Shown: piece by piece, positions 1-64,000 of the stretch
Layout of the letters: each line of letters opens with the position of its first letter
How positions within the stretch are numbered: position 1 is the first letter of the stretch
DNA from: Planctomycetota bacterium
GTDB taxonomy: Bacteria; Planctomycetota; JAJSAM01; JAJVHW01
Direction: 5' to 3'
Assembly (NCBI GenBank): GCA_024280885.1
Contig: JAJRPF010000052.1
Location: 59,225-123,224 of the forward strand
Length of the DNA: 64,000 bases
The notes under the pieces: generated by a model
What the model was told of the DNA's origin: nothing
The model's input: only the letters and a program-made list of their open reading frames with translations
Databases searched by the model: none
Translations under genes and position numbers: made by a program

Positions 1-316
1 GCACGAGCTGCTCGGTCGCCTTGGTCGCGATGCCCAGGTACGGCGACTGCATCGGGTAGCCGTTCGGAGAGATGATGACCGTGCCGTGCTCGCGCAACTT
101 CTCCTCGGCGTCCACGAGCCGCGCCCACGTGAGGCAGTACGTAGTGAGCGCCGCGCCGTCGATCTCCGACAGCAGCCCGAGGCCATGGAGCTTCTTCGCC
201 ATGCGCCGCCACTCCGAGCGCGCCTCGCCCTGAAGCACCTTCGGGCACTTGGGGATCACGGCCTTGGGCTTCGGCTCCTTGGCGTTCAGCTTCCGCTTGC
301 CGGGGTTGTCAGCCAT
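1..316 (-). CDS. Phage terminase small subunit, P27 family (partial, runs off left edge)
   Basis: Manual reverse translation from ATG at 316: MADNPGKRKLNAKEPKPKAVIPKCPKVLQGEARSEWRRMAKKLHGLGLLSEIDGAALTTYCLTWARLVDAEEKLREHGTVIISPNGYPMQSPYLGIATKATEQLV; typical P27 terminase small subunit pattern. Not in the ORF track because it is open at the edge. Confidence 0.85.
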   Translation of the reverse strand, partial: MADNPGKRKLNAKEPKPKAVIPKCPKVLQGEARSEWRRMAKKLHGLGLLSEIDGAALTTYCLTWARLVDAEEKLREHGTVIISPNGYPMQSPYLGIATKATEQLV

Positions 317-656
317 GGGCCGAGACCTCCTCGGCCGCCGCGTCTGCGAAGGTCGGGGGATCGTCGGGGAGTTCCGACACCGGCGGCGATGTCGAAATCT
401 GCTGCCAGCCGCGTCCCTCGTCGGAGTAGACGCGCGCCGACCGGCCGAGCCCACCGGGGAAGCGCGCGCGCAGGAGTCCCGCCACGAGCGCCGACACGCG
501 GGCTGCGTTGCCGGTCAGGACGATGGCGTCGCCGCCGCGGACCGTGACCAGTTCCCCGTCGCGGTCGTCGTCCAGCACGGCTTCGACCAGCGCAGCGCCC
601 ATCGGTGTGCGCCAGATGGCTTCGAGGTCGTGGAGCGGAACGGCGTAGCGGGTCAT
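309..656 (-). CDS. Hypothetical phage protein (MTRYAVPLHDLEAIWRTPMGAALVEAV...)
   Basis: C-terminal part of ORF 309..1157; start overlaps the HNH stop as ATGA and the end overlaps the terminase start; tight late-gene packing. Confidence 0.6.
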   Translation of the reverse strand: MTRYAVPLHDLEAIWRTPMGAALVEAVLDDDRDGELVTVRGGDAIVLTGNAARVSALVAGLLRARFPGGLGRSARVYSDEGRGWQQISTSPPVSELPDDPPTFADAAAEEVSAHG

Positions 657-1030
657 CGGACACCGCTCCGCGGTCTGCGACCGAAGCGACCGTCCTCGCG
701 CGCGGTCTTGCTGGCGTGGTGGTAGTGGCAGAGCGACTGGAGGTTGGAGGCGGCATGCGTGCCGCCGCGGCGCAGCGGGACGACATGGTCCACGTCCGTC
801 GCCTGCACGGTGTGACCCTGGCTCTCGCACATCACGCAGAGCGGGTGGCGGCGCAGGTGGGCCAGCCGGATCCTCCTCCAGCCGTACCCGTACCCACGCC
901 GCGCAGCGGACGGCCGCATCGAGTTGATCTCCCTGGCCAGGGCCCGGGCGTGATCGGGGCAACGCGCTCCGCGCCGGACGAGAGCCGGACAGCCTGGATG
1001 GGCGCAGCCGTGGGGAGGTCGATGAGGCAC
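653..1030 (-). CDS. HNH endonuclease (phage packaging-associated)
   Basis: CAHPGCPALVRRGARCPDHARA...RPSAARRGYGYGWRRIRLAHLRRHPLCVMCESQG..ATDVDHVVPLRRGG..NLQSLCHYHHASKTARED; classic phage HNH pattern next to the terminase. GTG start at 1030 inferred. Confidence 0.85.
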   Translation of the reverse strand: MPHRPPHGCAHPGCPALVRRGARCPDHARALAREINSMRPSAARRGYGYGWRRIRLAHLRRHPLCVMCESQGHTVQATDVDHVVPLRRGGTHAASNLQSLCHYHHASKTAREDGRFGRRPRSGVR

Positions 1031-1077
1031 GGCTCCAGCGTGGGTCGCCGCGGAGTCTCGCGCCACCCGGCTCGCCG

Positions 1078-1533
1078 TCAGGGCGTGCGGGCGTAGCGCG
1101 TGGCGGGTGCGGGGGAACGTCGGTTGCCGCGTGCGCCCCAGCCCTCGACCGCAGCACGCCGCTGCAGCCAGCACTCGTTGCTGCAGTAGAAGCGCTTGGG
1201 CGGCCGGATGTAGCAGCCGCAGACGCGGCACGTCGGAGATCCGCTCAGCACGCGGTCCGAGCGATCGAGGCGCGGGAGCGGCGGGACCGTGAGGACTGGC
1301 GGCGGTGGCGGCAACCCGCAGGTGGGACAGCACGCGACGAGTCCGGCGCGAGCACGAGCGAACGACCGCCGCACGGCCTCCTCGGAGAACCCGGACCGAA
1401 GCATCCGCGCGCGTTGCTGCTTGCAGATCGCGCAGTCCCCGTCTGGGCAGCACGCCGCGCCGAGGAGCAGCCCGAGGAGACAGTGCTGTCCGCTGCTGTC
1501 CCAGGCAAGGCATGGCGTTGACGCTGCTCCCAC
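1078..1533 (-). CDS. Cys-rich phage protein with zinc-ribbon-like motifs
   Basis: CRVCGCYIRPPKRFYCSNECW plus upstream Cys pairs (CAICKQQ, CCPTCG); fits snugly between neighbouring ORFs. Confidence 0.55.
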   Translation of the reverse strand: MGAASTPCLAWDSSGQHCLLGLLLGAACCPDGDCAICKQQRARMLRSGFSEEAVRRSFARARAGLVACCPTCGLPPPPPVLTVPPLPRLDRSDRVLSGSPTCRVCGCYIRPPKRFYCSNECWLQRRAAVEGWGARGNRRSPAPATRYARTP

Positions 1534-1539
1534 CGCGGA

Positions 1540-1977
1540 TCACGTCGCGCTCGCGGAGAGAGTCTGTCGGCCATTCGAACCGGTCGGCGTTCGAGGGCGC
1601 AGCGGGGCGAGGACTCCGGGCATCCCGTCGTCGTCGATGCTCGGCGGCTCGTAGGTCCGTGGATCGAACGCGCGGACGGCCGCGCGAAGGGGGTCCTCTC
1701 CGAGATGGCTCAGCGCCCAGGCGTGGACCTGCCCGAACCGCTCACGGATCGTCTCGAAGGACTCCGGCGGCAGGCGTCCCGCGTCGCACACGTCCTTCGC
1801 CCGCGCCACGCGATGGCGCAGCCACGCGTAGTACGGCGGGTCGAGGCGGCGGTAGCAGACGCCGCTGATCACCACGTCGTCGGCGAACACGTGGGGCGGC
1901 TCGGAGGTGAAGTGGTCCAGATCGGTCCCGACCCACAGCGCCGCGTCGTTGGAAGAGCAGGTGCCCATACTGTTCAC
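1540..1977 (-). CDS. Hypothetical phage protein
   Basis: 145 aa ORF adjacent to the late gene chain. Confidence 0.5.
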   Translation of the reverse strand: MNSMGTCSSNDAALWVGTDLDHFTSEPPHVFADDVVISGVCYRRLDPPYYAWLRHRVARAKDVCDAGRLPPESFETIRERFGQVHAWALSHLGEDPLRAAVRAFDPRTYEPPSIDDDGMPGVLAPLRPRTPTGSNGRQTLSASAT

Positions 1978-2018
1978 CTACCGGAAGCGCGGCCGAGGTG
2001 GCGGTCGGGGCGATCGTT

Positions 2019-2334
2019 GCGGGATGTGGCGCCGCACTGCGGGATGTCGTGCGGGATGTGCGGGGACCACATCCCGCGACGTAACCGGCTGCAAGATCAG
2101 GACTTGCAGCCACCTGCGGGATATCGCGGGATGTCTGAGCTCTGCACCGCCGGTGCGCGTGTGCGCGCGCGTAGTAGATCTTCTTGATTCCTACTGCGCG
2201 CGCGCCCGCACCCGTGGGGGTAGGGAAGACATCCCGCAACATCCAGGGAGGCAAGCTAAGTGTCTGTCGCCGAAGGACTTCCGTTGCGGTGATCGTTGCG
2301 GGATGTGGGGCTCTGACATCCCGCAACATCCCGC
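2019..2334. repeat. Array of 9-bp motif GCGGGATGT (10 copies, both orientations)
   Basis: Forward: 2019-2027, 2039-2047, 2051-2059, 2116-2124 (GCGGGATAT), 2126-2134, 2298-2306. Reverse: 2069-2077, 2229-2237, 2316-2324, 2326-2334. Lies between divergent gene blocks. Confidence 0.85.
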
Positions 2335-2436
2335 CCGGAGCAGCCACTGAGCCCCGAGCGCGTCGGCGCCTCCTGATACGTTGCAGGGTCCGACTCCTCG
2401 GAGCCGGGCGGACGGACGGACAGGAGGACCAGTTTC

Positions 2437-3645
2437 ATGGCGACGTTCAAACTCCGGCGCTTCGCCAGCGCCGATGCGCTCAAGCGCATCCGACCACCGA
2501 TTCTCCGGGCGCTGCTCGCGCCCCATGGGTCCTGTCTGGCCGAGCACGGCATCCATCTCAATGGCACGGGCGGCGGCGCCGACCTCGACTACGAGGCCCT
2601 GGCCGGCTTCCTCGTCAACCCGGACGAGACGATGCCGCAGGACCTGATCGACGCACTCTTCATGTCCAACGAGATGGCAACGCAGGAGGGCATGCTGACC
2701 CTCCTGGCGACGATCGACCGCATGCCGGCGGATGACCGTCCCGACCTCGGCAACTCGTCGGACCTGACGCCCGGTGACGTCGCAATCGCGGTCTGGCTCC
2801 ACTCGCCCAAACTCCTGGAGCGCCAGCACGCCGAGCGCGTCGTCGCCACCAAGAAGTCGTTCCTGACCTTCCTCGCTTCCGAGCGGCCGACCACGCCGTT
2901 CCCACCGCCCACGAACCGACAGATCCGCGGGTTGGAGAGCGCGCTCGGAGACTGGTTCGCCGAGAAGAAGAAGGGCGACGTGGCACGCGTCCTCGTCTAC
3001 GAGAAGCCCGACGAGGTGTGGTTCCTCGTGCGGCACGGCGACACGTACCGGCGCGAGGGCGCAGTGAAGGACGGCCAATCGTCGAGCGTGTTCTACCGCC
3101 CCGAGAAGCACGACGTGGTCGTCTACAACCCGGTCGTCGGCGAACTGCGGGTGAACGCGGTGACGAAGGGTGAGAAGGACCTCTACCGCAGGATGTTCGG
3201 ACTGCACCTCTTCGGGGATGCGGAGCACTTCCCTGCCTCCATCAAGAAGTACACGCTGGAACCGCTGCAGGTTCACGGCAAGGCGGCGCTCGTGTGCGCG
3301 GACGTCGAGGGCATCGACTCGATCCACCTCACCGAGGTGACCTACTTCTGGGGCGGTGCGTACAACGAGATGGAGATCCGCCGGGCGAGCGATATTTTCG
3401 CCGCCCTCGAAGCGCGCGAGCGCGACCTCCTCAGCAAGGTGCGGATCAGCGGGGCCAAGTTCCGCGTGAAGTTCAGCGACAGCAAGACGCCGCGCAGCGT
3501 GAACGTCCGCCCGTCGAACGTGGCGACGTTCACGCGCGACGACGATGGCAAGCACGTCGAGGAGTGGCTGCGCCTGCGCGAGTTCCTCGTGCCGCGCCCG
3601 GAGGAGTCCGACGATGACGGCGGAGACCCTGTGGCGCGCGCTTGA
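2437..3645 (+). CDS. Uncharacterised prophage protein A of two-gene cassette (402 aa)
   Basis: ATG after AGGAGGACC-type RBS; good coding character; no family recognised. Confidence 0.75.
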   Translation: MATFKLRRFASADALKRIRPPILRALLAPHGSCLAEHGIHLNGTGGGADLDYEALAGFLVNPDETMPQDLIDALFMSNEMATQEGMLTLLATIDRMPADDRPDLGNSSDLTPGDVAIAVWLHSPKLLERQHAERVVATKKSFLTFLASERPTTPFPPPTNRQIRGLESALGDWFAEKKKGDVARVLVYEKPDEVWFLVRHGDTYRREGAVKDGQSSSVFYRPEKHDVVVYNPVVGELRVNAVTKGEKDLYRRMFGLHLFGDAEHFPASIKKYTLEPLQVHGKAALVCADVEGIDSIHLTEVTYFWGGAYNEMEIRRASDIFAALEARERDLLSKVRISGAKFRVKFSDSKTPRSVNVRPSNVATFTRDDDGKHVEEWLRLREFLVPRPEESDDDGGDPVARA

Positions 3646-4681
3646 GGCAATGCCGGTCCGCTCCGGCGTCGAGGTGCAGTGGCGTGACGCCCTTGGCGAT
3701 ACCGCGCCCGCGATCCAGCCATTCCTCGAGACGCTGGACGGGTACGCGACGTCGTACCCCTGTCCGGAGCCCGGCAGCGACGGCTGTCCGCGCCGCGTCG
3801 TCGAGCACGACCGAGACGACATCGTCGCCGTCTGCCAACGTGACCCACTCACATGCGAGACGATCACACTCGCTCGGGAGGACATCGTCATTCGACGGTT
3901 GGATCTCCTGCGGCTCGCCGCATGGCTGCGCGACGGACTCGACTTGCGGGGAGATGCGCCGACCAACGCCGCGGGGCTTCGTCGCACGGCCGTCTGCGGT
4001 ATCTACCGGCCGGTAGCGGGCCGTGAGTTCCGCGTCTATGTGACGATCCAACCCAACCGCGCGGCGATGACCAGCGCTTGCGAGCGCCTCCTCGCACGAG
4101 AGACGGAAGCGTTCGCCTTGATCGTCCCGACAACCGATCACGTCGCCTCGGCCACGGCACGCCAACTCACGTCGCGCGGAGCCGCCGTCGTCGCGCTCCC
4201 TGACTTCACCGGCCTCGGGAACGGAGGGGCGCTCGCGATCCGCGCGGCGCCGGCTCATGTGTTCGCGTCCCTGCACGAGGGCATCGCGGAGCCGGCTGGC
4301 GAGCCGAGCCAGAACGGGATGGCCGACTTCGCGACGCCCGGCGATGCCACGTGGAGCGACGTCAACGTCCGGTTCACCGACTCGCACACGGTCTCGGTCG
4401 ATGTGCTCGGGACCACCGGGCGGTTCAGCTACGCCGAGATGGGCATGGTGAACCGGAAGACGCATCAGCCAACGCTCCAATGGGAACTGCTGCGCACGTT
4501 CGCGAATCGCCAGGGCTGGCTGATTTGGAGCGACCGTGACGCCCATCGGAATCGCAAGAAGCAGTGCGAGCGACTCGTCCGCGATCTCCGCGCCTTCTTC
4601 CGGATCACCGAGGGGCGCCCGATCGTGTTCAGCACGCAACGCCCCCGCGGCTGGCGCGTCGAGATCTCGCTCTCGATCTAG
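3614..4681 (+). CDS. Uncharacterised prophage protein B of two-gene cassette; C-terminal winged-helix-like region
   Basis: MTAETLWRALEAMP...; overlaps the upstream gene by 32 bp. C-terminus LQWELLRTFANRQGWLIWSD..RKKQCERLVRDLRAFFRITEGRPIVFS..RGWRVEI resembles an OmpR/PhoB-type wHTH. Confidence 0.7.
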   Translation: MTAETLWRALEAMPVRSGVEVQWRDALGDTAPAIQPFLETLDGYATSYPCPEPGSDGCPRRVVEHDRDDIVAVCQRDPLTCETITLAREDIVIRRLDLLRLAAWLRDGLDLRGDAPTNAAGLRRTAVCGIYRPVAGREFRVYVTIQPNRAAMTSACERLLARETEAFALIVPTTDHVASATARQLTSRGAAVVALPDFTGLGNGGALAIRAAPAHVFASLHEGIAEPAGEPSQNGMADFATPGDATWSDVNVRFTDSHTVSVDVLGTTGRFSYAEMGMVNRKTHQPTLQWELLRTFANRQGWLIWSDRDAHRNRKKQCERLVRDLRAFFRITEGRPIVFSTQRPRGWRVEISLSI

Positions 4682-4687
4682 CGCCGT

Positions 4688-4732
4688 CCAGCGACATGTC
4701 GCTGGCGCAATCTCGGGTTTCCGAAGAAACCC
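4688..4732. terminator. Palindrome CCAGCGACATGTCGCTGG followed by hairpin GGGTTTC-CGAA-GAAACCC
   Basis: Perfect 18-bp palindrome 4688-4705 and 7-bp stem/4-nt loop 4715-4732 immediately after the cassette; may be a terminator or an operator. Confidence 0.5.
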
Positions 4733-4833
4733 AATCGCTTCAACCCAATGGAGCACTGCGTCTTACGTCGGTTCCACGCGCCTCATGAGCTCTCCCAACG
4801 CCATGCCCAGCGACTTGTCGCAAGTCGCAGGCG

Positions 4834-5463
4834 ATGGCACACAACACCACCGCCCAGCAGGGCCTCGACCAGCACGCCGTTCGACTCGTCCGCCACAAGG
4901 CGCGACAGCTCATCAGACGGCCAGAGTTCACCGCCTCGGACCGCACGGATATCGAACAGGAGCTCTTTCTTGATCTCCTGACTCGCCTCCCACGGTTCGA
5001 CGCGACGCGCGCCAAGCGCACCACGTTCGTCGATCGAGTCGTCAACAACCGGGTGGCCACGCTTCTTGAAGCGCGCACCGCCGCGAAGCGCAACCCCGCG
5101 CGGTGCGTTGCCTCGCTCGACGCAGACGCCAACGACGACGAAGGGCACGCCGAGCCCGTCTGGGCAACGCTCGACCAACGTATGGGCCGCAGCGACGGCC
5201 GGACACCGCGCGACGATGCCCGGCTCCGCGACCTGCGCTTCGACGTTGGGGCTGCGATGTCGGACCTGCCCGAGGACCTGCGCGACCTCGCGGGACATCT
5301 CTCCCGCCAGACGCCGACCGAAGTCGCCCGCGCAAACGGCGTCCCCCGGCGCACCGTCAGGGATCGGATCGCTCGCATCCGGGGCCGCTTCGAGCGCGCC
5401 GGGTTGCGGATCTACCTGGAGTCCACCGCCACGTCGGCGACGACTCCGGTAGGTGATCAGTAG
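4834..5463 (+). CDS. Phage-encoded RNA polymerase sigma-70-like factor
   Basis: Region-2-like DRTDIEQELFLDLLTRLPRFDATRAKRTTFVDRVVNNRVATLLEAR and region-4-like DLPEDLRDLAGHLSRQTPTEVARANGVPRRTVRDRIARIRGRF. Confidence 0.65.
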   Translation: MAHNTTAQQGLDQHAVRLVRHKARQLIRRPEFTASDRTDIEQELFLDLLTRLPRFDATRAKRTTFVDRVVNNRVATLLEARTAAKRNPARCVASLDADANDDEGHAEPVWATLDQRMGRSDGRTPRDDARLRDLRFDVGAAMSDLPEDLRDLAGHLSRQTPTEVARANGVPRRTVRDRIARIRGRFERAGLRIYLESTATSATTPVGDQ

Positions 5464-5472
5464 GGGGACCAG

Positions 5473-5820
5473 ATGAACGCCCCCACGGAGATCCACTTGC
5501 CCCGCACGCTCTACCGCTACTCGTTCCGGCCGACAGTCGACCTCGACGAGGTCGAAGACTCGCTGCTTCTCGCCGTCTTCGCGGCGGAGGGAGTTCACGG
5601 CCAGTCCCAGGTGCGGATGGATGGTGAGTTTCTGCTCGACGAAGCGAAGCGCGCCTGCGTCGTCGATGCCACGACTCCTGCCGGCGAGACGATCGCCAAG
5701 GTCTTCACCACGTTCCTGGCCCGCGAGTTCGGGGAGGACGCCTTCACGGTCGAACGCGTCGCCTCGGAGGAGCGGATCGGACGCCCCGAGATGCCCCTTC
5801 ACGTGAGGAACGGCCGATGA
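5473..5820 (+). CDS. Hypothetical phage protein
   Basis: 115 aa, stop overlaps next start (ATGA). Confidence 0.6.
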   Translation: MNAPTEIHLPRTLYRYSFRPTVDLDEVEDSLLLAVFAAEGVHGQSQVRMDGEFLLDEAKRACVVDATTPAGETIAKVFTTFLAREFGEDAFTVERVASEERIGRPEMPLHVRNGR

Positions 5821-6830
5821 ACACGCGCGTAGTCACGACGTACTCCATGTGGTCGCTCTTCCGGAACTGCCGCAAGGCAGCGCAGTGGCGCTACCAGCTG
5901 GATCTGGTCCCGCTGGAGCGCGACCGCAACCTGAGGTTCGGTTCGCTCATCCACGAGTGCCTGGAGACGTGGCACGGGACCCGCGATCTGTCCGCAGCGC
6001 TCGACCACATCGACCGCGCCTGCGCGGACCGAGCGCGAGATGAGGACCAGCACCGCACGTGGCACCTCGCGACGGCCATGATGCGCGGCTACGCGGCGCG
6101 CTACCCGGCCGAGGACTTCGAGGTCGTCGCCCTGGAGAAGACGTTCGAGGGCCGGATCGTGAACCCCGCGACGGGCGCCGCGAGCCGGAGCTTCGTCCTG
6201 TCGGGCCGCGTGGACGGGATCGTCCGCGTCGGCGACGAGCACTTCCTCCTGGAGCACAAGACGGCCAGCGTCCTCGACGCCAGCTACCTCGAACGCCTCT
6301 GGACCGACTTCCAGATCACGCTCTACGCGTACTACGTCGAGCAGGCCCTCGGCATCCACATCTCGGGTGTCCTCTACAACGTGCTCGTCAAGACGCGGCT
6401 GAAGCAGCGCGCCGGCGAGACGCAGGTCGAGTACGAAGAGCGCCGCGCCGCGCTGATCGCCAAGTCGAAGACCGGGAAGAGTTCAGCCAAACGCCGGATG
6501 CCCGAGAGCGACGAGGAATTCCAGGCGCGGCTGCTGGCGAAGTACGCCGAGCCCGGGATGTTCCATCGCGAGCCGATCTACATCTCGCGCGACCGCTTCG
6601 AGACGCTGCGCGCCGAACTCTGGGAGCTGACCCAGGCGTTCCTCGACGCGCGCCGGCGCGGCGTCTTCTACGAGAACACCTCGTACTGCTTCCGCTGGGG
6701 GCGCCCGTGCGCGTACTTCCCGCTCTGCCGCTCGGGCGGGAGCAGCAACGTCATCGAGAACCTCTACCAGCGCGTGGCTCCCCACGAGGAACTGCGCGAC
6801 GCGGAGACCGCCGAGCCCGCGCCCTTCTGA
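5817..6830 (+). CDS. PD-(D/E)XK superfamily nuclease (RecB/Cas4-like)
   Basis: YSMWSLFRNCRKAAQWRY..L..., FGSLIHECLETWH, FVLSGRVDGIVRVGDEHFLLEHKTAS, C-terminal Cys-containing segment CFRWGRPCAYFPLC. Confidence 0.85.
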   Translation: MNTRVVTTYSMWSLFRNCRKAAQWRYQLDLVPLERDRNLRFGSLIHECLETWHGTRDLSAALDHIDRACADRARDEDQHRTWHLATAMMRGYAARYPAEDFEVVALEKTFEGRIVNPATGAASRSFVLSGRVDGIVRVGDEHFLLEHKTASVLDASYLERLWTDFQITLYAYYVEQALGIHISGVLYNVLVKTRLKQRAGETQVEYEERRAALIAKSKTGKSSAKRRMPESDEEFQARLLAKYAEPGMFHREPIYISRDRFETLRAELWELTQAFLDARRRGVFYENTSYCFRWGRPCAYFPLCRSGGSSNVIENLYQRVAPHEELRDAETAEPAPF

Positions 6831-6952
6831 TGTGCGAACACGCGGTCACCGTCCCTACCGGCCCCGCCGTGCGCCTGTGCACGACGTGCGGCGCCGTCCT
6901 CGAACGGCTGCCCGAACCGTCGGGGTGTGAAGGCGACGCCTGCCAGTCCTGA
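6830..6952 (+). CDS. Small zinc-ribbon-like protein (40 aa)
   Basis: MCEHAVTVPTGPAVRLCTTCGAVLERLPEPSGCEGDACQS; TGATG overlap with the previous gene. Confidence 0.5.
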   Translation: MCEHAVTVPTGPAVRLCTTCGAVLERLPEPSGCEGDACQS

Positions 6953-6980
6953 ACAACCACTGATCCACGAAGGAGATCCC

Positions 6981-7697
6981 ATGCTTCCAACCGCCAAGAC
7001 GCCCCCGCGAGATGCGCTCGCCGACCTGACCGTGCTCGTGTACGGACCGACCAAGATCGGCAAGTCGACGTGGTGCTCGCAGCCGGGCGACGCGCTCTTC
7101 CTCGCCACCGAGGCGGGCCTCAACAGCTTGGAGGTCTTCCAGTCCCCGATCGGGACCTGGGAAGAACTCCTGGCCGCGTGTGCGGAGATCGGCAAGGGCG
7201 AGCACACCTTCAAGACGATCGTGCTCGACACGGTGGACAACGCCTACCGCATGTGCGCGGACTACATCTGCGCGAAGTTCAAGGTCGACCACCAGAGCGA
7301 CCTCGCCTACGGCAAGGGCTACGCGCTGGTGAACAACGAGTTCCACCGCGTGCTGAACAAGTTGGCGCTGCTGCCCTACGGCCTCTTCCTCGTGTCGCAT
7401 TCGGTCGAGCGCGAGTTCGAGACCCGCACGGGGAAGGTGACACGCATCGTCCCGACGCTGCCCGAGAAGGCGCGGCAGATCGTGCTCGGCATGGTCGACA
7501 TGATCCTCTTCTGCGACCTGGAAACGAGCGCCGGCGAGGACGGGAAGACCGTCGTCCGCCGCGTCATGCGCACGAAGCCCTCCGCGCAGTACGAGGCCGG
7601 CGACCGCACCGGGCGCCTCCCCGAGGTGATCGACCTCGACTACACGACGTTCCTCGCCGCGTTCACGGCGGGGAGTCCCGCCAAGGCCACGAAGTAA
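6981..7697 (+). CDS. Phage RecA/Sak4-like AAA ATPase
   Basis: Walker A VYGPTKIGKSTWCS; RBS AAGGAG before ATG at 6981; next to DUF669. Confidence 0.85.
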   Translation: MLPTAKTPPRDALADLTVLVYGPTKIGKSTWCSQPGDALFLATEAGLNSLEVFQSPIGTWEELLAACAEIGKGEHTFKTIVLDTVDNAYRMCADYICAKFKVDHQSDLAYGKGYALVNNEFHRVLNKLALLPYGLFLVSHSVEREFETRTGKVTRIVPTLPEKARQIVLGMVDMILFCDLETSAGEDGKTVVRRVMRTKPSAQYEAGDRTGRLPEVIDLDYTTFLAAFTAGSPAKATK

Positions 7698-7716
7698 CCC
7701 CCAGGAGAAAGCCCCC

Positions 7717-8193
7717 ATGTACGAGTCCAACAACGACCTCGATCTCTCGCGGTTCGACGACGAGTTCGCCAGCGCGCCGATCGAGGAGCGCGAGTTCGAG
7801 CCGATCCCCGACGGCAAGTACCAGGTCAACGTCGAGAAGGTCGAACTGACCCGCGCCAAGAGCTCGGGCAACCCCATGCTCAAGTGGACGCTGCGCGTGA
7901 TCGCACCGCAGTGCCGCGGACGGCTGCTCTGGCGCAACAACGTGATGGCCACGCGCGAGAACCTGAAATGGCTGAAGAACGACCTCCACGTCTGCGGCCT
8001 CGACCTGGCGAAGGTCTCGGACCTGCCGGGGCGCCTGGAGGAGCTGCTCGACGTGAAGCTCGAGATCACCAAGCGCACGCGCGGTGAGAACGAGAACGTC
8101 TACTTCAACCGCCGGATCGTCGTGGACGACGCGGCCGGGAACGGCACGGGCGACCTCGGCGCCGACGGCAACGACGAGCTGATCCCCTTCTAG
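7717..8193 (+). CDS. DUF669-family protein (putative phage ssDNA-binding)
   Basis: DGKYQVNVEKVELTRAKSSGNPMLKWTLRVI...GRLLWRNNV pattern. Confidence 0.8.
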   Translation: MYESNNDLDLSRFDDEFASAPIEEREFEPIPDGKYQVNVEKVELTRAKSSGNPMLKWTLRVIAPQCRGRLLWRNNVMATRENLKWLKNDLHVCGLDLAKVSDLPGRLEELLDVKLEITKRTRGENENVYFNRRIVVDDAAGNGTGDLGADGNDELIPF

Positions 8194-8194
8194 G

Positions 8195-8629
8195 ATGACG
8201 CCCATCGCCGTAGTGATCGACACGCGGGAGCAGGAGCCCTACGGCTTCGATCCCGAGCGGGTGGTGCCCGTCAGGCGGGCGCTGCCTGCGGGCGATTACT
8301 CGCTCGTCGGCCACGAGACCGACGTGGCGATCGAGCGCAAGTCGCTGGACGACTTCGTCTCGACGGCGGTCCGCAACAGGAAGCGGTTCGCACGGGAGCT
8401 GCGGCTGCTGGCGGGCTACGACCTCGGATGCGTCGTCGTCGAGGCGACGCTGGAGGACGTCCTCGCCCACCGCTACCGGTCGGGCGCCCATCCCCACGCC
8501 ATATTCGGGGCGACGCTCTCGATGGTGGTGGATCACGGGGTGCCCGTCTTCTTCTGCAGCGACCGGCAGATCGCCTGCCGGTTCGTCGAGGGGCTCTTGC
8601 TCCGCTACCACAGGAAGGTCGAGGGATGA
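8195..8629 (+). CDS. ERCC4-domain nuclease
   Basis: VVIDTREQEPYGFD...LPAGDYSLVGHETDVAIERKSLDDFVST; ERCC4 nuclease motifs. Confidence 0.85.
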   Translation: MTPIAVVIDTREQEPYGFDPERVVPVRRALPAGDYSLVGHETDVAIERKSLDDFVSTAVRNRKRFARELRLLAGYDLGCVVVEATLEDVLAHRYRSGAHPHAIFGATLSMVVDHGVPVFFCSDRQIACRFVEGLLLRYHRKVEG

Positions 8630-10842
8630 CCAGAGCGCGAGCGAGAGAAACGTCAACCGTCGCGGTATGCGGCCGGGTGGAGACCGTGTTCTACGCAAGC
8701 CCGCGATTCAGCGCCGGTCGCCTGCGCACGGACGACGGCAAGACCGTTTCCTTCGCTGGCGCGCTCATGGTCCAGCAGCACGACTCCGTGGTCCTGCACG
8801 GGACGTGGGAGCGTCACGCGAAGTACGGTCGCCAGCTCAAGGTCGTGCGCTTCACGTTCGACCAACGGATCACAGGCGAGGGCCTCGCGCACTTCCTCGC
8901 CAGCCACAAGGGCATCCGCGGCATCGGCCCCGTCAAGGCGCGCCGCATCGCTGAGGTCTTCGGTGACGAGTTCGACCGCGTGATCGACGAGGAGCCCGCG
9001 CGCGTCGCGGCGGTAGCCAAGGTGCCTCTCTCCGCCGCGATGACGCTGCGCGACGAGTGGCTCGGCACGCGGACGCTGAACTCCGCAATGACCTGGCTTG
9101 CCTCGTTCCAGCTCACGCACTACCAGATGACGACGCTCATCGAGAAGTTCGGGAACGCCGTGGTCACGGTGCTGAAGACCGACCCCTACCTGCTCGTCCG
9201 CGAGGTCCCCGGCTTCGGGTTCAAGCGGGTGGATCTCGTGGCGCGCAAGATGGGGACGCCGAAGGAGCACCCATCGCGTCTGCGCGCGGGCATCGTCCAC
9301 TGCGTGGCCGAGCGGCTCGGCCGCGGCGACTGCTGGATCGAGTACGAGGACCTCCTCGACCTCGCGAACATCCTCCTGGTCCTCGATGTCGCGGACAGCC
9401 GGAACCGCATCGAGCGGGCGCTCGACTCGCTGATCGCGGAGGGCGCGCTGGCGTGCGTCTCGGTCGGCGGGAGGTTCCTGGTCGCGCAGCCGGCGATGCA
9501 CCGGATGGAGTGCGACCTCGCCGAGATATTCGCGGCGCGCGGCCGCGGGAACCCACACTTCCCCCCGGACGATCTCGACGAACTGGTCGATGCCGCGGGG
9601 TCTGACCTGAATGAGTGCCAGCAGCGTGCTCTCGAGGCCAGCGCTCGGGAGAACGTCGTCCTCATCTGCGGCGGGGCCGGCGCGGGGAAGACGTTCACCA
9701 TCGCCGCGATCACGCGGATGTACGAGACCGCCGGGCTGGACGTCGTGCTCGCCGCGCCGACCGGGAAGGCGGCCAAACGGATCGAGCAGGTCGTTGGCCG
9801 CGAGGCCATGACGATCCACCGGTTGCTGGGGTTCAACGGACACGCCTACTCAGCCGGGCCCGACGAACCGATCGAAGCCGACGTCGTCATCGTGGACGAG
9901 GTGTCGATGGTGGACGTGCCGCTCGCGTGGCGGCTCTTCCAGGCGCTCGACCTCCGCCGCACGTGCGTAGTCCTGGTCGGCGACCACAATCAGCTTCCGC
10001 CCGTCGGCCCGGGGAACCTGCTGCGCGATCTGATCGAGCGCCGGCCTTGCCCGACCGTCGTGCTCGACCAGGTCGTCCGCCAGGCGGGCGTTCTCAAGGA
10101 GAACTCGCTCGCGATTCTGACGGGCGACGTGCGCGCGACGGCGACGGCCGGGCCGGACGGGCGGCCGCCCTGGATCGCGTTGAACCGCCGGTCCAACATC
10201 CTCGACGTCCAGCACTGCGTTCTGGAGCTCTTCGAGTCCGCGCTTGTCGAGCGGCTGCGCTTCGATCTCCTCGCCGAAGTACAACTCCTGACGCCGACCC
10301 ACAAGGGCCCGCTCGGCACAGAGGCGCTGAATGTGCTCCTGCAGCGCCTCGTGCAGCGCAAGCTCCACGGCGTCACGGTCACGCCGCCCGCGCCGGGACG
10401 GCGGCCCCGACTCCTGCTTCGCGACCGCGTCATTCAGACGCGGAACAACTATGACCTGGGTGTGATGAACGGCGCGATCGGGATCGTGACCGAGATCGGT
10501 CCGCGCCGCGGCGAACTCACCGTGCGCTTCGACCACGCGGACATCGCCTACACGCCCGAGAACGAGGGAGTGCGCGATCTCGCGCTCGCCTACGCGCTCA
10601 CGATCCACAAGAGTCAGGGGAGCGAGTATCCGTGCGCCGTGATCATCGTCCACAAGGCGCACTCCTTCATGCACCACCGCAACCTCCTCTACACCGGCGT
10701 CACGCGAGCACGCGATGTCGCGATCCTGGTCGGTGACTCTTGGGGCATGCGGAACTGCGCCCAGAAGGAGAAGGTCGAGAAGCGCAAGACGTTCCTCTCC
10801 GTCCTGGATTTCCCGGTGGACTCCGCCCGAGGCCGTGGATGA
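8626..10842 (+). CDS. RecD-like SF1 DNA helicase
   Basis: GGAGAGKTFTIAAI, DVVIVDEVSMVD, VLVGDHNQLPPVGPGNLLRD, ALTIHKSQGSEYPCAVIIV, TGVTRARDVAILVGD. Starts by ATGA overlap at 8626. Confidence 0.93.
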   Translation: MTRARARETSTVAVCGRVETVFYASPRFSAGRLRTDDGKTVSFAGALMVQQHDSVVLHGTWERHAKYGRQLKVVRFTFDQRITGEGLAHFLASHKGIRGIGPVKARRIAEVFGDEFDRVIDEEPARVAAVAKVPLSAAMTLRDEWLGTRTLNSAMTWLASFQLTHYQMTTLIEKFGNAVVTVLKTDPYLLVREVPGFGFKRVDLVARKMGTPKEHPSRLRAGIVHCVAERLGRGDCWIEYEDLLDLANILLVLDVADSRNRIERALDSLIAEGALACVSVGGRFLVAQPAMHRMECDLAEIFAARGRGNPHFPPDDLDELVDAAGSDLNECQQRALEASARENVVLICGGAGAGKTFTIAAITRMYETAGLDVVLAAPTGKAAKRIEQVVGREAMTIHRLLGFNGHAYSAGPDEPIEADVVIVDEVSMVDVPLAWRLFQALDLRRTCVVLVGDHNQLPPVGPGNLLRDLIERRPCPTVVLDQVVRQAGVLKENSLAILTGDVRATATAGPDGRPPWIALNRRSNILDVQHCVLELFESALVERLRFDLLAEVQLLTPTHKGPLGTEALNVLLQRLVQRKLHGVTVTPPAPGRRPRLLLRDRVIQTRNNYDLGVMNGAIGIVTEIGPRRGELTVRFDHADIAYTPENEGVRDLALAYALTIHKSQGSEYPCAVIIVHKAHSFMHHRNLLYTGVTRARDVAILVGDSWGMRNCAQKEKVEKRKTFLSVLDFPVDSARGRG

Positions 10843-13544
10843 CTGCGGGCGCTCCTCCGGCCGCTGACGCGGCGATCGACCTCTTCCGGCGGCGGTTCCT
10901 CAACCGCACGGACTGCGTGGCGGTCCGGACCGACCGCGGCACGCCTCGTCCGGTGGACGCGAACGGCACGCTGGACGGGCTGCTGCGCGGACACCTGCTC
11001 GGCGACGCCGCGCCCATCGCCAAGGTCCGCTTTCGGAGCCGCGGCGGCGCGGGCGCAATGTCCGGCCGCTTCCGCATCGGGAGCTACTGCCCGGCGCCGG
11101 ACAACAGCACGCGTTGGCTCTGCCTCGACTTCGACGGCGCCGGCCACGCCGACGCTCTCGCGGATCCGGCGGCCGCAGCACGCGCGGCCTACGAGCGGTT
11201 CACCGCGGCGAGCCTTCCGGCCTACCTCGAGCGATCGGGGGGCGGAAACGGCTGGCACCTATGGTGCTTCTTCGATCCGCCGATCCCGGCCGCGAAGGCG
11301 CAGGCCCTGGGGCGAGCGCTCGCGCCGACGGATGCCCCCCTCGCCGACGGCGGAGTGGCGGACCCACTCTCCGCGCGCGGGATCGAGGTGTTCCCGAAGC
11401 AGGCGAAGATCAGGAAGAACGGTTACGGGAACCTCGTGTGGCTTCCCTGGTGGGACGGCGCTCCGGAGGGCGCCAACCTGTTCTACCGCCCGGGAGATAC
11501 CGGCAGCTTCGATCCCTTCACGCCCGAGGACCTCGACGTCGCGGACGCGGCCGCCGTCGCGCACGTGTTGGCCGACGTGGCGGCGATGGAGACTGCGGTG
11601 GCCCCGGGCGCCGATGCGAACACATCCTCCGAACACGGCGCAACGTGGGCGGACTGGCGGCGCCATGCGCTCGCTGCGCTTCCGGTGGAGTCCGTCTACG
11701 GCACCTGGCTCACCGGCCGGTCGTCCGGTTCGGGGTGGATGGAGTGCCGGGACCCGTCGTCTCCCTCCGGCGACGCAAACCCCTCCGCGGGCGTGGCAGA
11801 CGGAACGGGCGATGCCGAGCGCGGCGCGTTCCACTCGTTCATCTCAGGGAAGACGAGCTCGGTCTTCGACTTCATGGTCGAGCACGGGATGGCGAGCGAC
11901 TTCCGCGCGGCGATGGCGCTCGTCGCCCGGCACTCGGGCGTCACGTTGCCGAAGCCATCCGCCGCTCCGCGCAACATCACCCGATCGCGTATCCGCGTCA
12001 ACAACCGCCAACTCCGCGACGTCCTCGCCGACGCATGGCGTGTCGTCCACGCGACGAACAAGCGCCCTGCGCTCTTCGTCCGCAGCGGCGTCTTGGTACG
12101 CCTCGGCGCGGCTGAGTCGGGGCCCCGCATCGAGACCGTCGAGGAGACCGCGATGTTCGGCCACCTCTTCCGGGTCGCGAACTGGGTCCGCGTCACGCAG
12201 GACGCCGTCCTCGACGCGCCGCCGCCCAGGGACGTCGCGCGCGACATGCTCGTCAACCCCGCCGACGAACTCCCGCCCCTCGACGCGATCGTCGCAACAC
12301 CGGTCTTCGACGCAGAGGGACGGCTGGTCTCCACGCCCGGCTACCACAAGCAGGCGCGGCTCTGGCTCCACCAAGCGCCGGGTCTCGACCTCGCGGCGGT
12401 GCCGGACCGGCCGACCGAGGAAGACGTGCGCGCTGCCCGCGAGGTCGTCCTCGACGAACTCCTCATCGACTTCCCGTTTGCGGCCTCCTCGGACCGCGCG
12501 CATGCAGTGGCGGCGCTCATCTTGCCCTTCGTTCGCCGCATGGTCAGCGGTTGCACCCCGATCCACCTCATCGAGGCGCCTACGCCCGGAAGCGGCAAGG
12601 GGCTCCTCGCCGACATCGTTGCGATCGTCGCGCTCGGCCGGCCCTGCGACCCGACCACCATCACGCGGGACGAGGACGAGGCGCGGAAGAAGATCACGTC
12701 GATCCTCGCCCGCGCGCAGCCGCTGATCCTGATCGACAACATCCGCCACGGGCTCGACTCCGCGCAGCTCGCGGCGGCGCTCACGGCCGAGACCTGGTCC
12801 GACCGGATACTCGGCCAGACGAAGATGATCGACCTCCCGAACCGGGCCACGTGGCTGGTCACCGCCAACAACCCGAAGCTCTCCCTGGAGATCGCACGGC
12901 GTTGCGTGCGCGTGCGACTCGATCCAAAACGCGACCGCCCCTGGGAACGCACGGGCTTCAAGCACGCGCCACTCCGGGATTGGGCGCGACAGAACCGCGC
13001 GGCGCTCGTCCACGCTGTCCTCGTCCTGGTTCGGGCGTGGATCGCTTCGGGGCAGACACCGAGTACTCGGATGCTCGGCTCCTTCGAGAGTTGGGCAGGC
13101 GTCGTGGGCGGCATCCTCGCGCACGCCGGTATCGAGGGGTTCCTCGATGACACGGAGCAGCTCTACGAGCACGCGGACTCCGAAGGCCAGGAGTGGCGCC
13201 AGCTCGTCACGGCGTGGTGGGATCGACACGGCTGCCAGTGGGTGACGGCCCGTGATCTGCTCCACCTCGTCAGTGAGCAGGATCTCCTCGGCCACGTCGT
13301 GGGCGACAAGTCCGAGCGCTCTCAGCTCATCCGGCTGGGCCGCGCGCTCTCGGCAGCCCGCGATCGTCACTTCGGAGAGCACCGCATCGTGACCGGCCGC
13401 AATTCGAACACCAAGGCTGCGCAGTACCGGCTCGTCGCAGACGATGCTGCGGAGCCCGCGCCCACGAACGAACCGCCCGCTGCCACCCACGGGTTCGGCG
13501 ACGGTCTCGACAGTCTCTTCCCGTCCCTCACGGGGACGCCGTGA
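10839..13544 (+). CDS. TOTE-type archaeo-eukaryotic primase fused to AAA+ helicase-like domain
   Basis: LCLDFDGAGHADA..YLERSGGGNGWHLWCFFDPPIPAAKAQALGRAL...EVFPKQAKIRKNGYGNLVWLPWW; C-terminal AAA with EAPTPGSGKGLLADI and WLVTANNP. Confidence 0.8.
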   Translation: MTAGAPPAADAAIDLFRRRFLNRTDCVAVRTDRGTPRPVDANGTLDGLLRGHLLGDAAPIAKVRFRSRGGAGAMSGRFRIGSYCPAPDNSTRWLCLDFDGAGHADALADPAAAARAAYERFTAASLPAYLERSGGGNGWHLWCFFDPPIPAAKAQALGRALAPTDAPLADGGVADPLSARGIEVFPKQAKIRKNGYGNLVWLPWWDGAPEGANLFYRPGDTGSFDPFTPEDLDVADAAAVAHVLADVAAMETAVAPGADANTSSEHGATWADWRRHALAALPVESVYGTWLTGRSSGSGWMECRDPSSPSGDANPSAGVADGTGDAERGAFHSFISGKTSSVFDFMVEHGMASDFRAAMALVARHSGVTLPKPSAAPRNITRSRIRVNNRQLRDVLADAWRVVHATNKRPALFVRSGVLVRLGAAESGPRIETVEETAMFGHLFRVANWVRVTQDAVLDAPPPRDVARDMLVNPADELPPLDAIVATPVFDAEGRLVSTPGYHKQARLWLHQAPGLDLAAVPDRPTEEDVRAAREVVLDELLIDFPFAASSDRAHAVAALILPFVRRMVSGCTPIHLIEAPTPGSGKGLLADIVAIVALGRPCDPTTITRDEDEARKKITSILARAQPLILIDNIRHGLDSAQLAAALTAETWSDRILGQTKMIDLPNRATWLVTANNPKLSLEIARRCVRVRLDPKRDRPWERTGFKHAPLRDWARQNRAALVHAVLVLVRAWIASGQTPSTRMLGSFESWAGVVGGILAHAGIEGFLDDTEQLYEHADSEGQEWRQLVTAWWDRHGCQWVTARDLLHLVSEQDLLGHVVGDKSERSQLIRLGRALSAARDRHFGEHRIVTGRNSNTKAAQYRLVADDAAEPAPTNEPPAATHGFGDGLDSLFPSLTGTP

Positions 13545-13810
13545 CGGGTCGCGCGCCGCTCCCAACCGCCTCGGCGGCGTCGCCCTTCGGCGAGCCGCTC
13601 GTCGATGCCGCCACGGTGGCTGCCTACCTCTCCGTGGACACCGCGACCGTCTATCGCCTCGCCAAGAAGTCGGCGCTCCCAGCGATCGAGGTTGCGCCTC
13701 GCGTCCTGCGCTTCCGGCCAGACGACGTGCGCACGTTCCTCGACCGCAGGACGAGAAAGGCCGCCACTCCGGGGCGAGTCACGCGCCTGCTTGGAAACAC
13801 CCGTGCGTAA
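13541..13810 (+). CDS. Excisionase/HTH_17-type DNA-binding protein
   Basis: LVDAATVAAYLSVDTATVYRLAKKSALPAIEVAPRVLRFRPDDVRTFLDRR; GTG start overlaps primase stop (GTGA). Confidence 0.8.
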   Translation: MTGRAPLPTASAASPFGEPLVDAATVAAYLSVDTATVYRLAKKSALPAIEVAPRVLRFRPDDVRTFLDRRTRKAATPGRVTRLLGNTRA

Positions 13811-13907
13811 CCCGGTGGAACGAACTGGAGGTATCGGGACGCAAGAGCGTGCATCGGGAGCAAGCGTGCTCCGACTCCTGGGGCCCGCGGGCCCCGGAGA
13901 ACGCGAC

Positions 13908-15113
13908 GTGCGAACACAGACGAAGACAGAGAAGCCACGGAGATCGAAGCGTAGGCGCCGCTTCGGCAACATCTACTCCCGCAAGTGGGGTTCGGGCCGT
14001 CGGACCTGGTCGGCCAGATGGTTCTGCAAGACCGAGCGCCGCTGGATCACGCGGGCGTTCGAGACCGAGAAGGAAGCGAAGGACTTCCTCATCGAGATCG
14101 AGCGTCGCATCCTCGCCGACGCCTACGAGGTCCCGCCGACACTCGTCGAGACGACCGAGCCGAAGGAACCGGAGAAGCGGAACGGGCGCGTCCCGACGCT
14201 CGTCGAGTACGCCGACGACGTGATCGAGCGCCGCTTCGAGCCGGTGCTCGCCCCCGGAACGATCGGCGTCTACCGCGCCGCGCTTCGCGCCTGGAAGGCC
14301 TACTTCGGCAAGCGCGACGGGCAGCGCGCCGTGCGGCTCGACGAGATCACGCCCGCCCGCTGGCTCGACTACCGGGCCTGGCGTGCGAGGACGCGCAACT
14401 CCAGATACGGGAAGAAGACGACCGTCAGCGCGCGAACGTTGAACGCCGACCAGCAGAGCATCGTCCGCATCCTGAACGAGGCGATCCTCGACGGGCACAT
14501 CGAGACGAATCCGCTCGCGGGCATCAAGAAACTCCGCGAGACGCGCAGGCCTCGGCGCTACCTCACGAAGAAGGAACTCGGGACGCTGATCAGCAACTGC
14601 CCCGAGCACTTCAAGCCCTTCCTGCTGACGGCCATCTACACAGGTGCGCGCAAGGGGGAACTCACCGCGCTGCGCTGGTCGGACATCGACTTCACGGACG
14701 GGAAGATTTCGCTCTACAGGCCGAAGACCGGGACCGCCGACCTGCTCGACCTACACCCCGCCGTCGCGGCCGAACTCACGCGGCTGCGGGGCTCCCGCGA
14801 GAACGTCCGGCCCGACGACCACGTCTTCCTTTCCTGCCACGGGACGCCGTACAAGGAGATCCGCCGCTCCTGGGACCTGGCTCTCAAGGCCGCCGGGCTG
14901 AATGGCCGCAAGGGCCTGACGCCGCACAGCTTGAGGCACAGCTTCGCGACGCACTTCCTCCAGAACGGCGGCGCGGTCACCGACCTGCAGCAGCAACTCG
15001 GGCACGCCGAACTCGCGACGACGCAGATCTACGCGGCGGCGCTCAGCGGGCGGCGGCGGGATGCCGTGATGGCGCTCGACTTCGGGTCGCAATCGCAGTC
15101 CGAGTCGCCGTGA
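13908..15113 (+). CDS. Tyrosine recombinase/phage integrase
   Basis: AIYTGARKGELTALRWSDIDF, LTPHSLRHSFATHFLQNGGAVTDLQQQLGHAELATTQIYA. Start uncertain. Confidence 0.93.
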   Translation: MRTQTKTEKPRRSKRRRRFGNIYSRKWGSGRRTWSARWFCKTERRWITRAFETEKEAKDFLIEIERRILADAYEVPPTLVETTEPKEPEKRNGRVPTLVEYADDVIERRFEPVLAPGTIGVYRAALRAWKAYFGKRDGQRAVRLDEITPARWLDYRAWRARTRNSRYGKKTTVSARTLNADQQSIVRILNEAILDGHIETNPLAGIKKLRETRRPRRYLTKKELGTLISNCPEHFKPFLLTAIYTGARKGELTALRWSDIDFTDGKISLYRPKTGTADLLDLHPAVAAELTRLRGSRENVRPDDHVFLSCHGTPYKEIRRSWDLALKAAGLNGRKGLTPHSLRHSFATHFLQNGGAVTDLQQQLGHAELATTQIYAAALSGRRRDAVMALDFGSQSQSESP

Positions 15114-15282
15114 ACGTCGATGGGAATGTGGGCCTACTCGTGCCCCCTCCGGAGCGGACGCGAGTGACTCCGATCACACGCAGCGATCTCGGGCGCTTCG
15201 CGCCGACGCGCTGAACCGAGACGCGACTACACTCACGCCTCGCAACGGCGGCACTTCGCGTCGGAGCGCGGGAGGTTGAGAC

Positions 15283-16704
15283 ATGCGCGACGTTGTTCCC
15301 CGGATTGCTGTGATGGCGCTGGCTGTGGTCCTCTCCGCGTGCTCCGAGCCAACTGTGAATGCACGCGGATCCGACGAGGACCGGACGGCATCGATCACCG
15401 ATGTGAAGGACGCACTGCCGGAGGAACGCCGCGACGACTTCGAAGACGCGATGAAGAGCCTCGTGTTCGCCGATGTCGATGGCCTCGCTGGCTTGGCCGA
15501 CGCAGAGGGAATCCAACGACGCTTCAAGGACCGCATCCACGGCAAGACGGCAGAGGAGATCATTGCTGAGGCAGCGAAGGCGCGCGAGGAGAAGGCTGCG
15601 CGTGCGGCGCAGCGGGAGGCCGAACGCGACGCAGAGCGGCAGGCCCGGGAAGCCGAGCAGAAGAAGCGCGAACGCGAAGCTGCGCTCGCGGAAATCGAGG
15701 AACTCAGGAACCTACTGGACGGCTACCGCATCGATGTCGCCCAGCAACTCGTCGTGTTCGAGGCTTCATTCGGCACTCAGGATGGCGGCTTCATGTCGAT
15801 CGGTCGTGGGATGACGCTTGGCGTCCGGAACGACAGCAAGGAGGTCGTGTCCCACATCACCTTCGAGGGAGTTCTCGTCACTCCTGGACGCACGGTGCCC
15901 TGGGTAGATGACGACTTCAGCTACGAGGTGCCCGGGGGGCTGGAGCCCGGAGAGACGCGCGAGTTGAACCTCTCGACCGGATTCTCAGGCGAATGGTCGT
16001 CGGCACCACGGGATCGAGCAGACATGGTCTTTGTCGTCCGCGCAGTCGAGCTTCGCGGCGCCGGGGAGAAGGCGCTCACCGGAGAACGTCTTGGCGAACG
16101 GAAGGAGAAGCGACTCCGTGCGCTGATCGCGTCAATCGACGATCCCGAAACAGCCACCGTCCTGTCCGTACTCGACGGCCATCGCGAGGCACGTCAGGGA
16201 TGGATCGCCGCAGCCAGCCGCGACGCCGTCCTGCGGGAAGTCGCGGGACTGCGTGAGAAGCGTGATGGCGCCCGCGCCGCGGAAGCGCAGCGCGGGAAGT
16301 TCGTCGTCGAGCGTGCGCGCTTCTACTGGCAGAAGGAGTTCATCGAGCAGCCTGTCATCGACATCACCGTCCGCAACGGCACGGCCAAGGCCGTGTCCCG
16401 CATCCACGCACACGGGATCGTGTCGAGTCCGGGACGAGAGACTTCCTGGCTCTCCGAGGACTTCAACTTCCGCGTGAACGGAGGGCTTGAGCCGGGGGAG
16501 TCGAAACAGACCAAGCTCTCGCCCAACCAGTTCGGAGCGTGGGGCAAGGCACCAAAGGACCGTGCTGACACGGTTCTGACTGTCACGATCTCCCGTCTCG
16601 ACGGCGACGACGGAGAGCGGCTGTTCCCGGCAGAGTGGAAGGACGCCGAGGCCGCGCGCCTGGCTGCTCTCGAAGCTGTCGCCTCGGAGCAAGGGTGGAA
16701 GTGA
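15283..16704 (+). CDS. Lipoprotein with coiled-coil-like region and two copies of a ~105-aa domain (prophage cargo)
   Basis: Signal/lipobox VVLSACSEP; AKAREEKAARAAQREAERDAERQ helix; repeats ...EVPGGLEPGETRELNLS..GEWSSAPRDRADMV and ...RVNGGLEPGESKQTKLSPNQFGAWGKAPKDRADTV. Confidence 0.8.
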   Translation: MRDVVPRIAVMALAVVLSACSEPTVNARGSDEDRTASITDVKDALPEERRDDFEDAMKSLVFADVDGLAGLADAEGIQRRFKDRIHGKTAEEIIAEAAKAREEKAARAAQREAERDAERQAREAEQKKREREAALAEIEELRNLLDGYRIDVAQQLVVFEASFGTQDGGFMSIGRGMTLGVRNDSKEVVSHITFEGVLVTPGRTVPWVDDDFSYEVPGGLEPGETRELNLSTGFSGEWSSAPRDRADMVFVVRAVELRGAGEKALTGERLGERKEKRLRALIASIDDPETATVLSVLDGHREARQGWIAAASRDAVLREVAGLREKRDGARAAEAQRGKFVVERARFYWQKEFIEQPVIDITVRNGTAKAVSRIHAHGIVSSPGRETSWLSEDFNFRVNGGLEPGESKQTKLSPNQFGAWGKAPKDRADTVLTVTISRLDGDDGERLFPAEWKDAEAARLAALEAVASEQGWK

Positions 16705-16731
16705 CTCACCGGGCCATCAGGCTCGTGCAAT

Positions 16732-16753
16732 GTGCAGCGGTAGTGCAGCGGTA
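16732..16753. repeat. Tandem 11-bp direct repeat GTGCAGCGGTA x2 near the attachment site
   Basis: GTGCAGCGGTAGTGCAGCGGTA at 16732-16753. Confidence 0.6.
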
Positions 16754-16833
16754 GCCGGATTCGGGCCGATTCAAGGGGTCCGCGACGGGCTCGCGAATCC
16801 GTCGTAACTCGCTCGTGAACCGCATGTTACGAA

Positions 16834-16910
16834 TGGTCGGGGCGAGAGGATTCGAACCTCCGGCCTCTTGCTCCCGAAGCAAGCACTCTGCCAGGCTGAG
16901 CTACGCCCCG
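16834..16910 (-). tRNA. tRNA-Pro (CGG anticodon), CCA encoded
   Basis: Reverse complement CGGGGCGTAGCTCAGCCTGGCAGAGTGCTTGCTTCGGGAGCAAGAGGCCGGAGGTTCGAATCCTCTCGCCCCGACCA; all four arms fold; anticodon loop TTCGGGA. Confidence 0.95.
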
Positions 16911-17093
16911 ACCGGAGCGTCGATCCACGGGTTCGGCAACGGGATTTGGCCGAGTTGGGATCGCGAAGGGCGTGAACGTAGGGGACGGGTCGGTGGGTGG
17001 TGCAGATTTTCCGGCCCTATTCGCTCCGGCATTGTCTGGCGTGGCGCGGTCCGGCGCGGTGGTGTCTGCTGGGGGCGGCGCTAACCGGGGCCG

Positions 17094-17603
17094 CTACGCC
17101 GGGTCGGGGATCGGGGCGGTGCGGGCGGAGAGCTCTTGGTCGATGAGGAGAATGCCGCGGCCGTCGGCGCCGACTAGGCGGAGGCGGCTGACGACGTCGG
17201 AGACGTTCGCTTCTTCTTCGACCTGCTCGTTGACGAACCACTGCAGGAAGGCGTTGGCGGCGTGGTCGCGGACCTCCATGACGGTGTCGACGAGGGCGTT
17301 GATGCGACGGCTGACCTCGCACTCATGGGCGTAGGCGGCCTCGAAGACTTCGAGCGGCGACTCCCACTCGTGGCGCGGGGCGTCGATGGCCTCGAGGCGG
17401 ACATCGCCGCCGCGATCCAGCACGAAGTCGAAGAACTTCATGACGTGCAGACGCTCTTCTTCGGCCTGCTGGCGCATCCAGTTGCCGAAGCCGCGGAGGC
17501 CCTGCTGCTCGCACCACGCGGCCATCGAGAGATAGAGGTAACTGGAAGCCATCTCGAATTGGATGTGCTGATTGAAGTCGCGCTGGAGGCTCTCGGCGAT
17601 CAT
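17094..17603 (-). CDS. Ferritin
   Basis: FNQHIQFEMASSYLYLSMAAWCEQQGLRGFGNWMRQQAEEERLHVMKFFDFVLDRGGDVRL...EQVEEEANV; canonical ferritin. Confidence 0.95.
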   Translation of the reverse strand: MIAESLQRDFNQHIQFEMASSYLYLSMAAWCEQQGLRGFGNWMRQQAEEERLHVMKFFDFVLDRGGDVRLEAIDAPRHEWESPLEVFEAAYAHECEVSRRINALVDTVMEVRDHAANAFLQWFVNEQVEEEANVSDVVSRLRLVGADGRGILLIDQELSARTAPIPDPA

Positions 17604-17945
17604 GGGGCTTCTCCGGTGGGGACGTCCGACTGGCGGCGTTCCAGCCGCCGCCGCGGGGCGACGGGTGATCCTTCATTGTACGCGAGTGGGGCCGCGATCT
17701 GGAGTCGATCCGGAGGCTGCGGGTCGCGGAACCGGGCTGCTGGAGGCTTCGGCGATTGTGTCAGGCATCGCAGGCTCGAAGAGACGATCGCGCTCACGTT
17801 CCAGGCTCGGCATTCCGATGAGCAATCGAACGTCCCGTGGCGCATCGGTAGCCCCGAGCGAGCGCCCGTGGAGTGGAGTCTTACGAGTGACCTCATCTGA
17901 TCCGAGCCTGACGATCGAGAACGCCCCGCGCGGGAGTGTGTCCGC

Positions 17946-19025
17946 GTGAGCCTCGACGTACTCTCGAAGTCGGTCCTCCTGATCGACGATGATCCGCTCA
18001 TCCGCGAGGGGATCGGGCGCAATCTGGCCGCTCGTGGTTTCGATGTGCGGACGGCGGTTGACGGGCTCGACGCGATCCAGGCCTCGCAGACCGAGATGTT
18101 CGACTTCGTGCTGCTCGACGTGGAGATGCCCGAGAAGAGCGGTGCCGAGGTCTTGCGGCTCCTGCGCTCGGCGCCGCGGACGGCGCGAACGCGCGTCTAT
18201 CTGCTGGCCGAAGCCGGTGACTCGGCGGCGCTTGACGCAACGATGCACGAGGGCGCCGACGGGGTCTTCCGCAAAGACGAGATGTCGCCGCGTGATATCG
18301 CACTGGAAGTTGCCGTGCTGCTGGGAGGGGGCGGCGATGTCGACCTCACCTCCACGCGCTCCTCCGCGCCGCGCGCCGTGACGAGCGTTCCCTCGGCTGT
18401 GGATGAGGTCGCGCGGCGCTTTCGCAATCCGAACGAGTCACCGACGAAACGACCGGCGCGCGTCACTCTGCAGCCGTCTGGCGGGGCCCCGGTGTGGGCG
18501 CGCCGCCCGCCGCCGCGGGCGCGGGATGCGATCGATGCCTTCGAAGAGAAGGAGAAGATCAAGACGCGTACGCGCAGCGAGACGGACGGGGCATCGCGCC
18601 GACGCTTCGCGCCGCGTCCGGCCGCCACGTCGGATGGTCGGCTGACCCTGACCGGCGACTCCGTCCCGATCCTGACCGAAGAGGTTGACGCGGCCCTCGA
18701 GCACGTGGCACGCGGGCTCTCGTCGGAGGCGCAGCTCATGGAGACGGGCGAGATCCGTCTGTCCCAGACCGGCGAGATCCGACTGAAGGCACCGCCGCCG
18801 AAGGCGCCTGGCCGCGAGTTCGGCAACCCGGAAGACGACGTCTACGCCGGGGTCATCAACCCGCTGCTGGGTGGCGTCGCGCGGCTTGCCGAGACGTTGG
18901 GCCTGCCGTCCAATCTCACGTGTCCGCGGTGTCATGTGCAGATCCTCCTGCAACTGAAGATCGCTGACGCCGCCGCGCGCACGGTACACGGCTGCTTCGC
19001 GTGTCCGAGCTGCGGCAGCGAGTGA
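17946..19025 (+). CDS. Response regulator receiver protein with C-terminal zinc ribbon
   Basis: VLLIDDDPLIREGIGRNLAARGFDV..LLDVEMPEKSG..; C-terminus LTCPRCHVQILLQLKIADAAARTVHGCFACPSCGSE. Confidence 0.8.
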   Translation: MSLDVLSKSVLLIDDDPLIREGIGRNLAARGFDVRTAVDGLDAIQASQTEMFDFVLLDVEMPEKSGAEVLRLLRSAPRTARTRVYLLAEAGDSAALDATMHEGADGVFRKDEMSPRDIALEVAVLLGGGGDVDLTSTRSSAPRAVTSVPSAVDEVARRFRNPNESPTKRPARVTLQPSGGAPVWARRPPPRARDAIDAFEEKEKIKTRTRSETDGASRRRFAPRPAATSDGRLTLTGDSVPILTEEVDAALEHVARGLSSEAQLMETGEIRLSQTGEIRLKAPPPKAPGREFGNPEDDVYAGVINPLLGGVARLAETLGLPSNLTCPRCHVQILLQLKIADAAARTVHGCFACPSCGSE

Positions 19026-19075
19026 CTGGGCCTGACGGACAGCACCTGACTGGCCGCGCCTGATAGTCTCACGGG

Positions 19076-20098
19076 ATGCGCGCGCGCGTCGTCCTCGTCA
19101 TCCTTGCGTTTCTGCTGCCGCTCGGTCTCCCCACCGCGGCGCACGCGCAGGGCGATGCTCCGCTGCCCGGCGCGCCGAACGACGCGGCGGCCGATGCCTA
19201 CGAACGTGGCGAACGGCTCCTGCAGCGCGGGAAGCTCGAGCTTGCGGCGGAGCAATTCGACAAGGCGGCCAAGCTCGCGCCGCTCTTTCATATCGCTCAC
19301 TTCGCGTCGGGTAATGCGCTGGCGCAGGCGGGCAAGTCGCGCGAGGCGGAGAAGCGCTACCGCAGGGCTCTCGCGGTCGCGCCGAAGTTTGCGCCGGGGT
19401 GGAATGCGCTCGGGGTGGTGCTGCTCTCGCAGGGGCGCGCCGGCGACGCGGTCACCGCGCTCGATCGGGCGTTGCGGGCGAACCCGAAGCACGACCTCGC
19501 GCGGTTACATCGCGGCGAAGCTCTGATCCGCGTGGGTCGTCCGGAGGACGGCGCGAAGGATGCGCGGGCGCTTCTCGCGAAGGACCCGACGAACGGCGAT
19601 GCGCATGTTGTGTTGGCGTCCGCCGAAGCCGCGATGGGGTCGCTCGAGAAGGCGAACGAGGTCCTCGATGCGCTCTTTGTGCGGCAACCGGGTCACGGTC
19701 CGGGATTGCTGCTGCGGGTGACACTTCGGGCGCGGCAGGATCGCTACGACGACGCGGCGGAAGCACTCGCGAAGGCGGTCGAGCGGGCGGGGGATCAGCC
19801 GCTGGTGCGGGGCCAGGCGCTGCGGATCGGGAGCAAGCTGGCGGACGCCGCGCGCTCGCGCGGAGAGACCGCCGCGCAGGTGCGCGTGCTGAAGACGATC
19901 GTCGTGCTTGTGCCGAAGAATGCGACGGCGCACGCGCGGCTCGGCGCGGCGCTCATCACGCTCTATGAGTCGCGGGCGGCGGCGAAGCGCGATCCGCGAG
20001 AGATTGAGAATGCGCGCAAGCAGCTCGAGCGGGCGTTGGAACTCGATCCGTCTCAGGAGTCGGTGAGGAAGTTGCTGGAGATGTATAGCGACCGGTGA
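19076..20098 (+). CDS. TPR repeat protein, secreted
   Basis: Signal peptide then TPR-like repeats (AERLLQRGKLELAAEQFDKAAKLAPLFHIAHFASGNALAQAGK...). Confidence 0.8.
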   Translation: MRARVVLVILAFLLPLGLPTAAHAQGDAPLPGAPNDAAADAYERGERLLQRGKLELAAEQFDKAAKLAPLFHIAHFASGNALAQAGKSREAEKRYRRALAVAPKFAPGWNALGVVLLSQGRAGDAVTALDRALRANPKHDLARLHRGEALIRVGRPEDGAKDARALLAKDPTNGDAHVVLASAEAAMGSLEKANEVLDALFVRQPGHGPGLLLRVTLRARQDRYDDAAEALAKAVERAGDQPLVRGQALRIGSKLADAARSRGETAAQVRVLKTIVVLVPKNATAHARLGAALITLYESRAAAKRDPREIENARKQLERALELDPSQESVRKLLEMYSDR

Positions 20099-20158
20099 GT
20101 CGGCGGGCCGGGGATTGCAGGTCGTCCGGTCGATCCAGGTGTCGGACCCGCGGGGCTC

Positions 20159-20344
20159 GGATCGTACCCGGGCGTCGGCGGGCCACCTGGCCTCGACAAG
20201 AGAACTCGTTGCTCCGCCGCCGACCGGGGACGGCGGGCCGTTCTCGCGAGTGCGCCGGAGATGCCCCGCGGTCCCCGTCGAGCGGCGGACCGAGGGCGGC
20301 GCCGTAGCTGAGCCAGTTCGGCCGCCTCTCGCCGGGTACCATCC
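20159..20344. repeat. Intergenic inverted-repeat element, family A copy 1
   Basis: Left arm GGATCGTACCCGGGCGTCGGCGGGCCACCTGGCCTCGACAAGAGAACTCGTTGCTCCGCCG (20159-20219); right arm begins GGATGGTACCCGG on the - strand (20344 leftward). Confidence 0.6.
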
Positions 20345-20413
20345 AAGTGAAGCGTCCACCCTTGTTCTCGATGAGCAGGAAGAGAGACGCCTGGGCCCGC
20401 GGCGGCGGCGCGT

Positions 20414-21154
20414 CTACCTGTTCGGCGGGCGGGGGAGCCAGTCGAGGAGGTCGGAGAGCGTGCGAAGTTTCGGCGCTTCGAACTCGGCGAAAGCGTCGAG
20501 CGGATCGAGGAGCGCTGCGTGCATCCCTGCACGCGCGGGTCCGACGATGTCGAGGGCATGCAGGTCGCCGACGTACATCAGCTCGGCCGGGGGAATGCCG
20601 ATCCGTTCGGCGGCAATCGTGAAGATGCGCGGGTCGGGCTTCTCGATGCCGAGCGCGCCGGAGTCGATGACGTCGTCGAGTAGGACATCGAGATCGGCGG
20701 CGGCGAGCAGGCGATCGACCTTGCCGTTGGAGTTGCTGACACACGCGGTCGCATAGCCGCGGTCGCGCAGCGTGCGGAGCGTCGCGTGAGCGTCGGGCGG
20801 CGGACAGATCCAGAGCGTGCCCCAGGCGTCGGCCACGCCATTCGCCGCGCGCTCCAGGACATCGGGCTCCGCGCCGCCGAGGTGCTCCAGGATGAATGCG
20901 ATGTGGGCGCGGAAGACGTGCGGGCTCTCGCGTTTCGGCACGCGCCCGAGGAGCGGATCGAGACGCGGCCGCGCGCGCATCTCGGCGTCGCGCACAGCCG
21001 CCTCTGTCGTGGGCAGGCCAGCCGCGGTGATGATCTTCGCGACACGCGCGTGGTCGATCCAGAGCAGCGTGTTGCCCGCGTCGAAGAGCACGCCGCGCAA
21101 CCGACTCGCGAACGCGGGAGGTGCGTCGGATGCTCGGCTCCCAGGGCGGCTCAA
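20414..21154 (-). CDS. HAD-superfamily hydrolase
   Basis: GVLFDAGNTLLWID, CVSNSNGKVD, EKPDPRIF, MYVGDLHALDIVGPARAGM. Confidence 0.88.
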   Translation of the reverse strand: MSRPGSRASDAPPAFASRLRGVLFDAGNTLLWIDHARVAKIITAAGLPTTEAAVRDAEMRARPRLDPLLGRVPKRESPHVFRAHIAFILEHLGGAEPDVLERAANGVADAWGTLWICPPPDAHATLRTLRDRGYATACVSNSNGKVDRLLAAADLDVLLDDVIDSGALGIEKPDPRIFTIAAERIGIPPAELMYVGDLHALDIVGPARAGMHAALLDPLDAFAEFEAPKLRTLSDLLDWLPRPPNR

Positions 21155-21963
21155 ACGGTGTCTCGCGCGCGGCGATACGCCGCCACGAGACGGACCGCGC
21201 GCTCAGGATCGACGACGCGCCCTGCGTGGCCACCGCGTTCGAAGGCACTACCCACGATGGCGCCGTCGGCGAGGGGCAGCAACGCCGCGACGGTCGTCGC
21301 GGTCACGCCGCTCCCGAGCAGCACGGGATAGCGTCCCGCGGCGCTGCGAACGGCGGCGAGGAACGTGTCGTCCACTCCGGCGCCGGTGTGCGCGCCGGTC
21401 ACGATGACGGCGTCGGCGGCGCTGCGTCCGAGCGTGTCGCGCGTGACCTCGCCGGGGTCCATCGGTGCGAGCGGCACGGCGTGCTTCACGAGTACGTCGG
21501 CGGCGATCTGCACCCGCGGGCAGAGCGTGGCGCGCAGTCGTGCGACCTCGGCGGCGCGCCCTTCGATGATGCCCTGGTCCGTCAGCATCGCCCCCGTCAG
21601 GACGTTCACGCGCACAAAGGCCGCGCCGCAAGCAGCCGCTACGGCCAGCGCCGCGTGGGCGTCGTTGCGCAGGCAGTTGATCCCGAGCGGGACGTCCACG
21701 ACGGCGCTCACCGCAAGCGCGGCGGCGGTCAAGGCAGCAACGGTCTCAGCGGGCACGTGCTCCTTGAAGAAGGGCGCGTCGCCGAAGTTCTCGACGATGA
21801 GGGCGTCCACGCCGGCCGCGGCGAGGGCCGAGGCGTCAGAGCGCGCGCGGTCGAGGACCCGAGCCAGTCCTCCGCGATGGGCGGGCGCGCCGGGCAACGC
21901 GGCGAGGTGGACGACACCGATGAGCGGCCGATCGATGCCGAGGAAGAGCCGGGCGCCGCTCAC
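21151..21963 (-). CDS. BtpA/SgcQ family protein
   Basis: PLIGVVHLAALPGAP...AAGVDALIVENFGDAPF..GINCLRNDA..AAFVRVNVLTGAMLTDQGIIEGRA...VLLGSGVT. GTG start at 21963 inferred. Confidence 0.85.
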   Translation of the reverse strand: MSGARLFLGIDRPLIGVVHLAALPGAPAHRGGLARVLDRARSDASALAAAGVDALIVENFGDAPFFKEHVPAETVAALTAAALAVSAVVDVPLGINCLRNDAHAALAVAAACGAAFVRVNVLTGAMLTDQGIIEGRAAEVARLRATLCPRVQIAADVLVKHAVPLAPMDPGEVTRDTLGRSAADAVIVTGAHTGAGVDDTFLAAVRSAAGRYPVLLGSGVTATTVAALLPLADGAIVGSAFERGGHAGRVVDPERAVRLVAAYRRARDTV

Positions 21964-23213
21964 TTCTCGGCGTCGTCCGTGCCCGTGCCCTGCTCTGGGC
22001 CCGGCTCCGGGCCGTGGTCGTGCCCGTGGTCTGCGCCCGCCTCGGGATCGGCGTTCGACTCGGGCAGTCGGCGCGTCTTCGGTTGACCTGCGCGCGCCGG
22101 GCGGGGATCTCCGGCTTCGATCGCGTCGGCCCAACCCGACGCGCGTTCGCGCAATTCGGCCTGTATGTCATCGCGGGCAACGTACGCGCGCAGCGGCGCA
22201 ACACACTCGGCAACCCAGAAGCCCTCGAGCGCCAGGAGTGCGAGACGCTGCTGGCCCTCGCCGTCGGCGGTGACGAGCGCCTTCCCGAAGTCGGGGATCA
22301 TCTGCGTCGCCGCGTAATCGTCCCGGCGCACGAAGAGGTGCAGGCTCTCGATCGCGCGGGCGCGGATTGCGGCCTGGACCCCATCGGCCTCGCCGCGCAC
22401 CACGCGCCGCGCGATGCCATGCCCGCGGCGCGCCAGCGCGTGGACGGCGATCAGACGCAGTCGTTGGTCTGCACCCCGATCACTCCAGACCGTGACGAAG
22501 ACCTGGCCCTGCTCCGCGCCGGGGAGATTGGCGAGCGCGCGCAGCAGCATGCGTTGCTCGTCGAACGTGGTCGCGCCGTCCCACGCGTTGAGCAGCGAGT
22601 GCACCGCGCGTTCGTCGCCGAGGCGCTCCAAAATGAGCGTGGCGGCGCGGCGCACGTTCTCTGGCAGAGCGGTTCGGCGCATGACGTCGATCAGGAGCGC
22701 CAGCGCCGAGTCGCCTTGCGCCCGCGCGGCCTCGACACACGCACCCAGAAGTCGCGAGGATCCCATGCGACGGCCAGCCATCGAGAGACGTTGTATCTCC
22801 ATGCGCAGTCGTGGGTCGTCCCAGTCCTTCGGTTCGACGCCGCCGCTCGCGGCGCGTCCGCCCAGTTCGCCCATTCCGGCGTGTCCGGGCGCGTCCGTTC
22901 CCGCGCCGCTGGCGCCCGTGTCGCCCATGCCGGGCGCGCCGTCGCCAGCGCCGGAGCCCACCGCCGGGGCCGTTCCGAGAGCCTGGCGCAGGCGCGCCAC
23001 CTCCTCTTCCGCATCGTCCTTGCGCTCACGCTCGCGGAGCGCGACGCTCTCGGCATCGTTGACCTCGCGCCGTGCGGCGGCCAGTTCGGATTCCAGGTCG
23101 CTGACCCGGCCCTCGAGCGCGGTTTCGCGTGGCGAGGGGATGAAAAGGACGACTGCCGCACCGAGCGCGGCGCCGATCAGGAAGGACAGCGTGACGAGTT
23201 GAGCGCGAGCCAT
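21960..23213 (-). CDS. HEAT-repeat-like protein with N-terminal membrane anchor and coiled coil
   Basis: TM segment LVTLSFLIGAALGAAVVLFI; repeats such as LPENVRRAATLILERLGDERAVHSLLNAW. Confidence 0.65.
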   Translation of the reverse strand: MARAQLVTLSFLIGAALGAAVVLFIPSPRETALEGRVSDLESELAAARREVNDAESVALRERERKDDAEEEVARLRQALGTAPAVGSGAGDGAPGMGDTGASGAGTDAPGHAGMGELGGRAASGGVEPKDWDDPRLRMEIQRLSMAGRRMGSSRLLGACVEAARAQGDSALALLIDVMRRTALPENVRRAATLILERLGDERAVHSLLNAWDGATTFDEQRMLLRALANLPGAEQGQVFVTVWSDRGADQRLRLIAVHALARRGHGIARRVVRGEADGVQAAIRARAIESLHLFVRRDDYAATQMIPDFGKALVTADGEGQQRLALLALEGFWVAECVAPLRAYVARDDIQAELRERASGWADAIEAGDPRPARAGQPKTRRLPESNADPEAGADHGHDHGPEPGPEQGTGTDDAEK

Positions 23214-23302
23214 GCCCTCTTTCGTACCATCCCCGGTGCACTCCGGGGACGATTCGGAGCGCGCTTGCCATCTGTCGTGCTCGGCATGACATTAGGGTTC
23301 GT

Positions 23303-23453
23303 GCAGGAATGAGTTCGTGGGACCGAGGGCGAGCGAGGCGGCGCAGGGGCAAGGCGCCTCGACGACGCGACTCATTGCGGAGCCGAGTCGGGGAGGAGAG
23401 GCAACGCCGCCCCTCGCCGTCGCAGCCGCCCGAATCCCCGAAATTATTCCTGC
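23303..23453. repeat. 151-bp imperfect inverted-repeat element between divergent genes
   Basis: Ends GCAGGAAT (23303-23310) and ATTCCTGC (23446-23453) continue as imperfect arms (GCAGGAATGAGTTCGTGGGACC... vs GCAGGAATAATTTCGGGGATTC...). Confidence 0.65.
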
Positions 23454-23516
23454 GCGGGCCCGGAGCGAGTACCTGTGATCGGGGGTCTGCGTGAGCAACC
23501 TTCAGGGAGATCTGCC

Positions 23517-25013
23517 ATGCGTCGCAACGTTCTGAACTCGCTTGTTCTCGCCGGTCTCGCGTGCGGCGCACTCGGCGTCACGCCGGGGCCGACGTCCATC
23601 GCGGAGGCGTTCGCCGACGCTCGGGGCGAGGCGAGGCAGCTCACACTGGAAGGCGATTTCGCGGGCGCGAAGGCGCTTTTCGATGCGATGCCCGAGGAGG
23701 ATCGCAACGACCCGAAGTTCCGCATGCGGCTCGGGGATATGGCGCTCTCGTGGACGAAGAGCAAGGACGGCGCCGCGAAGACGCCCGGGCTGCTCGTGGC
23801 GAAAGAGCACTTCGCCGCCGTGGCGGAGCGCGACGCCGCCAACGCGGACGCGGCCACGGCCGCAGTCGAGACGGGGCTCGACCTCGTGGCGATCCAGGTC
23901 GATGCGAAGCAGCCAGCGCGAGCGCTCACGCATGCGGATTGGTCAGTGAAGATCGGCGAGGCCGCGCTCGAGGGCGGGAGTGAAGTCGTCGATCTGCGTC
24001 TCGCCGTCGCGGCGGCCCACGATCAGCGAGCGAAGCTCAGTCACAAGATCAACGACTTCGACCGGATCGTCGGCGACTACACCCGCAGCGCGGAGCTGAA
24101 CGTGAGTTGTGCCGACTCTGCGCGCAAGCCCGCCGCGGCACTCGGGCAAGCGGCGCGCACGTACCTCGATCTCGCGACGTTCATCAGCGAGGGGCGGCCG
24201 ATCAAGGAGGAAACGCGCGACGAGGGTGCGCTGCTCCTGGCGCTCGACACGGCCGTTAAGGCCTGCGAATCCGAGCGTGCCGGCAAGAACGAGTTCACGA
24301 CCCATCTCCTGGTGCTCCGCGCAATCCACCGCGCCAAGAAGGAGGGTTCAACGTTCGAGCGCGAGGACTTCGGCAGGCCGTACATGCAGGAACTCGGCAA
24401 GCGCGAGGGCCTGAGTGGGCTGGCGCTCTACATGCCGAAGGGCGCAGGCTGGAAGCGGATCACGTACGAGGGGAAGCAGTGGGACCGCGTGTTCGAGCGT
24501 CAACTCGAGGGCGATACGAGTGCCGTCCAGATCATGATTAAGGGCAACGACTTCGACGAGCGGTACGGGGGGAAGAAGTACGACGAGGTCGAGTTCATCT
24601 CCGGTGCGCGCTACGAGGGACAGATGGAGGACAAGTTCAAGGACGTCTCGTCCTCGACTCCCCCAGAGCTCGTCTCGGACGGCGGTGCGGCCACCAAGGG
24701 CAAGACGACGAAGAAGAAGAAGCGGAAGAAGCCAAAGAAGAAAAAGAAGAAGACCAAGAGCAAGGGGAAGAGCGCTCCGGAGATCTGGCACTACGAGATT
24801 GCCGGGACCATGGGCACGCGTCGCGTTCGCGTCGGCGAGTGGCTGATGGTGTTGAACCCGGCGGACGAAGTCGCGTGGCGGATCCGGATCATCGACTGGC
24901 GCACGTCCACCGACCTGCTCGAGCCGGACATCGTGGAATTCGTGCGGCTGGCACTCGGGTTTGGCGGCGGCGAAGCTGACGACGACGCGAAAACGGGCAA
25001 GAAGAAGCGGTAG
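23517..25013 (+). CDS. Hypothetical secreted protein with Lys-rich segment
   Basis: Signal peptide MRRNVLNSLVLAGLACGALGVTPGPTSIAEA; KTTKKKKRKKPKKKKKKTKSKGK linker. Confidence 0.7.
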   Translation: MRRNVLNSLVLAGLACGALGVTPGPTSIAEAFADARGEARQLTLEGDFAGAKALFDAMPEEDRNDPKFRMRLGDMALSWTKSKDGAAKTPGLLVAKEHFAAVAERDAANADAATAAVETGLDLVAIQVDAKQPARALTHADWSVKIGEAALEGGSEVVDLRLAVAAAHDQRAKLSHKINDFDRIVGDYTRSAELNVSCADSARKPAAALGQAARTYLDLATFISEGRPIKEETRDEGALLLALDTAVKACESERAGKNEFTTHLLVLRAIHRAKKEGSTFEREDFGRPYMQELGKREGLSGLALYMPKGAGWKRITYEGKQWDRVFERQLEGDTSAVQIMIKGNDFDERYGGKKYDEVEFISGARYEGQMEDKFKDVSSSTPPELVSDGGAATKGKTTKKKKRKKPKKKKKKTKSKGKSAPEIWHYEIAGTMGTRRVRVGEWLMVLNPADEVAWRIRIIDWRTSTDLLEPDIVEFVRLALGFGGGEADDDAKTGKKKR

Positions 25014-25049
25014 GGGATCGCTGCTTCGCTCAGGTTGGAACCCATGGAT

Positions 25050-25239
25050 GGATAGTGCCCGGTGAGGGGCAGACTCCCCGGCTCGAGCAAGAGAGCTCGC
25101 TGCTCCGCCACACACCGGGCGCCGAGCGACGTCCACGAACTTCCGGGGAAGCCGAGAGAGCTCTCCGTGCTTGGTCTCTGGCGGAACGACGAGTTCTCTC
25201 GCCCAAACCGGTCGGCCCGCCCGTGACCGAGCACGATCC
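25050..25239. repeat. Intergenic inverted-repeat element, family A copy 2
   Basis: GGATAGTGCCCGGT...GGCTCGAGCAAGAGAGCTCGCTGCTCCGCC (25050-25109) inverted against GGATCGTGCTCGGT...GGGCGAGAGAACTCGTCGTTCCGCC (25239 to 25180, - strand). Confidence 0.7.
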
Positions 25240-25301
25240 AAGACCGGGCCGCGAGTCGCCCTGGAGATCCGACGCCGACTGGGCGTGGTACCGGGGCTCA
25301 G

Positions 25302-25619
25302 TCAGCTTGTTGGTTCGCACTCGCCGCAGGGGCAGAGTCCGCGGAGATAGGCGTACGTGAAGATGCCGTCGGAGTGGGAGTCCCCCCACTCGAAGCTGAG
25401 GGCGTAGTTGCCGAGACGAGCCCACTTCAGGAGCTTCGTGGTCAGCACCATCCGGAACTGAGTGCGCTTGTTGTCACGGTCGTCGCGACATTTCGCGCAC
25501 GGGCAGCAGTCACGCAGTGTCAGGAACGGGATGCGGCTCGCGTGGCCATCGGCCCACTCGATCTGCAGCAGCTCGCTCTCCTGATCCGGCTCCACCACAC
25601 GGGGAACGATCATCGCCAT
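25302..25619 (-). CDS. DUF971-family protein
   Basis: LLQIEWADGHASRIPFLTLRDCCPCAKCRD...GNYALSFEWGDSHSDGIFTYAYLRGLCPC. Confidence 0.88.
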   Translation of the reverse strand: MAMIVPRVVEPDQESELLQIEWADGHASRIPFLTLRDCCPCAKCRDDRDNKRTQFRMVLTTKLLKWARLGNYALSFEWGDSHSDGIFTYAYLRGLCPCGECEPTS

Positions 25620-25653
25620 CGCGTTACCTCGGTCGCCGTCGCGGGCGTGTTCG

Positions 25654-26400
25654 TCATGCGGGTTCGCTCGTCGGGGAACTCTCGGCATCGCTCAGGGGCT
25701 GTAGCGGAGACGGCTCTGTCGCACTCTCGGGATCTCGACACACGAAGGCTGCAACGGCCACCGGCGCGCGGGTGAGGAGCAGCGCGAGGACGAGTCCTGC
25801 GGCGAGCCCGGAGAAGAGTGTGAACGTCAGCTCAACGTGCAGGTATTGCGGAAGCTCCATGCTGCGGAGTTCCTGGTGGGCCAGTATATCGGCGTTCGGG
25901 GCGCCTTCGGCCGCATGCAGGGAAATCAGCCGTGGGAGCAATGCCCCGCGGTAGAGCAGGACCTCGCCGAAGACGAAGAACGCGGCGAACGACAGGCCCG
26001 CGGCGCGCTGTACGGCCGGACCGCGCGTGCGTGCTCCGGCCCACGCGCCGACGCCGATCAGGGCTCCGGCGATCGGCAGCATGAAGTGCGCTGCGCCGCC
26101 CGTCGTGCGCGCCACGAACATCCAGGTCACCGCGAGCAGGCTGGCGATCAGGAGCGCGACACCGACGGAACGCTCCTGATCCTCGCGCGCTACGCCACCC
26201 GGGCGCACAAGTGGGGTTCCGCAGGCCGGGCACGCCACCGGAGTCCGCCCCGCGACCGGAACACGGGCGGGCGCGGGTTCGCCGCACGGGCAGTTCAGGC
26301 GAAGCTCGGTGTCGGCAGACGGGGCGGATGGGCGCACTTCTGCATGATACGGATGGCGGGGCGAGGCGGCGCCGGATGCGTGAGGCGCCGCAGCGGCCAT
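25654..26400 (-). CDS. Membrane protein with N-terminal zinc-ribbon-like motif
   Basis: LRLNCPCGEP...VACPACGTPLVRPG then several TM segments. Start at 26400 inferred from TGATG overlap. Confidence 0.55.
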   Translation of the reverse strand: MAAAAPHASGAASPRHPYHAEVRPSAPSADTELRLNCPCGEPAPARVPVAGRTPVACPACGTPLVRPGGVAREDQERSVGVALLIASLLAVTWMFVARTTGGAAHFMLPIAGALIGVGAWAGARTRGPAVQRAAGLSFAAFFVFGEVLLYRGALLPRLISLHAAEGAPNADILAHQELRSMELPQYLHVELTFTLFSGLAAGLVLALLLTRAPVAVAAFVCRDPESATEPSPLQPLSDAESSPTSEPA

Positions 26401-26549
26401 CAGCGCGACGGCGACGTCTCGTTCAGGTCGACGCGCGCCGGAAGCCCGGCCTCGGTTGCCGTCTTCGGACAGCCGGGGCAGCCGGCGCACCCGACCGCGA
26501 AGCTGATGGCAAGCAACAGAAGGAGAGAGCACAAGAGTCGAGGTCTCAT
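26400..26549 (-). CDS. Small Cys-rich lipoprotein (49 aa)
   Basis: Manual translation MRPRLLCSLLLLLAISFAVGCAGCPGCPKTATEAGLPARVDLNETSPSR; lipobox AVGC; too short for the ORF track. Confidence 0.6.
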   Translation of the reverse strand: MRPRLLCSLLLLLAISFAVGCAGCPGCPKTATEAGLPARVDLNETSPSR

Positions 26550-26578
26550 GCGCCGAGCATACCGTTAGTCTTGCGAGA

Positions 26579-27469
26579 ATGTGGCTCCGGCTCACTCTGT
26601 TGATCCTCGTCGTCGCGCTGAACGGCTGTGCGTCCGTCCCCAGCGAACGGGCACTCGCCGTCAATGGCGTCGTGTTCGCCGACGATCAACGGACGGCCAC
26701 GCGCACCGCGGAGTTGCTCGATGAGATGAGCGCGCGCCTCGACGCGCTGGACGTCGGTCTCGTGGTACGCCCACTCGAGGTCTGGCTTTTCGCGAAGTTG
26801 GACGACGCAGATATCTACGGCGGCTACGACGCTCCGCGCCACCGCATCCTCCTCGACGCGCAGCGCAAGCACCCTGCCGCGACCCTGGCGCACGAGCTGG
26901 TGCACGCCTACGAGCCGCTCTCGTGGGCTCGACTGCCCGCCGTCGTGCGCGAGGGGCTCGCCGACCACCTCGCGGCGCGCGCCGTGCCCGAGATCGCTGC
27001 CCAGATGCGCGCCGCGCGAGCCGTCAGCCTGGCGAGCTACGCGACCGGGGGCCTGCCCATTTCGGTCGAGGGCCCGACGGGTCGCATATCGATGACTCGG
27101 CTGGCAGTGCCCATCAGCGAAACGACGCTCTCGCCGCTGGAAGCACTCGCGCTGCCCCACGGCGGTATCCGCGCGGCGGGCGACGGGCAGACGCTCAAGG
27201 CGCTCTACGGGATGGGGCTCTTGATCGTCTCGCGAGCGGGCAGGGAGCGACTCGTCGAGATCGCGCAGAACGAGGGCGACGGCGCGCTCGTCGATCCGAG
27301 CCTGATCCTCGCGGCGGCACGGCTCAGCGCGGACAAGACGACGTGGCTGCCAGCCATCGAAGGGTTGCTACAGGGGCGCGAGGAACTGGATTTCGCGCGC
27401 CAGATGCTCGGCCAGCCACCACTGCCGCAAGACGATTCCAATGCCTCCGATGCGGACGTGCGAGACTGA
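26579..27469 (+). CDS. Putative lipoprotein metallopeptidase (HExxH)
   Basis: Lipobox VVALNGCAS; TLAHELVHAYEPLSWARLPAVVREGLADHLA. Confidence 0.7.
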   Translation: MWLRLTLLILVVALNGCASVPSERALAVNGVVFADDQRTATRTAELLDEMSARLDALDVGLVVRPLEVWLFAKLDDADIYGGYDAPRHRILLDAQRKHPAATLAHELVHAYEPLSWARLPAVVREGLADHLAARAVPEIAAQMRAARAVSLASYATGGLPISVEGPTGRISMTRLAVPISETTLSPLEALALPHGGIRAAGDGQTLKALYGMGLLIVSRAGRERLVEIAQNEGDGALVDPSLILAAARLSADKTTWLPAIEGLLQGREELDFARQMLGQPPLPQDDSNASDADVRD

Positions 27470-27473
27470 CGAC

Positions 27474-28514
27474 ATGGACTTGTCCCTCACGCAGATCGCG
27501 GAACTGACCGGCGGCCGACTGGCCGGCGACGGCGACCGCATCATTTCCCGCGTCCGGCCCGTTCACGAGGCGGGCCCGGGCGAACTCGCGTTCGTCGCCA
27601 ACGAGAAGGCGCGCGCCGCCGCCCTGACGTGTAAGGCCGAGGCGCTGATCGTCGCCGACGGCCTGACCGTCGAAGGCCACCAGGTCGTCTTCCACGAGAA
27701 CCCGTTCGCAGCCATCTCGGCCGTGATTGCCGTACTCTACCCGGAGCCGAAGGCGGAGCCCGGTGTGCACGCGATGGCCGTCGTCGATCCGACGGCGACA
27801 CTGGGTGAAGGCGTCTCCGTGGCGCCGTTCGCGACAATCGGCGCTGGCGCGATCATCGGCGACGGCTCCCGGATCGGCACCGGAGCGGTGATCGGCGACG
27901 GGGTCATTCTCGGCGCCCGCGCACGCATCCATCCGCGTGCGGTGATCTACACGCGCGTCACCATGGGAGACGACTGCGAGATCCACTCGGGCGCGGTGCT
28001 CGGCGCCGACGGGTTCGGCTTCACGTCCGTCGATGGTCAGCACGTGAAGGTGCCGCAGGTCGGCGGCGTCGAGCTCGGCAACGACGTCGAGGTCGGGGCG
28101 AACTCCTGCATCGACGCGGGCACGCTCGCCCCGACGCGCATCGGCGACAACACGAAGATCGACGACCTCGTGATGATCGGTCACAACAACCAGATCGGAC
28201 AGCGCGTCATGCTGTGCGGGCAGGTCGGGTTGGCGGGTAGCAATATCATCGAGGACGACGTGATCCTGACGGGCCAGACCGGCGTCTCGGGGCATCTGGT
28301 CGTCGGCAAGGGCGCGATCTCGGCGGCCAAGACGGGCATCCTGCGCGACGTGAAGCCCGGGCACCGTGTCGCGGGGACACCGCCGATGCCGCTAGAACTG
28401 TGGCGACGCGTGTGGAAGGCCAGTCAGCACCTGCCCGACATGCGGCGCGAGATGAAGGCGATGCTCCGGCGGATCGACGACCTCGAGCGCCTTGTGGACA
28501 CTGAGGCGCCGTGA
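27474..28514 (+). CDS. lpxD: UDP-3-O-acylglucosamine N-acyltransferase
   Basis: LTQIAELTGGRLAGDGDRIISRV; hexapeptide repeats; GDDCEIHSGAVLGADGFGF; IAHNN-type motif MIGHNNQIG. Confidence 0.95.
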   Translation: MDLSLTQIAELTGGRLAGDGDRIISRVRPVHEAGPGELAFVANEKARAAALTCKAEALIVADGLTVEGHQVVFHENPFAAISAVIAVLYPEPKAEPGVHAMAVVDPTATLGEGVSVAPFATIGAGAIIGDGSRIGTGAVIGDGVILGARARIHPRAVIYTRVTMGDDCEIHSGAVLGADGFGFTSVDGQHVKVPQVGGVELGNDVEVGANSCIDAGTLAPTRIGDNTKIDDLVMIGHNNQIGQRVMLCGQVGLAGSNIIEDDVILTGQTGVSGHLVVGKGAISAAKTGILRDVKPGHRVAGTPPMPLELWRRVWKASQHLPDMRREMKAMLRRIDDLERLVDTEAP

Positions 28515-28556
28515 GCGTGGCACGGGGTCTGCGAAGGCAGACCCCGTTCCACGCTC
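28513..28556. repeat. Near-perfect 20-bp hairpin overlapping the lpxD stop
   Basis: GAGCGTGGCACGGGGTCTGC-GAAG-GCAGACCCCGTTCCACGCTC, one mismatch. Confidence 0.85.
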
Positions 28557-28566
28557 GTATTGCGCT

Positions 28567-28749
28567 TGTGGCGACTCCGTCGCCACCCCTCGCTTCGCTC
28601 GGGTGTTCGGATTCGGTCGCGGCTCCGGCTGCTTCAACTGGGCCCGCGGTCGGAGGTCGATGCCTCGCATTGGGTCGGAGCCACGACGTTGGACTGAACG
28701 CGTCACGAGGACGGGTTTCGCAGGCGGAATCCACTCCCTGCACCTCACG
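28567..28749 (+). repeat. Dispersed repeat family B, copy 1
   Basis: Core GTGTTCGGATTCGGTCGCGGCTCCGGCTGCTTCAACTGGG; homologous to 29119-29312 (inverted) and ~63866-64000. Confidence 0.85.
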
Positions 28750-29118
28750 TAACTGGTGAACCGGGGTCGAGCTCGGCGGTGTTGCGTCTGTGCCGACTCC
28801 GCCTCCCCAACGCCCCCGCACACAAGACAAGGCCCGGTCTGGAACCGATTGGTCCCGAGTCAGGCGGGGAGGGCGGCGGTGGTCCTCGATGGGTGTGGCT
28901 CTTCAGAGGGTACCCGGGCTTCGGCGCTCGATCTGGCTCAGGCTGGCAACCCAACGGAGCGCCGCAGACCGGGGACCCGGAGACACGTGCGAGTTTGCCA
29001 GCCTCCGGTGGAGCTCGGCGACAGCCGCGATGGCCAGCCGGCCGACAGTTCCGAAGGGCTTGCGGAAGCTGAGCGCGGGGCGCGCTGTGTGGCTTCGCAC
29101 TCAGCGTGACGCGCGCGG

Positions 29119-29312
29119 TGAGGTGCAGGGAGCGGATTCCGCCTGCGAAACCCGCCCTTGTGACGGGCGTACTGGCGCGTCGAGGTGACGACCCGATGCG
29201 GGGCCGCGACCTCCGACCGCACCCCCAGTTGAAGCAGCCGGAGCCGCGACGGAAGCCGAACACCCGAGCGAAGCGAGGGGTGCCGACGGAGTCGGCACAG
29301 ACGCAACACCGC
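29119..29312 (-). repeat. Dispersed repeat family B, copy 2 (inverted)
   Basis: Reverse complement GTGTTGCGTCTGTGCCGACTCCGTCGGCACCCCTCGCTTCGCTCGGGTGTTCGGCTTCCGTCGCGGCTCCGGCTGCTTCAACTGGGGG...; flanked by ~47-bp direct repeats 29073-29119 and 29311-29358. Confidence 0.85.
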
Positions 29313-29369
29313 GCGGGGCGCGCTGTGTGCGCCTCGCACGCAGCGTGAAGTGCGCGGTCGCGGCGGCGG

Positions 29370-31109
29370 TCACATCGCTTCGGGGGCGGCCATGCCGATC
29401 AGTGACAAGGCGTTTGCCAGGGTCTGCTTCACCGCGCTGGCCAGGGCGAGTCGGGCGCGGGCGGTCTCGGGGTCGTCGCAATTGACTTTCAGCGCTGGGT
29501 CCTTGTTGCCCTTCGCGTACCACGAGCTGAAGGCGCGGCAGAGGTCGAGCGCGTAGCCCGCGATCCAATGCGGTTCGTTGCGCGCGCCGGCGTGGCGGAC
29601 CTTCTCGGGGAACTGGGAGAGGAGGAGGGCGACCTGCCATTCCGCCTCGGTCGTGAGCAGCGCTGGGGCCGCGCCCGCCGTCTCGACACCGGACTTGCGG
29701 ATGATGCTCGCGATCCGCGCGTGCTGGTACTGGCAATACGGGCCGGTGTCGCCCTCGAAGGCGAGCAGTCGCTCCCAGTCGAACTCGACGTCCTTCACGC
29801 GTTCGCGCGACAGATCCGCGAAGATGATGGCGCCGTAGCCGACCTGGCGCGCGACCTCGCGGCGTTGCTCCGCGGGCATGTCCGTGTTCTTCTCGGTGAT
29901 GACGGCTTCGATTTGGTCCGCCGCACGATCGAGGACCTCGTGCAAGAGCGTCACGTTGCCGCCGCGCGACGACGTCTTCACACCTCCGAAACGGATCTGC
30001 CCGAAGGCCACATGCTCGAGGCGACCAGCGAACGGATAGCCCGCCTTCTCGACCACCTTGAACCACTGCCTGAAGTGCAGCGTCTGCCCCTTGCCGACGA
30101 CGTAGAGCGCGCGGTCGAACGACCACTCTTCGTGACGGTGCACCGCCGACGCGATGTCGCGCGTGGCGTAGAGAGTTGCGCCGTCTTGCTTGCGGAGCAG
30201 GCACGGTGGCATCTGCTCGTCTGCCAGTTCCACGACGACGGCGCCGTCGGAGAGAGTCGTGAGCCCCTTGGCCGCGAGGTCGGCGAGCACCGGGTCCATG
30301 CGGTCTTCGTAGAAACTCTCGCCGTAGAGGGCGTCGAAGGTGACGCCGATCCGCGAGAAGACCTCCTCGAACTCCGCCAGCGAGATCTCGCGGAAACGCG
30401 ACCACAGGGCACGCGCCTCGACGTCTCCGCCCTCGAGTTTCGCGAACCACTCGCGGGCCAGGACGTCGAGCGCCGGGTCTTCCTTCAGCGCCTCGCGATA
30501 CCGGACATAGAGCGCGTTGAGCTTGGTGACACCGTCTTCCGCAAGGTCCACGCCCTCGGGTTCGCCCCACATCTTCCACGCGGCGATGAGCATCCCATGC
30601 GTCGTCCCCCAGTCGCCGAGGAAGTTGAACCCGACAACCCGCCAGCCAAGCGCCGCGTAGATCGAGCACAGCGCCTTCCCGATCATGGTCGAACGGATGT
30701 GGTGGTACGCCAGGTGCTTGCTGATATTCGGTGACGAGTAGTCGATGACGACGGTTAGTTGACGGCCATCAGCGTCGACCGCCGGCCGGGCCGCGTGCCC
30801 GAACGTCGCGCCGCGCTCGGCAATCTCTCCGAGCAGGTTCGTGAGGAAGACGGGCCGGTCGAGACGGAAGTTCACGAAGGGCCCGGACGCCTCGGCAGAG
30901 GCGAGACCGTTCCCCGGGTCGAACGCGTCCACCACCTGCTGCGCTAGGCGCGAAGGGGCATTGCGGAGGACCTTCGCGAACGGGAACATCGGCACAGCGA
31001 AATCGCCCATGGCGGGGTCGGGCGGCGTGCCGATGGCAACCTTCGTGTCGGCGGGCAAGTCGAGAGCGCGCACAATCGTCGCGCGGACGGCATCGGTGAA
31101 ACTGCTCAT
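29370..31109 (-). CDS. argS: Arginyl-tRNA synthetase
   Basis: VVIDYSSPNISKHLAYHHIRSTMIGKAL, class I argS signature; DALR-type C-terminus. Confidence 0.95.
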   Translation of the reverse strand: MSSFTDAVRATIVRALDLPADTKVAIGTPPDPAMGDFAVPMFPFAKVLRNAPSRLAQQVVDAFDPGNGLASAEASGPFVNFRLDRPVFLTNLLGEIAERGATFGHAARPAVDADGRQLTVVIDYSSPNISKHLAYHHIRSTMIGKALCSIYAALGWRVVGFNFLGDWGTTHGMLIAAWKMWGEPEGVDLAEDGVTKLNALYVRYREALKEDPALDVLAREWFAKLEGGDVEARALWSRFREISLAEFEEVFSRIGVTFDALYGESFYEDRMDPVLADLAAKGLTTLSDGAVVVELADEQMPPCLLRKQDGATLYATRDIASAVHRHEEWSFDRALYVVGKGQTLHFRQWFKVVEKAGYPFAGRLEHVAFGQIRFGGVKTSSRGGNVTLLHEVLDRAADQIEAVITEKNTDMPAEQRREVARQVGYGAIIFADLSRERVKDVEFDWERLLAFEGDTGPYCQYQHARIASIIRKSGVETAGAAPALLTTEAEWQVALLLSQFPEKVRHAGARNEPHWIAGYALDLCRAFSSWYAKGNKDPALKVNCDDPETARARLALASAVKQTLANALSLIGMAAPEAM

Positions 31110-31214
31110 GGGTCTCCCACCGCGCGGCGCTCGCGGGCCGCGCACCCGCTCTCGGGTTGGTCTGGCGGCGCCGCCCACCCGGCGTGGGGGAGCAGGCGCC
31201 GCAGCGAACCGCTC

Positions 31215-32561
31215 ATGATGCCGCGTTCGGTCGGCGCAATCGGAAGGAAACCGCGCATCGGAGCGCGCAGCGGCACACGAGGCTTCGGGGGATCATGCGC
31301 GTGCTCGCGAGCGCAGTTGGGCTCGCCGGGCGCCCGCGCTCATCTGGGAGCGCGCGTGTCGGCGGCCGGGGTGGTACGCTCATGTACTGCGGCGCGGCAC
31401 AACGCTCTCGCCGCTGACCGGAGGCCGAAGCTGGACCCCTACGGCGACCCCACGATCACCACCGCACGCGCGCCTCGCGGGGCGTGGCCGCTGGCGCGTT
31501 TTCTCGGCGCCGACGTCTACCTGCACTGGTCGATGGTGCTCATCCCGTTCACGCTCGTCACCGTCATCGCGGCATCGCCGGTGGGAGCCCACGAGGGCGA
31601 CGCCCTGATGTGGACAGCGCTGTGGTCAGCCGTGGCAACCGCAGTCATCTGGACGCATTGCTACGCGCACCTGTGGACTTCGGGAACGATCGCTGCCGGC
31701 GCAGGAGTCATCCTGCTCACTCCGTTTGCGCCGCTGACGCACGACGCGGGGCTGCGCCACGGCAGTTCGACTCCGGCCGGCCGTTCGGCGCACACCGGGT
31801 GGGAGCACGACCCACGGCAAGAGTTGCGCTCCGCCCTCGCAGGTCCGGCGTCGCACGCATTCTGGTTTCTGATCGCACTCCTCGTCTCGAAGAACGTCGC
31901 TTGGCACTCCACCGGCGGACAGATGCTGCATCAGTTCATGCTGATCAACGTCGCGCTCTGGGCGGCCAATCTGCTCCCGTTCCACCCGATGGACGGAGGA
32001 CGGATCTTGCGCGCGGCACTCACGCCGTCGATCGGCGCAGCGCGGGCCGAAGCATGGACCGCCTCGGCCGGGTATGGCGGCGCCGTCTCGCTCGGTTTCG
32101 GTGGCCTGGCACTGCTCAGGACCGGTAATCCGGAGATCGCTCCCTGGGCCATCTTCGCGGTCGCCGTTGGCGCCCTCACCCTGACGGCATCGCAGCGCGC
32201 TCTCTTCTCAGCGCAGTTCCGGGCGCACAGTGCGCGCTTGGCAGAGGCACACGACACGGAAGTTCACGAGACAGAATCTCGCGCCGACAGGGCGACCGTC
32301 AAGACCGGTATCGTGCCTGACTTTCTCGACGAGCAGGCTCTCGCACGCCTCGTCCGCGACGGCACGCCGAACGAGACCTCGGCCCCGACAGGCCAAGCAG
32401 TCGAGTCCGACGAAGAGCGCCGACAGCGACTGCAGGATCGGATCGACGCCCTACTCGATCGGATCAACGAAGTCGGCGGTCTGGCCGGTCTCACGCCCGA
32501 GGAGCGTCACGAGCTCGCCGAGGCCAGCGCAATGCTGCGGCGCGAGACCGCCGAGGGCTGA
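31215..32561 (+). CDS. M50-like (site-2 protease-like) membrane protein with altered HExxH; true start uncertain
   Basis: ARFLGADVYLHWSMVLIPFTLV; AVIWTHCYAHLW at the HExxH position; NLLPFHPMDGGRIL motif. Confidence 0.75.
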   Translation: MMPRSVGAIGRKPRIGARSGTRGFGGSCACSRAQLGSPGARAHLGARVSAAGVVRSCTAARHNALAADRRPKLDPYGDPTITTARAPRGAWPLARFLGADVYLHWSMVLIPFTLVTVIAASPVGAHEGDALMWTALWSAVATAVIWTHCYAHLWTSGTIAAGAGVILLTPFAPLTHDAGLRHGSSTPAGRSAHTGWEHDPRQELRSALAGPASHAFWFLIALLVSKNVAWHSTGGQMLHQFMLINVALWAANLLPFHPMDGGRILRAALTPSIGAARAEAWTASAGYGGAVSLGFGGLALLRTGNPEIAPWAIFAVAVGALTLTASQRALFSAQFRAHSARLAEAHDTEVHETESRADRATVKTGIVPDFLDEQALARLVRDGTPNETSAPTGQAVESDEERRQRLQDRIDALLDRINEVGGLAGLTPEERHELAEASAMLRRETAEG

Positions 32562-32613
32562 GGCGGAGCGGCTCCGCGTGTGTGCTGCCCGAGCTACCGT
32601 GCCACGAGATACC

Positions 32614-32696
32614 GTGCCAGGCTCAATTTCTCGGCCGGGCTGCCCGCTCAACAACGGCGGCAGCCATCTCTCCGACCAAAAAACTGAGCCTGGCAC
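32614..32696. repeat. Inverted-repeat (REP/BIME-like) element
   Basis: GTGCCAGGCTCAATTT (32614-32629) versus AAACTGAGCCTGGCAC (32681-32696), 15/16 complementary. Confidence 0.75.
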
Positions 32697-32753
32697 GCTC
32701 TCTCGGGCACGCCTTCCCCTCGGTCGGTCGATTGGCGCAGGCTGAGTTTCGTC

Positions 32754-33761
32754 ATGCCTGAATCCATGCCCGCTGGCGGCTATCTCAGCGACTACCTGCT
32801 CTTCTGGTACGTCGTCGCGACGCTGGTTCTCTTCGCGCTCACCGCGTGGCGCGCGGAGCGACGAGTACTCGCCATCGCGCTCACCGGAGCCGGGTGCATC
32901 GCGTCTGTCCTGCTCATCGGCGAGACGTCGCTGCGCTACCTCGGAGACGCGCCGAATGACGGGCTCCCCACGCTCACATCGCGCGCGTGGTATCTGCGCC
33001 ACTGGAAGGCGGAACAGAACACGCACGGTGTGCGCGGCGACGACTGGGAGGACGCGGCCCCGGGGGTCGGCGCGACCGGAGACGCGCGCACCATCGTGCT
33101 GGGTGACGACGTCGTGGCCGGCTACGGGGTCGCAGACTTCGATGAGTGCGTGGGCCCGCTGCTCGGCCGTCTACACCCGGAACTCGAAGTGGTCGGCGTC
33201 GGCGTGCCGACGTGGAATACCGGGCAGCAGTTGCAGTGGCTGGCCGCCAACGCTGCGACTCTCGGCGCGACGCGCGTGCTCCTCGTCTACTCCGCAGACG
33301 ACGCGGTCGATCTGTTGCCGCCGGAGCAGCAACTCGACGTGCAAACGTTGTCAGAGGAGCGCTCGACCGTCTTCAACCCGGCTCGCTCGTTCGTCGGAGA
33401 CAGGTTGTGGTTCCGCTCGATGATGGACGACTCGCCGTGGTGGGCGGATCGCGTGGCGCTGCGCGGCGAGGGGACGCGGCTGAGGCAAGAAGAGCGCATG
33501 CGCCGGATCACGAACGTCTGCGCGCGGATCGGCGTTCCACTCGACGTGGCGATCGTGCCATGGCCGGGCAATGGCGAGTCGGAGCGCGCGCACCGCAGCT
33601 TGGCGCTCGATATGTGGAGGCGGGTCGGCGCGCGGCGCGTGGTCGATCTGGCACCACGACTCGATCCGACGCAACGTGTGAGTCGCTGGGCGCCCTGGCC
33701 TGACGAGGGTGCGCATGCGGCACTCGCCGCTTTGTTGAGCGCCGAGTTCTTCCGCAACTGA
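32754..33761 (+). CDS. SGNH/GDSL-hydrolase-like membrane protein
   Basis: N-terminal TMs; IVLGDDVVAGYGVAD...VVGVGVPTWNTGQQLQWL.. Confidence 0.6.
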   Translation: MPESMPAGGYLSDYLLFWYVVATLVLFALTAWRAERRVLAIALTGAGCIASVLLIGETSLRYLGDAPNDGLPTLTSRAWYLRHWKAEQNTHGVRGDDWEDAAPGVGATGDARTIVLGDDVVAGYGVADFDECVGPLLGRLHPELEVVGVGVPTWNTGQQLQWLAANAATLGATRVLLVYSADDAVDLLPPEQQLDVQTLSEERSTVFNPARSFVGDRLWFRSMMDDSPWWADRVALRGEGTRLRQEERMRRITNVCARIGVPLDVAIVPWPGNGESERAHRSLALDMWRRVGARRVVDLAPRLDPTQRVSRWAPWPDEGAHAALAALLSAEFFRN

Positions 33762-33834
33762 GCGCGGGCGCAGAGGGAGCGGCACCGGGGGTCGCGGGGG
33801 TCGGGCGGTCTCTCTGAGAGCGTGCGGCGTCAGC

Positions 33835-34779
33835 TCAAGCGGACGCTTGGATCGCCGTGATGCACGCCGCGTCGACGATGTCGTCAACCGAACACCCACG
33901 CGAGAGATCATTCATCGGCTTCGCGAGCCCCTGCAGTATCGGGCCGACGGCCGCCGCACCGCCCAAGCGTTGCGCCAGTTTGTAGGCGATATTGCCGGCG
34001 TCGAGAGTCGGGAAGACGAGCACGTTCGCGCGACCGGCGAGCGCACTGCCCGGAGCCTTCTGTTCCGCGACCTCAGGGACCAGCGCAGCGTCGGCCTGCA
34101 CTTCGCCGTCGAGCACCAGGTCGGGCGCGCGCTCGCGCACCAACGCCGTCGCGCGAACGACCTTGTCGACGTCCGGATGCGCAGCGCTGCCCTTGGTCGA
34201 AAAGCTCAGCATCGCCACGCGGGGCTCGGTCTCGATGACCGTGCGGAGACTCGCGGCGCCCGCGATCGCGATGTCTGCCAGCTGTTCGGCACTCGGGTTC
34301 GGGACGACCCCGGCATCAGTGAAGAGGAACGCTCCGCCGGCGCCCATCCCGGGAACGCGCGCCGGCGGGAACGCCATCAGGAAGAACGACGACACCGTCG
34401 CGAGACCGGGGGCCAGACCGATCCCGACGAGCGCGGCACGCAGCGTCGCCGCTGTCGTTGCGACGGCCCCTGCGACCGCGCCGTCGGCATCGCCTTCGCG
34501 GACCATGAGAGCGGCGAAGAGGAGTGGGTCGGCGACGATGGCCGCGTGCGCGTCGGCAACCGTCCACCCCTTGTGCGCCCGCGCTGCTGCGAGCACTTCG
34601 GCGTAACGATCGACGTGCGCCGCCACCAAGGCCGCATCCGGCAGCACGGGTTCGGCCAACCCATCTGCGCGGAGACGCTCCGCAGCCGCGACGATGCGCG
34701 GATCCGTGACCTCGGGCAGCACGATGCGGCGCGGGACGGCAGCCGCCCGCTCACGGATCCGCGCGAGGACTGCGCTCAC
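33835..34779 (-). CDS. pta: Phosphate acetyltransferase-like protein
   Basis: [29 protein letters not shown]...; [64 protein letters not shown]. Confidence 0.92.
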
Positions 34780-36653
34780 GCGCTGTCGGTCCCCGCGCCG
34801 TCGCCGTCATCGATGCCATCGGCGCCATCATCCGACCCGTCGTGCACTCCGTAGAGACGCCCAACGCACTCGACGAGGCCGGTATCCACCGTGACCTCGG
34901 CCGAGAGCAGATATTGCGCGTACGTCTTGCCCTGCGCGTCGAGCAACAGAGACAGCGTCCCGCCGCCGCCGAGACTCTCGTGGAGCAGGAAGTTCATCGC
35001 CAGAAGGTTGGGGACCTCGTGGCGCTCGATGTCGCCCTCGCAGATGCCCTCGAAGCGCGTTTTGACAAACGCCGTCGTGAGGTTGCGGCGCATCCAGTCG
35101 TAGACCTCGGGCGAGCGCGCAATCACGCCGATGTTGCAGGTGTCGCCCTTGTCCCCGGAGCGCGCGAGACAGAGTTCTTCGAGGTGCACCATCGTGCGAC
35201 GCCCGGTGTTCGGCACGGACTCGCACGGAGCGTCGGGCGTGAACTCCGTCACAGCCCCGGTGGTCGGCGACAGTGACGACATCCGTTCTTCGCGATCGCC
35301 AACGACGATGCGCACGTCGAGCGCGGCGCGACCGATCAGTGCGGGCCAGTAGCCGACGACACCCGAGACGCGGGGACGCCCCTGGTCGGCGAGATACGTG
35401 ATGCCCGGGACCGTCGCGAGTACGCGCGGCACCAGTTGCACGGCGAATTGCGATTCGATCTTCTCGCGATCGTCGTCGCGCACGGCGACCTGCAGAAGCA
35501 CCTCGGACGGTTCGTCGTCGTCGGAGAGCGCAGGATGCCCGCCGTTCCAGCCGATCGCGCATGTGCGCGCGTCCTCGTAGCTTTCCTCGCCCCCGGCGGC
35601 GTACCAGAACGCGTCCGCGACACGCTCGGCCTTCTCGAGCGCCAGAGGGCCCGAGATGAGGAGCCGCCCGAACGCGCGATACCCGGTCGAGAACGAGATC
35701 GAGACCTTCAACTTCTCCGGCGCCGGGGCCCCCTTCGCCCCCGTCACGCGCACGCGGTCCGGACCGTCGTCGGTGAGCTGAATGGAGTCGAAGCGAGCGA
35801 CGCAATCCGGCGCAAGGTAGTGCGGTGAACCCATCTCGTAGACGAGCTGCTCACTGACCGTATGCACACTGACCAATCCGCCGGTCCCGGGGTGCTTCGT
35901 CACAACGAACGAACCGTCGGCATGCGCCTCGATGAGCGGGTAGCCCATGTCGTGGTACGACTCGACGAGATGCCAGTCCGTGAAGTTGCCGCCGGTCGCC
36001 TGCGTGCCGCACTCGATGATGTGGCCGGCGATGACCCCGGCCGCGATGCGATCCCAATCGTCCTCGGCCCAGCCGAATTCGTGGATCATCGGCGCGAGCG
36101 TGACCGCGGTGTCGGTGACCCGGCCCGCGATCACGACGTTGGCGCCCATCTCGAGCGCCTTCGCGATCGGGCGTGCACCGAGGTAGACGTTGGCCGAGAG
36201 CACGTCGGCGCGCACCGTGCTGAGCGCCTCGCCGGTGTCCATGTGCGCGAGCTCTTCGTCGCCCGCGAGCAGGCCGTCGAGATCGTCGAAGATGTCGTCA
36301 CCGAGCACAACGCCGACACGCACCTGATCCGCGATGCCGAGTTCCTCGGCGAGCGCTTCGAGCGCGTCGCGACACGCCAGCGGGTTCACGCCCCCGGCGT
36401 TGCTGATGATCGTGACGCCCTTCTCGACACACGCCGGGAGTACGTCCCGCATTTGCTGCAGGAAGTCGGCGGCGAAACCGCGCGCGGGATCGCGCTGACG
36501 CTGCTTCTGCAGGATCGCCATCGTCACCTCGGCCAGGTAGTCCATGACCAGGTAGTCGATGGGCCCACCCTCGACCTGCCGCCGGGCAGCCGTGGGGTCG
36601 TCGCCCCAGAATCCGCCGCAGTTGGCGATCACGATTCGGTCCTTCGAGCTCAA
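34776..36653 (-). CDS. AtuA-like / DUF1446 acyclic terpene utilisation family protein
   Basis: [73 protein letters not shown]. Possibly TTG start. Confidence 0.9.
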
Positions 36654-36775
36654 CGCGCACCTCCGATGTCAAGCGATGTCAGGGGCACGGGATTCTACGC
36701 TGCGGGCAGCAGATCGCGCCGAGGAGCGTGGGGGACTCTCGATGTCGCGGGTAATCAACGGGAGACAGGTCACGC

Positions 36776-37333
36776 CTACGCCTGGTGGATGCGCACCTCG
36801 ACTGCGCCGTCGTCGCCCTCGTACGCATCCACGACGAAGCGCCCGAGCGCGGAGTCGGCGGGCCCGCCGAGGGACGCGCCGTCGAGCCTCCACTCGGAGG
36901 CGCAGCCTGGGCAGCGCAATCGGTCGGCGGCGCGGCTCCAGAGAATGTCGCTCGCATCAGCGGGGCACTCGCATGTGCACGCGGCCCAGTGGTGCTCCGA
37001 CACGCGCACGAGAATGACGGGCTCGGGCAACTCGCCGCCGGTGACGAGCGCCGATTCTCCCACGTCCAGACGCCGATCGCCCAGATCGACGTTCCACGTG
37101 CCGGGCCCGCCGGGGCTCGCCGTAGCCATCTCGTCCGGTGGACGCGCAACGCGTTCGTAGTCGCCGGAGGACGGCGGCGGATCGGGCGGCAACGGGGGCG
37201 ACTCGCTCGCCGGCGACGGCGTACCGGCGTGCGCGCGATGCACGTCGTCGAGCCCGTCGCGGAGGCTGCGAAGCCCCTTCCCGAAGACCCCGAAGAGCCT
37301 GCGTCGCGAGACACCGCCGTCGTCGTTGCCCAC
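36776..37333 (-). CDS. Rieske-like protein with all-Cys ligand positions
   Basis: HHWAACTCECPADASDILWSRAADRLRCPGCASEWRLDGASLGGPADSALGRF; N-terminal SRRRLFGVFGKGLRSL; GTG start inferred. Confidence 0.65.
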   Translation of the reverse strand: MGNDDGGVSRRRLFGVFGKGLRSLRDGLDDVHRAHAGTPSPASESPPLPPDPPPSSGDYERVARPPDEMATASPGGPGTWNVDLGDRRLDVGESALVTGGELPEPVILVRVSEHHWAACTCECPADASDILWSRAADRLRCPGCASEWRLDGASLGGPADSALGRFVVDAYEGDDGAVEVRIHQA

Positions 37334-37337
37334 GATC

Positions 37338-38522
37338 TCAGACGCGCTCGAAGAGGACCGCCATGCCCATCCCACCAGACACGCAGAGCGTCGCTAGGCC
37401 GAAGCGCGCCTTGCGTCGCTGCATCTCGTGGAGCAGCGTGACGGCGATCCGCGATCCGGTGGCCCCGATGGGATGCCCGAGCGCGATGGAGCCGCCATTC
37501 ACGTTGACCTTCTCGGGGTCGAGGTGCAACTCGCGGTCGCACGCGATGACCTGCGCGGCGAATGCCTCGTTCACCTCAAAGAGGTCGATGTCATCGAGCT
37601 TCATCTTCTGACGCTCGAGCAACTGCCGGACGGCGGGGACCGGCCCAATGCCCATCGTCTCGGGAGGGACTCCCGCCGTGGTCCAATCGACGATGCGCGC
37701 CATCGGCTCGACGCCCAACTCCTCGGCGCGGGCGGCATCGAGCACGATCATCGCGGCGGCCCCATCGGTGATCCCCGACGAGTTGCCGGCGTGGACCGTG
37801 CCGTCCTTCTTGAAGACCGCTTTCAGCTTCTTCATGGCCTCGGCGGTACTGTCGGGCCGCGGGTGCTCGTCGGTATCCACGATCGTCGGACCCTTGCGTC
37901 CCGGCACCTCGATCGTGAACGTCTCTTCCTTCCAGAGGCCACGCTCCGTGGCCGCCCCGCAGCGCGCTTGGCTGCGCTCGGCCAAGAGATCCTGCTCGTC
38001 GCGCGTGATGTCGTATTGCTCCGCAAGGTTCTCGGCCGTGCGCCCCATCAGCACGTCGGCGATCGGGCAGTGGAAGCCGTCCTTGTACATTCCGTCCACC
38101 ACCTGATTGTGACCAAGGCGGTATCCGAAGCGCGCGTTCATCAGGTAGTGCGGCGTGTTCGACATGGACTCGGTGCCGCCCACGAGCGCCGCGCGATCGC
38201 GCCCGAGCTGGATCATGTCGTGGGCCAGCGCGATCGTCTTGAGCGACGACGCGCAGGCCTTGTTGATCGTCATGGCGGGCACCTCGACCGGCACACCCGC
38301 GCGGATCGAGACCTGACGCGCGGTATTCGTGCCGCCACCCGCCTGGCGCCCGTGGCCGAAGAGGGTCTCGTCGACCTGGTCCGGCGCGACACCAGCGCGG
38401 CGCAGGGCTTCGGCGGCCGCGAGTGTGCCGAGATCTGCGGCGGTGAGCTTCAGCAGACCGCCGCCGAACTTCCCGATCGGGGTGCGGACGGCTCCGGCGA
38501 CGACGACTTCCTTGGCGGACAT
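37338..38522 (-). CDS. Acetyl-CoA acetyltransferase (thiolase)
   Basis: GAVRTPIGKFGGGL, INKACASSLKTIALA, NVNGGSIALGHPIGATGSRI, CVSGGMGMAVLFE. Confidence 0.95.
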   Translation of the reverse strand: MSAKEVVVAGAVRTPIGKFGGGLLKLTAADLGTLAAAEALRRAGVAPDQVDETLFGHGRQAGGGTNTARQVSIRAGVPVEVPAMTINKACASSLKTIALAHDMIQLGRDRAALVGGTESMSNTPHYLMNARFGYRLGHNQVVDGMYKDGFHCPIADVLMGRTAENLAEQYDITRDEQDLLAERSQARCGAATERGLWKEETFTIEVPGRKGPTIVDTDEHPRPDSTAEAMKKLKAVFKKDGTVHAGNSSGITDGAAAMIVLDAARAEELGVEPMARIVDWTTAGVPPETMGIGPVPAVRQLLERQKMKLDDIDLFEVNEAFAAQVIACDRELHLDPEKVNVNGGSIALGHPIGATGSRIAVTLLHEMQRRKARFGLATLCVSGGMGMAVLFERV

Positions 38523-38674
38523 GGCGGCTCCTTCTGAGTCCGGCGGCTGATTACCGGTAGCTGGTTCCGGGGGCTCCGAATCAGGCAGAGGGTAGCGGCG
38601 CAGCGCACGGCGACCGCTCTTCTCCGAAGACGGGAGCGCCCGATGAGCGCTCCGGGACAAGGGTGCTCGGCGCG

Positions 38675-39919
38675 TCAGTTGTTGAAGGGCAGCAGGTCGT
38701 AGCGTCGCGTCGTGCCGTCCGGGGCGGTGTGAACGACGGTGTACGTGAACACGCCGCCACTCAGGCGCCGGATGTCGGAGACGACAAGCGTGTGCTCATT
38801 CCCCGACTCCGCGAATGTCCGGATCTCCGTCCAGCCGAGCAAGCGCGAGCTGTTCGGCGAATCGTATGTGAACTCGGGGAACGAGACGGTTCCCTCGCCA
38901 GACGGTGCGATCACGGGATCGGCAACGTAGTCGAGGATCCGGCGAGTCGCGTCGCGTTCGCCCACCGCGATGAGAGCGCTGTGGGTGTCATCGCAGCTCA
39001 GGATGTAGGTGGACGGCGTGCTGCCGGGTTCCAATTGGACGAGACCGCAGTCCTCGATCTCGGACCCGAATACGCCGAAGAGCGCGGGCTCGCGGTGGTT
39101 CCCGCCGAGCACGAACTCGTTGCCCCCGCCGACTTCCCCGTTGATGCGGATGAGCGGGTTGGGCCCGTTGGTCACCTCGAGGGTCAGTTCCGGCTCGAGC
39201 GTGTGGGCATCGCGGAGTTGCCGTTCGGTCCCTACCGGCTTGCCTTTCTGCTTCACCTCGAGCGTCCACGCCTTCGCGGTCGGCGGGATACCGAGCACCA
39301 CGCGATAGTCGCCGGTCTCCGGTGTCATGAAGCCCTTTTGACGGAACGACGTCTTCTTCTGCTTCGGATCGAGCTCGCTCGTCATGTCGCTACCGTCGGG
39401 AGCGGTGAACGACCCGAGCGTGACCGGATCCGGCCCCGACCACGTGATCGTGACCTGCACCTGATACCCGGCAAGCGCACCGAATGTGATCTGCCCCGGC
39501 GGCGCGAGATCGGAGAGCTTCCCGCGGATCTTGTAGCGCTTGCGGACCTTGATCTTCGGCTTCAGGACGTAGTCCCCGACGCTTCCGTTCACGCCCTGTA
39601 CGAGGGCGCGGTACGTCGTCGTCACTGTGGGGACCCGCGCCTGCTGGATCTTGCGGCGCCCGATCAGAAAGAGCCCCTCGTTGCGGTAGTCGTCGCGCAG
39701 GACGCTCATGGAACCCTGCAGCGAACTCCCCTTGACCTTGGGCAGCGACATCGAGAAGACGGCATCGCGTGGCACGGTCACGAGGTACTCGTGCGTGGTC
39801 TGGTTGGCGGTGATCGTCCCGAAGACGCGATCCTTGGTCTGGACCTGCCGGCGTTCGAACGCAACGGCGGGCAGCGCGACGAGGAGTAACGCGGTCGCGG
39901 AGAGAATGTGATTTCGCAT
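38675..39919 (-). CDS. Secreted hypothetical protein (PPC-like beta domains)
   Basis: Signal peptide MRNHILSATALLLVALPAVAF; beta-rich repeats. Confidence 0.6.
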   Translation of the reverse strand: MRNHILSATALLLVALPAVAFERRQVQTKDRVFGTITANQTTHEYLVTVPRDAVFSMSLPKVKGSSLQGSMSVLRDDYRNEGLFLIGRRKIQQARVPTVTTTYRALVQGVNGSVGDYVLKPKIKVRKRYKIRGKLSDLAPPGQITFGALAGYQVQVTITWSGPDPVTLGSFTAPDGSDMTSELDPKQKKTSFRQKGFMTPETGDYRVVLGIPPTAKAWTLEVKQKGKPVGTERQLRDAHTLEPELTLEVTNGPNPLIRINGEVGGGNEFVLGGNHREPALFGVFGSEIEDCGLVQLEPGSTPSTYILSCDDTHSALIAVGERDATRRILDYVADPVIAPSGEGTVSFPEFTYDSPNSSRLLGWTEIRTFAESGNEHTLVVSDIRRLSGGVFTYTVVHTAPDGTTRRYDLLPFNN

Positions 39920-40110
39920 AGACGGGCGAGTGTACGGGATTCGCGGCGAAGTCGTTATCTCCGAGCCTGGAGACCGGCCGGGACCGTCTCCAGACCTCGA
40001 ATTCGCGGTCTCCGGTCGGAGACACGCCCAGGGGACGCTATGCTCGTAGTTGTGTGGCACGCCGTTCGTGAGAGGTCTCTCGACAAGATGCACGCTCCAC
40101 CGAACGGAGA

Positions 40111-42093
40111 ATGATCATGAGAACCTCCACCAACATCCGTCATTCCAGCGCACGCGTTTCCAGCGCAGGTGGCCTCACGGCCGGAATACGGGGAGCTCTC
40201 AGGATGACCGCGGGCATGTCGCTTGCGCTCATCGCTGCGCTCGCGCTCGCGGGCTGCACGCAGAGCGATGGCTCCGAATTGCTCGGCAGCGCCAATCCCG
40301 CGCCACAGCAGATGGAGCCCTCCGCCAATGAGGCTGGCGCCAAAGACCCTGTGCGCCTGCCGAAGCCGGTCGCGCAGCCTGAGTCAGCCCGCCCGATCGA
40401 CGCGGACACCGTGCGCGCGCTCGCTGAGGAAGTCGCGCGACTGCGGGCGCAACTTGCCGATGTGCAGGGCGAGATGGCCTCGAACGACGCACCAATCAAC
40501 GACGCCCCAGTCGTCGCCTCCGAGGACGAGACGGCGGAGGACGCAACCGGCGGGCCCCCTGCTCCGTTCATCACGCCTGTCGGCGGCGCTGAGCCGCTCG
40601 TGGGCGAGCCCGTCGAAGAGCCTCCGGTGATCGAGCGCGAGGTCCTGATCGACGAAGGCGGCGCGGGCGCAGAAGGACTGAGCGAGGTGCCGATCGAAGA
40701 CGAGCCCTTCGAACAGGAGATCGTCGTCGTCGAGGAGCCCGAGCCTGAGGTGATCTACGAGCAAGTCGTGTACGACGACCAGACTGTCTACCAGTGGGTG
40801 CCCTACGGCCACGTGCACTACATCGGCTGCGGCCACCACTACTACGGCTGCTCAGACCACCCCTGGTACTACAGCCTCGGCGGGTCCGTCGCGTTCCACG
40901 TCAGCGGCAGCGACTGGTACGGCTACGTCGGCTACGGGCGCCCCTACAGCTACTACCACTACGGGTACTGGAACCGCGGCTACGACTACGGCTACGACCA
41001 CCGGTACCGCAGCAACTACTACAACGATAACTATGGCAAGAATGGGCACTACGCCCGAGACGGCGGCCGCAAGCGCAGCAAACGCAGCTTCAGGCGCGGG
41101 TACCAGGATGGCCTCGAGGACGGCATTGGCACCGACCGCAACGGCCGCTCGGCCGGTCGCGGCGGAGCCAACGGCGCCAACGGCGCACGCGGTGACGGCA
41201 GCCGTGGCGCCGCAGCAGCGAAGGGGCGCACCCGCGAGCGGCAAGGTTCCGCTCCCGCAAGCACCACGGCCGGCCGTGGGGCCAAGGCCCCGTCGCGCCC
41301 GGGCGGCGAGTCACCGGGCGCTGGCAGCAGCAGCAGTTCCGCACGCGGCGGACAGCGCGGATCGTCGGCACGCACTACGTCTGGACGCACGACGTCCGGA
41401 CGCACGGGGCGGCGCTCGAGCGTCCCGGTCGTCGGAGCGGATCGTTCACGCGGTGTCTCGTCGCGGGCATTCGGCAGCGACGCGGCCCGGCAGCGAGCGC
41501 GAAGCGGCCTGACGTCGTCTTCGCGGACGCGGTCGGCCACCGGCGGATCTGCAACACGCAGTGCGGGGACGACGCGGAGCACTGGGACGCGGAGTAGCCG
41601 CTCACAGGTGCGCACGTCACGACCGTCGACGCGGCAGACAACGACCAGCAGACGGGCAACCACTGGACGCGCAACGACGCGGAGCAGTTCCCGCCCCACG
41701 TCTTCACGCCGCGCTACGTCATCCCATCGCACGACGTCATCACGGCGGACAACGCCCTCAACTTCGATACGGCGCTCCTCGACGGGTCGCCCGATCAGGA
41801 CATCGTCAAGCCGCTCACGGTCGACCGGGTCACGGGCTGGGAGTTCGCACTCCACGCGCTCCGCGACGCGCGGGTCCAGCTCCCATCGCTCGTCCTCGGC
41901 TCGTTCAACGCCTTCACGCTCTTCGAGTCGCTCCACCGGTCGTTCGTCGGGCCGCTCTTCGAGTCGCTCGGTCGGGCGCTCTTCTGGGTCACGCTCCAGC
42001 GGCCGCTCGTCGAGCCGAGGTCGCTCTTCGGGAGGCCGAAGTGGAGGCGGGCGGAGTAGTGGACGCGGCGGGTCGCGAGGCCGCGGCCGGTAG
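40111..42093 (+). CDS. Large low-complexity lipoprotein: His/Tyr-rich domain plus ~300-aa Arg/Ser/Thr/Gly-rich tail
   Basis: LIAALALAGCTQSDG lipobox; YGHVHYIGCGHHYYGCSDHPWYYSL...YYHYGYWNRGYDYGYDHRYRSNYYN; SSRTRSATGGSATRSAGTTRSTGTRSSRSQ.. tail. Confidence 0.7.
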   Translation: MIMRTSTNIRHSSARVSSAGGLTAGIRGALRMTAGMSLALIAALALAGCTQSDGSELLGSANPAPQQMEPSANEAGAKDPVRLPKPVAQPESARPIDADTVRALAEEVARLRAQLADVQGEMASNDAPINDAPVVASEDETAEDATGGPPAPFITPVGGAEPLVGEPVEEPPVIEREVLIDEGGAGAEGLSEVPIEDEPFEQEIVVVEEPEPEVIYEQVVYDDQTVYQWVPYGHVHYIGCGHHYYGCSDHPWYYSLGGSVAFHVSGSDWYGYVGYGRPYSYYHYGYWNRGYDYGYDHRYRSNYYNDNYGKNGHYARDGGRKRSKRSFRRGYQDGLEDGIGTDRNGRSAGRGGANGANGARGDGSRGAAAAKGRTRERQGSAPASTTAGRGAKAPSRPGGESPGAGSSSSSARGGQRGSSARTTSGRTTSGRTGRRSSVPVVGADRSRGVSSRAFGSDAARQRARSGLTSSSRTRSATGGSATRSAGTTRSTGTRSSRSQVRTSRPSTRQTTTSRRATTGRATTRSSSRPTSSRRATSSHRTTSSRRTTPSTSIRRSSTGRPIRTSSSRSRSTGSRAGSSHSTRSATRGSSSHRSSSARSTPSRSSSRSTGRSSGRSSSRSVGRSSGSRSSGRSSSRGRSSGGRSGGGRSSGRGGSRGRGR

Positions 42094-42128
42094 TCAAGCA
42101 GGCTCGCCGGACGACCGATGGAGGAGAT

Positions 42129-42587
42129 GTGCCCCATCTCGTCTCGTCGGACGCGCTTCCGAAGCGGTCATACACACCGGAGAGTGCGACGCGCGCGCTC
42201 CCGCTACTGCGCGCGATCGTTCGCGACGCGCACGAGTCCTACGTGGACCTCAGGGCCAGCATCGCCGCGCACAATGAACACCTCCGGGGTGAACATCTGA
42301 GCGGTGACCACGTGCGGATCGCGGACCTCTCGAGTGCCGAGGATCTGCCGGAGTCGCTGCGCGACAGGCTGGCGACGCTCCACGAACACATCGGAGAACT
42401 CCGCGAGTTGGGCGCGCGACTTCTCGATCCTGAGCTGGGAATCGTGGTCGTCGATGGAGAGATCGCCGGACAATCGGCGCATCTGTGCTGGAAACTCGGC
42501 GAAAATTCGTTCCGCTACTGGATGCCTCTCGGCTCGGGATACGATCAGCGACGACCGATTCCCGACGCCCGCCCTGCCGCGCAATAA
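42129..42587 (+). CDS. DUF2203-family protein
   Basis: YTPESATRALPLLRAIVRDA...LLDPELGIVVVDGEIAGQSAHLCWKLGENSFRYWMPLGSGYDQRRPI. Confidence 0.85.
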   Translation: MPHLVSSDALPKRSYTPESATRALPLLRAIVRDAHESYVDLRASIAAHNEHLRGEHLSGDHVRIADLSSAEDLPESLRDRLATLHEHIGELRELGARLLDPELGIVVVDGEIAGQSAHLCWKLGENSFRYWMPLGSGYDQRRPIPDARPAAQ

Positions 42588-42801
42588 TCGCGATCCTTTT
42601 GGCCTCCGCGAGCCTGAGAACACGTATTTGTGTTTAGAATTTCACTTTACAGGCCCCGCCGCTCGTCTAGATTCAGGGGTTTTAGTTCGCACGCTATTGG
42701 AAAGTGCTCAGGACAGGCTCGGGAGTGGTTCCCGCAGGCTTCTGAAAGCGCACGAGTGACACCGCCCCCCGCAGCGTGCAAGAATACGTGGAACGCACGG
42801 A

Positions 42802-43341
42802 ATGACCATGACCGCCGAGACCACCGCCGAGATCCACGCCGCTCACGAGGACACTCGTAAGATCCTCGACCTCAGCATCTTTTGGAAGACGCTGACGTCG
42901 CAGTATTACGAGTTCCTCTCTAAGGTCGTTAGCGACCCGATCATGAAGCAGCGATTCCGGCTCATGGCTTCCGAAGAGCGCGACCACCGCAAGATCCTGC
43001 GTAAGTACCGCAAGGAACTCGTGGGGAGCAGCCAGGTCTCGCTCTCAGCCGAGGACAAGAAGCGCCTGAAGAGCCGCTTCGTGTTCCTCGAGGTCAAGGA
43101 CCGCTCGTCGATGGACGTCGCGATCGACTGCATCCTCCGCGGAGAGCAGCAGTCGAACCGCTTCTTCAACCAGGCTTCGTCCCGGATTGACAACCGCGAA
43201 GGACGCATCTTCCTCAGGCTCCTGGCCGAGGAAGGACTCATTCACCGGAGCATGGTGGAAGAGCTAATGGATTACGCCAACTCACGTGAGATAAGGTTCA
43301 GTAAGAACAGTGCCGCAATCGCGGCCGCCGCACGCAGGTAG
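42802..43341 (+). CDS. Rubrerythrin-like/ferritin-like protein
   Basis: FYEFLSKVV..MASEERDHRKILRKYRKEL...LLAEEGLIHRSMVEELM. Confidence 0.7.
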   Translation: MTMTAETTAEIHAAHEDTRKILDLSIFWKTLTSQYYEFLSKVVSDPIMKQRFRLMASEERDHRKILRKYRKELVGSSQVSLSAEDKKRLKSRFVFLEVKDRSSMDVAIDCILRGEQQSNRFFNQASSRIDNREGRIFLRLLAEEGLIHRSMVEELMDYANSREIRFSKNSAAIAAAARR

Positions 43342-43439
43342 ATCGGGGACACGGGGTTCCCGAATAGCTGCGTACCCGACGGACCGAGACAGGTCCCGTT
43401 GGTTTTCGTATCGACGACGACCCCACACAGGAGGCTGCG

Positions 43440-43589
43440 ATGGAAGGCTACTGCGTTAAGTGCCGCGCCAAGGTCGAGATGTCCGACGCCGAGGAAGTCA
43501 CGATGAAGAACGGCAAGCTTGCCATGAAGGGGAAGTGCAGCAAGTGCGGCACCGGCATGTTCAAGATCATGCCGTCAAAGAAGAAGTAG
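43440..43589 (+). CDS. DUF5679-like small zinc-ribbon protein (49 aa)
   Basis: Manual translation MEGYCVKCRAKVEMSDAEEVTMKNGKLAMKGKCSKCGTGMFKIMPSKKK; preceded by AGGAGG-like RBS (ACAGGAGGCTGCG). Confidence 0.85.
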   Translation: MEGYCVKCRAKVEMSDAEEVTMKNGKLAMKGKCSKCGTGMFKIMPSKKK

Positions 43590-43720
43590 CCCCACGCGCC
43601 CCCCTGGCTCAAGCCGAGGGTGGTCAGCTGAGCGAGCCATCTAGGGCGCACGACGTGCGTTGAGGTGGCTCGTCTCGATTCAGGGCGTCGATTGCGGGCT
43701 CTCTGTAGTGCCCCCGAGGA

Positions 43721-45517
43721 GTGGACTCCATGCCCGATGCGGAAGAAGCGGCGACCTCCGAAGCCCGGCCCGGGGGCTGTCGTCGGTGGTTCGTCGCCGG
43801 GGCTCTGATCGTCTGGCTCTGGTCCACGTTCGCGCACGGCTACGGGACGGACGTGGCGCGCCGCATCTTCACGTGGGCACAGATCGCCGGCAATCTGCAC
43901 CCGGATGGCGGCGGCGCAGGAATGCACGCGGTCGAGTCGATCATGCAGGTGGTGTTCGTCTCCACGCTCGCGGGGATCGTAGGCGTCATCGCCTGGCGAC
44001 TGCGCGAACTGGATGGCGCGCAGTGGCGGGCGCGGCTCTTCCCGTGGGCGCTCTGGGGCTGCTTCATCTGCTTGATTTGGAAGACCGTCATCGTGTACTC
44101 CACCGAGCTGGTGCACTTCGCACAGTACGGGTTGATCTCAGCGCTTCTGTGCGCGGCCATCGATCGCGGCGCGCGCCCCCGGCTGGCGTTCCTCATCGCC
44201 ACCGGCCTGGGAGTCCTGGACGAGGCCTGGCAGCACTACGGCCTGGCGGTCTGGATCGAGGGCAATCTCTCCCACGGCCTCGACTGGAGCGACCTGATCC
44301 TGAACGCTGCCGGGTCGTGCGGCGGCGTGCTGATCTTCGTCGCCGGCGCTCGCGGCGCGCGCTCGACCGAGACCTCTGATCGATGGTTCCTCGGCGTGAT
44401 CGCCGCGCTGGGCGCGGCGCTGCTGCCGCTGCTGCTTCTCGATCGCGCCACGCTTGCGTCGCTCTTCGGCTCGTACACCTACCACCCATTCTGGAACGAG
44501 CTCGAGAACGGTAAGCCCGTCCACTGGATGACACCCATCGACGGCATTCCGCTCTTCGTGGCCTCGGTGCTCTTTCTTGGTCTGGTGATCGGAGGCCGCC
44601 GGGCCTTCGCGACCCGTAGTGTCGCCTTGGCTCTGTTGCTGCTCGTCACGTTGAGTATCCAGCCTCCCAGCCGACTCGGTGGCAGGCCGGTGCACGAGGT
44701 CGTCCCCACGACGACGGCGCGGCGGGTCGCCCCCGGCAGCGTCGTCGTCGACGGGGTGTTGAACGAGACCGCATGGATCGACGCGCCGCGTATCGGGCCG
44801 TTCGTCCACTCCATCTCCGGCGAGGGCTGGGTCTTGCTCGGAGGCGGCGACCGCGTCCCGCTGGCGCCGACGTACGCGCGAATTGTGTGGGACGACCGCG
44901 CCCTCTACATCGCGTTCGAAGCAGAGGACGCCGACGTGTGGGGCCGCCCCCTGGGCCGCGATGACCCGACGCTTCCGGGTGACGAGGTGGTCGAGGTCTT
45001 TCTGGACCCGGATGGAGACGAGGTCACCTACTACGAGTTCGAATTCAGTCCTCTCAACGTCCAGTACGACCTCTTCAATCTGATCCCGGAGCCGCCCGCA
45101 GATTTCAACCCCACGGCGACATTCATCGGCCTCGCCGATTGGGACGCGCGCGACATGGTCAGCGCCGTCGACGTCCGGGGGACCCTCGACCACGTGGCGG
45201 AATGGAGCCCCGCCGTCCCCGGCCCGCGCGACACCGACCAGGGATGGACGATCGAGATCGCGATCCCGTGGAGTGCGTTCCGCACCACGACGACGCCGCA
45301 CGCCACGTCGCGGGTATCGCTGCCACCCGTTCCCGGCGATCAATGGCGTCTGGGGCTGTTCCGTGTCGAGCGCCCACGCGTCTCACCCGTAGACGGCACC
45401 CCTCTGACGCGCGGCGACGCGTCTCGCTTCGCCCAGTTTCAGGGGTGGTCGCCCACCCACCGACCATCGTTCCATCGGCCGTCACGTTTCGGCATTCTGG
45501 AGTTTCTAGCGGAGTGA
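43721..45517 (+). CDS. VanZ-like membrane domain fused to CBM9-like domain
   Basis: HFAQYGLISALL...GLGVLDEAWQHYG...DWSDLILNAAGSCGG; then VVDGVLNETAWIDAPRIGPFV...ARIVWDDRALYIAFEAEDADVWG...DEVVEVFLDPDGDEVTYYEFEFSPLNVQYDLF. Confidence 0.75.
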   Translation: MDSMPDAEEAATSEARPGGCRRWFVAGALIVWLWSTFAHGYGTDVARRIFTWAQIAGNLHPDGGGAGMHAVESIMQVVFVSTLAGIVGVIAWRLRELDGAQWRARLFPWALWGCFICLIWKTVIVYSTELVHFAQYGLISALLCAAIDRGARPRLAFLIATGLGVLDEAWQHYGLAVWIEGNLSHGLDWSDLILNAAGSCGGVLIFVAGARGARSTETSDRWFLGVIAALGAALLPLLLLDRATLASLFGSYTYHPFWNELENGKPVHWMTPIDGIPLFVASVLFLGLVIGGRRAFATRSVALALLLLVTLSIQPPSRLGGRPVHEVVPTTTARRVAPGSVVVDGVLNETAWIDAPRIGPFVHSISGEGWVLLGGGDRVPLAPTYARIVWDDRALYIAFEAEDADVWGRPLGRDDPTLPGDEVVEVFLDPDGDEVTYYEFEFSPLNVQYDLFNLIPEPPADFNPTATFIGLADWDARDMVSAVDVRGTLDHVAEWSPAVPGPRDTDQGWTIEIAIPWSAFRTTTTPHATSRVSLPPVPGDQWRLGLFRVERPRVSPVDGTPLTRGDASRFAQFQGWSPTHRPSFHRPSRFGILEFLAE

Positions 45518-47587
45518 CTCCAGGTAGTCGGTGGCCTCATCGATGGAGGGGTCGCGCCGCAGCGCCTCTCGGAACTGCCGGGTCGCGCCTTCGCGATCGC
45601 CCGTCACGACGTGGAGCCTCGCGAGCTCGACACGCGCGCTCGTTCCGGACGGATCGAGGGCGAGGGCGTCCAGGTAGACAGGGATCGCCTCGCCGACCAG
45701 TCCGTGGGCGGCAAGAGCGCGGGCCAGTCGCAGGCGCACGTCGAACGACTCGGGCTGCTGTTCACTGGCGCTGCGGCACCGTTCCACGGCAAGCGTCGGC
45801 GCCTGGAGCGCGACCAGCATTCTGACGAGATTGGTCCGCGCCTCCTTCAGATCCGGGTCCAGTTCCACAGCTCGGCGAACGTGCTCCACCGCCGTCGCGA
45901 CGACGCCCAGGTGCGCGTAGCAGAACCCGAGGTTGTTGCGTAGCCGCGCTTCCTTGGCATGCTGCTCCGGCTCTCTCGCGAGCTGATCCAGCGCGCGCTC
46001 GAACACCGCAACGGCACGGGCGTGACGATGCAGCGCCTGCAGCGCTGACCCGTAATTGTTCAGCAGGTCGAATGCCACGTCTCCGGGGAGCAACGCCGCT
46101 CGGTAGTGCTCCGCCGCCTTCTCGTAACGGCTGCGGAAGAAGTAGATCGTGCCGGCGTTGGTGTGAGCCTTCACGTGCGTGGGCATCAACTCCGCGGCGT
46201 GGAGGAAGTGCCGCAGGGCCGGACCCTGCCCGCCGGATGCCTCGGACTTCGGCAGCAGCGCGAGCCCGAGGTTGAACTGCGCACGGGGGTTCTTCGGAGA
46301 CTTTGCGACGACGTCCGACCACATGCGCATCGGGTCGGAGTACACCGCGTTCCGCTGGACGGTCAGCGCTACGAGCCCCGAGGTCGTCGTCGCCACCAGC
46401 ACCCATGCGATGATCCGTCGTGCTCCCGAGGGCCGCACGGCGCGCCGCAGGACCGCGTGGCATCCGAGCACCGCCGCGACCACACAGGGGATCAACGCCA
46501 GGTACATCCGATGCTCGACCATGTAATCGCCCAGCGGGAAGAAGCTCGAACTCGGCGCCAGGACCAGGAAGAAGGCCGCGCCGATCCAACCGACGAACGC
46601 GCGACGTCGAAGCGCTTCGATCGTCACCACCAGCAGCGCGCTCACGACAACGAACGAGGGCAAGAGCGTGGACGCGTGGTCGGCCGGGTGCCAACAGTGG
46701 TCGAAGTTGAGGTCCAGCGGCCAGAGAGCGAGCCGGAGGTACTCGATCAGGACGCGGCCTTGCGGCCACACGTAGTCGAACGTTGCGGGCGTGCCGGCGG
46801 ATGGTGCGAGCAGCACGAAGCGAGCTGGATTCGTCGCCAGCCACACCGCGGGAACAACCAGGAACGGAGCGATCAGGAACCCGTAGAAAGCCGCGCGTCG
46901 GCGGAACGGGGCAGCGAAGGAGCCGCTCACCGCGACGGCGTCGAACAAGTACAACGTGAGCGGAGCGGTCGCGATGACCTCCTTGCACCCAAGGCCCGCG
47001 TAGAACGCCAGCACGCTCGCTGCGAGCCACGCCCGGCGAGATCGATCCGAGTCCGCGTCGATCGCTCTCACGAGTCCGTAGAGGGTGAACAGGTATGCGA
47101 GCGCCATCATGACCTCGGACCGCTGCACGATGTAGGTCACGGCCTGCGAGTTGAGTGGATGAACCACCCAGATCAGGGACACCGCGACGGCGATCCGCGC
47201 TGCGCCGCCCCCGGACGCGCCGACTCTCGGAAGTCGCAGGGTGCGCCGGACAAGCCCGTACAGAGTCAGGGCCGCCAGAAGGTGGAGCAGCAGCGTGAGC
47301 GCGTGATACGACCAGACGTTGTCACCGCTGATCGCGCGATTGACGGCCAGGGAGTAGAACGCAAGCGGCCTGAAACTCTCGCCCATGGCGACGGTCGGGG
47401 GCCACAAGACCTGCAGATCGGGGTTGTGGACGATCCACGGCAGGTCGTCGAGCAGGAAAGCGCCAGCGAAGCTGTTGTGATAGGCGACGCAGCCCGCCAC
47501 AACGACCGAGAGCAGGTACAGCCAGTCGGCGCGCGTCACGGGGAGCGGTCCATGCGTCTCGATCAGTCGGCGCTCGCGTTGCGCCAC
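45506..47587 (-). CDS. Polytopic membrane protein with C-terminal TPR repeats (TMTC/glycosyltransferase-like)
   Basis: AYHNSFAGAFLLDDLPWIVHNPDLQ...; multiple TMs; C-terminal TPRs. Confidence 0.75.
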   Translation of the reverse strand: MAQRERRLIETHGPLPVTRADWLYLLSVVVAGCVAYHNSFAGAFLLDDLPWIVHNPDLQVLWPPTVAMGESFRPLAFYSLAVNRAISGDNVWSYHALTLLLHLLAALTLYGLVRRTLRLPRVGASGGGAARIAVAVSLIWVVHPLNSQAVTYIVQRSEVMMALAYLFTLYGLVRAIDADSDRSRRAWLAASVLAFYAGLGCKEVIATAPLTLYLFDAVAVSGSFAAPFRRRAAFYGFLIAPFLVVPAVWLATNPARFVLLAPSAGTPATFDYVWPQGRVLIEYLRLALWPLDLNFDHCWHPADHASTLLPSFVVVSALLVVTIEALRRRAFVGWIGAAFFLVLAPSSSFFPLGDYMVEHRMYLALIPCVVAAVLGCHAVLRRAVRPSGARRIIAWVLVATTTSGLVALTVQRNAVYSDPMRMWSDVVAKSPKNPRAQFNLGLALLPKSEASGGQGPALRHFLHAAELMPTHVKAHTNAGTIYFFRSRYEKAAEHYRAALLPGDVAFDLLNNYGSALQALHRHARAVAVFERALDQLAREPEQHAKEARLRNNLGFCYAHLGVVATAVEHVRRAVELDPDLKEARTNLVRMLVALQAPTLAVERCRSASEQQPESFDVRLRLARALAAHGLVGEAIPVYLDALALDPSGTSARVELARLHVVTGDREGATRQFREALRRDPSIDEATDYLESLR

Positions 47588-47629
47588 GCGGGCCGTGCGC
47601 GTGGCCCGGATCTCAACGACCGACGGCCT

Positions 47630-49051
47630 CTACCGCATGTCCATGACATCGGCCTGATCGACCCGGATGTCGATCCGAAGCGGGATCTTCGGATCCTGGG
47701 TACCAAGGGGTGTGACCATCACGGTTCCGGTCAGGATCACGTCTGCCGGCCCATCTGTCGGGTCGGAGCCGAACACGAGTTCCAGTGTGTCCTCGTCGGC
47801 GGCGAAGAAGTCCTGACCATCGGGACCCTCGGGGAAGAAGAACAGTCCCGGCGACTGGCCGTCGGAGTGTGGGAACTGCACCGTCACCGGGACTCCCGGG
47901 GTGATCGGGATCGAACCGAGGACGAAGAGTTCGAAGGTGAAGAGAACGCTGTCGTCCGACGAGTTGCGCACGGTGATCTCGACCAGCGTGATCCCATCGG
48001 GCGAAGTCTCCACCACGACGGCGCCGACGACGGCGTTCATGACGGCGACTCCATCGGCCGTGAGGGACGCGGACGTCGTGCTGACCAGGTCGCCACCGCC
48101 GCCACCACCGCGGACGGGCGGTGCGTCGGGGACGCTGACGGGTTCGAACGGCGTCGGGCGGAGCGCTCCGGTCGTCGAGGACCTGAGCCCCGCCATGTAG
48201 CTGCCGACGACCGCGGTACTGTCTGCCTGTCGCCAGTAGGCGACCGAAAGCGACGGGTCGAGGTCCGCGACATCGAACGCGAACCCTCGCCCCGTATCGA
48301 AGATCGTGACCTGCGTCGGGGAACCGTCGGGGTCGGGGACGTCCGATCCGGCGACGAGCACAGCGATGTCTGCGTCCGACGTGGCAGTGGTACCCAGGAT
48401 CGTGGGCGTCGAGAGCGGCCGATCCGGTACGCTCCCGAGCGACGGAGGACTCAGCTTGGGCGGAACACAGTTGACGTGCGTGAAAGCGAGTCCGGCGCCG
48501 GCCACAGTCGTCCGGAACTTCTCGGACGACTTGGTGATCGTGCGGTCGCCGCCCGCCCAACCATCGGAGAATCCGCGGGTGAGCAGGTCCACCGCGCCTC
48601 CCGTACCCGGGAAACGCGAATTGAGCGTGCTCGCGCCGAGGCGCCGTAGCGCGGCGCTGTCGGCGACATCGGCGTAGCCCCCCTCGATCGAACCGAGTGC
48701 GGAGTTGTGGAAGCCTGCGACGGCGTCGAGGTACGCACGGAAGAGCCCGACCAACTGCGCATGAGGAACTGCCTCGCCCGACGTCGCTTCCACCCCGGAG
48801 AGTTGCGCGACGTTCTTCCCCGACTTCGCCGCCTTGGTGAGCGCCTTGATCACCTTCGCGGTCGCGCGGGCCTTCACGCGGATGCTCCTCGCCACGGTCT
48901 TCGTGATCGCCTTGGCGTCCTTCTCGGCGTCCTTCTCGATCTTGGCGTTCGCCGAAGCGACCGGGTCCTTCTTGGCATCGGCAGACGGGGCGAAAGCCGC
49001 GAAGGCGACCCCGAGTGAGACGAGCGCAAGCGCTGCAAGTCGAATTCTCAT
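47630..49051 (-). CDS. Secreted hypothetical protein
   Basis: Signal peptide MRIRLAALALVSLGVAFAAFAPSADAKKD; consistent coding character. Confidence 0.6.
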   Translation of the reverse strand: MRIRLAALALVSLGVAFAAFAPSADAKKDPVASANAKIEKDAEKDAKAITKTVARSIRVKARATAKVIKALTKAAKSGKNVAQLSGVEATSGEAVPHAQLVGLFRAYLDAVAGFHNSALGSIEGGYADVADSAALRRLGASTLNSRFPGTGGAVDLLTRGFSDGWAGGDRTITKSSEKFRTTVAGAGLAFTHVNCVPPKLSPPSLGSVPDRPLSTPTILGTTATSDADIAVLVAGSDVPDPDGSPTQVTIFDTGRGFAFDVADLDPSLSVAYWRQADSTAVVGSYMAGLRSSTTGALRPTPFEPVSVPDAPPVRGGGGGGDLVSTTSASLTADGVAVMNAVVGAVVVETSPDGITLVEITVRNSSDDSVLFTFELFVLGSIPITPGVPVTVQFPHSDGQSPGLFFFPEGPDGQDFFAADEDTLELVFGSDPTDGPADVILTGTVMVTPLGTQDPKIPLRIDIRVDQADVMDMR

Positions 49052-49272
49052 CGTCGTCCTCCGGACCACTCGACACAGGCCGTCGCCCCGCCGAGTCTGT
49101 CGTGACACCCAGATATAGCGCAAGCGCGAGGCGCTGACAACGCGCTTCCGTCGTCCGCAGCGGTTCCGCAACGAAGTGCCGGCACCCACTCGGCGAAGAG
49201 CGCGGCGCAGCAGGCGAAGACGCGGGCACGTGGTCGTCTCGACTTGAGGTCGCCGGGAGGCACAGCCGCGGA

Positions 49273-50616
49273 TCAGAGCTTGCGGAGCTTCAATTCCAGA
49301 ATACGGACGGAGCCGCCGTTGAGCGCTACGCCGGGTAGCTCTGCGCTCGCGTCGATGGCGCCGGAGACCGCCTTGTCGCCGTTGACGAAGATGGTCAGCG
49401 TCCCACCGCGGCGCACCAGCGTCAGATGGACCTCGCCGTTCTGCGGGTTCCGGTACTCGCCGTTGCTCGCTGTGGGGGCGGCGTTGCGCCAGACGAACGA
49501 ACCGTTCGCGACCAGCATCGCCTGGCAGCCCTCGCCGAGGCGGAGTTGCACAGCGCCGCACTTCGAGAGCACGACGCGCATCTGAATGGCACAGTCCTTG
49601 TACTTCTTCCGACCGAGCGTGGCCGCGTTCCACACACCGCCGTCGGATGCCCCGACCAGCGCGTCGTCGACACGCGTCCAGACCCCCTTCTCGGCGCTCG
49701 TCAGCTGCGCGTCGAGGAGCGACTTCCAATCATCCGGGTCACCGCGGATGCCCGCAGGCAGGCGCTTCTCGGGATCGGTCTCGAAGTGTGAGAATTCGCC
49801 TCCCAGGCCGTTGCGCCGCGCGAGGAGGGTCTGCACCGCCGGTCGTACCTCGAACGCGTCGAGAGCGACGAGCCACGCCGTCTCGATCTGCTTCTCGGTC
49901 TTGCCGAACGCCTTCTTCGGCGCGGTGCCGGTGTAGTACGCGCGCACCTTCTTCGCGCCGTACTCGTCCAAGAGAAAGCGCACGTACGAGCCGGCGACGT
50001 CGTACGCCCCGAATCCCGGATGGGCCCGAAGCCAGGCGTAGAAATCGGCGGCGCCCGTCATCTCGGCGAGCGGTGGCAGAGCCTTGCGATCTCGGTAGTA
50101 CTTCGCGACGGCGTGGACGTGAACGTCGTCCACATACGTCAGCACGGCATTGGCGAGCCCCTCCGCGAGGAACAAGTTGCGCGTTTCGGCGCCGGTCTTG
50201 GGCCACGCGCCGGCGACCACGTGGACAAGCTCGTGCTCGGCGGTCTGCGGATTGTCGTATGGGATGTACGAGGCCCGGCCGAACGAGAATCCGGCGCTTC
50301 CCGTGGTACAGGTCAAAGCACTCAGCTCCGGCACGCTGTCATAGAGGAAGAGCTGGAACCGAGCCGCGGGGGCCGTGTCGCCTTCGGTGCCCAACGCTCG
50401 CAGGATGCGGAGCATGATTCGCTCTCCGTCCACGACCCAGCGCTCCGCCGACGCCGCGGCCCGGGAACCGGTCCGGAAGCGGATCTCCAGGTGGTCCGTG
50501 ATCAGTCTGCCATCGTGCGTCTTCTCTGCGTCCGCAGCACGCGCCGAACCGAGCGCCGAACCGAGCGCCGCGACGATGGCGAGCACGGGCAAGACCTGTA
50601 TCCATCGAAGCCGCAT
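49273..50616 (-). CDS. Secreted metallopeptidase-like (HELVH) protein with C-terminal lectin/DUF1080-like fold
   Basis: Signal peptide; TAEHELVHVVAGAWP..FLAEGLANAVL; C-term GGTLTIFVNGDKAVSGAIDASAELPGVALNGGSVRILELKLRKL. Confidence 0.6.
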   Translation of the reverse strand: MRLRWIQVLPVLAIVAALGSALGSARAADAEKTHDGRLITDHLEIRFRTGSRAAASAERWVVDGERIMLRILRALGTEGDTAPAARFQLFLYDSVPELSALTCTTGSAGFSFGRASYIPYDNPQTAEHELVHVVAGAWPKTGAETRNLFLAEGLANAVLTYVDDVHVHAVAKYYRDRKALPPLAEMTGAADFYAWLRAHPGFGAYDVAGSYVRFLLDEYGAKKVRAYYTGTAPKKAFGKTEKQIETAWLVALDAFEVRPAVQTLLARRNGLGGEFSHFETDPEKRLPAGIRGDPDDWKSLLDAQLTSAEKGVWTRVDDALVGASDGGVWNAATLGRKKYKDCAIQMRVVLSKCGAVQLRLGEGCQAMLVANGSFVWRNAAPTASNGEYRNPQNGEVHLTLVRRGGTLTIFVNGDKAVSGAIDASAELPGVALNGGSVRILELKLRKL

Positions 50617-50624
50617 CCGGGCCC

Positions 50625-51869
50625 CTAGAACTTCAGATCACGACTGAGATGCACACGCGCGATTGCGGCTTTGCCGACGCGCCGTATCGCAAGCACGAAC
50701 GCCGCCGTCCGCATGTCGATCTCGAACTCCTTCATGACCACGCGCACGGCGTCGTAGGCGCGGCGCATCTTCTTGTCCAACTCCGAGTTGACGCGCTCTT
50801 CGTCCCACGCGAACTGTTGCACGTTCTGCGCCCACTCGAAGTAGCTCACCGTGACACCACCGGCGTTGGCGAGAATATCCGGGATGACGAGCACGCCCAG
50901 CTTGCCCAAGATCTCGTCGGCTTCCGGAGTTGTGGGTCCGTTGGCTCCTTCGACAATGATGCTGGCCTTGACGCCGGGAGCGTTGTCCTTGGTGATCGAG
51001 TCCTCCAGCGCGGCTGGAATGAGGACATCTGCATCCCAGGTGATGATCTTGCTGCGCTCGAAGGCTGCGCCCCCCTCGAAACCCTTGACGCCCCCGTTCG
51101 CTGTCGTCCAGGCGGCGAGCGCGTTCACGTCGAGTCCCGCCGAATTCGAGACGCCGCCGGTGTGATCGGCGACAGCGATGATCTTGGCTCCCTGCTCGGC
51201 GATCAGCAGTGCGGCGTTACTGCCGACATTGCCGAAGCCCTGCACAGCAACCGTGACGTCGCTGAAGGACTTGCCCTGTTCTTCGAGCGCCGCCGCCAGC
51301 ACGTCCATGACTCCGCGACCCGTTGCTGCGTTGCGCCCCTCGGATCCGAAGAGGTCCAGCGGCTTGCCGGTCACGACGCCCGGTGAGAAGCCCGCGTACT
51401 TCGAGTACTCGTGCATGATCCAGCCCATGACTTTGGCGTTCGTATTGACGTCAGGCGCGGGGATATCGGTCGTCGGGCCGATGACCTCTTTCATCTGCTC
51501 CACGAAGCCGGTGGTGACATCGAACAACTCGCGTTCGGACATCGTGCTCGGGTCGCAGTTGATGCCCCCCTTTGCGCCGCCGAACGGGACGTCGACCACG
51601 GCCGTCTTCCAGGTCATCAAGTTGGCGAGTGCAGCGGCGTGCTCCTCGTCCATCGCGGGGTGGTAACGCAGCCCACCCTTCATCGGACCGCGCGCCATGT
51701 TGTGCTGGACGCGAAAGCCGGTGTAGACCTGCAGTTCGCCGTCGTCGCCCTCGATGACGATCTCGACCTTGACGGTTCGGCGGGGCGTCAGCAGGACGAG
51801 TCGGATCTTCTCTGGTAGATCGAGAACGTCGGCGGCTCTGTTGAAGTAGAAATGGCTCTCGGCAAGCAT
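50625..51869 (-). CDS. Glu/Leu/Phe/Val dehydrogenase
   Basis: YTGFRVQHNMARGPMKGGLRYHP, MTWKTAVVDVPFGGAKGGI, VAVQGFGNVGSNAALLI, VIPDILANAGGVTVSYFEWAQN. Confidence 0.96.
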   Translation of the reverse strand: MLAESHFYFNRAADVLDLPEKIRLVLLTPRRTVKVEIVIEGDDGELQVYTGFRVQHNMARGPMKGGLRYHPAMDEEHAAALANLMTWKTAVVDVPFGGAKGGINCDPSTMSERELFDVTTGFVEQMKEVIGPTTDIPAPDVNTNAKVMGWIMHEYSKYAGFSPGVVTGKPLDLFGSEGRNAATGRGVMDVLAAALEEQGKSFSDVTVAVQGFGNVGSNAALLIAEQGAKIIAVADHTGGVSNSAGLDVNALAAWTTANGGVKGFEGGAAFERSKIITWDADVLIPAALEDSITKDNAPGVKASIIVEGANGPTTPEADEILGKLGVLVIPDILANAGGVTVSYFEWAQNVQQFAWDEERVNSELDKKMRRAYDAVRVVMKEFEIDMRTAAFVLAIRRVGKAAIARVHLSRDLKF

Positions 51870-52070
51870 GATCTGTTCTCCGATGGTCTCGTCGTGCGGC
51901 TACTCATCACAAGGATGCTCACGGCGAGGATGCTCATGACCGTATGGCACTGACCGTGCGATTTCAGGAGCAGGCTACCACGGGCACCTACGCATCGCCG
52001 GGGCAACCTCGCCCGTATTCCGACGCGAATTCCTGCTCAGTCGATGGGGCCCGCTCGCCCCTAGAAGACG

Positions 52071-52934
52071 TCAGATCCGTTCGGCGCTTTCGGCCGGAAT
52101 CCAACCGCGCTTACCGTCGGGAAGCTCGATGTCGACCCACCCCGCACGGACCTCGATGAGTCGGACTTCGGCGCCAGCGTGGACGGGATTCTCATAGCGT
52201 TCGGGATAGCTCGTTCCGTCGCCTGTGCGGAGTGCGATCTCGTCGGCGACGATGACGGCCGCATCACGAGTCGCGCGAGCGCTCATCTCGACAGTCGCCG
52301 AGATCCCGATCGCGAGCGCGACAACGAGCAAGAGAGCCCCCGCGCGACCGAGATCGGGCCGGCCGACGCGGTGCGGCCGCAGCCACGCATGGAGAGCAAG
52401 AAGGCCGAACCCGAGCGCCCACGCCGCCAGCGCCAGAGGGATCTTAGTGCCGAGCGAGAGGCCGGAGTGCCAGAAGAAGAGAGTCTCGGTGAGAGCCCGC
52501 GTGGACGTCTCCTCGAAGCGATCGCGGCGGCGACTCCTGGCCGTGTCGAGGTTGGCGAGGACGCGCGCATCACCCGGCCGGACAAGGAGCGCCCGGCGGT
52601 AGTGCAGGATCGCGCGGCCGGGGTCGCCCGCCAGGAACCAAGCGTTGCCCGCATTGTATTCGAGCGCGCCGTTCTGCGGTCCGACGTCGAGAGCGGCGTC
52701 GTAGAGCTCGGCGGCGCGGCGGTACGATAGCGAACGCTCTTCGGTCCCCTCGAGGACGGTCGCGTTGCGGAACGCCTCGGTTGCGGCCGCGACACGCTCC
52801 ACGACGCCATCGGCCGCGCGCGCCGGCCGCGGCAGCGCGAGGAGCGCGAACACAATCACCATGCCGAGGAGAGCAACGCGCACGATGGTCGGCCGCGCCA
52901 TCAGAGTTGCTCCCGTTCGAGGGCACGCAGCCAC
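52071..52934 (-). CDS. BatE-like TPR/SH3 protein
   Basis: TPR segment, TM pair, C-terminal SH3-like RTGDGTSYPERYENPVHAGAEVRLIEVRAGWVDIELPDGKRGWIPAESAERI; operon position. Confidence 0.8.
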   Translation of the reverse strand: MAACPRTGATLMARPTIVRVALLGMVIVFALLALPRPARAADGVVERVAAATEAFRNATVLEGTEERSLSYRRAAELYDAALDVGPQNGALEYNAGNAWFLAGDPGRAILHYRRALLVRPGDARVLANLDTARSRRRDRFEETSTRALTETLFFWHSGLSLGTKIPLALAAWALGFGLLALHAWLRPHRVGRPDLGRAGALLLVVALAIGISATVEMSARATRDAAVIVADEIALRTGDGTSYPERYENPVHAGAEVRLIEVRAGWVDIELPDGKRGWIPAESAERI

Positions 52935-54859
52935 TCGGGAGCCGCCGCGAGTTGCGCCGACAGGTCGCCCGCTGCGCCGCCGAAGCGCGATGCCTCCGCG
53001 GCGCGAAGCGCGTCAACCAGCCCGCCGCTCACGTCGCCAGACACCCTCGCGGCGCTCAGGATCTGCCCGACGTCGGCAGCCGTCATACCGCCGGATGGCC
53101 GCCGAGCGCGATCGGCCACATAGCCCGACAGTGCGCCGTGGAGTCGTCCCGCTGCTGCGTGCGCATCGCCTTCGTCGAACGCCTGCGCCGCGGCGCGCAC
53201 GCCGTCGAGCGCGCGTGGCAGCGCCGTCCGCGCGCGCTGCCGCAGCGGATCGGCCTCGCGCGCGGCGCGGCGGCGGGCGGTCATCAGAACACCCGCGAAA
53301 GCGAGTGGAGGCGCGACGAGAAGCAGCCAAAACAGAGGCGTTTTCTCCGGCTCGAACGCCTCGTCCACGATCGTGTCATCGGATGCGTAGTTGCCGAGTA
53401 CGCCGCCCTGCACCTCCTCGCCGGGAGAGCTCTCCGCCGCCATCGCGCCACTCGCGATCACAAGGTCCGACGGCAGCACGGCGAGGGCGTCTTCGACGGA
53501 GATTTCGAGCGCATCGGTACGCACGGTGACGAAACGTTCGGCCTCGGGATCGAAAGCCACGAAGTCGAGCGGAGGGACTTCCGTGACCCCCGCGTGGCGC
53601 GGTCGAAACAAGTAGGTGAACGTGCGCGCGGAGTCCGTCGTTCGCGGCGGGTCGGCCTCACTGACCTGGAAGTCGTCGGCGAGGCGGGGCTGGAGTTCGA
53701 GCGCCGGAGTCGCGATGCGATCGAGCAACCCGAGACCCTCGACGACCAGCGTTACGTTCATGGGATCGCCGACCTTCACGCGCTTCGGGCGAACTTCTGC
53801 TCGAACGTGATAGCGCCCGACCGCGTGCACGTACGTCGGGGGGCGACCCGACTCCGGGATCGGCAGCACGTTGAGGCTCACCGCGTCGTGCGCGATGAAG
53901 AGCGTCTCCGGCTCACCGGCCTGAAGCTGCCCCCGCTTGCGCTCCAGCGTGAGCAGCAGATCGCCCGTCAGGCTGGAGACGGGGATCTCGTGCTGCCCGG
54001 CGGATAGCGGGGTCAACGTCTTGCGCAGCGTGTAGATGTGGTAGGCGCGCCCGTCCCGAAGCTCGCTCCGGCGACGCAGCGCGAAGCGCAACGCGCGCGT
54101 CCGCCCGAGCAAGCTCTGTGACCCGATGCCGTTGATGCGCATGCCCGACTCGTGACCGGGAGCGAGCAAGTTGCGCATGAAGGACTGCGGGTCGCCCGCG
54201 AGAAAGCCGTCGAGTTCCTGGAACCAAGGCACGCGCAACTCGGGGGGACGCCCCTGAAACCAGGGGTCGCCCGCGAACCACTCGTCCGGCAACTGCGCTC
54301 GCTGGAGGGCGATCTCGAGGACGAAGTCCACGGGTTGTTCCACGTAGACGCGACGCGGTGCGAACGACAGTCTAAGCGAGGCGCGGCGGGAGGCGCGCGG
54401 ACCGACCACCCGCATCTTGCGCGGCGGCGTCGTGAACTCCCGCTCGTCGGCGCGCACTGTGAGAGCCGGGATCTGCAGCGGCCCCGCGCGGCGCGGACGC
54501 AGCGTGTACATCAGCGTGTAGCGAAGGATGTCCGTGGTTCTGCTACGTCCGTTCGCGATGAGGGTCGATGAACTGCGCTCAGGTCGCCCGCCGAGAAAAC
54601 GCACATCGAAATCGAAGCCGAATGCGTCGAGTTCCGGGCCCGTCGCCGTGTCCACGCCGTCGACGACGATGTGGAAGGCGACCGTATCCCCGAGCAGCGC
54701 GTCCTCGGTCTCGAGGCCCACGCGCACGGAGACCTCCTCTTCCGCGCACGCGGGACGAGCGTCCCACAACAGGGCGCACGCGAACACGCAAAGAAGCGCC
54801 GGCAGGAGAGCAAGACGCCGGATCACGCGTTGTCCTCCATCACCGGGGTTCTCCATCAC
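52901..54859 (-). CDS. BatD-like protein
   Basis: VSVRVGLETEDALLGDTVAFHIVVDG...; TM and C-terminal cytosolic domain; operon position. Confidence 0.85.
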   Translation of the reverse strand: MMENPGDGGQRVIRRLALLPALLCVFACALLWDARPACAEEEVSVRVGLETEDALLGDTVAFHIVVDGVDTATGPELDAFGFDFDVRFLGGRPERSSSTLIANGRSRTTDILRYTLMYTLRPRRAGPLQIPALTVRADEREFTTPPRKMRVVGPRASRRASLRLSFAPRRVYVEQPVDFVLEIALQRAQLPDEWFAGDPWFQGRPPELRVPWFQELDGFLAGDPQSFMRNLLAPGHESGMRINGIGSQSLLGRTRALRFALRRRSELRDGRAYHIYTLRKTLTPLSAGQHEIPVSSLTGDLLLTLERKRGQLQAGEPETLFIAHDAVSLNVLPIPESGRPPTYVHAVGRYHVRAEVRPKRVKVGDPMNVTLVVEGLGLLDRIATPALELQPRLADDFQVSEADPPRTTDSARTFTYLFRPRHAGVTEVPPLDFVAFDPEAERFVTVRTDALEISVEDALAVLPSDLVIASGAMAAESSPGEEVQGGVLGNYASDDTIVDEAFEPEKTPLFWLLLVAPPLAFAGVLMTARRRAAREADPLRQRARTALPRALDGVRAAAQAFDEGDAHAAAGRLHGALSGYVADRARRPSGGMTAADVGQILSAARVSGDVSGGLVDALRAAEASRFGGAAGDLSAQLAAAPEWLRALEREQL

Positions 54860-54871
54860 GCGGGTTCTCCA

Positions 54872-55898
54872 TCACCAATCCTTCTCGACCGCGCCGCGCC
54901 GGAGTCGCGCGGCGCGCATCTGCTCGACCTGGCGCGCCTTCTGTGCGGCGGCGTCGAGCAGGCGATCCAGCATGCGCTCCGCCTCCTCCTTACCGACGTC
55001 CCGCGGCTCGCCCTGCTGCGCGTCAGCCGACGGGTCGTTGGAGCCCGTGGACTCGCCGCTGTCACCGGGCTTCTGCTCGCCCTTCTCCTCCTCGTCCTCA
55101 CCCGCGTTCGCGTCCTGCTCGTCCTCGCCCTGATCGTCCGGCTTGCCCTGGTCACCCTCGTTGCCCTCGTCGCCCTTCTCCTTGTCCTTGTCGGAGTCGT
55201 CTTGATCGCCCTTGTCGTCCTGCTTGGTCTGCTGTTCGTCCTCGAGTACCTGCGTCAATCCGCGACGCGCCCGCTGCGCGAGAATGAGGTTCGTGATCGC
55301 ATCCTGCGCCGCGGGATCCTCGCGAATCGTGTCACGGAGAATAGCGACGGCATCCTTCGCCGCGTTCAAACCGTCATCGATCAGCTTGCGCCGCATCTGC
55401 CCTGCGAGCGTCTTGGCCATCGCATCGGTAAGTGGCTGGCCGTCGGGTCCAGGTTGCGCGCGGATGGATTGCTCGAGCGCGCCAGGGGTCTTGAGCATCT
55501 GTAGCGTGCTGCGGGCCACGTCGAGTTCGATCGCCGAGAGGTTGTGACGCGCACGTGCCGTCACGGCTGCGCGCACATCGGGCGGCGCGCTCGCAAGGGC
55601 GTCCTTGTACGCGACCAGCGCCTCGTCCATCTGCCCTGCGCGCGCCAAGGCCAGCGCGTGATCGTACGCGGGTACGGCCTCCCCGGGGACGACCTCGCGC
55701 GACTGTTGCAGCAGGTCCACGGCCTCCTTGGCGCGCCCTTCCCTCAAGGCCGCGAGGCCCTGCTCCACGAGCGTGTGCGCGCGCTCGAGTTGCGCGCGCC
55801 GCTCCGGCGAAAGATCGTCGGCATGCGCGACGGCTGGGATGCCGACAAGAGCAACGATCAGCACGGCGACGCGGAGGAGGCGACCGTTGAACATCATG
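54872..55898 (-). CDS. BatC-like TPR protein with acidic low-complexity tail
   Basis: RRAQLERAHTLVEQGLAALREGRAKEAVDLLQQSREV...; KQDDKGDQDDSDKDKEKGDEGNEGDQGKPDDQGEDEQDANAGEDEEEKGE tail. Confidence 0.8.
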
Positions 55899-56931
55899 CG
55901 TGCATTTCCTTCTCCGCGTCGCTGATCCGCCGTTCGCGTGCGCCCCGCGGCGCGGCCCAGCGCGACATCACGACCAACAACAGCGCCGCGGCAATCGCCC
56001 ATTGAAACCGCTCGATGCGGCGCTTCTCCCGCGTCGTCCCGATCCGCGCGGTCTTGCGATTGGCGATCGCCTCGTCATAGATCTCACCAAGAGGGATCGT
56101 ACGCGTTCCCGCCGGAACGTAGCCGCCGCCCGTCAGCTTCGCCATCGACGTGAGCATGTCCTCGTCGAGGCGACTCACGACTTCCATGCCGTCATGCATG
56201 ACGAAATGCCGCTCGCCGTCAACGACATACGGAATGCGCCCGCCCTGCGCCGGATCGCCGATGCCGACGGTGTAGATCACGACGCCCGCCTCGGCCGCAG
56301 CCGCCGCGGCCTCGAGCGGGAAACTCTCGTGATCCTCGCCGTCGGTGAGGAGCAGGAGTACCCGATCGTGCTCACCGGGCCGAGCCAGCAGGTCGACAGC
56401 GCGGCGCACGGCGTCACCGATCAGTGTTCCGCCGCGGGGCGCGTCGGCAGGCCCCGTGCGACGAAGTTGCTCCCGGATGTAGCCATAGTCGCTGGTGACC
56501 GGGGAGCGCACGATCGGCACACCGGCGAAGACGAGGAGACCGACGCGATGTCCACCGCGTTCCTCAAGGCGGTCGACGAGCCTCCCAATGGCGAAGCGGG
56601 CGCGCTCCAGCCGGTTGGGTGCCGAGTCCTCGGCGAGCATGCTGCGCGAGACGTCGAGGGCGATGACGAGCTCCAAGCCCTCGGCGTGGACCTCCTCGTA
56701 CCAGACGCCCCACGCCGGGCGCGCCAGCGCGATGACGGCTGCACACGTGCCCGCTACCAGGAGCGTCGCCCGCGCGAGATGCGGGCCCGCACCGCGAACG
56801 AGGCGTGCGGTCAGCGCGCCGACAAACTCCTGCGAACGGCGGCGCGCTCGGCGCTCGGCCCAGACGACGATGACGGCGAGCACCGGGACGACCCAGAGCA
56901 GCCAGAGAGCTTCGGGGGCGAGGAGGCGCAT
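55894..56931 (-). CDS. BatB-like VWA domain membrane protein
   Basis: LELVIALDVSRSMLAEDSAPNRLERARFAIGRLVDRL, LLLLTDGEDHES. Confidence 0.9.
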   Translation of the reverse strand: MRLLAPEALWLLWVVPVLAVIVVWAERRARRRSQEFVGALTARLVRGAGPHLARATLLVAGTCAAVIALARPAWGVWYEEVHAEGLELVIALDVSRSMLAEDSAPNRLERARFAIGRLVDRLEERGGHRVGLLVFAGVPIVRSPVTSDYGYIREQLRRTGPADAPRGGTLIGDAVRRAVDLLARPGEHDRVLLLLTDGEDHESFPLEAAAAAAEAGVVIYTVGIGDPAQGGRIPYVVDGERHFVMHDGMEVVSRLDEDMLTSMAKLTGGGYVPAGTRTIPLGEIYDEAIANRKTARIGTTREKRRIERFQWAIAAALLLVVMSRWAAPRGARERRISDAEKEMHA

Positions 56932-57995
56932 CAGCCGAGCCTCCGAAAGACGGTGATCTCACCGAGGAGCCCGAGCACCCAGAGCGCTGACGCGGCCGCG
57001 AGTGGGAACGTGAAGAGCTCGGACCAGCGACGATAGGTGACGCCTTCGAGTTCAACGCGCTCCAGGCGGTCGATCTCGGCGTAGATCGCCTGCAACGATT
57101 CGATGCTCCCGGCGCGCTGGTAGACGCCGCCTGTCTTTTGCGCGATCTCGTTCAGGAGGGCCTCGTCCAGGTGCACGTTCTGCAACTGAAAGCGGATCGT
57201 GCCGTCGGATTGGCGCATGGGGTAAGGCGCGGTTCCGGTCGTGCCCATCCCGATGGTGTAGACGCGGATGCCGAGTTCGGCTGCGATGTCGGCGGCGTCG
57301 TGCGGATCGGTATCAGGATCGTTGTGTTCGCCGTCGGTCAACAGGATCACGACGCGACTCTTCGTCTCGATTTCGCGCAGGCGACCGAGCGCCACGGCCA
57401 GCCCCTGCGCGATCGATGTTCCCTGCTCCAGAGGTGTCTCGGCGATCTCGGCGGCGTCGAGCGTTTCGAGAAGCAGTTGGTGATCGAGGGTCAGCGGGCA
57501 GGGCGCGTCGGCGTAGCCCGCGAAGATCGTCAGTCCCAGGACATCGCCGGCGCGACCGGGTAGATCGTCGCCGCCCTCGACGAAGCGTCGCACGACCGCC
57601 TTCACGGCAGACAGGCGATCGGTCGGTTTGCCGTCGTCATCCTTGAAGTCGTGCGCCCACATCGAGCCGGAGATGTCGACGACCAGCTCGATCGCGATGC
57701 CCTCGGTCTTGACCACGGTGCGGTCGTCGCCCACGCGCGGCCGAGCGAGCGCGAGCGCGGCGAAGACCACGCCCGCGGCGCAACAGAACGTTGGGAACCA
57801 CGCGAGTCGGACGCGCCACGTCACGGGCAGTCCGTCTGCCAGCCGAACCGACGAGAACCCCAGCTCGCGCGCTCCGCGGCGGCGTGCGAGCCACACGAGG
57901 ACGAGTCCGAGAGGCGCGGCCAAGAGGAGCCACGGCGATGCGAACGCGACCCGCCCTTCAAAGAGTGGGTCGAGGAGTGGGTCGAGCAGCGTCAT
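56931..57995 (-). CDS. BatA-like VWA domain membrane protein
   Basis: IAIELVVDISGSMWAHDFKDDDGKPTDRLSAVKAVVRRFVEG, VVILLTDGEHNDPDTDP. Confidence 0.92.
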   Translation of the reverse strand: MTLLDPLLDPLFEGRVAFASPWLLLAAPLGLVLVWLARRRGARELGFSSVRLADGLPVTWRVRLAWFPTFCCAAGVVFAALALARPRVGDDRTVVKTEGIAIELVVDISGSMWAHDFKDDDGKPTDRLSAVKAVVRRFVEGGDDLPGRAGDVLGLTIFAGYADAPCPLTLDHQLLLETLDAAEIAETPLEQGTSIAQGLAVALGRLREIETKSRVVILLTDGEHNDPDTDPHDAADIAAELGIRVYTIGMGTTGTAPYPMRQSDGTIRFQLQNVHLDEALLNEIAQKTGGVYQRAGSIESLQAIYAEIDRLERVELEGVTYRRWSELFTFPLAAASALWVLGLLGEITVFRRLG

Positions 57996-59053
57996 GACGC
58001 CCCTCCCGCTCCGGGGAGACGCGCGGCCGGTGCGTCGGGGATCGTGTCGAGCACGAAGCGTTCGGCACCATCGCCCGCGATGCTGCACTCGTCGGCGCCC
58101 GGCATGTCACGCGCGAATTTGACGAGGTCGGCCCGCGTCAGGAAGTCGCGCAACAGGTCGCGGTGGGCGGCCTGGATCGCACGCCGCCCCGCGTCGGTAT
58201 GCGAGACCGCGGCGAGAAACTCCTCGGTCGTCTGCTCCGGCGCACGCAACCCGAACCGGTCTTCGAGGTAGCGCCGCAGGATCTCGGAGAGTTCGACAAA
58301 GTAGGGCTCGACTTCCCCGCGCTCGGGAAGCCCGCGTGCCGAGAGCTCACGCAGCGCGTCGAGCGCGCGTTCGTGGGGAGGCGCGACGGGGACGGGCGGC
58401 GGCGCGGGCCGTGTGCGCCGGGCGAAGGCGATCACGCCCGCGGCGAGCAGCACCAGAGCCGCCGCGCCAACACCGGCCCACATCCAAGGAAACGGTGGTT
58501 CGGGCACCGTGAGCGGCAGAGGCGCAAGGGCTCCAACCGGCTCGGCGTCCTCGGGCACGCCAGCGTCGATGGCGAGAATGGCGCCCTCGATGACGACCTC
58601 GGCCACCAGCTCGGAAGGGCCTGTGGATGCCGGCCTGACGGCGCGAACAGCGAACGGCGGCAGCGTGTGCTCGCCCTCGTCGAAGAGCCGTATCACGCCC
58701 TCGACGCCGCGACCGTCCGCGGTGGGTCGCATCGACTCAACCTCCACGACCAATTCGCCGAGCGCCTCCGTCACCAATTCGCTGACGTTCGGCCACTCGA
58801 CGACCAGGTTCGCGGACGGATCGAGCGCCGCCGTGAGACGCAGACGGATGGGCGCACCGATTGTCGGCTGTGCAGGATCGAGTACGAGTTGCGCGCGCAG
58901 TGGACCGTTTGTCGCCGACAACGAGAGCGGAGCAGGCGCAACCGTCTCCGCGGGGCTCTTGGCGGAGCCGTCCGCAGCATCGTCCGCAAGCGACACCAGG
59001 GCGAGCGAGGCGACGAGTACGAACGTGAGCGAGATGAAGGTGCCGCGCGTCAT
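57992..59053 (-). CDS. Bat-operon membrane protein (DUF4381-like)
   Basis: Signal peptide, TM, C-terminal domain YFVELSEILRRYLEDRFGLRAPEQTTEEFLAAV. Confidence 0.75.
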   Translation of the reverse strand: MTRGTFISLTFVLVASLALVSLADDAADGSAKSPAETVAPAPLSLSATNGPLRAQLVLDPAQPTIGAPIRLRLTAALDPSANLVVEWPNVSELVTEALGELVVEVESMRPTADGRGVEGVIRLFDEGEHTLPPFAVRAVRPASTGPSELVAEVVIEGAILAIDAGVPEDAEPVGALAPLPLTVPEPPFPWMWAGVGAAALVLLAAGVIAFARRTRPAPPPVPVAPPHERALDALRELSARGLPERGEVEPYFVELSEILRRYLEDRFGLRAPEQTTEEFLAAVSHTDAGRRAIQAAHRDLLRDFLTRADLVKFARDMPGADECSIAGDGAERFVLDTIPDAPAARLPGAGGAS

Positions 59054-60009
59054 CCGCCGCCCCTCCGGCGGGCCCGGCGCTCGCGACGCTGGAAGAAGCG
59101 CACCAACGGCTCGACCCAATCGCCACTGATGTCAACCACCACTTCGTCCACGCCGAGGCGCCGGAACAATTCGGTGCGCGCATCGCGACGCTGCTGCGCC
59201 TGTTCGGCATACACCGCGCGGACACGACGGCTCGACGAGTCGATCAGTCTCCGCTCTCCGGTCTCCAGGTCGCGCAAGTCCACGAGACCGGCGACCGGCA
59301 ACTCGAGTTCGCGGGGATCCTCGAGCGTGACGGCAATGACATCGTGGCGCTGCGACGCGACGCGTAGGGCGGTCTTCACCGCCTTCCATTCGGCGTCGCC
59401 GACGAGAAAATCGCTCACGAGGAAGAGCGTGGAGTGGCGACGCTGCGCGCGGCTCGCATACGCCAACGCAGCGGCGATCTGCGTCGCACCGCGGCGACTC
59501 TCGTGCAGCAGGACTTCGCGGATCACACGCAGCACGTGACGCTTGCCCTTCTTGGGCGGGACATGACGCTCGATCTCGGCCCCGAACATCACGAGCCCGA
59601 CCTTGTCCTGGTTCGAGATCGCGGCGAGGGCGAGCAACGCACAGAGCTCCGCGGCAACCTCGCCACGCGTGCGCTGCACCGAACCGAACCCAGCGGAGGC
59701 CGAGACGTCCACGAGGAGTTGGACCGTCAGTTCGCGCTCTTCCACAAAACGCTTGATATGTGGCACACCCGTACGCGCGGTGACATTCCAATCGATCGTC
59801 CGCACGTCATCACCTGGCGTGTAGACGCGCACCTCGTCGAATTCCATCCCCGCGCCACGGAACGTCGAATGGTAGTGCCCGGCAAGCACGTCGTTGACGA
59901 CCCGCGACGCGCGCAACTGGATGCGCCGCACCGCCGCCAGCACGTCGTCGGGGACCGAGCTTCGATCGCGTGAAGGTGATCCGTGCAGCGGTTCTGCCGT
60001 GTCGGTCAT
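59050..60009 (-). CDS. DUF58 domain protein
   Basis: GMEFDEVRVYTPGDDVRTIDWNVTARTGVPHIKRFVEERELTVQLLVDVSASAGFGS. Confidence 0.95.
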   Translation of the reverse strand: MTDTAEPLHGSPSRDRSSVPDDVLAAVRRIQLRASRVVNDVLAGHYHSTFRGAGMEFDEVRVYTPGDDVRTIDWNVTARTGVPHIKRFVEERELTVQLLVDVSASAGFGSVQRTRGEVAAELCALLALAAISNQDKVGLVMFGAEIERHVPPKKGKRHVLRVIREVLLHESRRGATQIAAALAYASRAQRRHSTLFLVSDFLVGDAEWKAVKTALRVASQRHDVIAVTLEDPRELELPVAGLVDLRDLETGERRLIDSSSRRVRAVYAEQAQQRRDARTELFRRLGVDEVVVDISGDWVEPLVRFFQRRERRARRRGGG

Positions 60010-60030
60010 GGCTCGGGGACCTGCGCCCCG

Positions 60031-61023
60031 CTACGGGACCGGGACCTCCGCGAGAATGGACGCAACGATGTCGTCGGACGAGGTCTGGCGCGCTTCCGCT
60101 TCGTACGTGAGCACGAGCCGATGCCGAAGGACCTCGGGCGCGACGTCCTTCACATCCTGCGGCGTCACGTAGCCGCGACCGGCCATGAACGCTGCGGCGC
60201 GCGCGCCGCGGACAAGAGCCAGCGTCGCGCGCGGGCTCGCGCCGTATTCGATCAGCTGCGCAACGCGTTCCAGACCGTGCTCCGACGGCTCCCGGGTGGC
60301 GTGCACGATCTCGACGACGTACGTCTTGATCTTCTCGTCCACGTAGATGGTGTCCGTCACGTCGCGCAATCGAACGACGTCCTCGGCCGAGAGGACGGTC
60401 TGCAGCGGTTCGCGCGCGCGGTTGGTGCCGTGGAGATCGAGGATCTCGCGTTCGGTCGCACGACTCGGGTAGCCAACGGTCACCTTGAAGAGGAAACGGT
60501 CGACCTGCGCCTCGGGGAGCGGATACGTCCCCTCCTGCTCGATCGGGTTCTGCGTCGCGAGGACGAGAAAGGGATCCGGGAGGGGGAACGTCTCGTCGCC
60601 GATCGTTACCTGCCGCTCCTGCATCGCCTCGAGGAGCGCGCTCTGAACCTTGGCAGGCGCGCGGTTGATCTCGTCGGCCAGCACAATGTTGGCGAAGATC
60701 GGCCCCTTCTTGACGAAGAAGTCACCGTTCTTGGGCGAGTAGACGAGCGTCCCGACGAGATCGGCAGGCAGGAGATCGGGCGTGAATTGCAGCCGCGCGA
60801 ACGTGGCGTCAAGCCCTTCCGCCAGTGCTTGCACCGCCGTGGTCTTCGCCAGCCCGGGCACGCCTTCGAGCAACACGTGACCATTCGCGAGCAACGCCAT
60901 GAGAAGCCGGTCGACGAGACGATCCTGGCCGAGCACGACGCTGGAGATCGCATCGCGGAGCGCCAGCACGCAGCCTCGCTCCCGCACGACGGCGTCGCCG
61001 ATGGCCTTGATATCGGTATCCAT
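60031..61023 (-). CDS. MoxR-family AAA ATPase
   Basis: GHVLLEGVPGLAKTTAVQAL, FANIVLADEINRAPAKVQSALLEAMQERQVTIGDETFPLPDPFLVLATQNPIEQEGTYPLPEAQVDRF. Confidence 0.97.
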   Translation of the reverse strand: MDTDIKAIGDAVVRERGCVLALRDAISSVVLGQDRLVDRLLMALLANGHVLLEGVPGLAKTTAVQALAEGLDATFARLQFTPDLLPADLVGTLVYSPKNGDFFVKKGPIFANIVLADEINRAPAKVQSALLEAMQERQVTIGDETFPLPDPFLVLATQNPIEQEGTYPLPEAQVDRFLFKVTVGYPSRATEREILDLHGTNRAREPLQTVLSAEDVVRLRDVTDTIYVDEKIKTYVVEIVHATREPSEHGLERVAQLIEYGASPRATLALVRGARAAAFMAGRGYVTPQDVKDVAPEVLRHRLVLTYEAEARQTSSDDIVASILAEVPVP

Positions 61024-61259
61024 GCATCCTCCGGAGATCGAATCGCAGTTGGCGCATGGCGGCGACGCCTCCGGTACGGAAGACCGGAACACACAGGACG
61101 GAAACCGCAACGCGAACCGCGGATACTACGAGTCGAACGCCACGGATAGGAAAGGGGCGGAGAGGGTTCCGGGCGGATTCCCAGGCGGGCGGTGCACCCA
61201 GGGGAGAGCGGCACTGAGGGTACAAGGCCCAAAGGCCGGCCCGGTGCCGGGGGCTCGCG

Positions 61260-61988
61260 TCAGATTTCGAGGTCCGCGCCGTGATCCTGCAGCCAATCGC
61301 GACTCGTCTGCCACTCCGGGCAGGCCCGGGCGACGGCGTCCCAGAAGCGCGCGGAGTGATCGGGGTGCTCGATGTGCGTCAGTTCGTGGACAAGGACGTA
61401 GTCGATGATCTCGAGCGGCGCCAGCACGAGGCGCCAGTTCAGGCTCATGCGACGCGTCGGGCCACAGCTGCCCCAGCGTGAACGCATGTCCTTGATGACC
61501 ACCGAGACGGCCGCGACGCCCACGCGGCGAGACATCGCAACGTGGCGCTCGTGGAAGACCTGGCCTGCCTGCCCGAGCAGCCAGCGCCCGACGGACTCGC
61601 GGGACGCGGCGCGCCTTTGCGTGACATCGAGGTCGGCCGCGATCCAGATCTTGAGAACGTCGTCGAGCAGAGCGGGCGCGGCGGGCTCCGCGCGGGACGC
61701 GGACGCGAGCACGCAGAGTCGTAACTGCCGCCCCAGGTACGGGATCTGATCGCCATCGTCGAAGTGCCTTGCGAGCCTGAGGCGCCATCGCTTGGTGTGC
61801 TCGTGCTGCCGCTCGAGCAACCACGCGCGATGGCGCTCGAGAACGGCATCGATCTCGCGTCGCGTCGCACGCAGCGGTGCACGGACCTCGATCGTGCCGT
61901 CATCGCGCACCATGACGCCGACCGACCTGCGGCGGCGCCGCAGCAGGTCGTACTCAAGCTCGATGTGGCTGGGATCGGAGAGGGGCAT
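61260..61988 (-). CDS. YgjP/WLM-type metallopeptidase (DUF45)
   Basis: RSRWGSCGPTRRMSLNWRLVLAPLEIIDYVLVHELTHIEHPDHSARFW. Confidence 0.93.
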   Translation of the reverse strand: MPLSDPSHIELEYDLLRRRRRSVGVMVRDDGTIEVRAPLRATRREIDAVLERHRAWLLERQHEHTKRWRLRLARHFDDGDQIPYLGRQLRLCVLASASRAEPAAPALLDDVLKIWIAADLDVTQRRAASRESVGRWLLGQAGQVFHERHVAMSRRVGVAAVSVVIKDMRSRWGSCGPTRRMSLNWRLVLAPLEIIDYVLVHELTHIEHPDHSARFWDAVARACPEWQTSRDWLQDHGADLEI

Positions 61989-62355
61989 CGGGCGACTATC
62001 GTGCCCGATGCGGGGGACGTAAGCACGCGTGCCAACCTGGCCTCGCGAGCCCGGATCTGCGCCCCGCTGAGATTTGGAACCTCAGTCTCATTGAATTCGT
62101 CTTCATCTTTGAGCGATCTACATACTAGGTTGCTTGGGAACGTGTGGTTTCCACGCTCCATGAACACAGAGGGACTCTGGCGAACGACTTCGGGCAAGCG
62201 CCCGGCAGATCGGATCCGAGGGATGGCAGGATCCGAGGCAATTGTTGTTCTGGGGGCTCAATCGCCGAGCGGTTCGGCGAATGCCCGGTCAGAGGCTCGA
62301 TCGTTGGTCGTCTTCCGCGTCGCAGAGCGACAGGGGAAGCAGGGAGGAATAGAGA

Positions 62356-63795
62356 GTGCGACTCTTCAAGTCCTGGCATGGTCTCGTCGCCGCTGGCGCC
62401 ATCACGTTGATGGCGGCCCCGGCGCTGGCAAATGAGCCCACCTCGAAAGAACAAGAGATGGAGCAGCGCATCGCGGAACTCGAGGCTCAACTCGAGAACG
62501 TGATGACGCAGATGCAGACGACCTCGACGTCGCAGACGACGCTCGAGTCGCAGATCGCTGAGCTCCAGACTTCCATGGGCGACGGGGGCAACGGCCTCGC
62601 CGCGTACTGGAATAACGGCATCCGCATGGACAGCGCCGACAAGAACTTCAAGTTCAAAATCGGTGGTCGAATCATGAACGACTACGCGTTCTTCGACTCG
62701 AACAACGAAGCCAGCGACGCCTACGGCAGCAACAACTTCAGCAGCGGCACCGAGTTCCGCCAGGCGCGTCTGTACGTCGCCGGCACGATCTACGGCAACG
62801 TCGGCTTCAAGGCGCAGTACGACTTCGCGGGCGGTGACTCCGACTTCAAGGATGTCTACATCAACTTGAACACGAACTGCATCGGCACGATCACCGTGGG
62901 CCACTACAAGGAGCCGTTCGGTCTCGAGCAGCTCACGAGTTCCAAGTTCATCACGTTCATGGAGCGCAGCCTTCCGGGCCAACTGGCACCGGGACGCAAC
63001 ACCGGCATCAGCATCGCGAACTCATTGGAGGCCGGTGGCTCGACGTGGAATTGGAGTGCCGGTGTCTTCCGCGACGCCGACTCGTTCGGTAACGACAAGG
63101 GCAACAAGGGCGCCAGCGAGTGGAACGCCACTGCTCGCCTGGCCGGCCAGATCTGGGCCGACGAGGACGATGATGCCGCGCTCCACGTCGGCGGCAGCTT
63201 CTCGTACCGCAAGGCCTCCGACCAGATCGTCGATGACAGCTTCCGGAAGCCGCTCAACGACGAGACCGCACGTGTCCGCGCCAACGGTGCGCAGAACCTC
63301 GCAGGTCGCTTGGTCGACACCGGCGCCTTCCTCACGGACGACGACGCCGTGTGGTGGGGCGCTGACGCCGCGTGGGTCATGGGCCCGCTACACGCCCAGG
63401 CCGAGTATCTGCTCCAGGACTGGGATACGAAGGCGGGCGGCAACGCCAACGTGACGGCGTGGAGCGCCCAGGTCGGCTACTTCCTGACCGGCGAGACGCG
63501 CAACTTCTCGACCAAGAAGGCCAACTGGGACCGGACCAGCCCGACCAAGAACTTCGGCGACGAAGACGGGATGGGCGCCTGGGAGATCGCAGCTCGCTAT
63601 GACAGCGCCGACCTGACGGACGGTGGCCTGAAGGGCGGCGAGATCGACCAGTGGACGATCGGCCTCAACTGGTATCTCAACCCGAACACGCGCGTGATGT
63701 TCAACTACGCAAAGATCTACGTGGATCGCCTGCGCGCGACCGGCCTCGAGCCGAAGATCGACGTGCTGCAGATGCGTTTCCAGATCGACTTCTAG
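62356..63795 (+). CDS. OprP/OprO-like (phosphate-selective) porin
   Basis: Signal peptide, coiled coil EQEMEQRIAELEAQLENVMTQ, KFKIGGRIMNDYAFFD, RQARLYVAGTIYGNVGFKAQYDFA, GHYKEPFGLEQLTSSKFITFMERSLP, terminal F. Confidence 0.9.
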   Translation: MRLFKSWHGLVAAGAITLMAAPALANEPTSKEQEMEQRIAELEAQLENVMTQMQTTSTSQTTLESQIAELQTSMGDGGNGLAAYWNNGIRMDSADKNFKFKIGGRIMNDYAFFDSNNEASDAYGSNNFSSGTEFRQARLYVAGTIYGNVGFKAQYDFAGGDSDFKDVYINLNTNCIGTITVGHYKEPFGLEQLTSSKFITFMERSLPGQLAPGRNTGISIANSLEAGGSTWNWSAGVFRDADSFGNDKGNKGASEWNATARLAGQIWADEDDDAALHVGGSFSYRKASDQIVDDSFRKPLNDETARVRANGAQNLAGRLVDTGAFLTDDDAVWWGADAAWVMGPLHAQAEYLLQDWDTKAGGNANVTAWSAQVGYFLTGETRNFSTKKANWDRTSPTKNFGDEDGMGAWEIAARYDSADLTDGGLKGGEIDQWTIGLNWYLNPNTRVMFNYAKIYVDRLRATGLEPKIDVLQMRFQIDF

Positions 63796-63858
63796 TCGTC
63801 AGTCTTCGACTGACGAATGGGAGGCCCCAGCGACTTCGTCGCTGGGGCCTCTTTCTTT
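63796..63858 (+). terminator. Rho-independent terminator (two consecutive hairpins) after porin gene
   Basis: TCGTCAGTC-TTC-GACTGACGA (63796-63816) then AGGCCCCAGCGA-CTTCG-TCGCTGGGGCCT (63822-63850) followed by CTTTCTTT. Confidence 0.9.
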
Positions 63859-63865
63859 GCGTTGG

Positions 63866-64000
63866 GGTCGCCTCCGGCTCCCCGCTCGCTCGCGCTCGCA
63901 TGTTCGGCTTCCGTCGCGGCTCCGGCTGCTTCAACCGGGGCCACGCTCGGCGAGTGTTGCCCCGCATCGGATCGTGACCTCGATGTGGAAGTTGGCGCGT
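63866..64000 (+). repeat. Dispersed repeat family B, copy 3 (runs to window end)
   Basis: TGTTCGGCTTCCGTCGCGGCTCCGGCTGCTTCAACCGGGGCC at 63901-63942 matches copies at 28.6 and 29.2 kb. Confidence 0.85.

Follow-up and report, generated by a model that had tools for sequence, protein, structure and literature searches.

A near-constant two-gene module in the early control region of temperate phages, with a candidate role in lysogeny control

The window, by which we mean the whole 64,000-nt stretch of DNA analyzed here, and to which coordinates refer unless another locus is named, contains a prophage in whose early region two overlapping genes, encoding proteins that we call A and B, precede a sigma factor gene. 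The features are as follows.

2019 to 2334, both strands: array of nine GCGGGATGT sites, direct and inverted, in the divergent intergenic region (overlooked in the initial annotation)
2160 to 2205: GC-rich inverted repeat GTGCGCGCGCGTAGTAG...CTACTGCGCGCGCGC at the center of the array
2437 to 3645, plus strand: gene for protein A, 402 aa
3614 to 4681, plus strand: gene for protein B, 355 aa, with its ATG at 3614
4298 to 4678, plus strand: exchangeable C-terminal domain of B, predicted winged helix of type 1
4688 to 4705: perfect 18-bp palindrome CCAGCGACATGTCGCTGG (halves CCAGCGACA and TGTCGCTGG) right after the B stop codon, a proposed operator
4715 to 4732, plus strand: hairpin GGGTTTC-CGAA-GAAACCC in the B-sigma intergenic region
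4800 to 4838, plus strand: hairpin that includes GCGACTTGTCGC and buries the sigma start codon (window z, −3.5)
4834 to 5463, plus strand: ECF-type sigma-70 factor, 209 aa (TIGR02937, 43.8 bits against a cutoff of 42.9; PHROG sigma factor, 2e-14)
5473 to 8193, plus strand: continuation of the early operon, encoding a 115-aa protein, a PD-(D/E)XK exonuclease, a Sak4-like annealing ATPase, and an SSB-like protein

The A and B reading frames share 32 bp, and GC content at the third codon position (~0.90 for A and ~0.84 for B) makes it clear that both are coding; the initial annotation, which described ORFs of 402 and about 355 aa with this overlap, was exact. Its statement that the two genes sit alone was misleading, since A-B forms the head of the rightward early operon and travels with ECF sigma and recombination genes in other phages. 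The late genes run leftward, starting with a P27-like small terminase and continuing with terminase, portal, capsid, and tail genes (these recognized by eye in L020), and the prophage ends at a tyrosine-integrase-like gene (13866 to 15113). To the left of the prophage (L021, 5780 to 11112; G000:C64, ~25,779 to 31,111) lie four adjacent genes encoding proteins of 283, 905, 185, and 407 aa, the 905-aa product being SMC-like by eye; the set may be a Wadjet (JetABCD) operon.

Neither A nor B, searched singly and as alignments, matched a family in Pfam, PHROGs, or PADLOC at permissive cutoffs or in NCBIfam, which bears out the initial impression that neither family is recognizable. The defense-protein models of PADLOC-DB 2.0.0 gave zero matches to either protein, sequence searches of the PDB gave no match, and a literature search found no paper on the pair. 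Homology to a structural or housekeeping phage family was also looked for, and sequence libraries and Foldseek returned none that was confident.

Relatives of A were detected with a single-sequence query on 10 genome contigs (one of them a fragment) and 2 viral contigs, and with an alignment query on 16 viral contigs (IMG/VR). They were present in 7 of the 99 relatives searched and in 21 of the 392 genomes of the phylum, and their hosts include Planctomycetales, Rhodopirellula, Nitrospirota, Deltaproteobacteria, Magnetococcales, Hydrogenedentota, and Armatimonadetes MAGs. By tblastn, A was absent from 50,697 named phage records and 72,556 plasmids. Some contigs are near duplicates (L006/L007, L030/L031/L032/L034, L035/L043, and L037/L062/L063), so that the independent loci number ~30; the relatives are mostly from metagenome assemblies, and their genes were called with a home-made caller. 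In one MAG (L007, 8001 to 9194), A is almost the same as in L006 but is interrupted by an in-frame stop codon, possibly through an assembly error, and B is intact.

A survey of homologs showed that A and B do occur as a pair. B lies immediately 3′ of A on the same strand in ~37 loci, and the exceptions are contig ends (L027 and L074), L011, where the copy is damaged, and the irregular contig L042. In three genomes the pair is fused into a single ORF: L067 and L068 each have one 729-aa ORF with A first and B second, and in L100 (genome G177) a 746-aa frame spans both. Pairwise distances among A proteins correlated with those of the N-terminal part of B (r = 0.81; 30 taxa; Mantel P = 0.001), of LexA (0.91; 7 taxa), and of the ECF sigma factor (0.61; 24 taxa), whereas the values for the Sak4 annealase (0.23; 20 taxa) and the serine recombinase (0.03; 23 taxa) were low. 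This difference indicates that (LexA-)A-B-sigma is a unit that stays together. The sigma gene usually lies within two genes downstream of A-B and is followed by exonuclease, Sak4-like annealase, and SSB-like genes; these downstream recombination genes are swapped (PDDEXK/PDD2, AAA298, and helicase types) while A-B-sigma is retained. These sequence comparisons show that the A-B pair is near obligate, sometimes fused, and codivergent both within the pair and with the sigma gene, and that recombination and integration modules are swapped around the (LexA-)A-B-sigma unit. A-B is a near-constant core of the early region across diverse phages and not a variable accessory insert. Two observations concern the surroundings of the pair. 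In LexA-type phages, a protein of 110 to 120 aa (u110) without a Pfam, PHROG, or NCBIfam match is encoded between B and sigma (L006, 10538 to 10867; L004, 11297 to 11659; and others), and in L030 a tmRNA and a tRNA adjoin the A-B element (9192 to 9839), a possible integration site.

Protein A is conserved across a 35-member alignment (A3) and has a slightly negative net charge. Its AlphaFold2 model, built from 35 rows (pLDDT, 85.9; pTM, 0.76), comprises a helical N-terminal domain (residues ~1 to 136) followed by alpha/beta modules at ~141 to 290 and ~291 to 386. In a Foldseek search with this model, three chains of E. coli RdgC led the matches (E, 3e-6 to 9e-5), the best being 2owl (E, 3e-6; probability, 1.00; ~311 columns; TM, 0.33/0.42; rmsd, 10 Å), and nine CENP-N/Chl4 chains also matched (E, 4e-5 to 2e-2; 200 to 360 columns). 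The leading matches of these types had Foldseek probabilities of 0.92 to 1.00; the best match outside RdgC and CENP-N/Chl4 had a probability of 0.13. TM-scores were low, mostly 0.30 to 0.36 of the query, with rmsd values of 7 to 16 Å over multidomain alignments, as expected if the domain orientations differ, and hence the assignment serves for fold class and does not prove homology. A is predicted from the model to adopt the RdgC/CENP-N fold, which is also that of λ RexA. At the sequence level, a PF04381 search of the whole source genome, including A, was negative, and hhalign gave probabilities of 0.5% for A against RdgC (no sequence similarity) and 0.1% for A against RexA (the RexA side consisting of four close sequences); comparisons of B with RdgC, of B with RexA, and of A with B gave nothing. 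Since hhalign likewise fails to detect RexA against RdgC, which are known relatives, its negative result for A is uninformative.

Protein B combines a Cys/His-rich N-terminal domain, an alpha/beta middle, and a C-terminal winged helix. The AlphaFold2 model (pLDDT, 91.2) is that of a soluble alpha/beta protein with a winged helix, the maximum 19-residue hydropathy is 1.23, and the structure has no fold match in the PDB and BFVD libraries (nothing below an E value of 0.09). The Cys/His positions (PCP...GC..VV.H..DIVAVC) are present in the N-terminal part of most, but not all, members. The initial annotation had called the C terminus winged-helix-like; the secondary structure of the model (pLDDT, 91) agrees, some relatives give weak HTH matches (HTH_Crp_2 and LacI, from other versions of the domain), and we take B to end in a predicted winged helix. 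The C-terminal third exists in at least four versions that are swapped while the remainder of B is conserved, and its distance correlation with A is 0.24. A DNA-reading domain swapped on a constant core is what would be expected of an immunity-type regulator. The type-1 winged helix of B is also found behind many unrelated N-terminal domains in Planctomycetota proteins of unknown function (L092 to L099 and L103); it is a general output domain that Pfam does not cover.

We determined which genes lie upstream of A in the other loci. A true LexA gene is directly 5′ of A in 10 of them, with LexA_DNA_bind and Peptidase_S24 domains and a TIGR00498 score of 176 bits against a cutoff of 111 (one member was domain scanned, and the rest were called by similarity to it). 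Most LexA loci have a TTGACC-17-TATAAT-like promoter, and several of the spacers hold an inverted repeat such as GACCTTATGGACGTAAGGTC. In four further loci, a Cro/CI-type repressor and/or an IrrE/ImmA-type protease is upstream: an XRE-type repressor and a peptidase occupy the LexA position in L038, L039, and L040 (Pfam confirmed HTH_3/HTH_31 and Peptidase_M78 for L038 and L039; L040 was read by eye), and an M78 peptidase is in the upstream position in L064. ImmR/ImmA of ICEBs1 is a parallel repressor/protease switch. IrrE/DdrO-type pairs are damage-responsive repressor/protease switches (PMC8072749). Judged by gene neighborhood, a repressor of a DNA-damage-sensing type often precedes A-B: LexA in some phages, and in others a Cro/CI-type repressor together with an IrrE/ImmA-type protease. 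In L010, a DinB-like (DNA polymerase IV-like) gene, identified by eye, lies directly 3′ of LexA-A-B (10248 to 11363); an SOS mutagenesis cassette was rejected as a general explanation because this is a single occurrence.

The window itself has no LexA gene adjoining A and no recognizable sigma-70 promoter before A. The region upstream of A is occupied by the GCGGGATGT array, whose nine sites compare with an expected count of 0.95 in the whole window. A sister phage (L023) has five sites at the same position and a similar central inverted repeat, and the array was not seen in the other A-B loci. We rejected the array as a host regulatory box, since 6 of the 20 genome-wide TGCGGGATGT sites fall inside it. 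A role as the operator of B is disfavored because L023 has the array but a different B C-terminal domain, so that this domain is unlikely to bind the array.

The palindrome and hairpin that the initial annotation had placed after B were both found, the former at 4688 to 4705 and hairpins at 4715 to 4732 and 4800 to 4838. A second operator-like copy, GCGACTTGTCGC, lies 119 bp beyond the palindrome (4810 to 4821), and the same or similar 12-mers precede the sigma gene only in loci whose B has the type-1 domain: GCGACATGTCGC, GCGAAATTTCGC, GTGAAATTTCAC (five times in L010), and GTCAAATTTGAC (twice in L013). In L065, 12-mer palindromes lie upstream of the A-B module and not of the sigma gene. The consensus GYSAMWWKTSRC, which was written after inspection of the sites, was counted 14 times across 300 kb of type-1 loci and not once across 270 kb of the remaining loci. 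With no preset pattern, the 400 nt preceding sigma contained a total of 12 perfect 12-bp palindromes in 15 type-1 loci (1.8 expected) and 2 in 12 non-type-1 loci (1.6 expected). Not all of these loci are independent, the palindromes from L035/L043 are of a different kind, and several type-1 loci (L004, L008, L030, and L066) lack such a palindrome ahead of sigma; hence, the association with type 1 is strong, not decisive. Within that limit, palindromes appear in the sigma control region where B ends in a type-1 winged helix.

The hairpin at 4715 to 4732 lacks a T run and is therefore no canonical terminator. Leaders or start-burying hairpins precede the sigma gene in the window (4800 to 4838) and in L004, L006, L008, L024, L028, L030 to L039, L064, and L073. 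In one phage group, the sigma leader is conserved and structured, with 25 consensus pairs, 8 of which show changes in both partners; none of 500 shuffles did as well, slid versions were far worse, and the last hairpin pairs the Shine-Dalgarno sequence. In other groups, unrelated hairpins bury the sigma start codon (z, −6.0 in L024 and −5.4 in L037). Sigma start regions were less accessible than 214 other starts (P = 6e-4, with GC content not controlled). An Rfam search with the leader returned no family, and we regard the covarying leader as a candidate new cis-regulatory RNA.

We propose that, in a broad group of temperate phages, the lysogeny-control region encodes a DNA-binding regulatory complex whose two subunits are A and B, and we judge the chances of this to be about even. 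B would read palindromes through its exchangeable C-terminal domain, and A, to which B would be tied, would be a general DNA-binding clamp. The target of the complex would be the sigma factor behind the next phase of phage expression, with repression or gating the most likely mode of control. DNA damage that inactivates the repressor would alter the level of A-B, and the hairpin over the sigma start codon would add a translational brake. A-B is located in the repressor/early control region, as expected of lysogeny-switch regulators. The initial annotation had offered either a lysis-lysogeny switch or defense and exclusion cargo at this position; the repressor modules, the codiverging sigma factor, the palindromes, and the RdgC/RexA-type fold favor the switch, and the near-constant core and the empty PADLOC search disfavor cargo. 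A more specific version is tentative and, on balance, doubtful: an undescribed phage decision module, common among uncultivated bacteria, leading from a damage-sensing repressor to an A clamp and a B with swappable operator readers, and from there to a gated ECF sigma factor with an RNA-locked start, the pair being a relative of CENP-N/CENP-L in fold and in pairing logic.

Alternatively, A-B may be an accessory of recombination or replication, in which A is an RdgC-like clamp controlling RecA/Sak4-dependent recombination and B is a loader or targeting subunit. The fold of A and the continuation of the operon with exonuclease, Sak4-like annealase, and SSB are consistent with this role, as is the carriage of RdgC by phages such as P1 and F116 and its position next to SSB in phage BR319b. 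However, A tracks sigma and LexA rather than Sak4, the recombination genes are swapped while A-B-sigma stays, and the palindromes are placed at the sigma promoter; we consider this role unlikely. Exclusion stays a rival to lysogeny control, given the resemblance of A to the fold of λ RexA, which acts in both exclusion and the switch. A-B would then be a Rex-like superinfection exclusion or abortive infection system expressed from the prophage repressor operon, with A sensing incoming phage DNA and B as the effector. The order repressor-A-B matches cI-rexA-rexB, A is in the RexA/RdgC fold class (PMC11077077), and RexAB-type defense operons in P. putida prophage 1 have repressors close by (PMC12894663). 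Nevertheless, B is no membrane protein and ends in DNA-binding domains, PADLOC gave no match, and near-constant presence and sigma linkage suit a core function, which makes exclusion quite improbable in our estimate. Finally, a partition or replication-initiation complex, with the GCGGGATGT array serving as a centromere or origin for a CENP-N-like clamp and its DNA-binding partner, is very improbable: the array, whose nine repeats flank a large inverted repeat, adjoins A and is conserved in L023, and A is structurally similar to CENP-N/Chl4, but among A-B loci the array was found only in this phage and L023, L023 combines it with another B C-terminal domain, and integrases or serine recombinases mark integrating elements.

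Control circuits of temperate phages in Planctomycetota and other uncultivated phyla are essentially undescribed. A-B can serve as a marker of an entire group of such phages and is a candidate regulator in them; none of the 50,697 named phage records searched contains it, and its locus offers a concrete putative operator and RNA leader that are testable at the bench. The pair also joins clamps of the RdgC/RexA/CENP-N type with phage sigma factor control, topics that are seldom combined.

Among known systems, the LexA and DdrO/IrrE (ImmR/ImmA) modules supply the repressor types directly upstream of A-B in other phages; they are neighbors of A-B and not homologs, and they are absent beside A in the window. 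RdgC (PF04381; 2OWL), the best structural match of A, is phage-borne and near SSB in some phages. As a ring-shaped dimer, it binds DNA and keeps RecA in check. RdgC is shorter than A, without the N-terminal helical domain, has no sequence similarity to A, and has no known B partner. The likeness to λ RexA-RexB lies in the order repressor-A-B, in the 10 LexA loci and the 4 M78-peptidase loci and not in the window. RexB is a membrane protein with four predicted transmembrane helices, whereas B is a soluble HTH protein; A has no sequence similarity to RexA, and a sigma factor gene comes after A-B. The gene for λ RexA lies immediately behind cI; the protein shares the RdgC fold, binds DNA nonspecifically, biases the switch, and has been noted as similar to Iml3/Chl4 (PMC11077077). 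A matches chains of CENP-N/Chl4 of the inner kinetochore, which also hold DNA together with a partner, CENP-L/Iml3, although these proteins are eukaryotic, the TM-scores are low, and B shows no CENP-L-like fold. If the predicted fold holds, a two-protein relative in bacterial viruses would bear on the origin of the CENP-N type of clamp.
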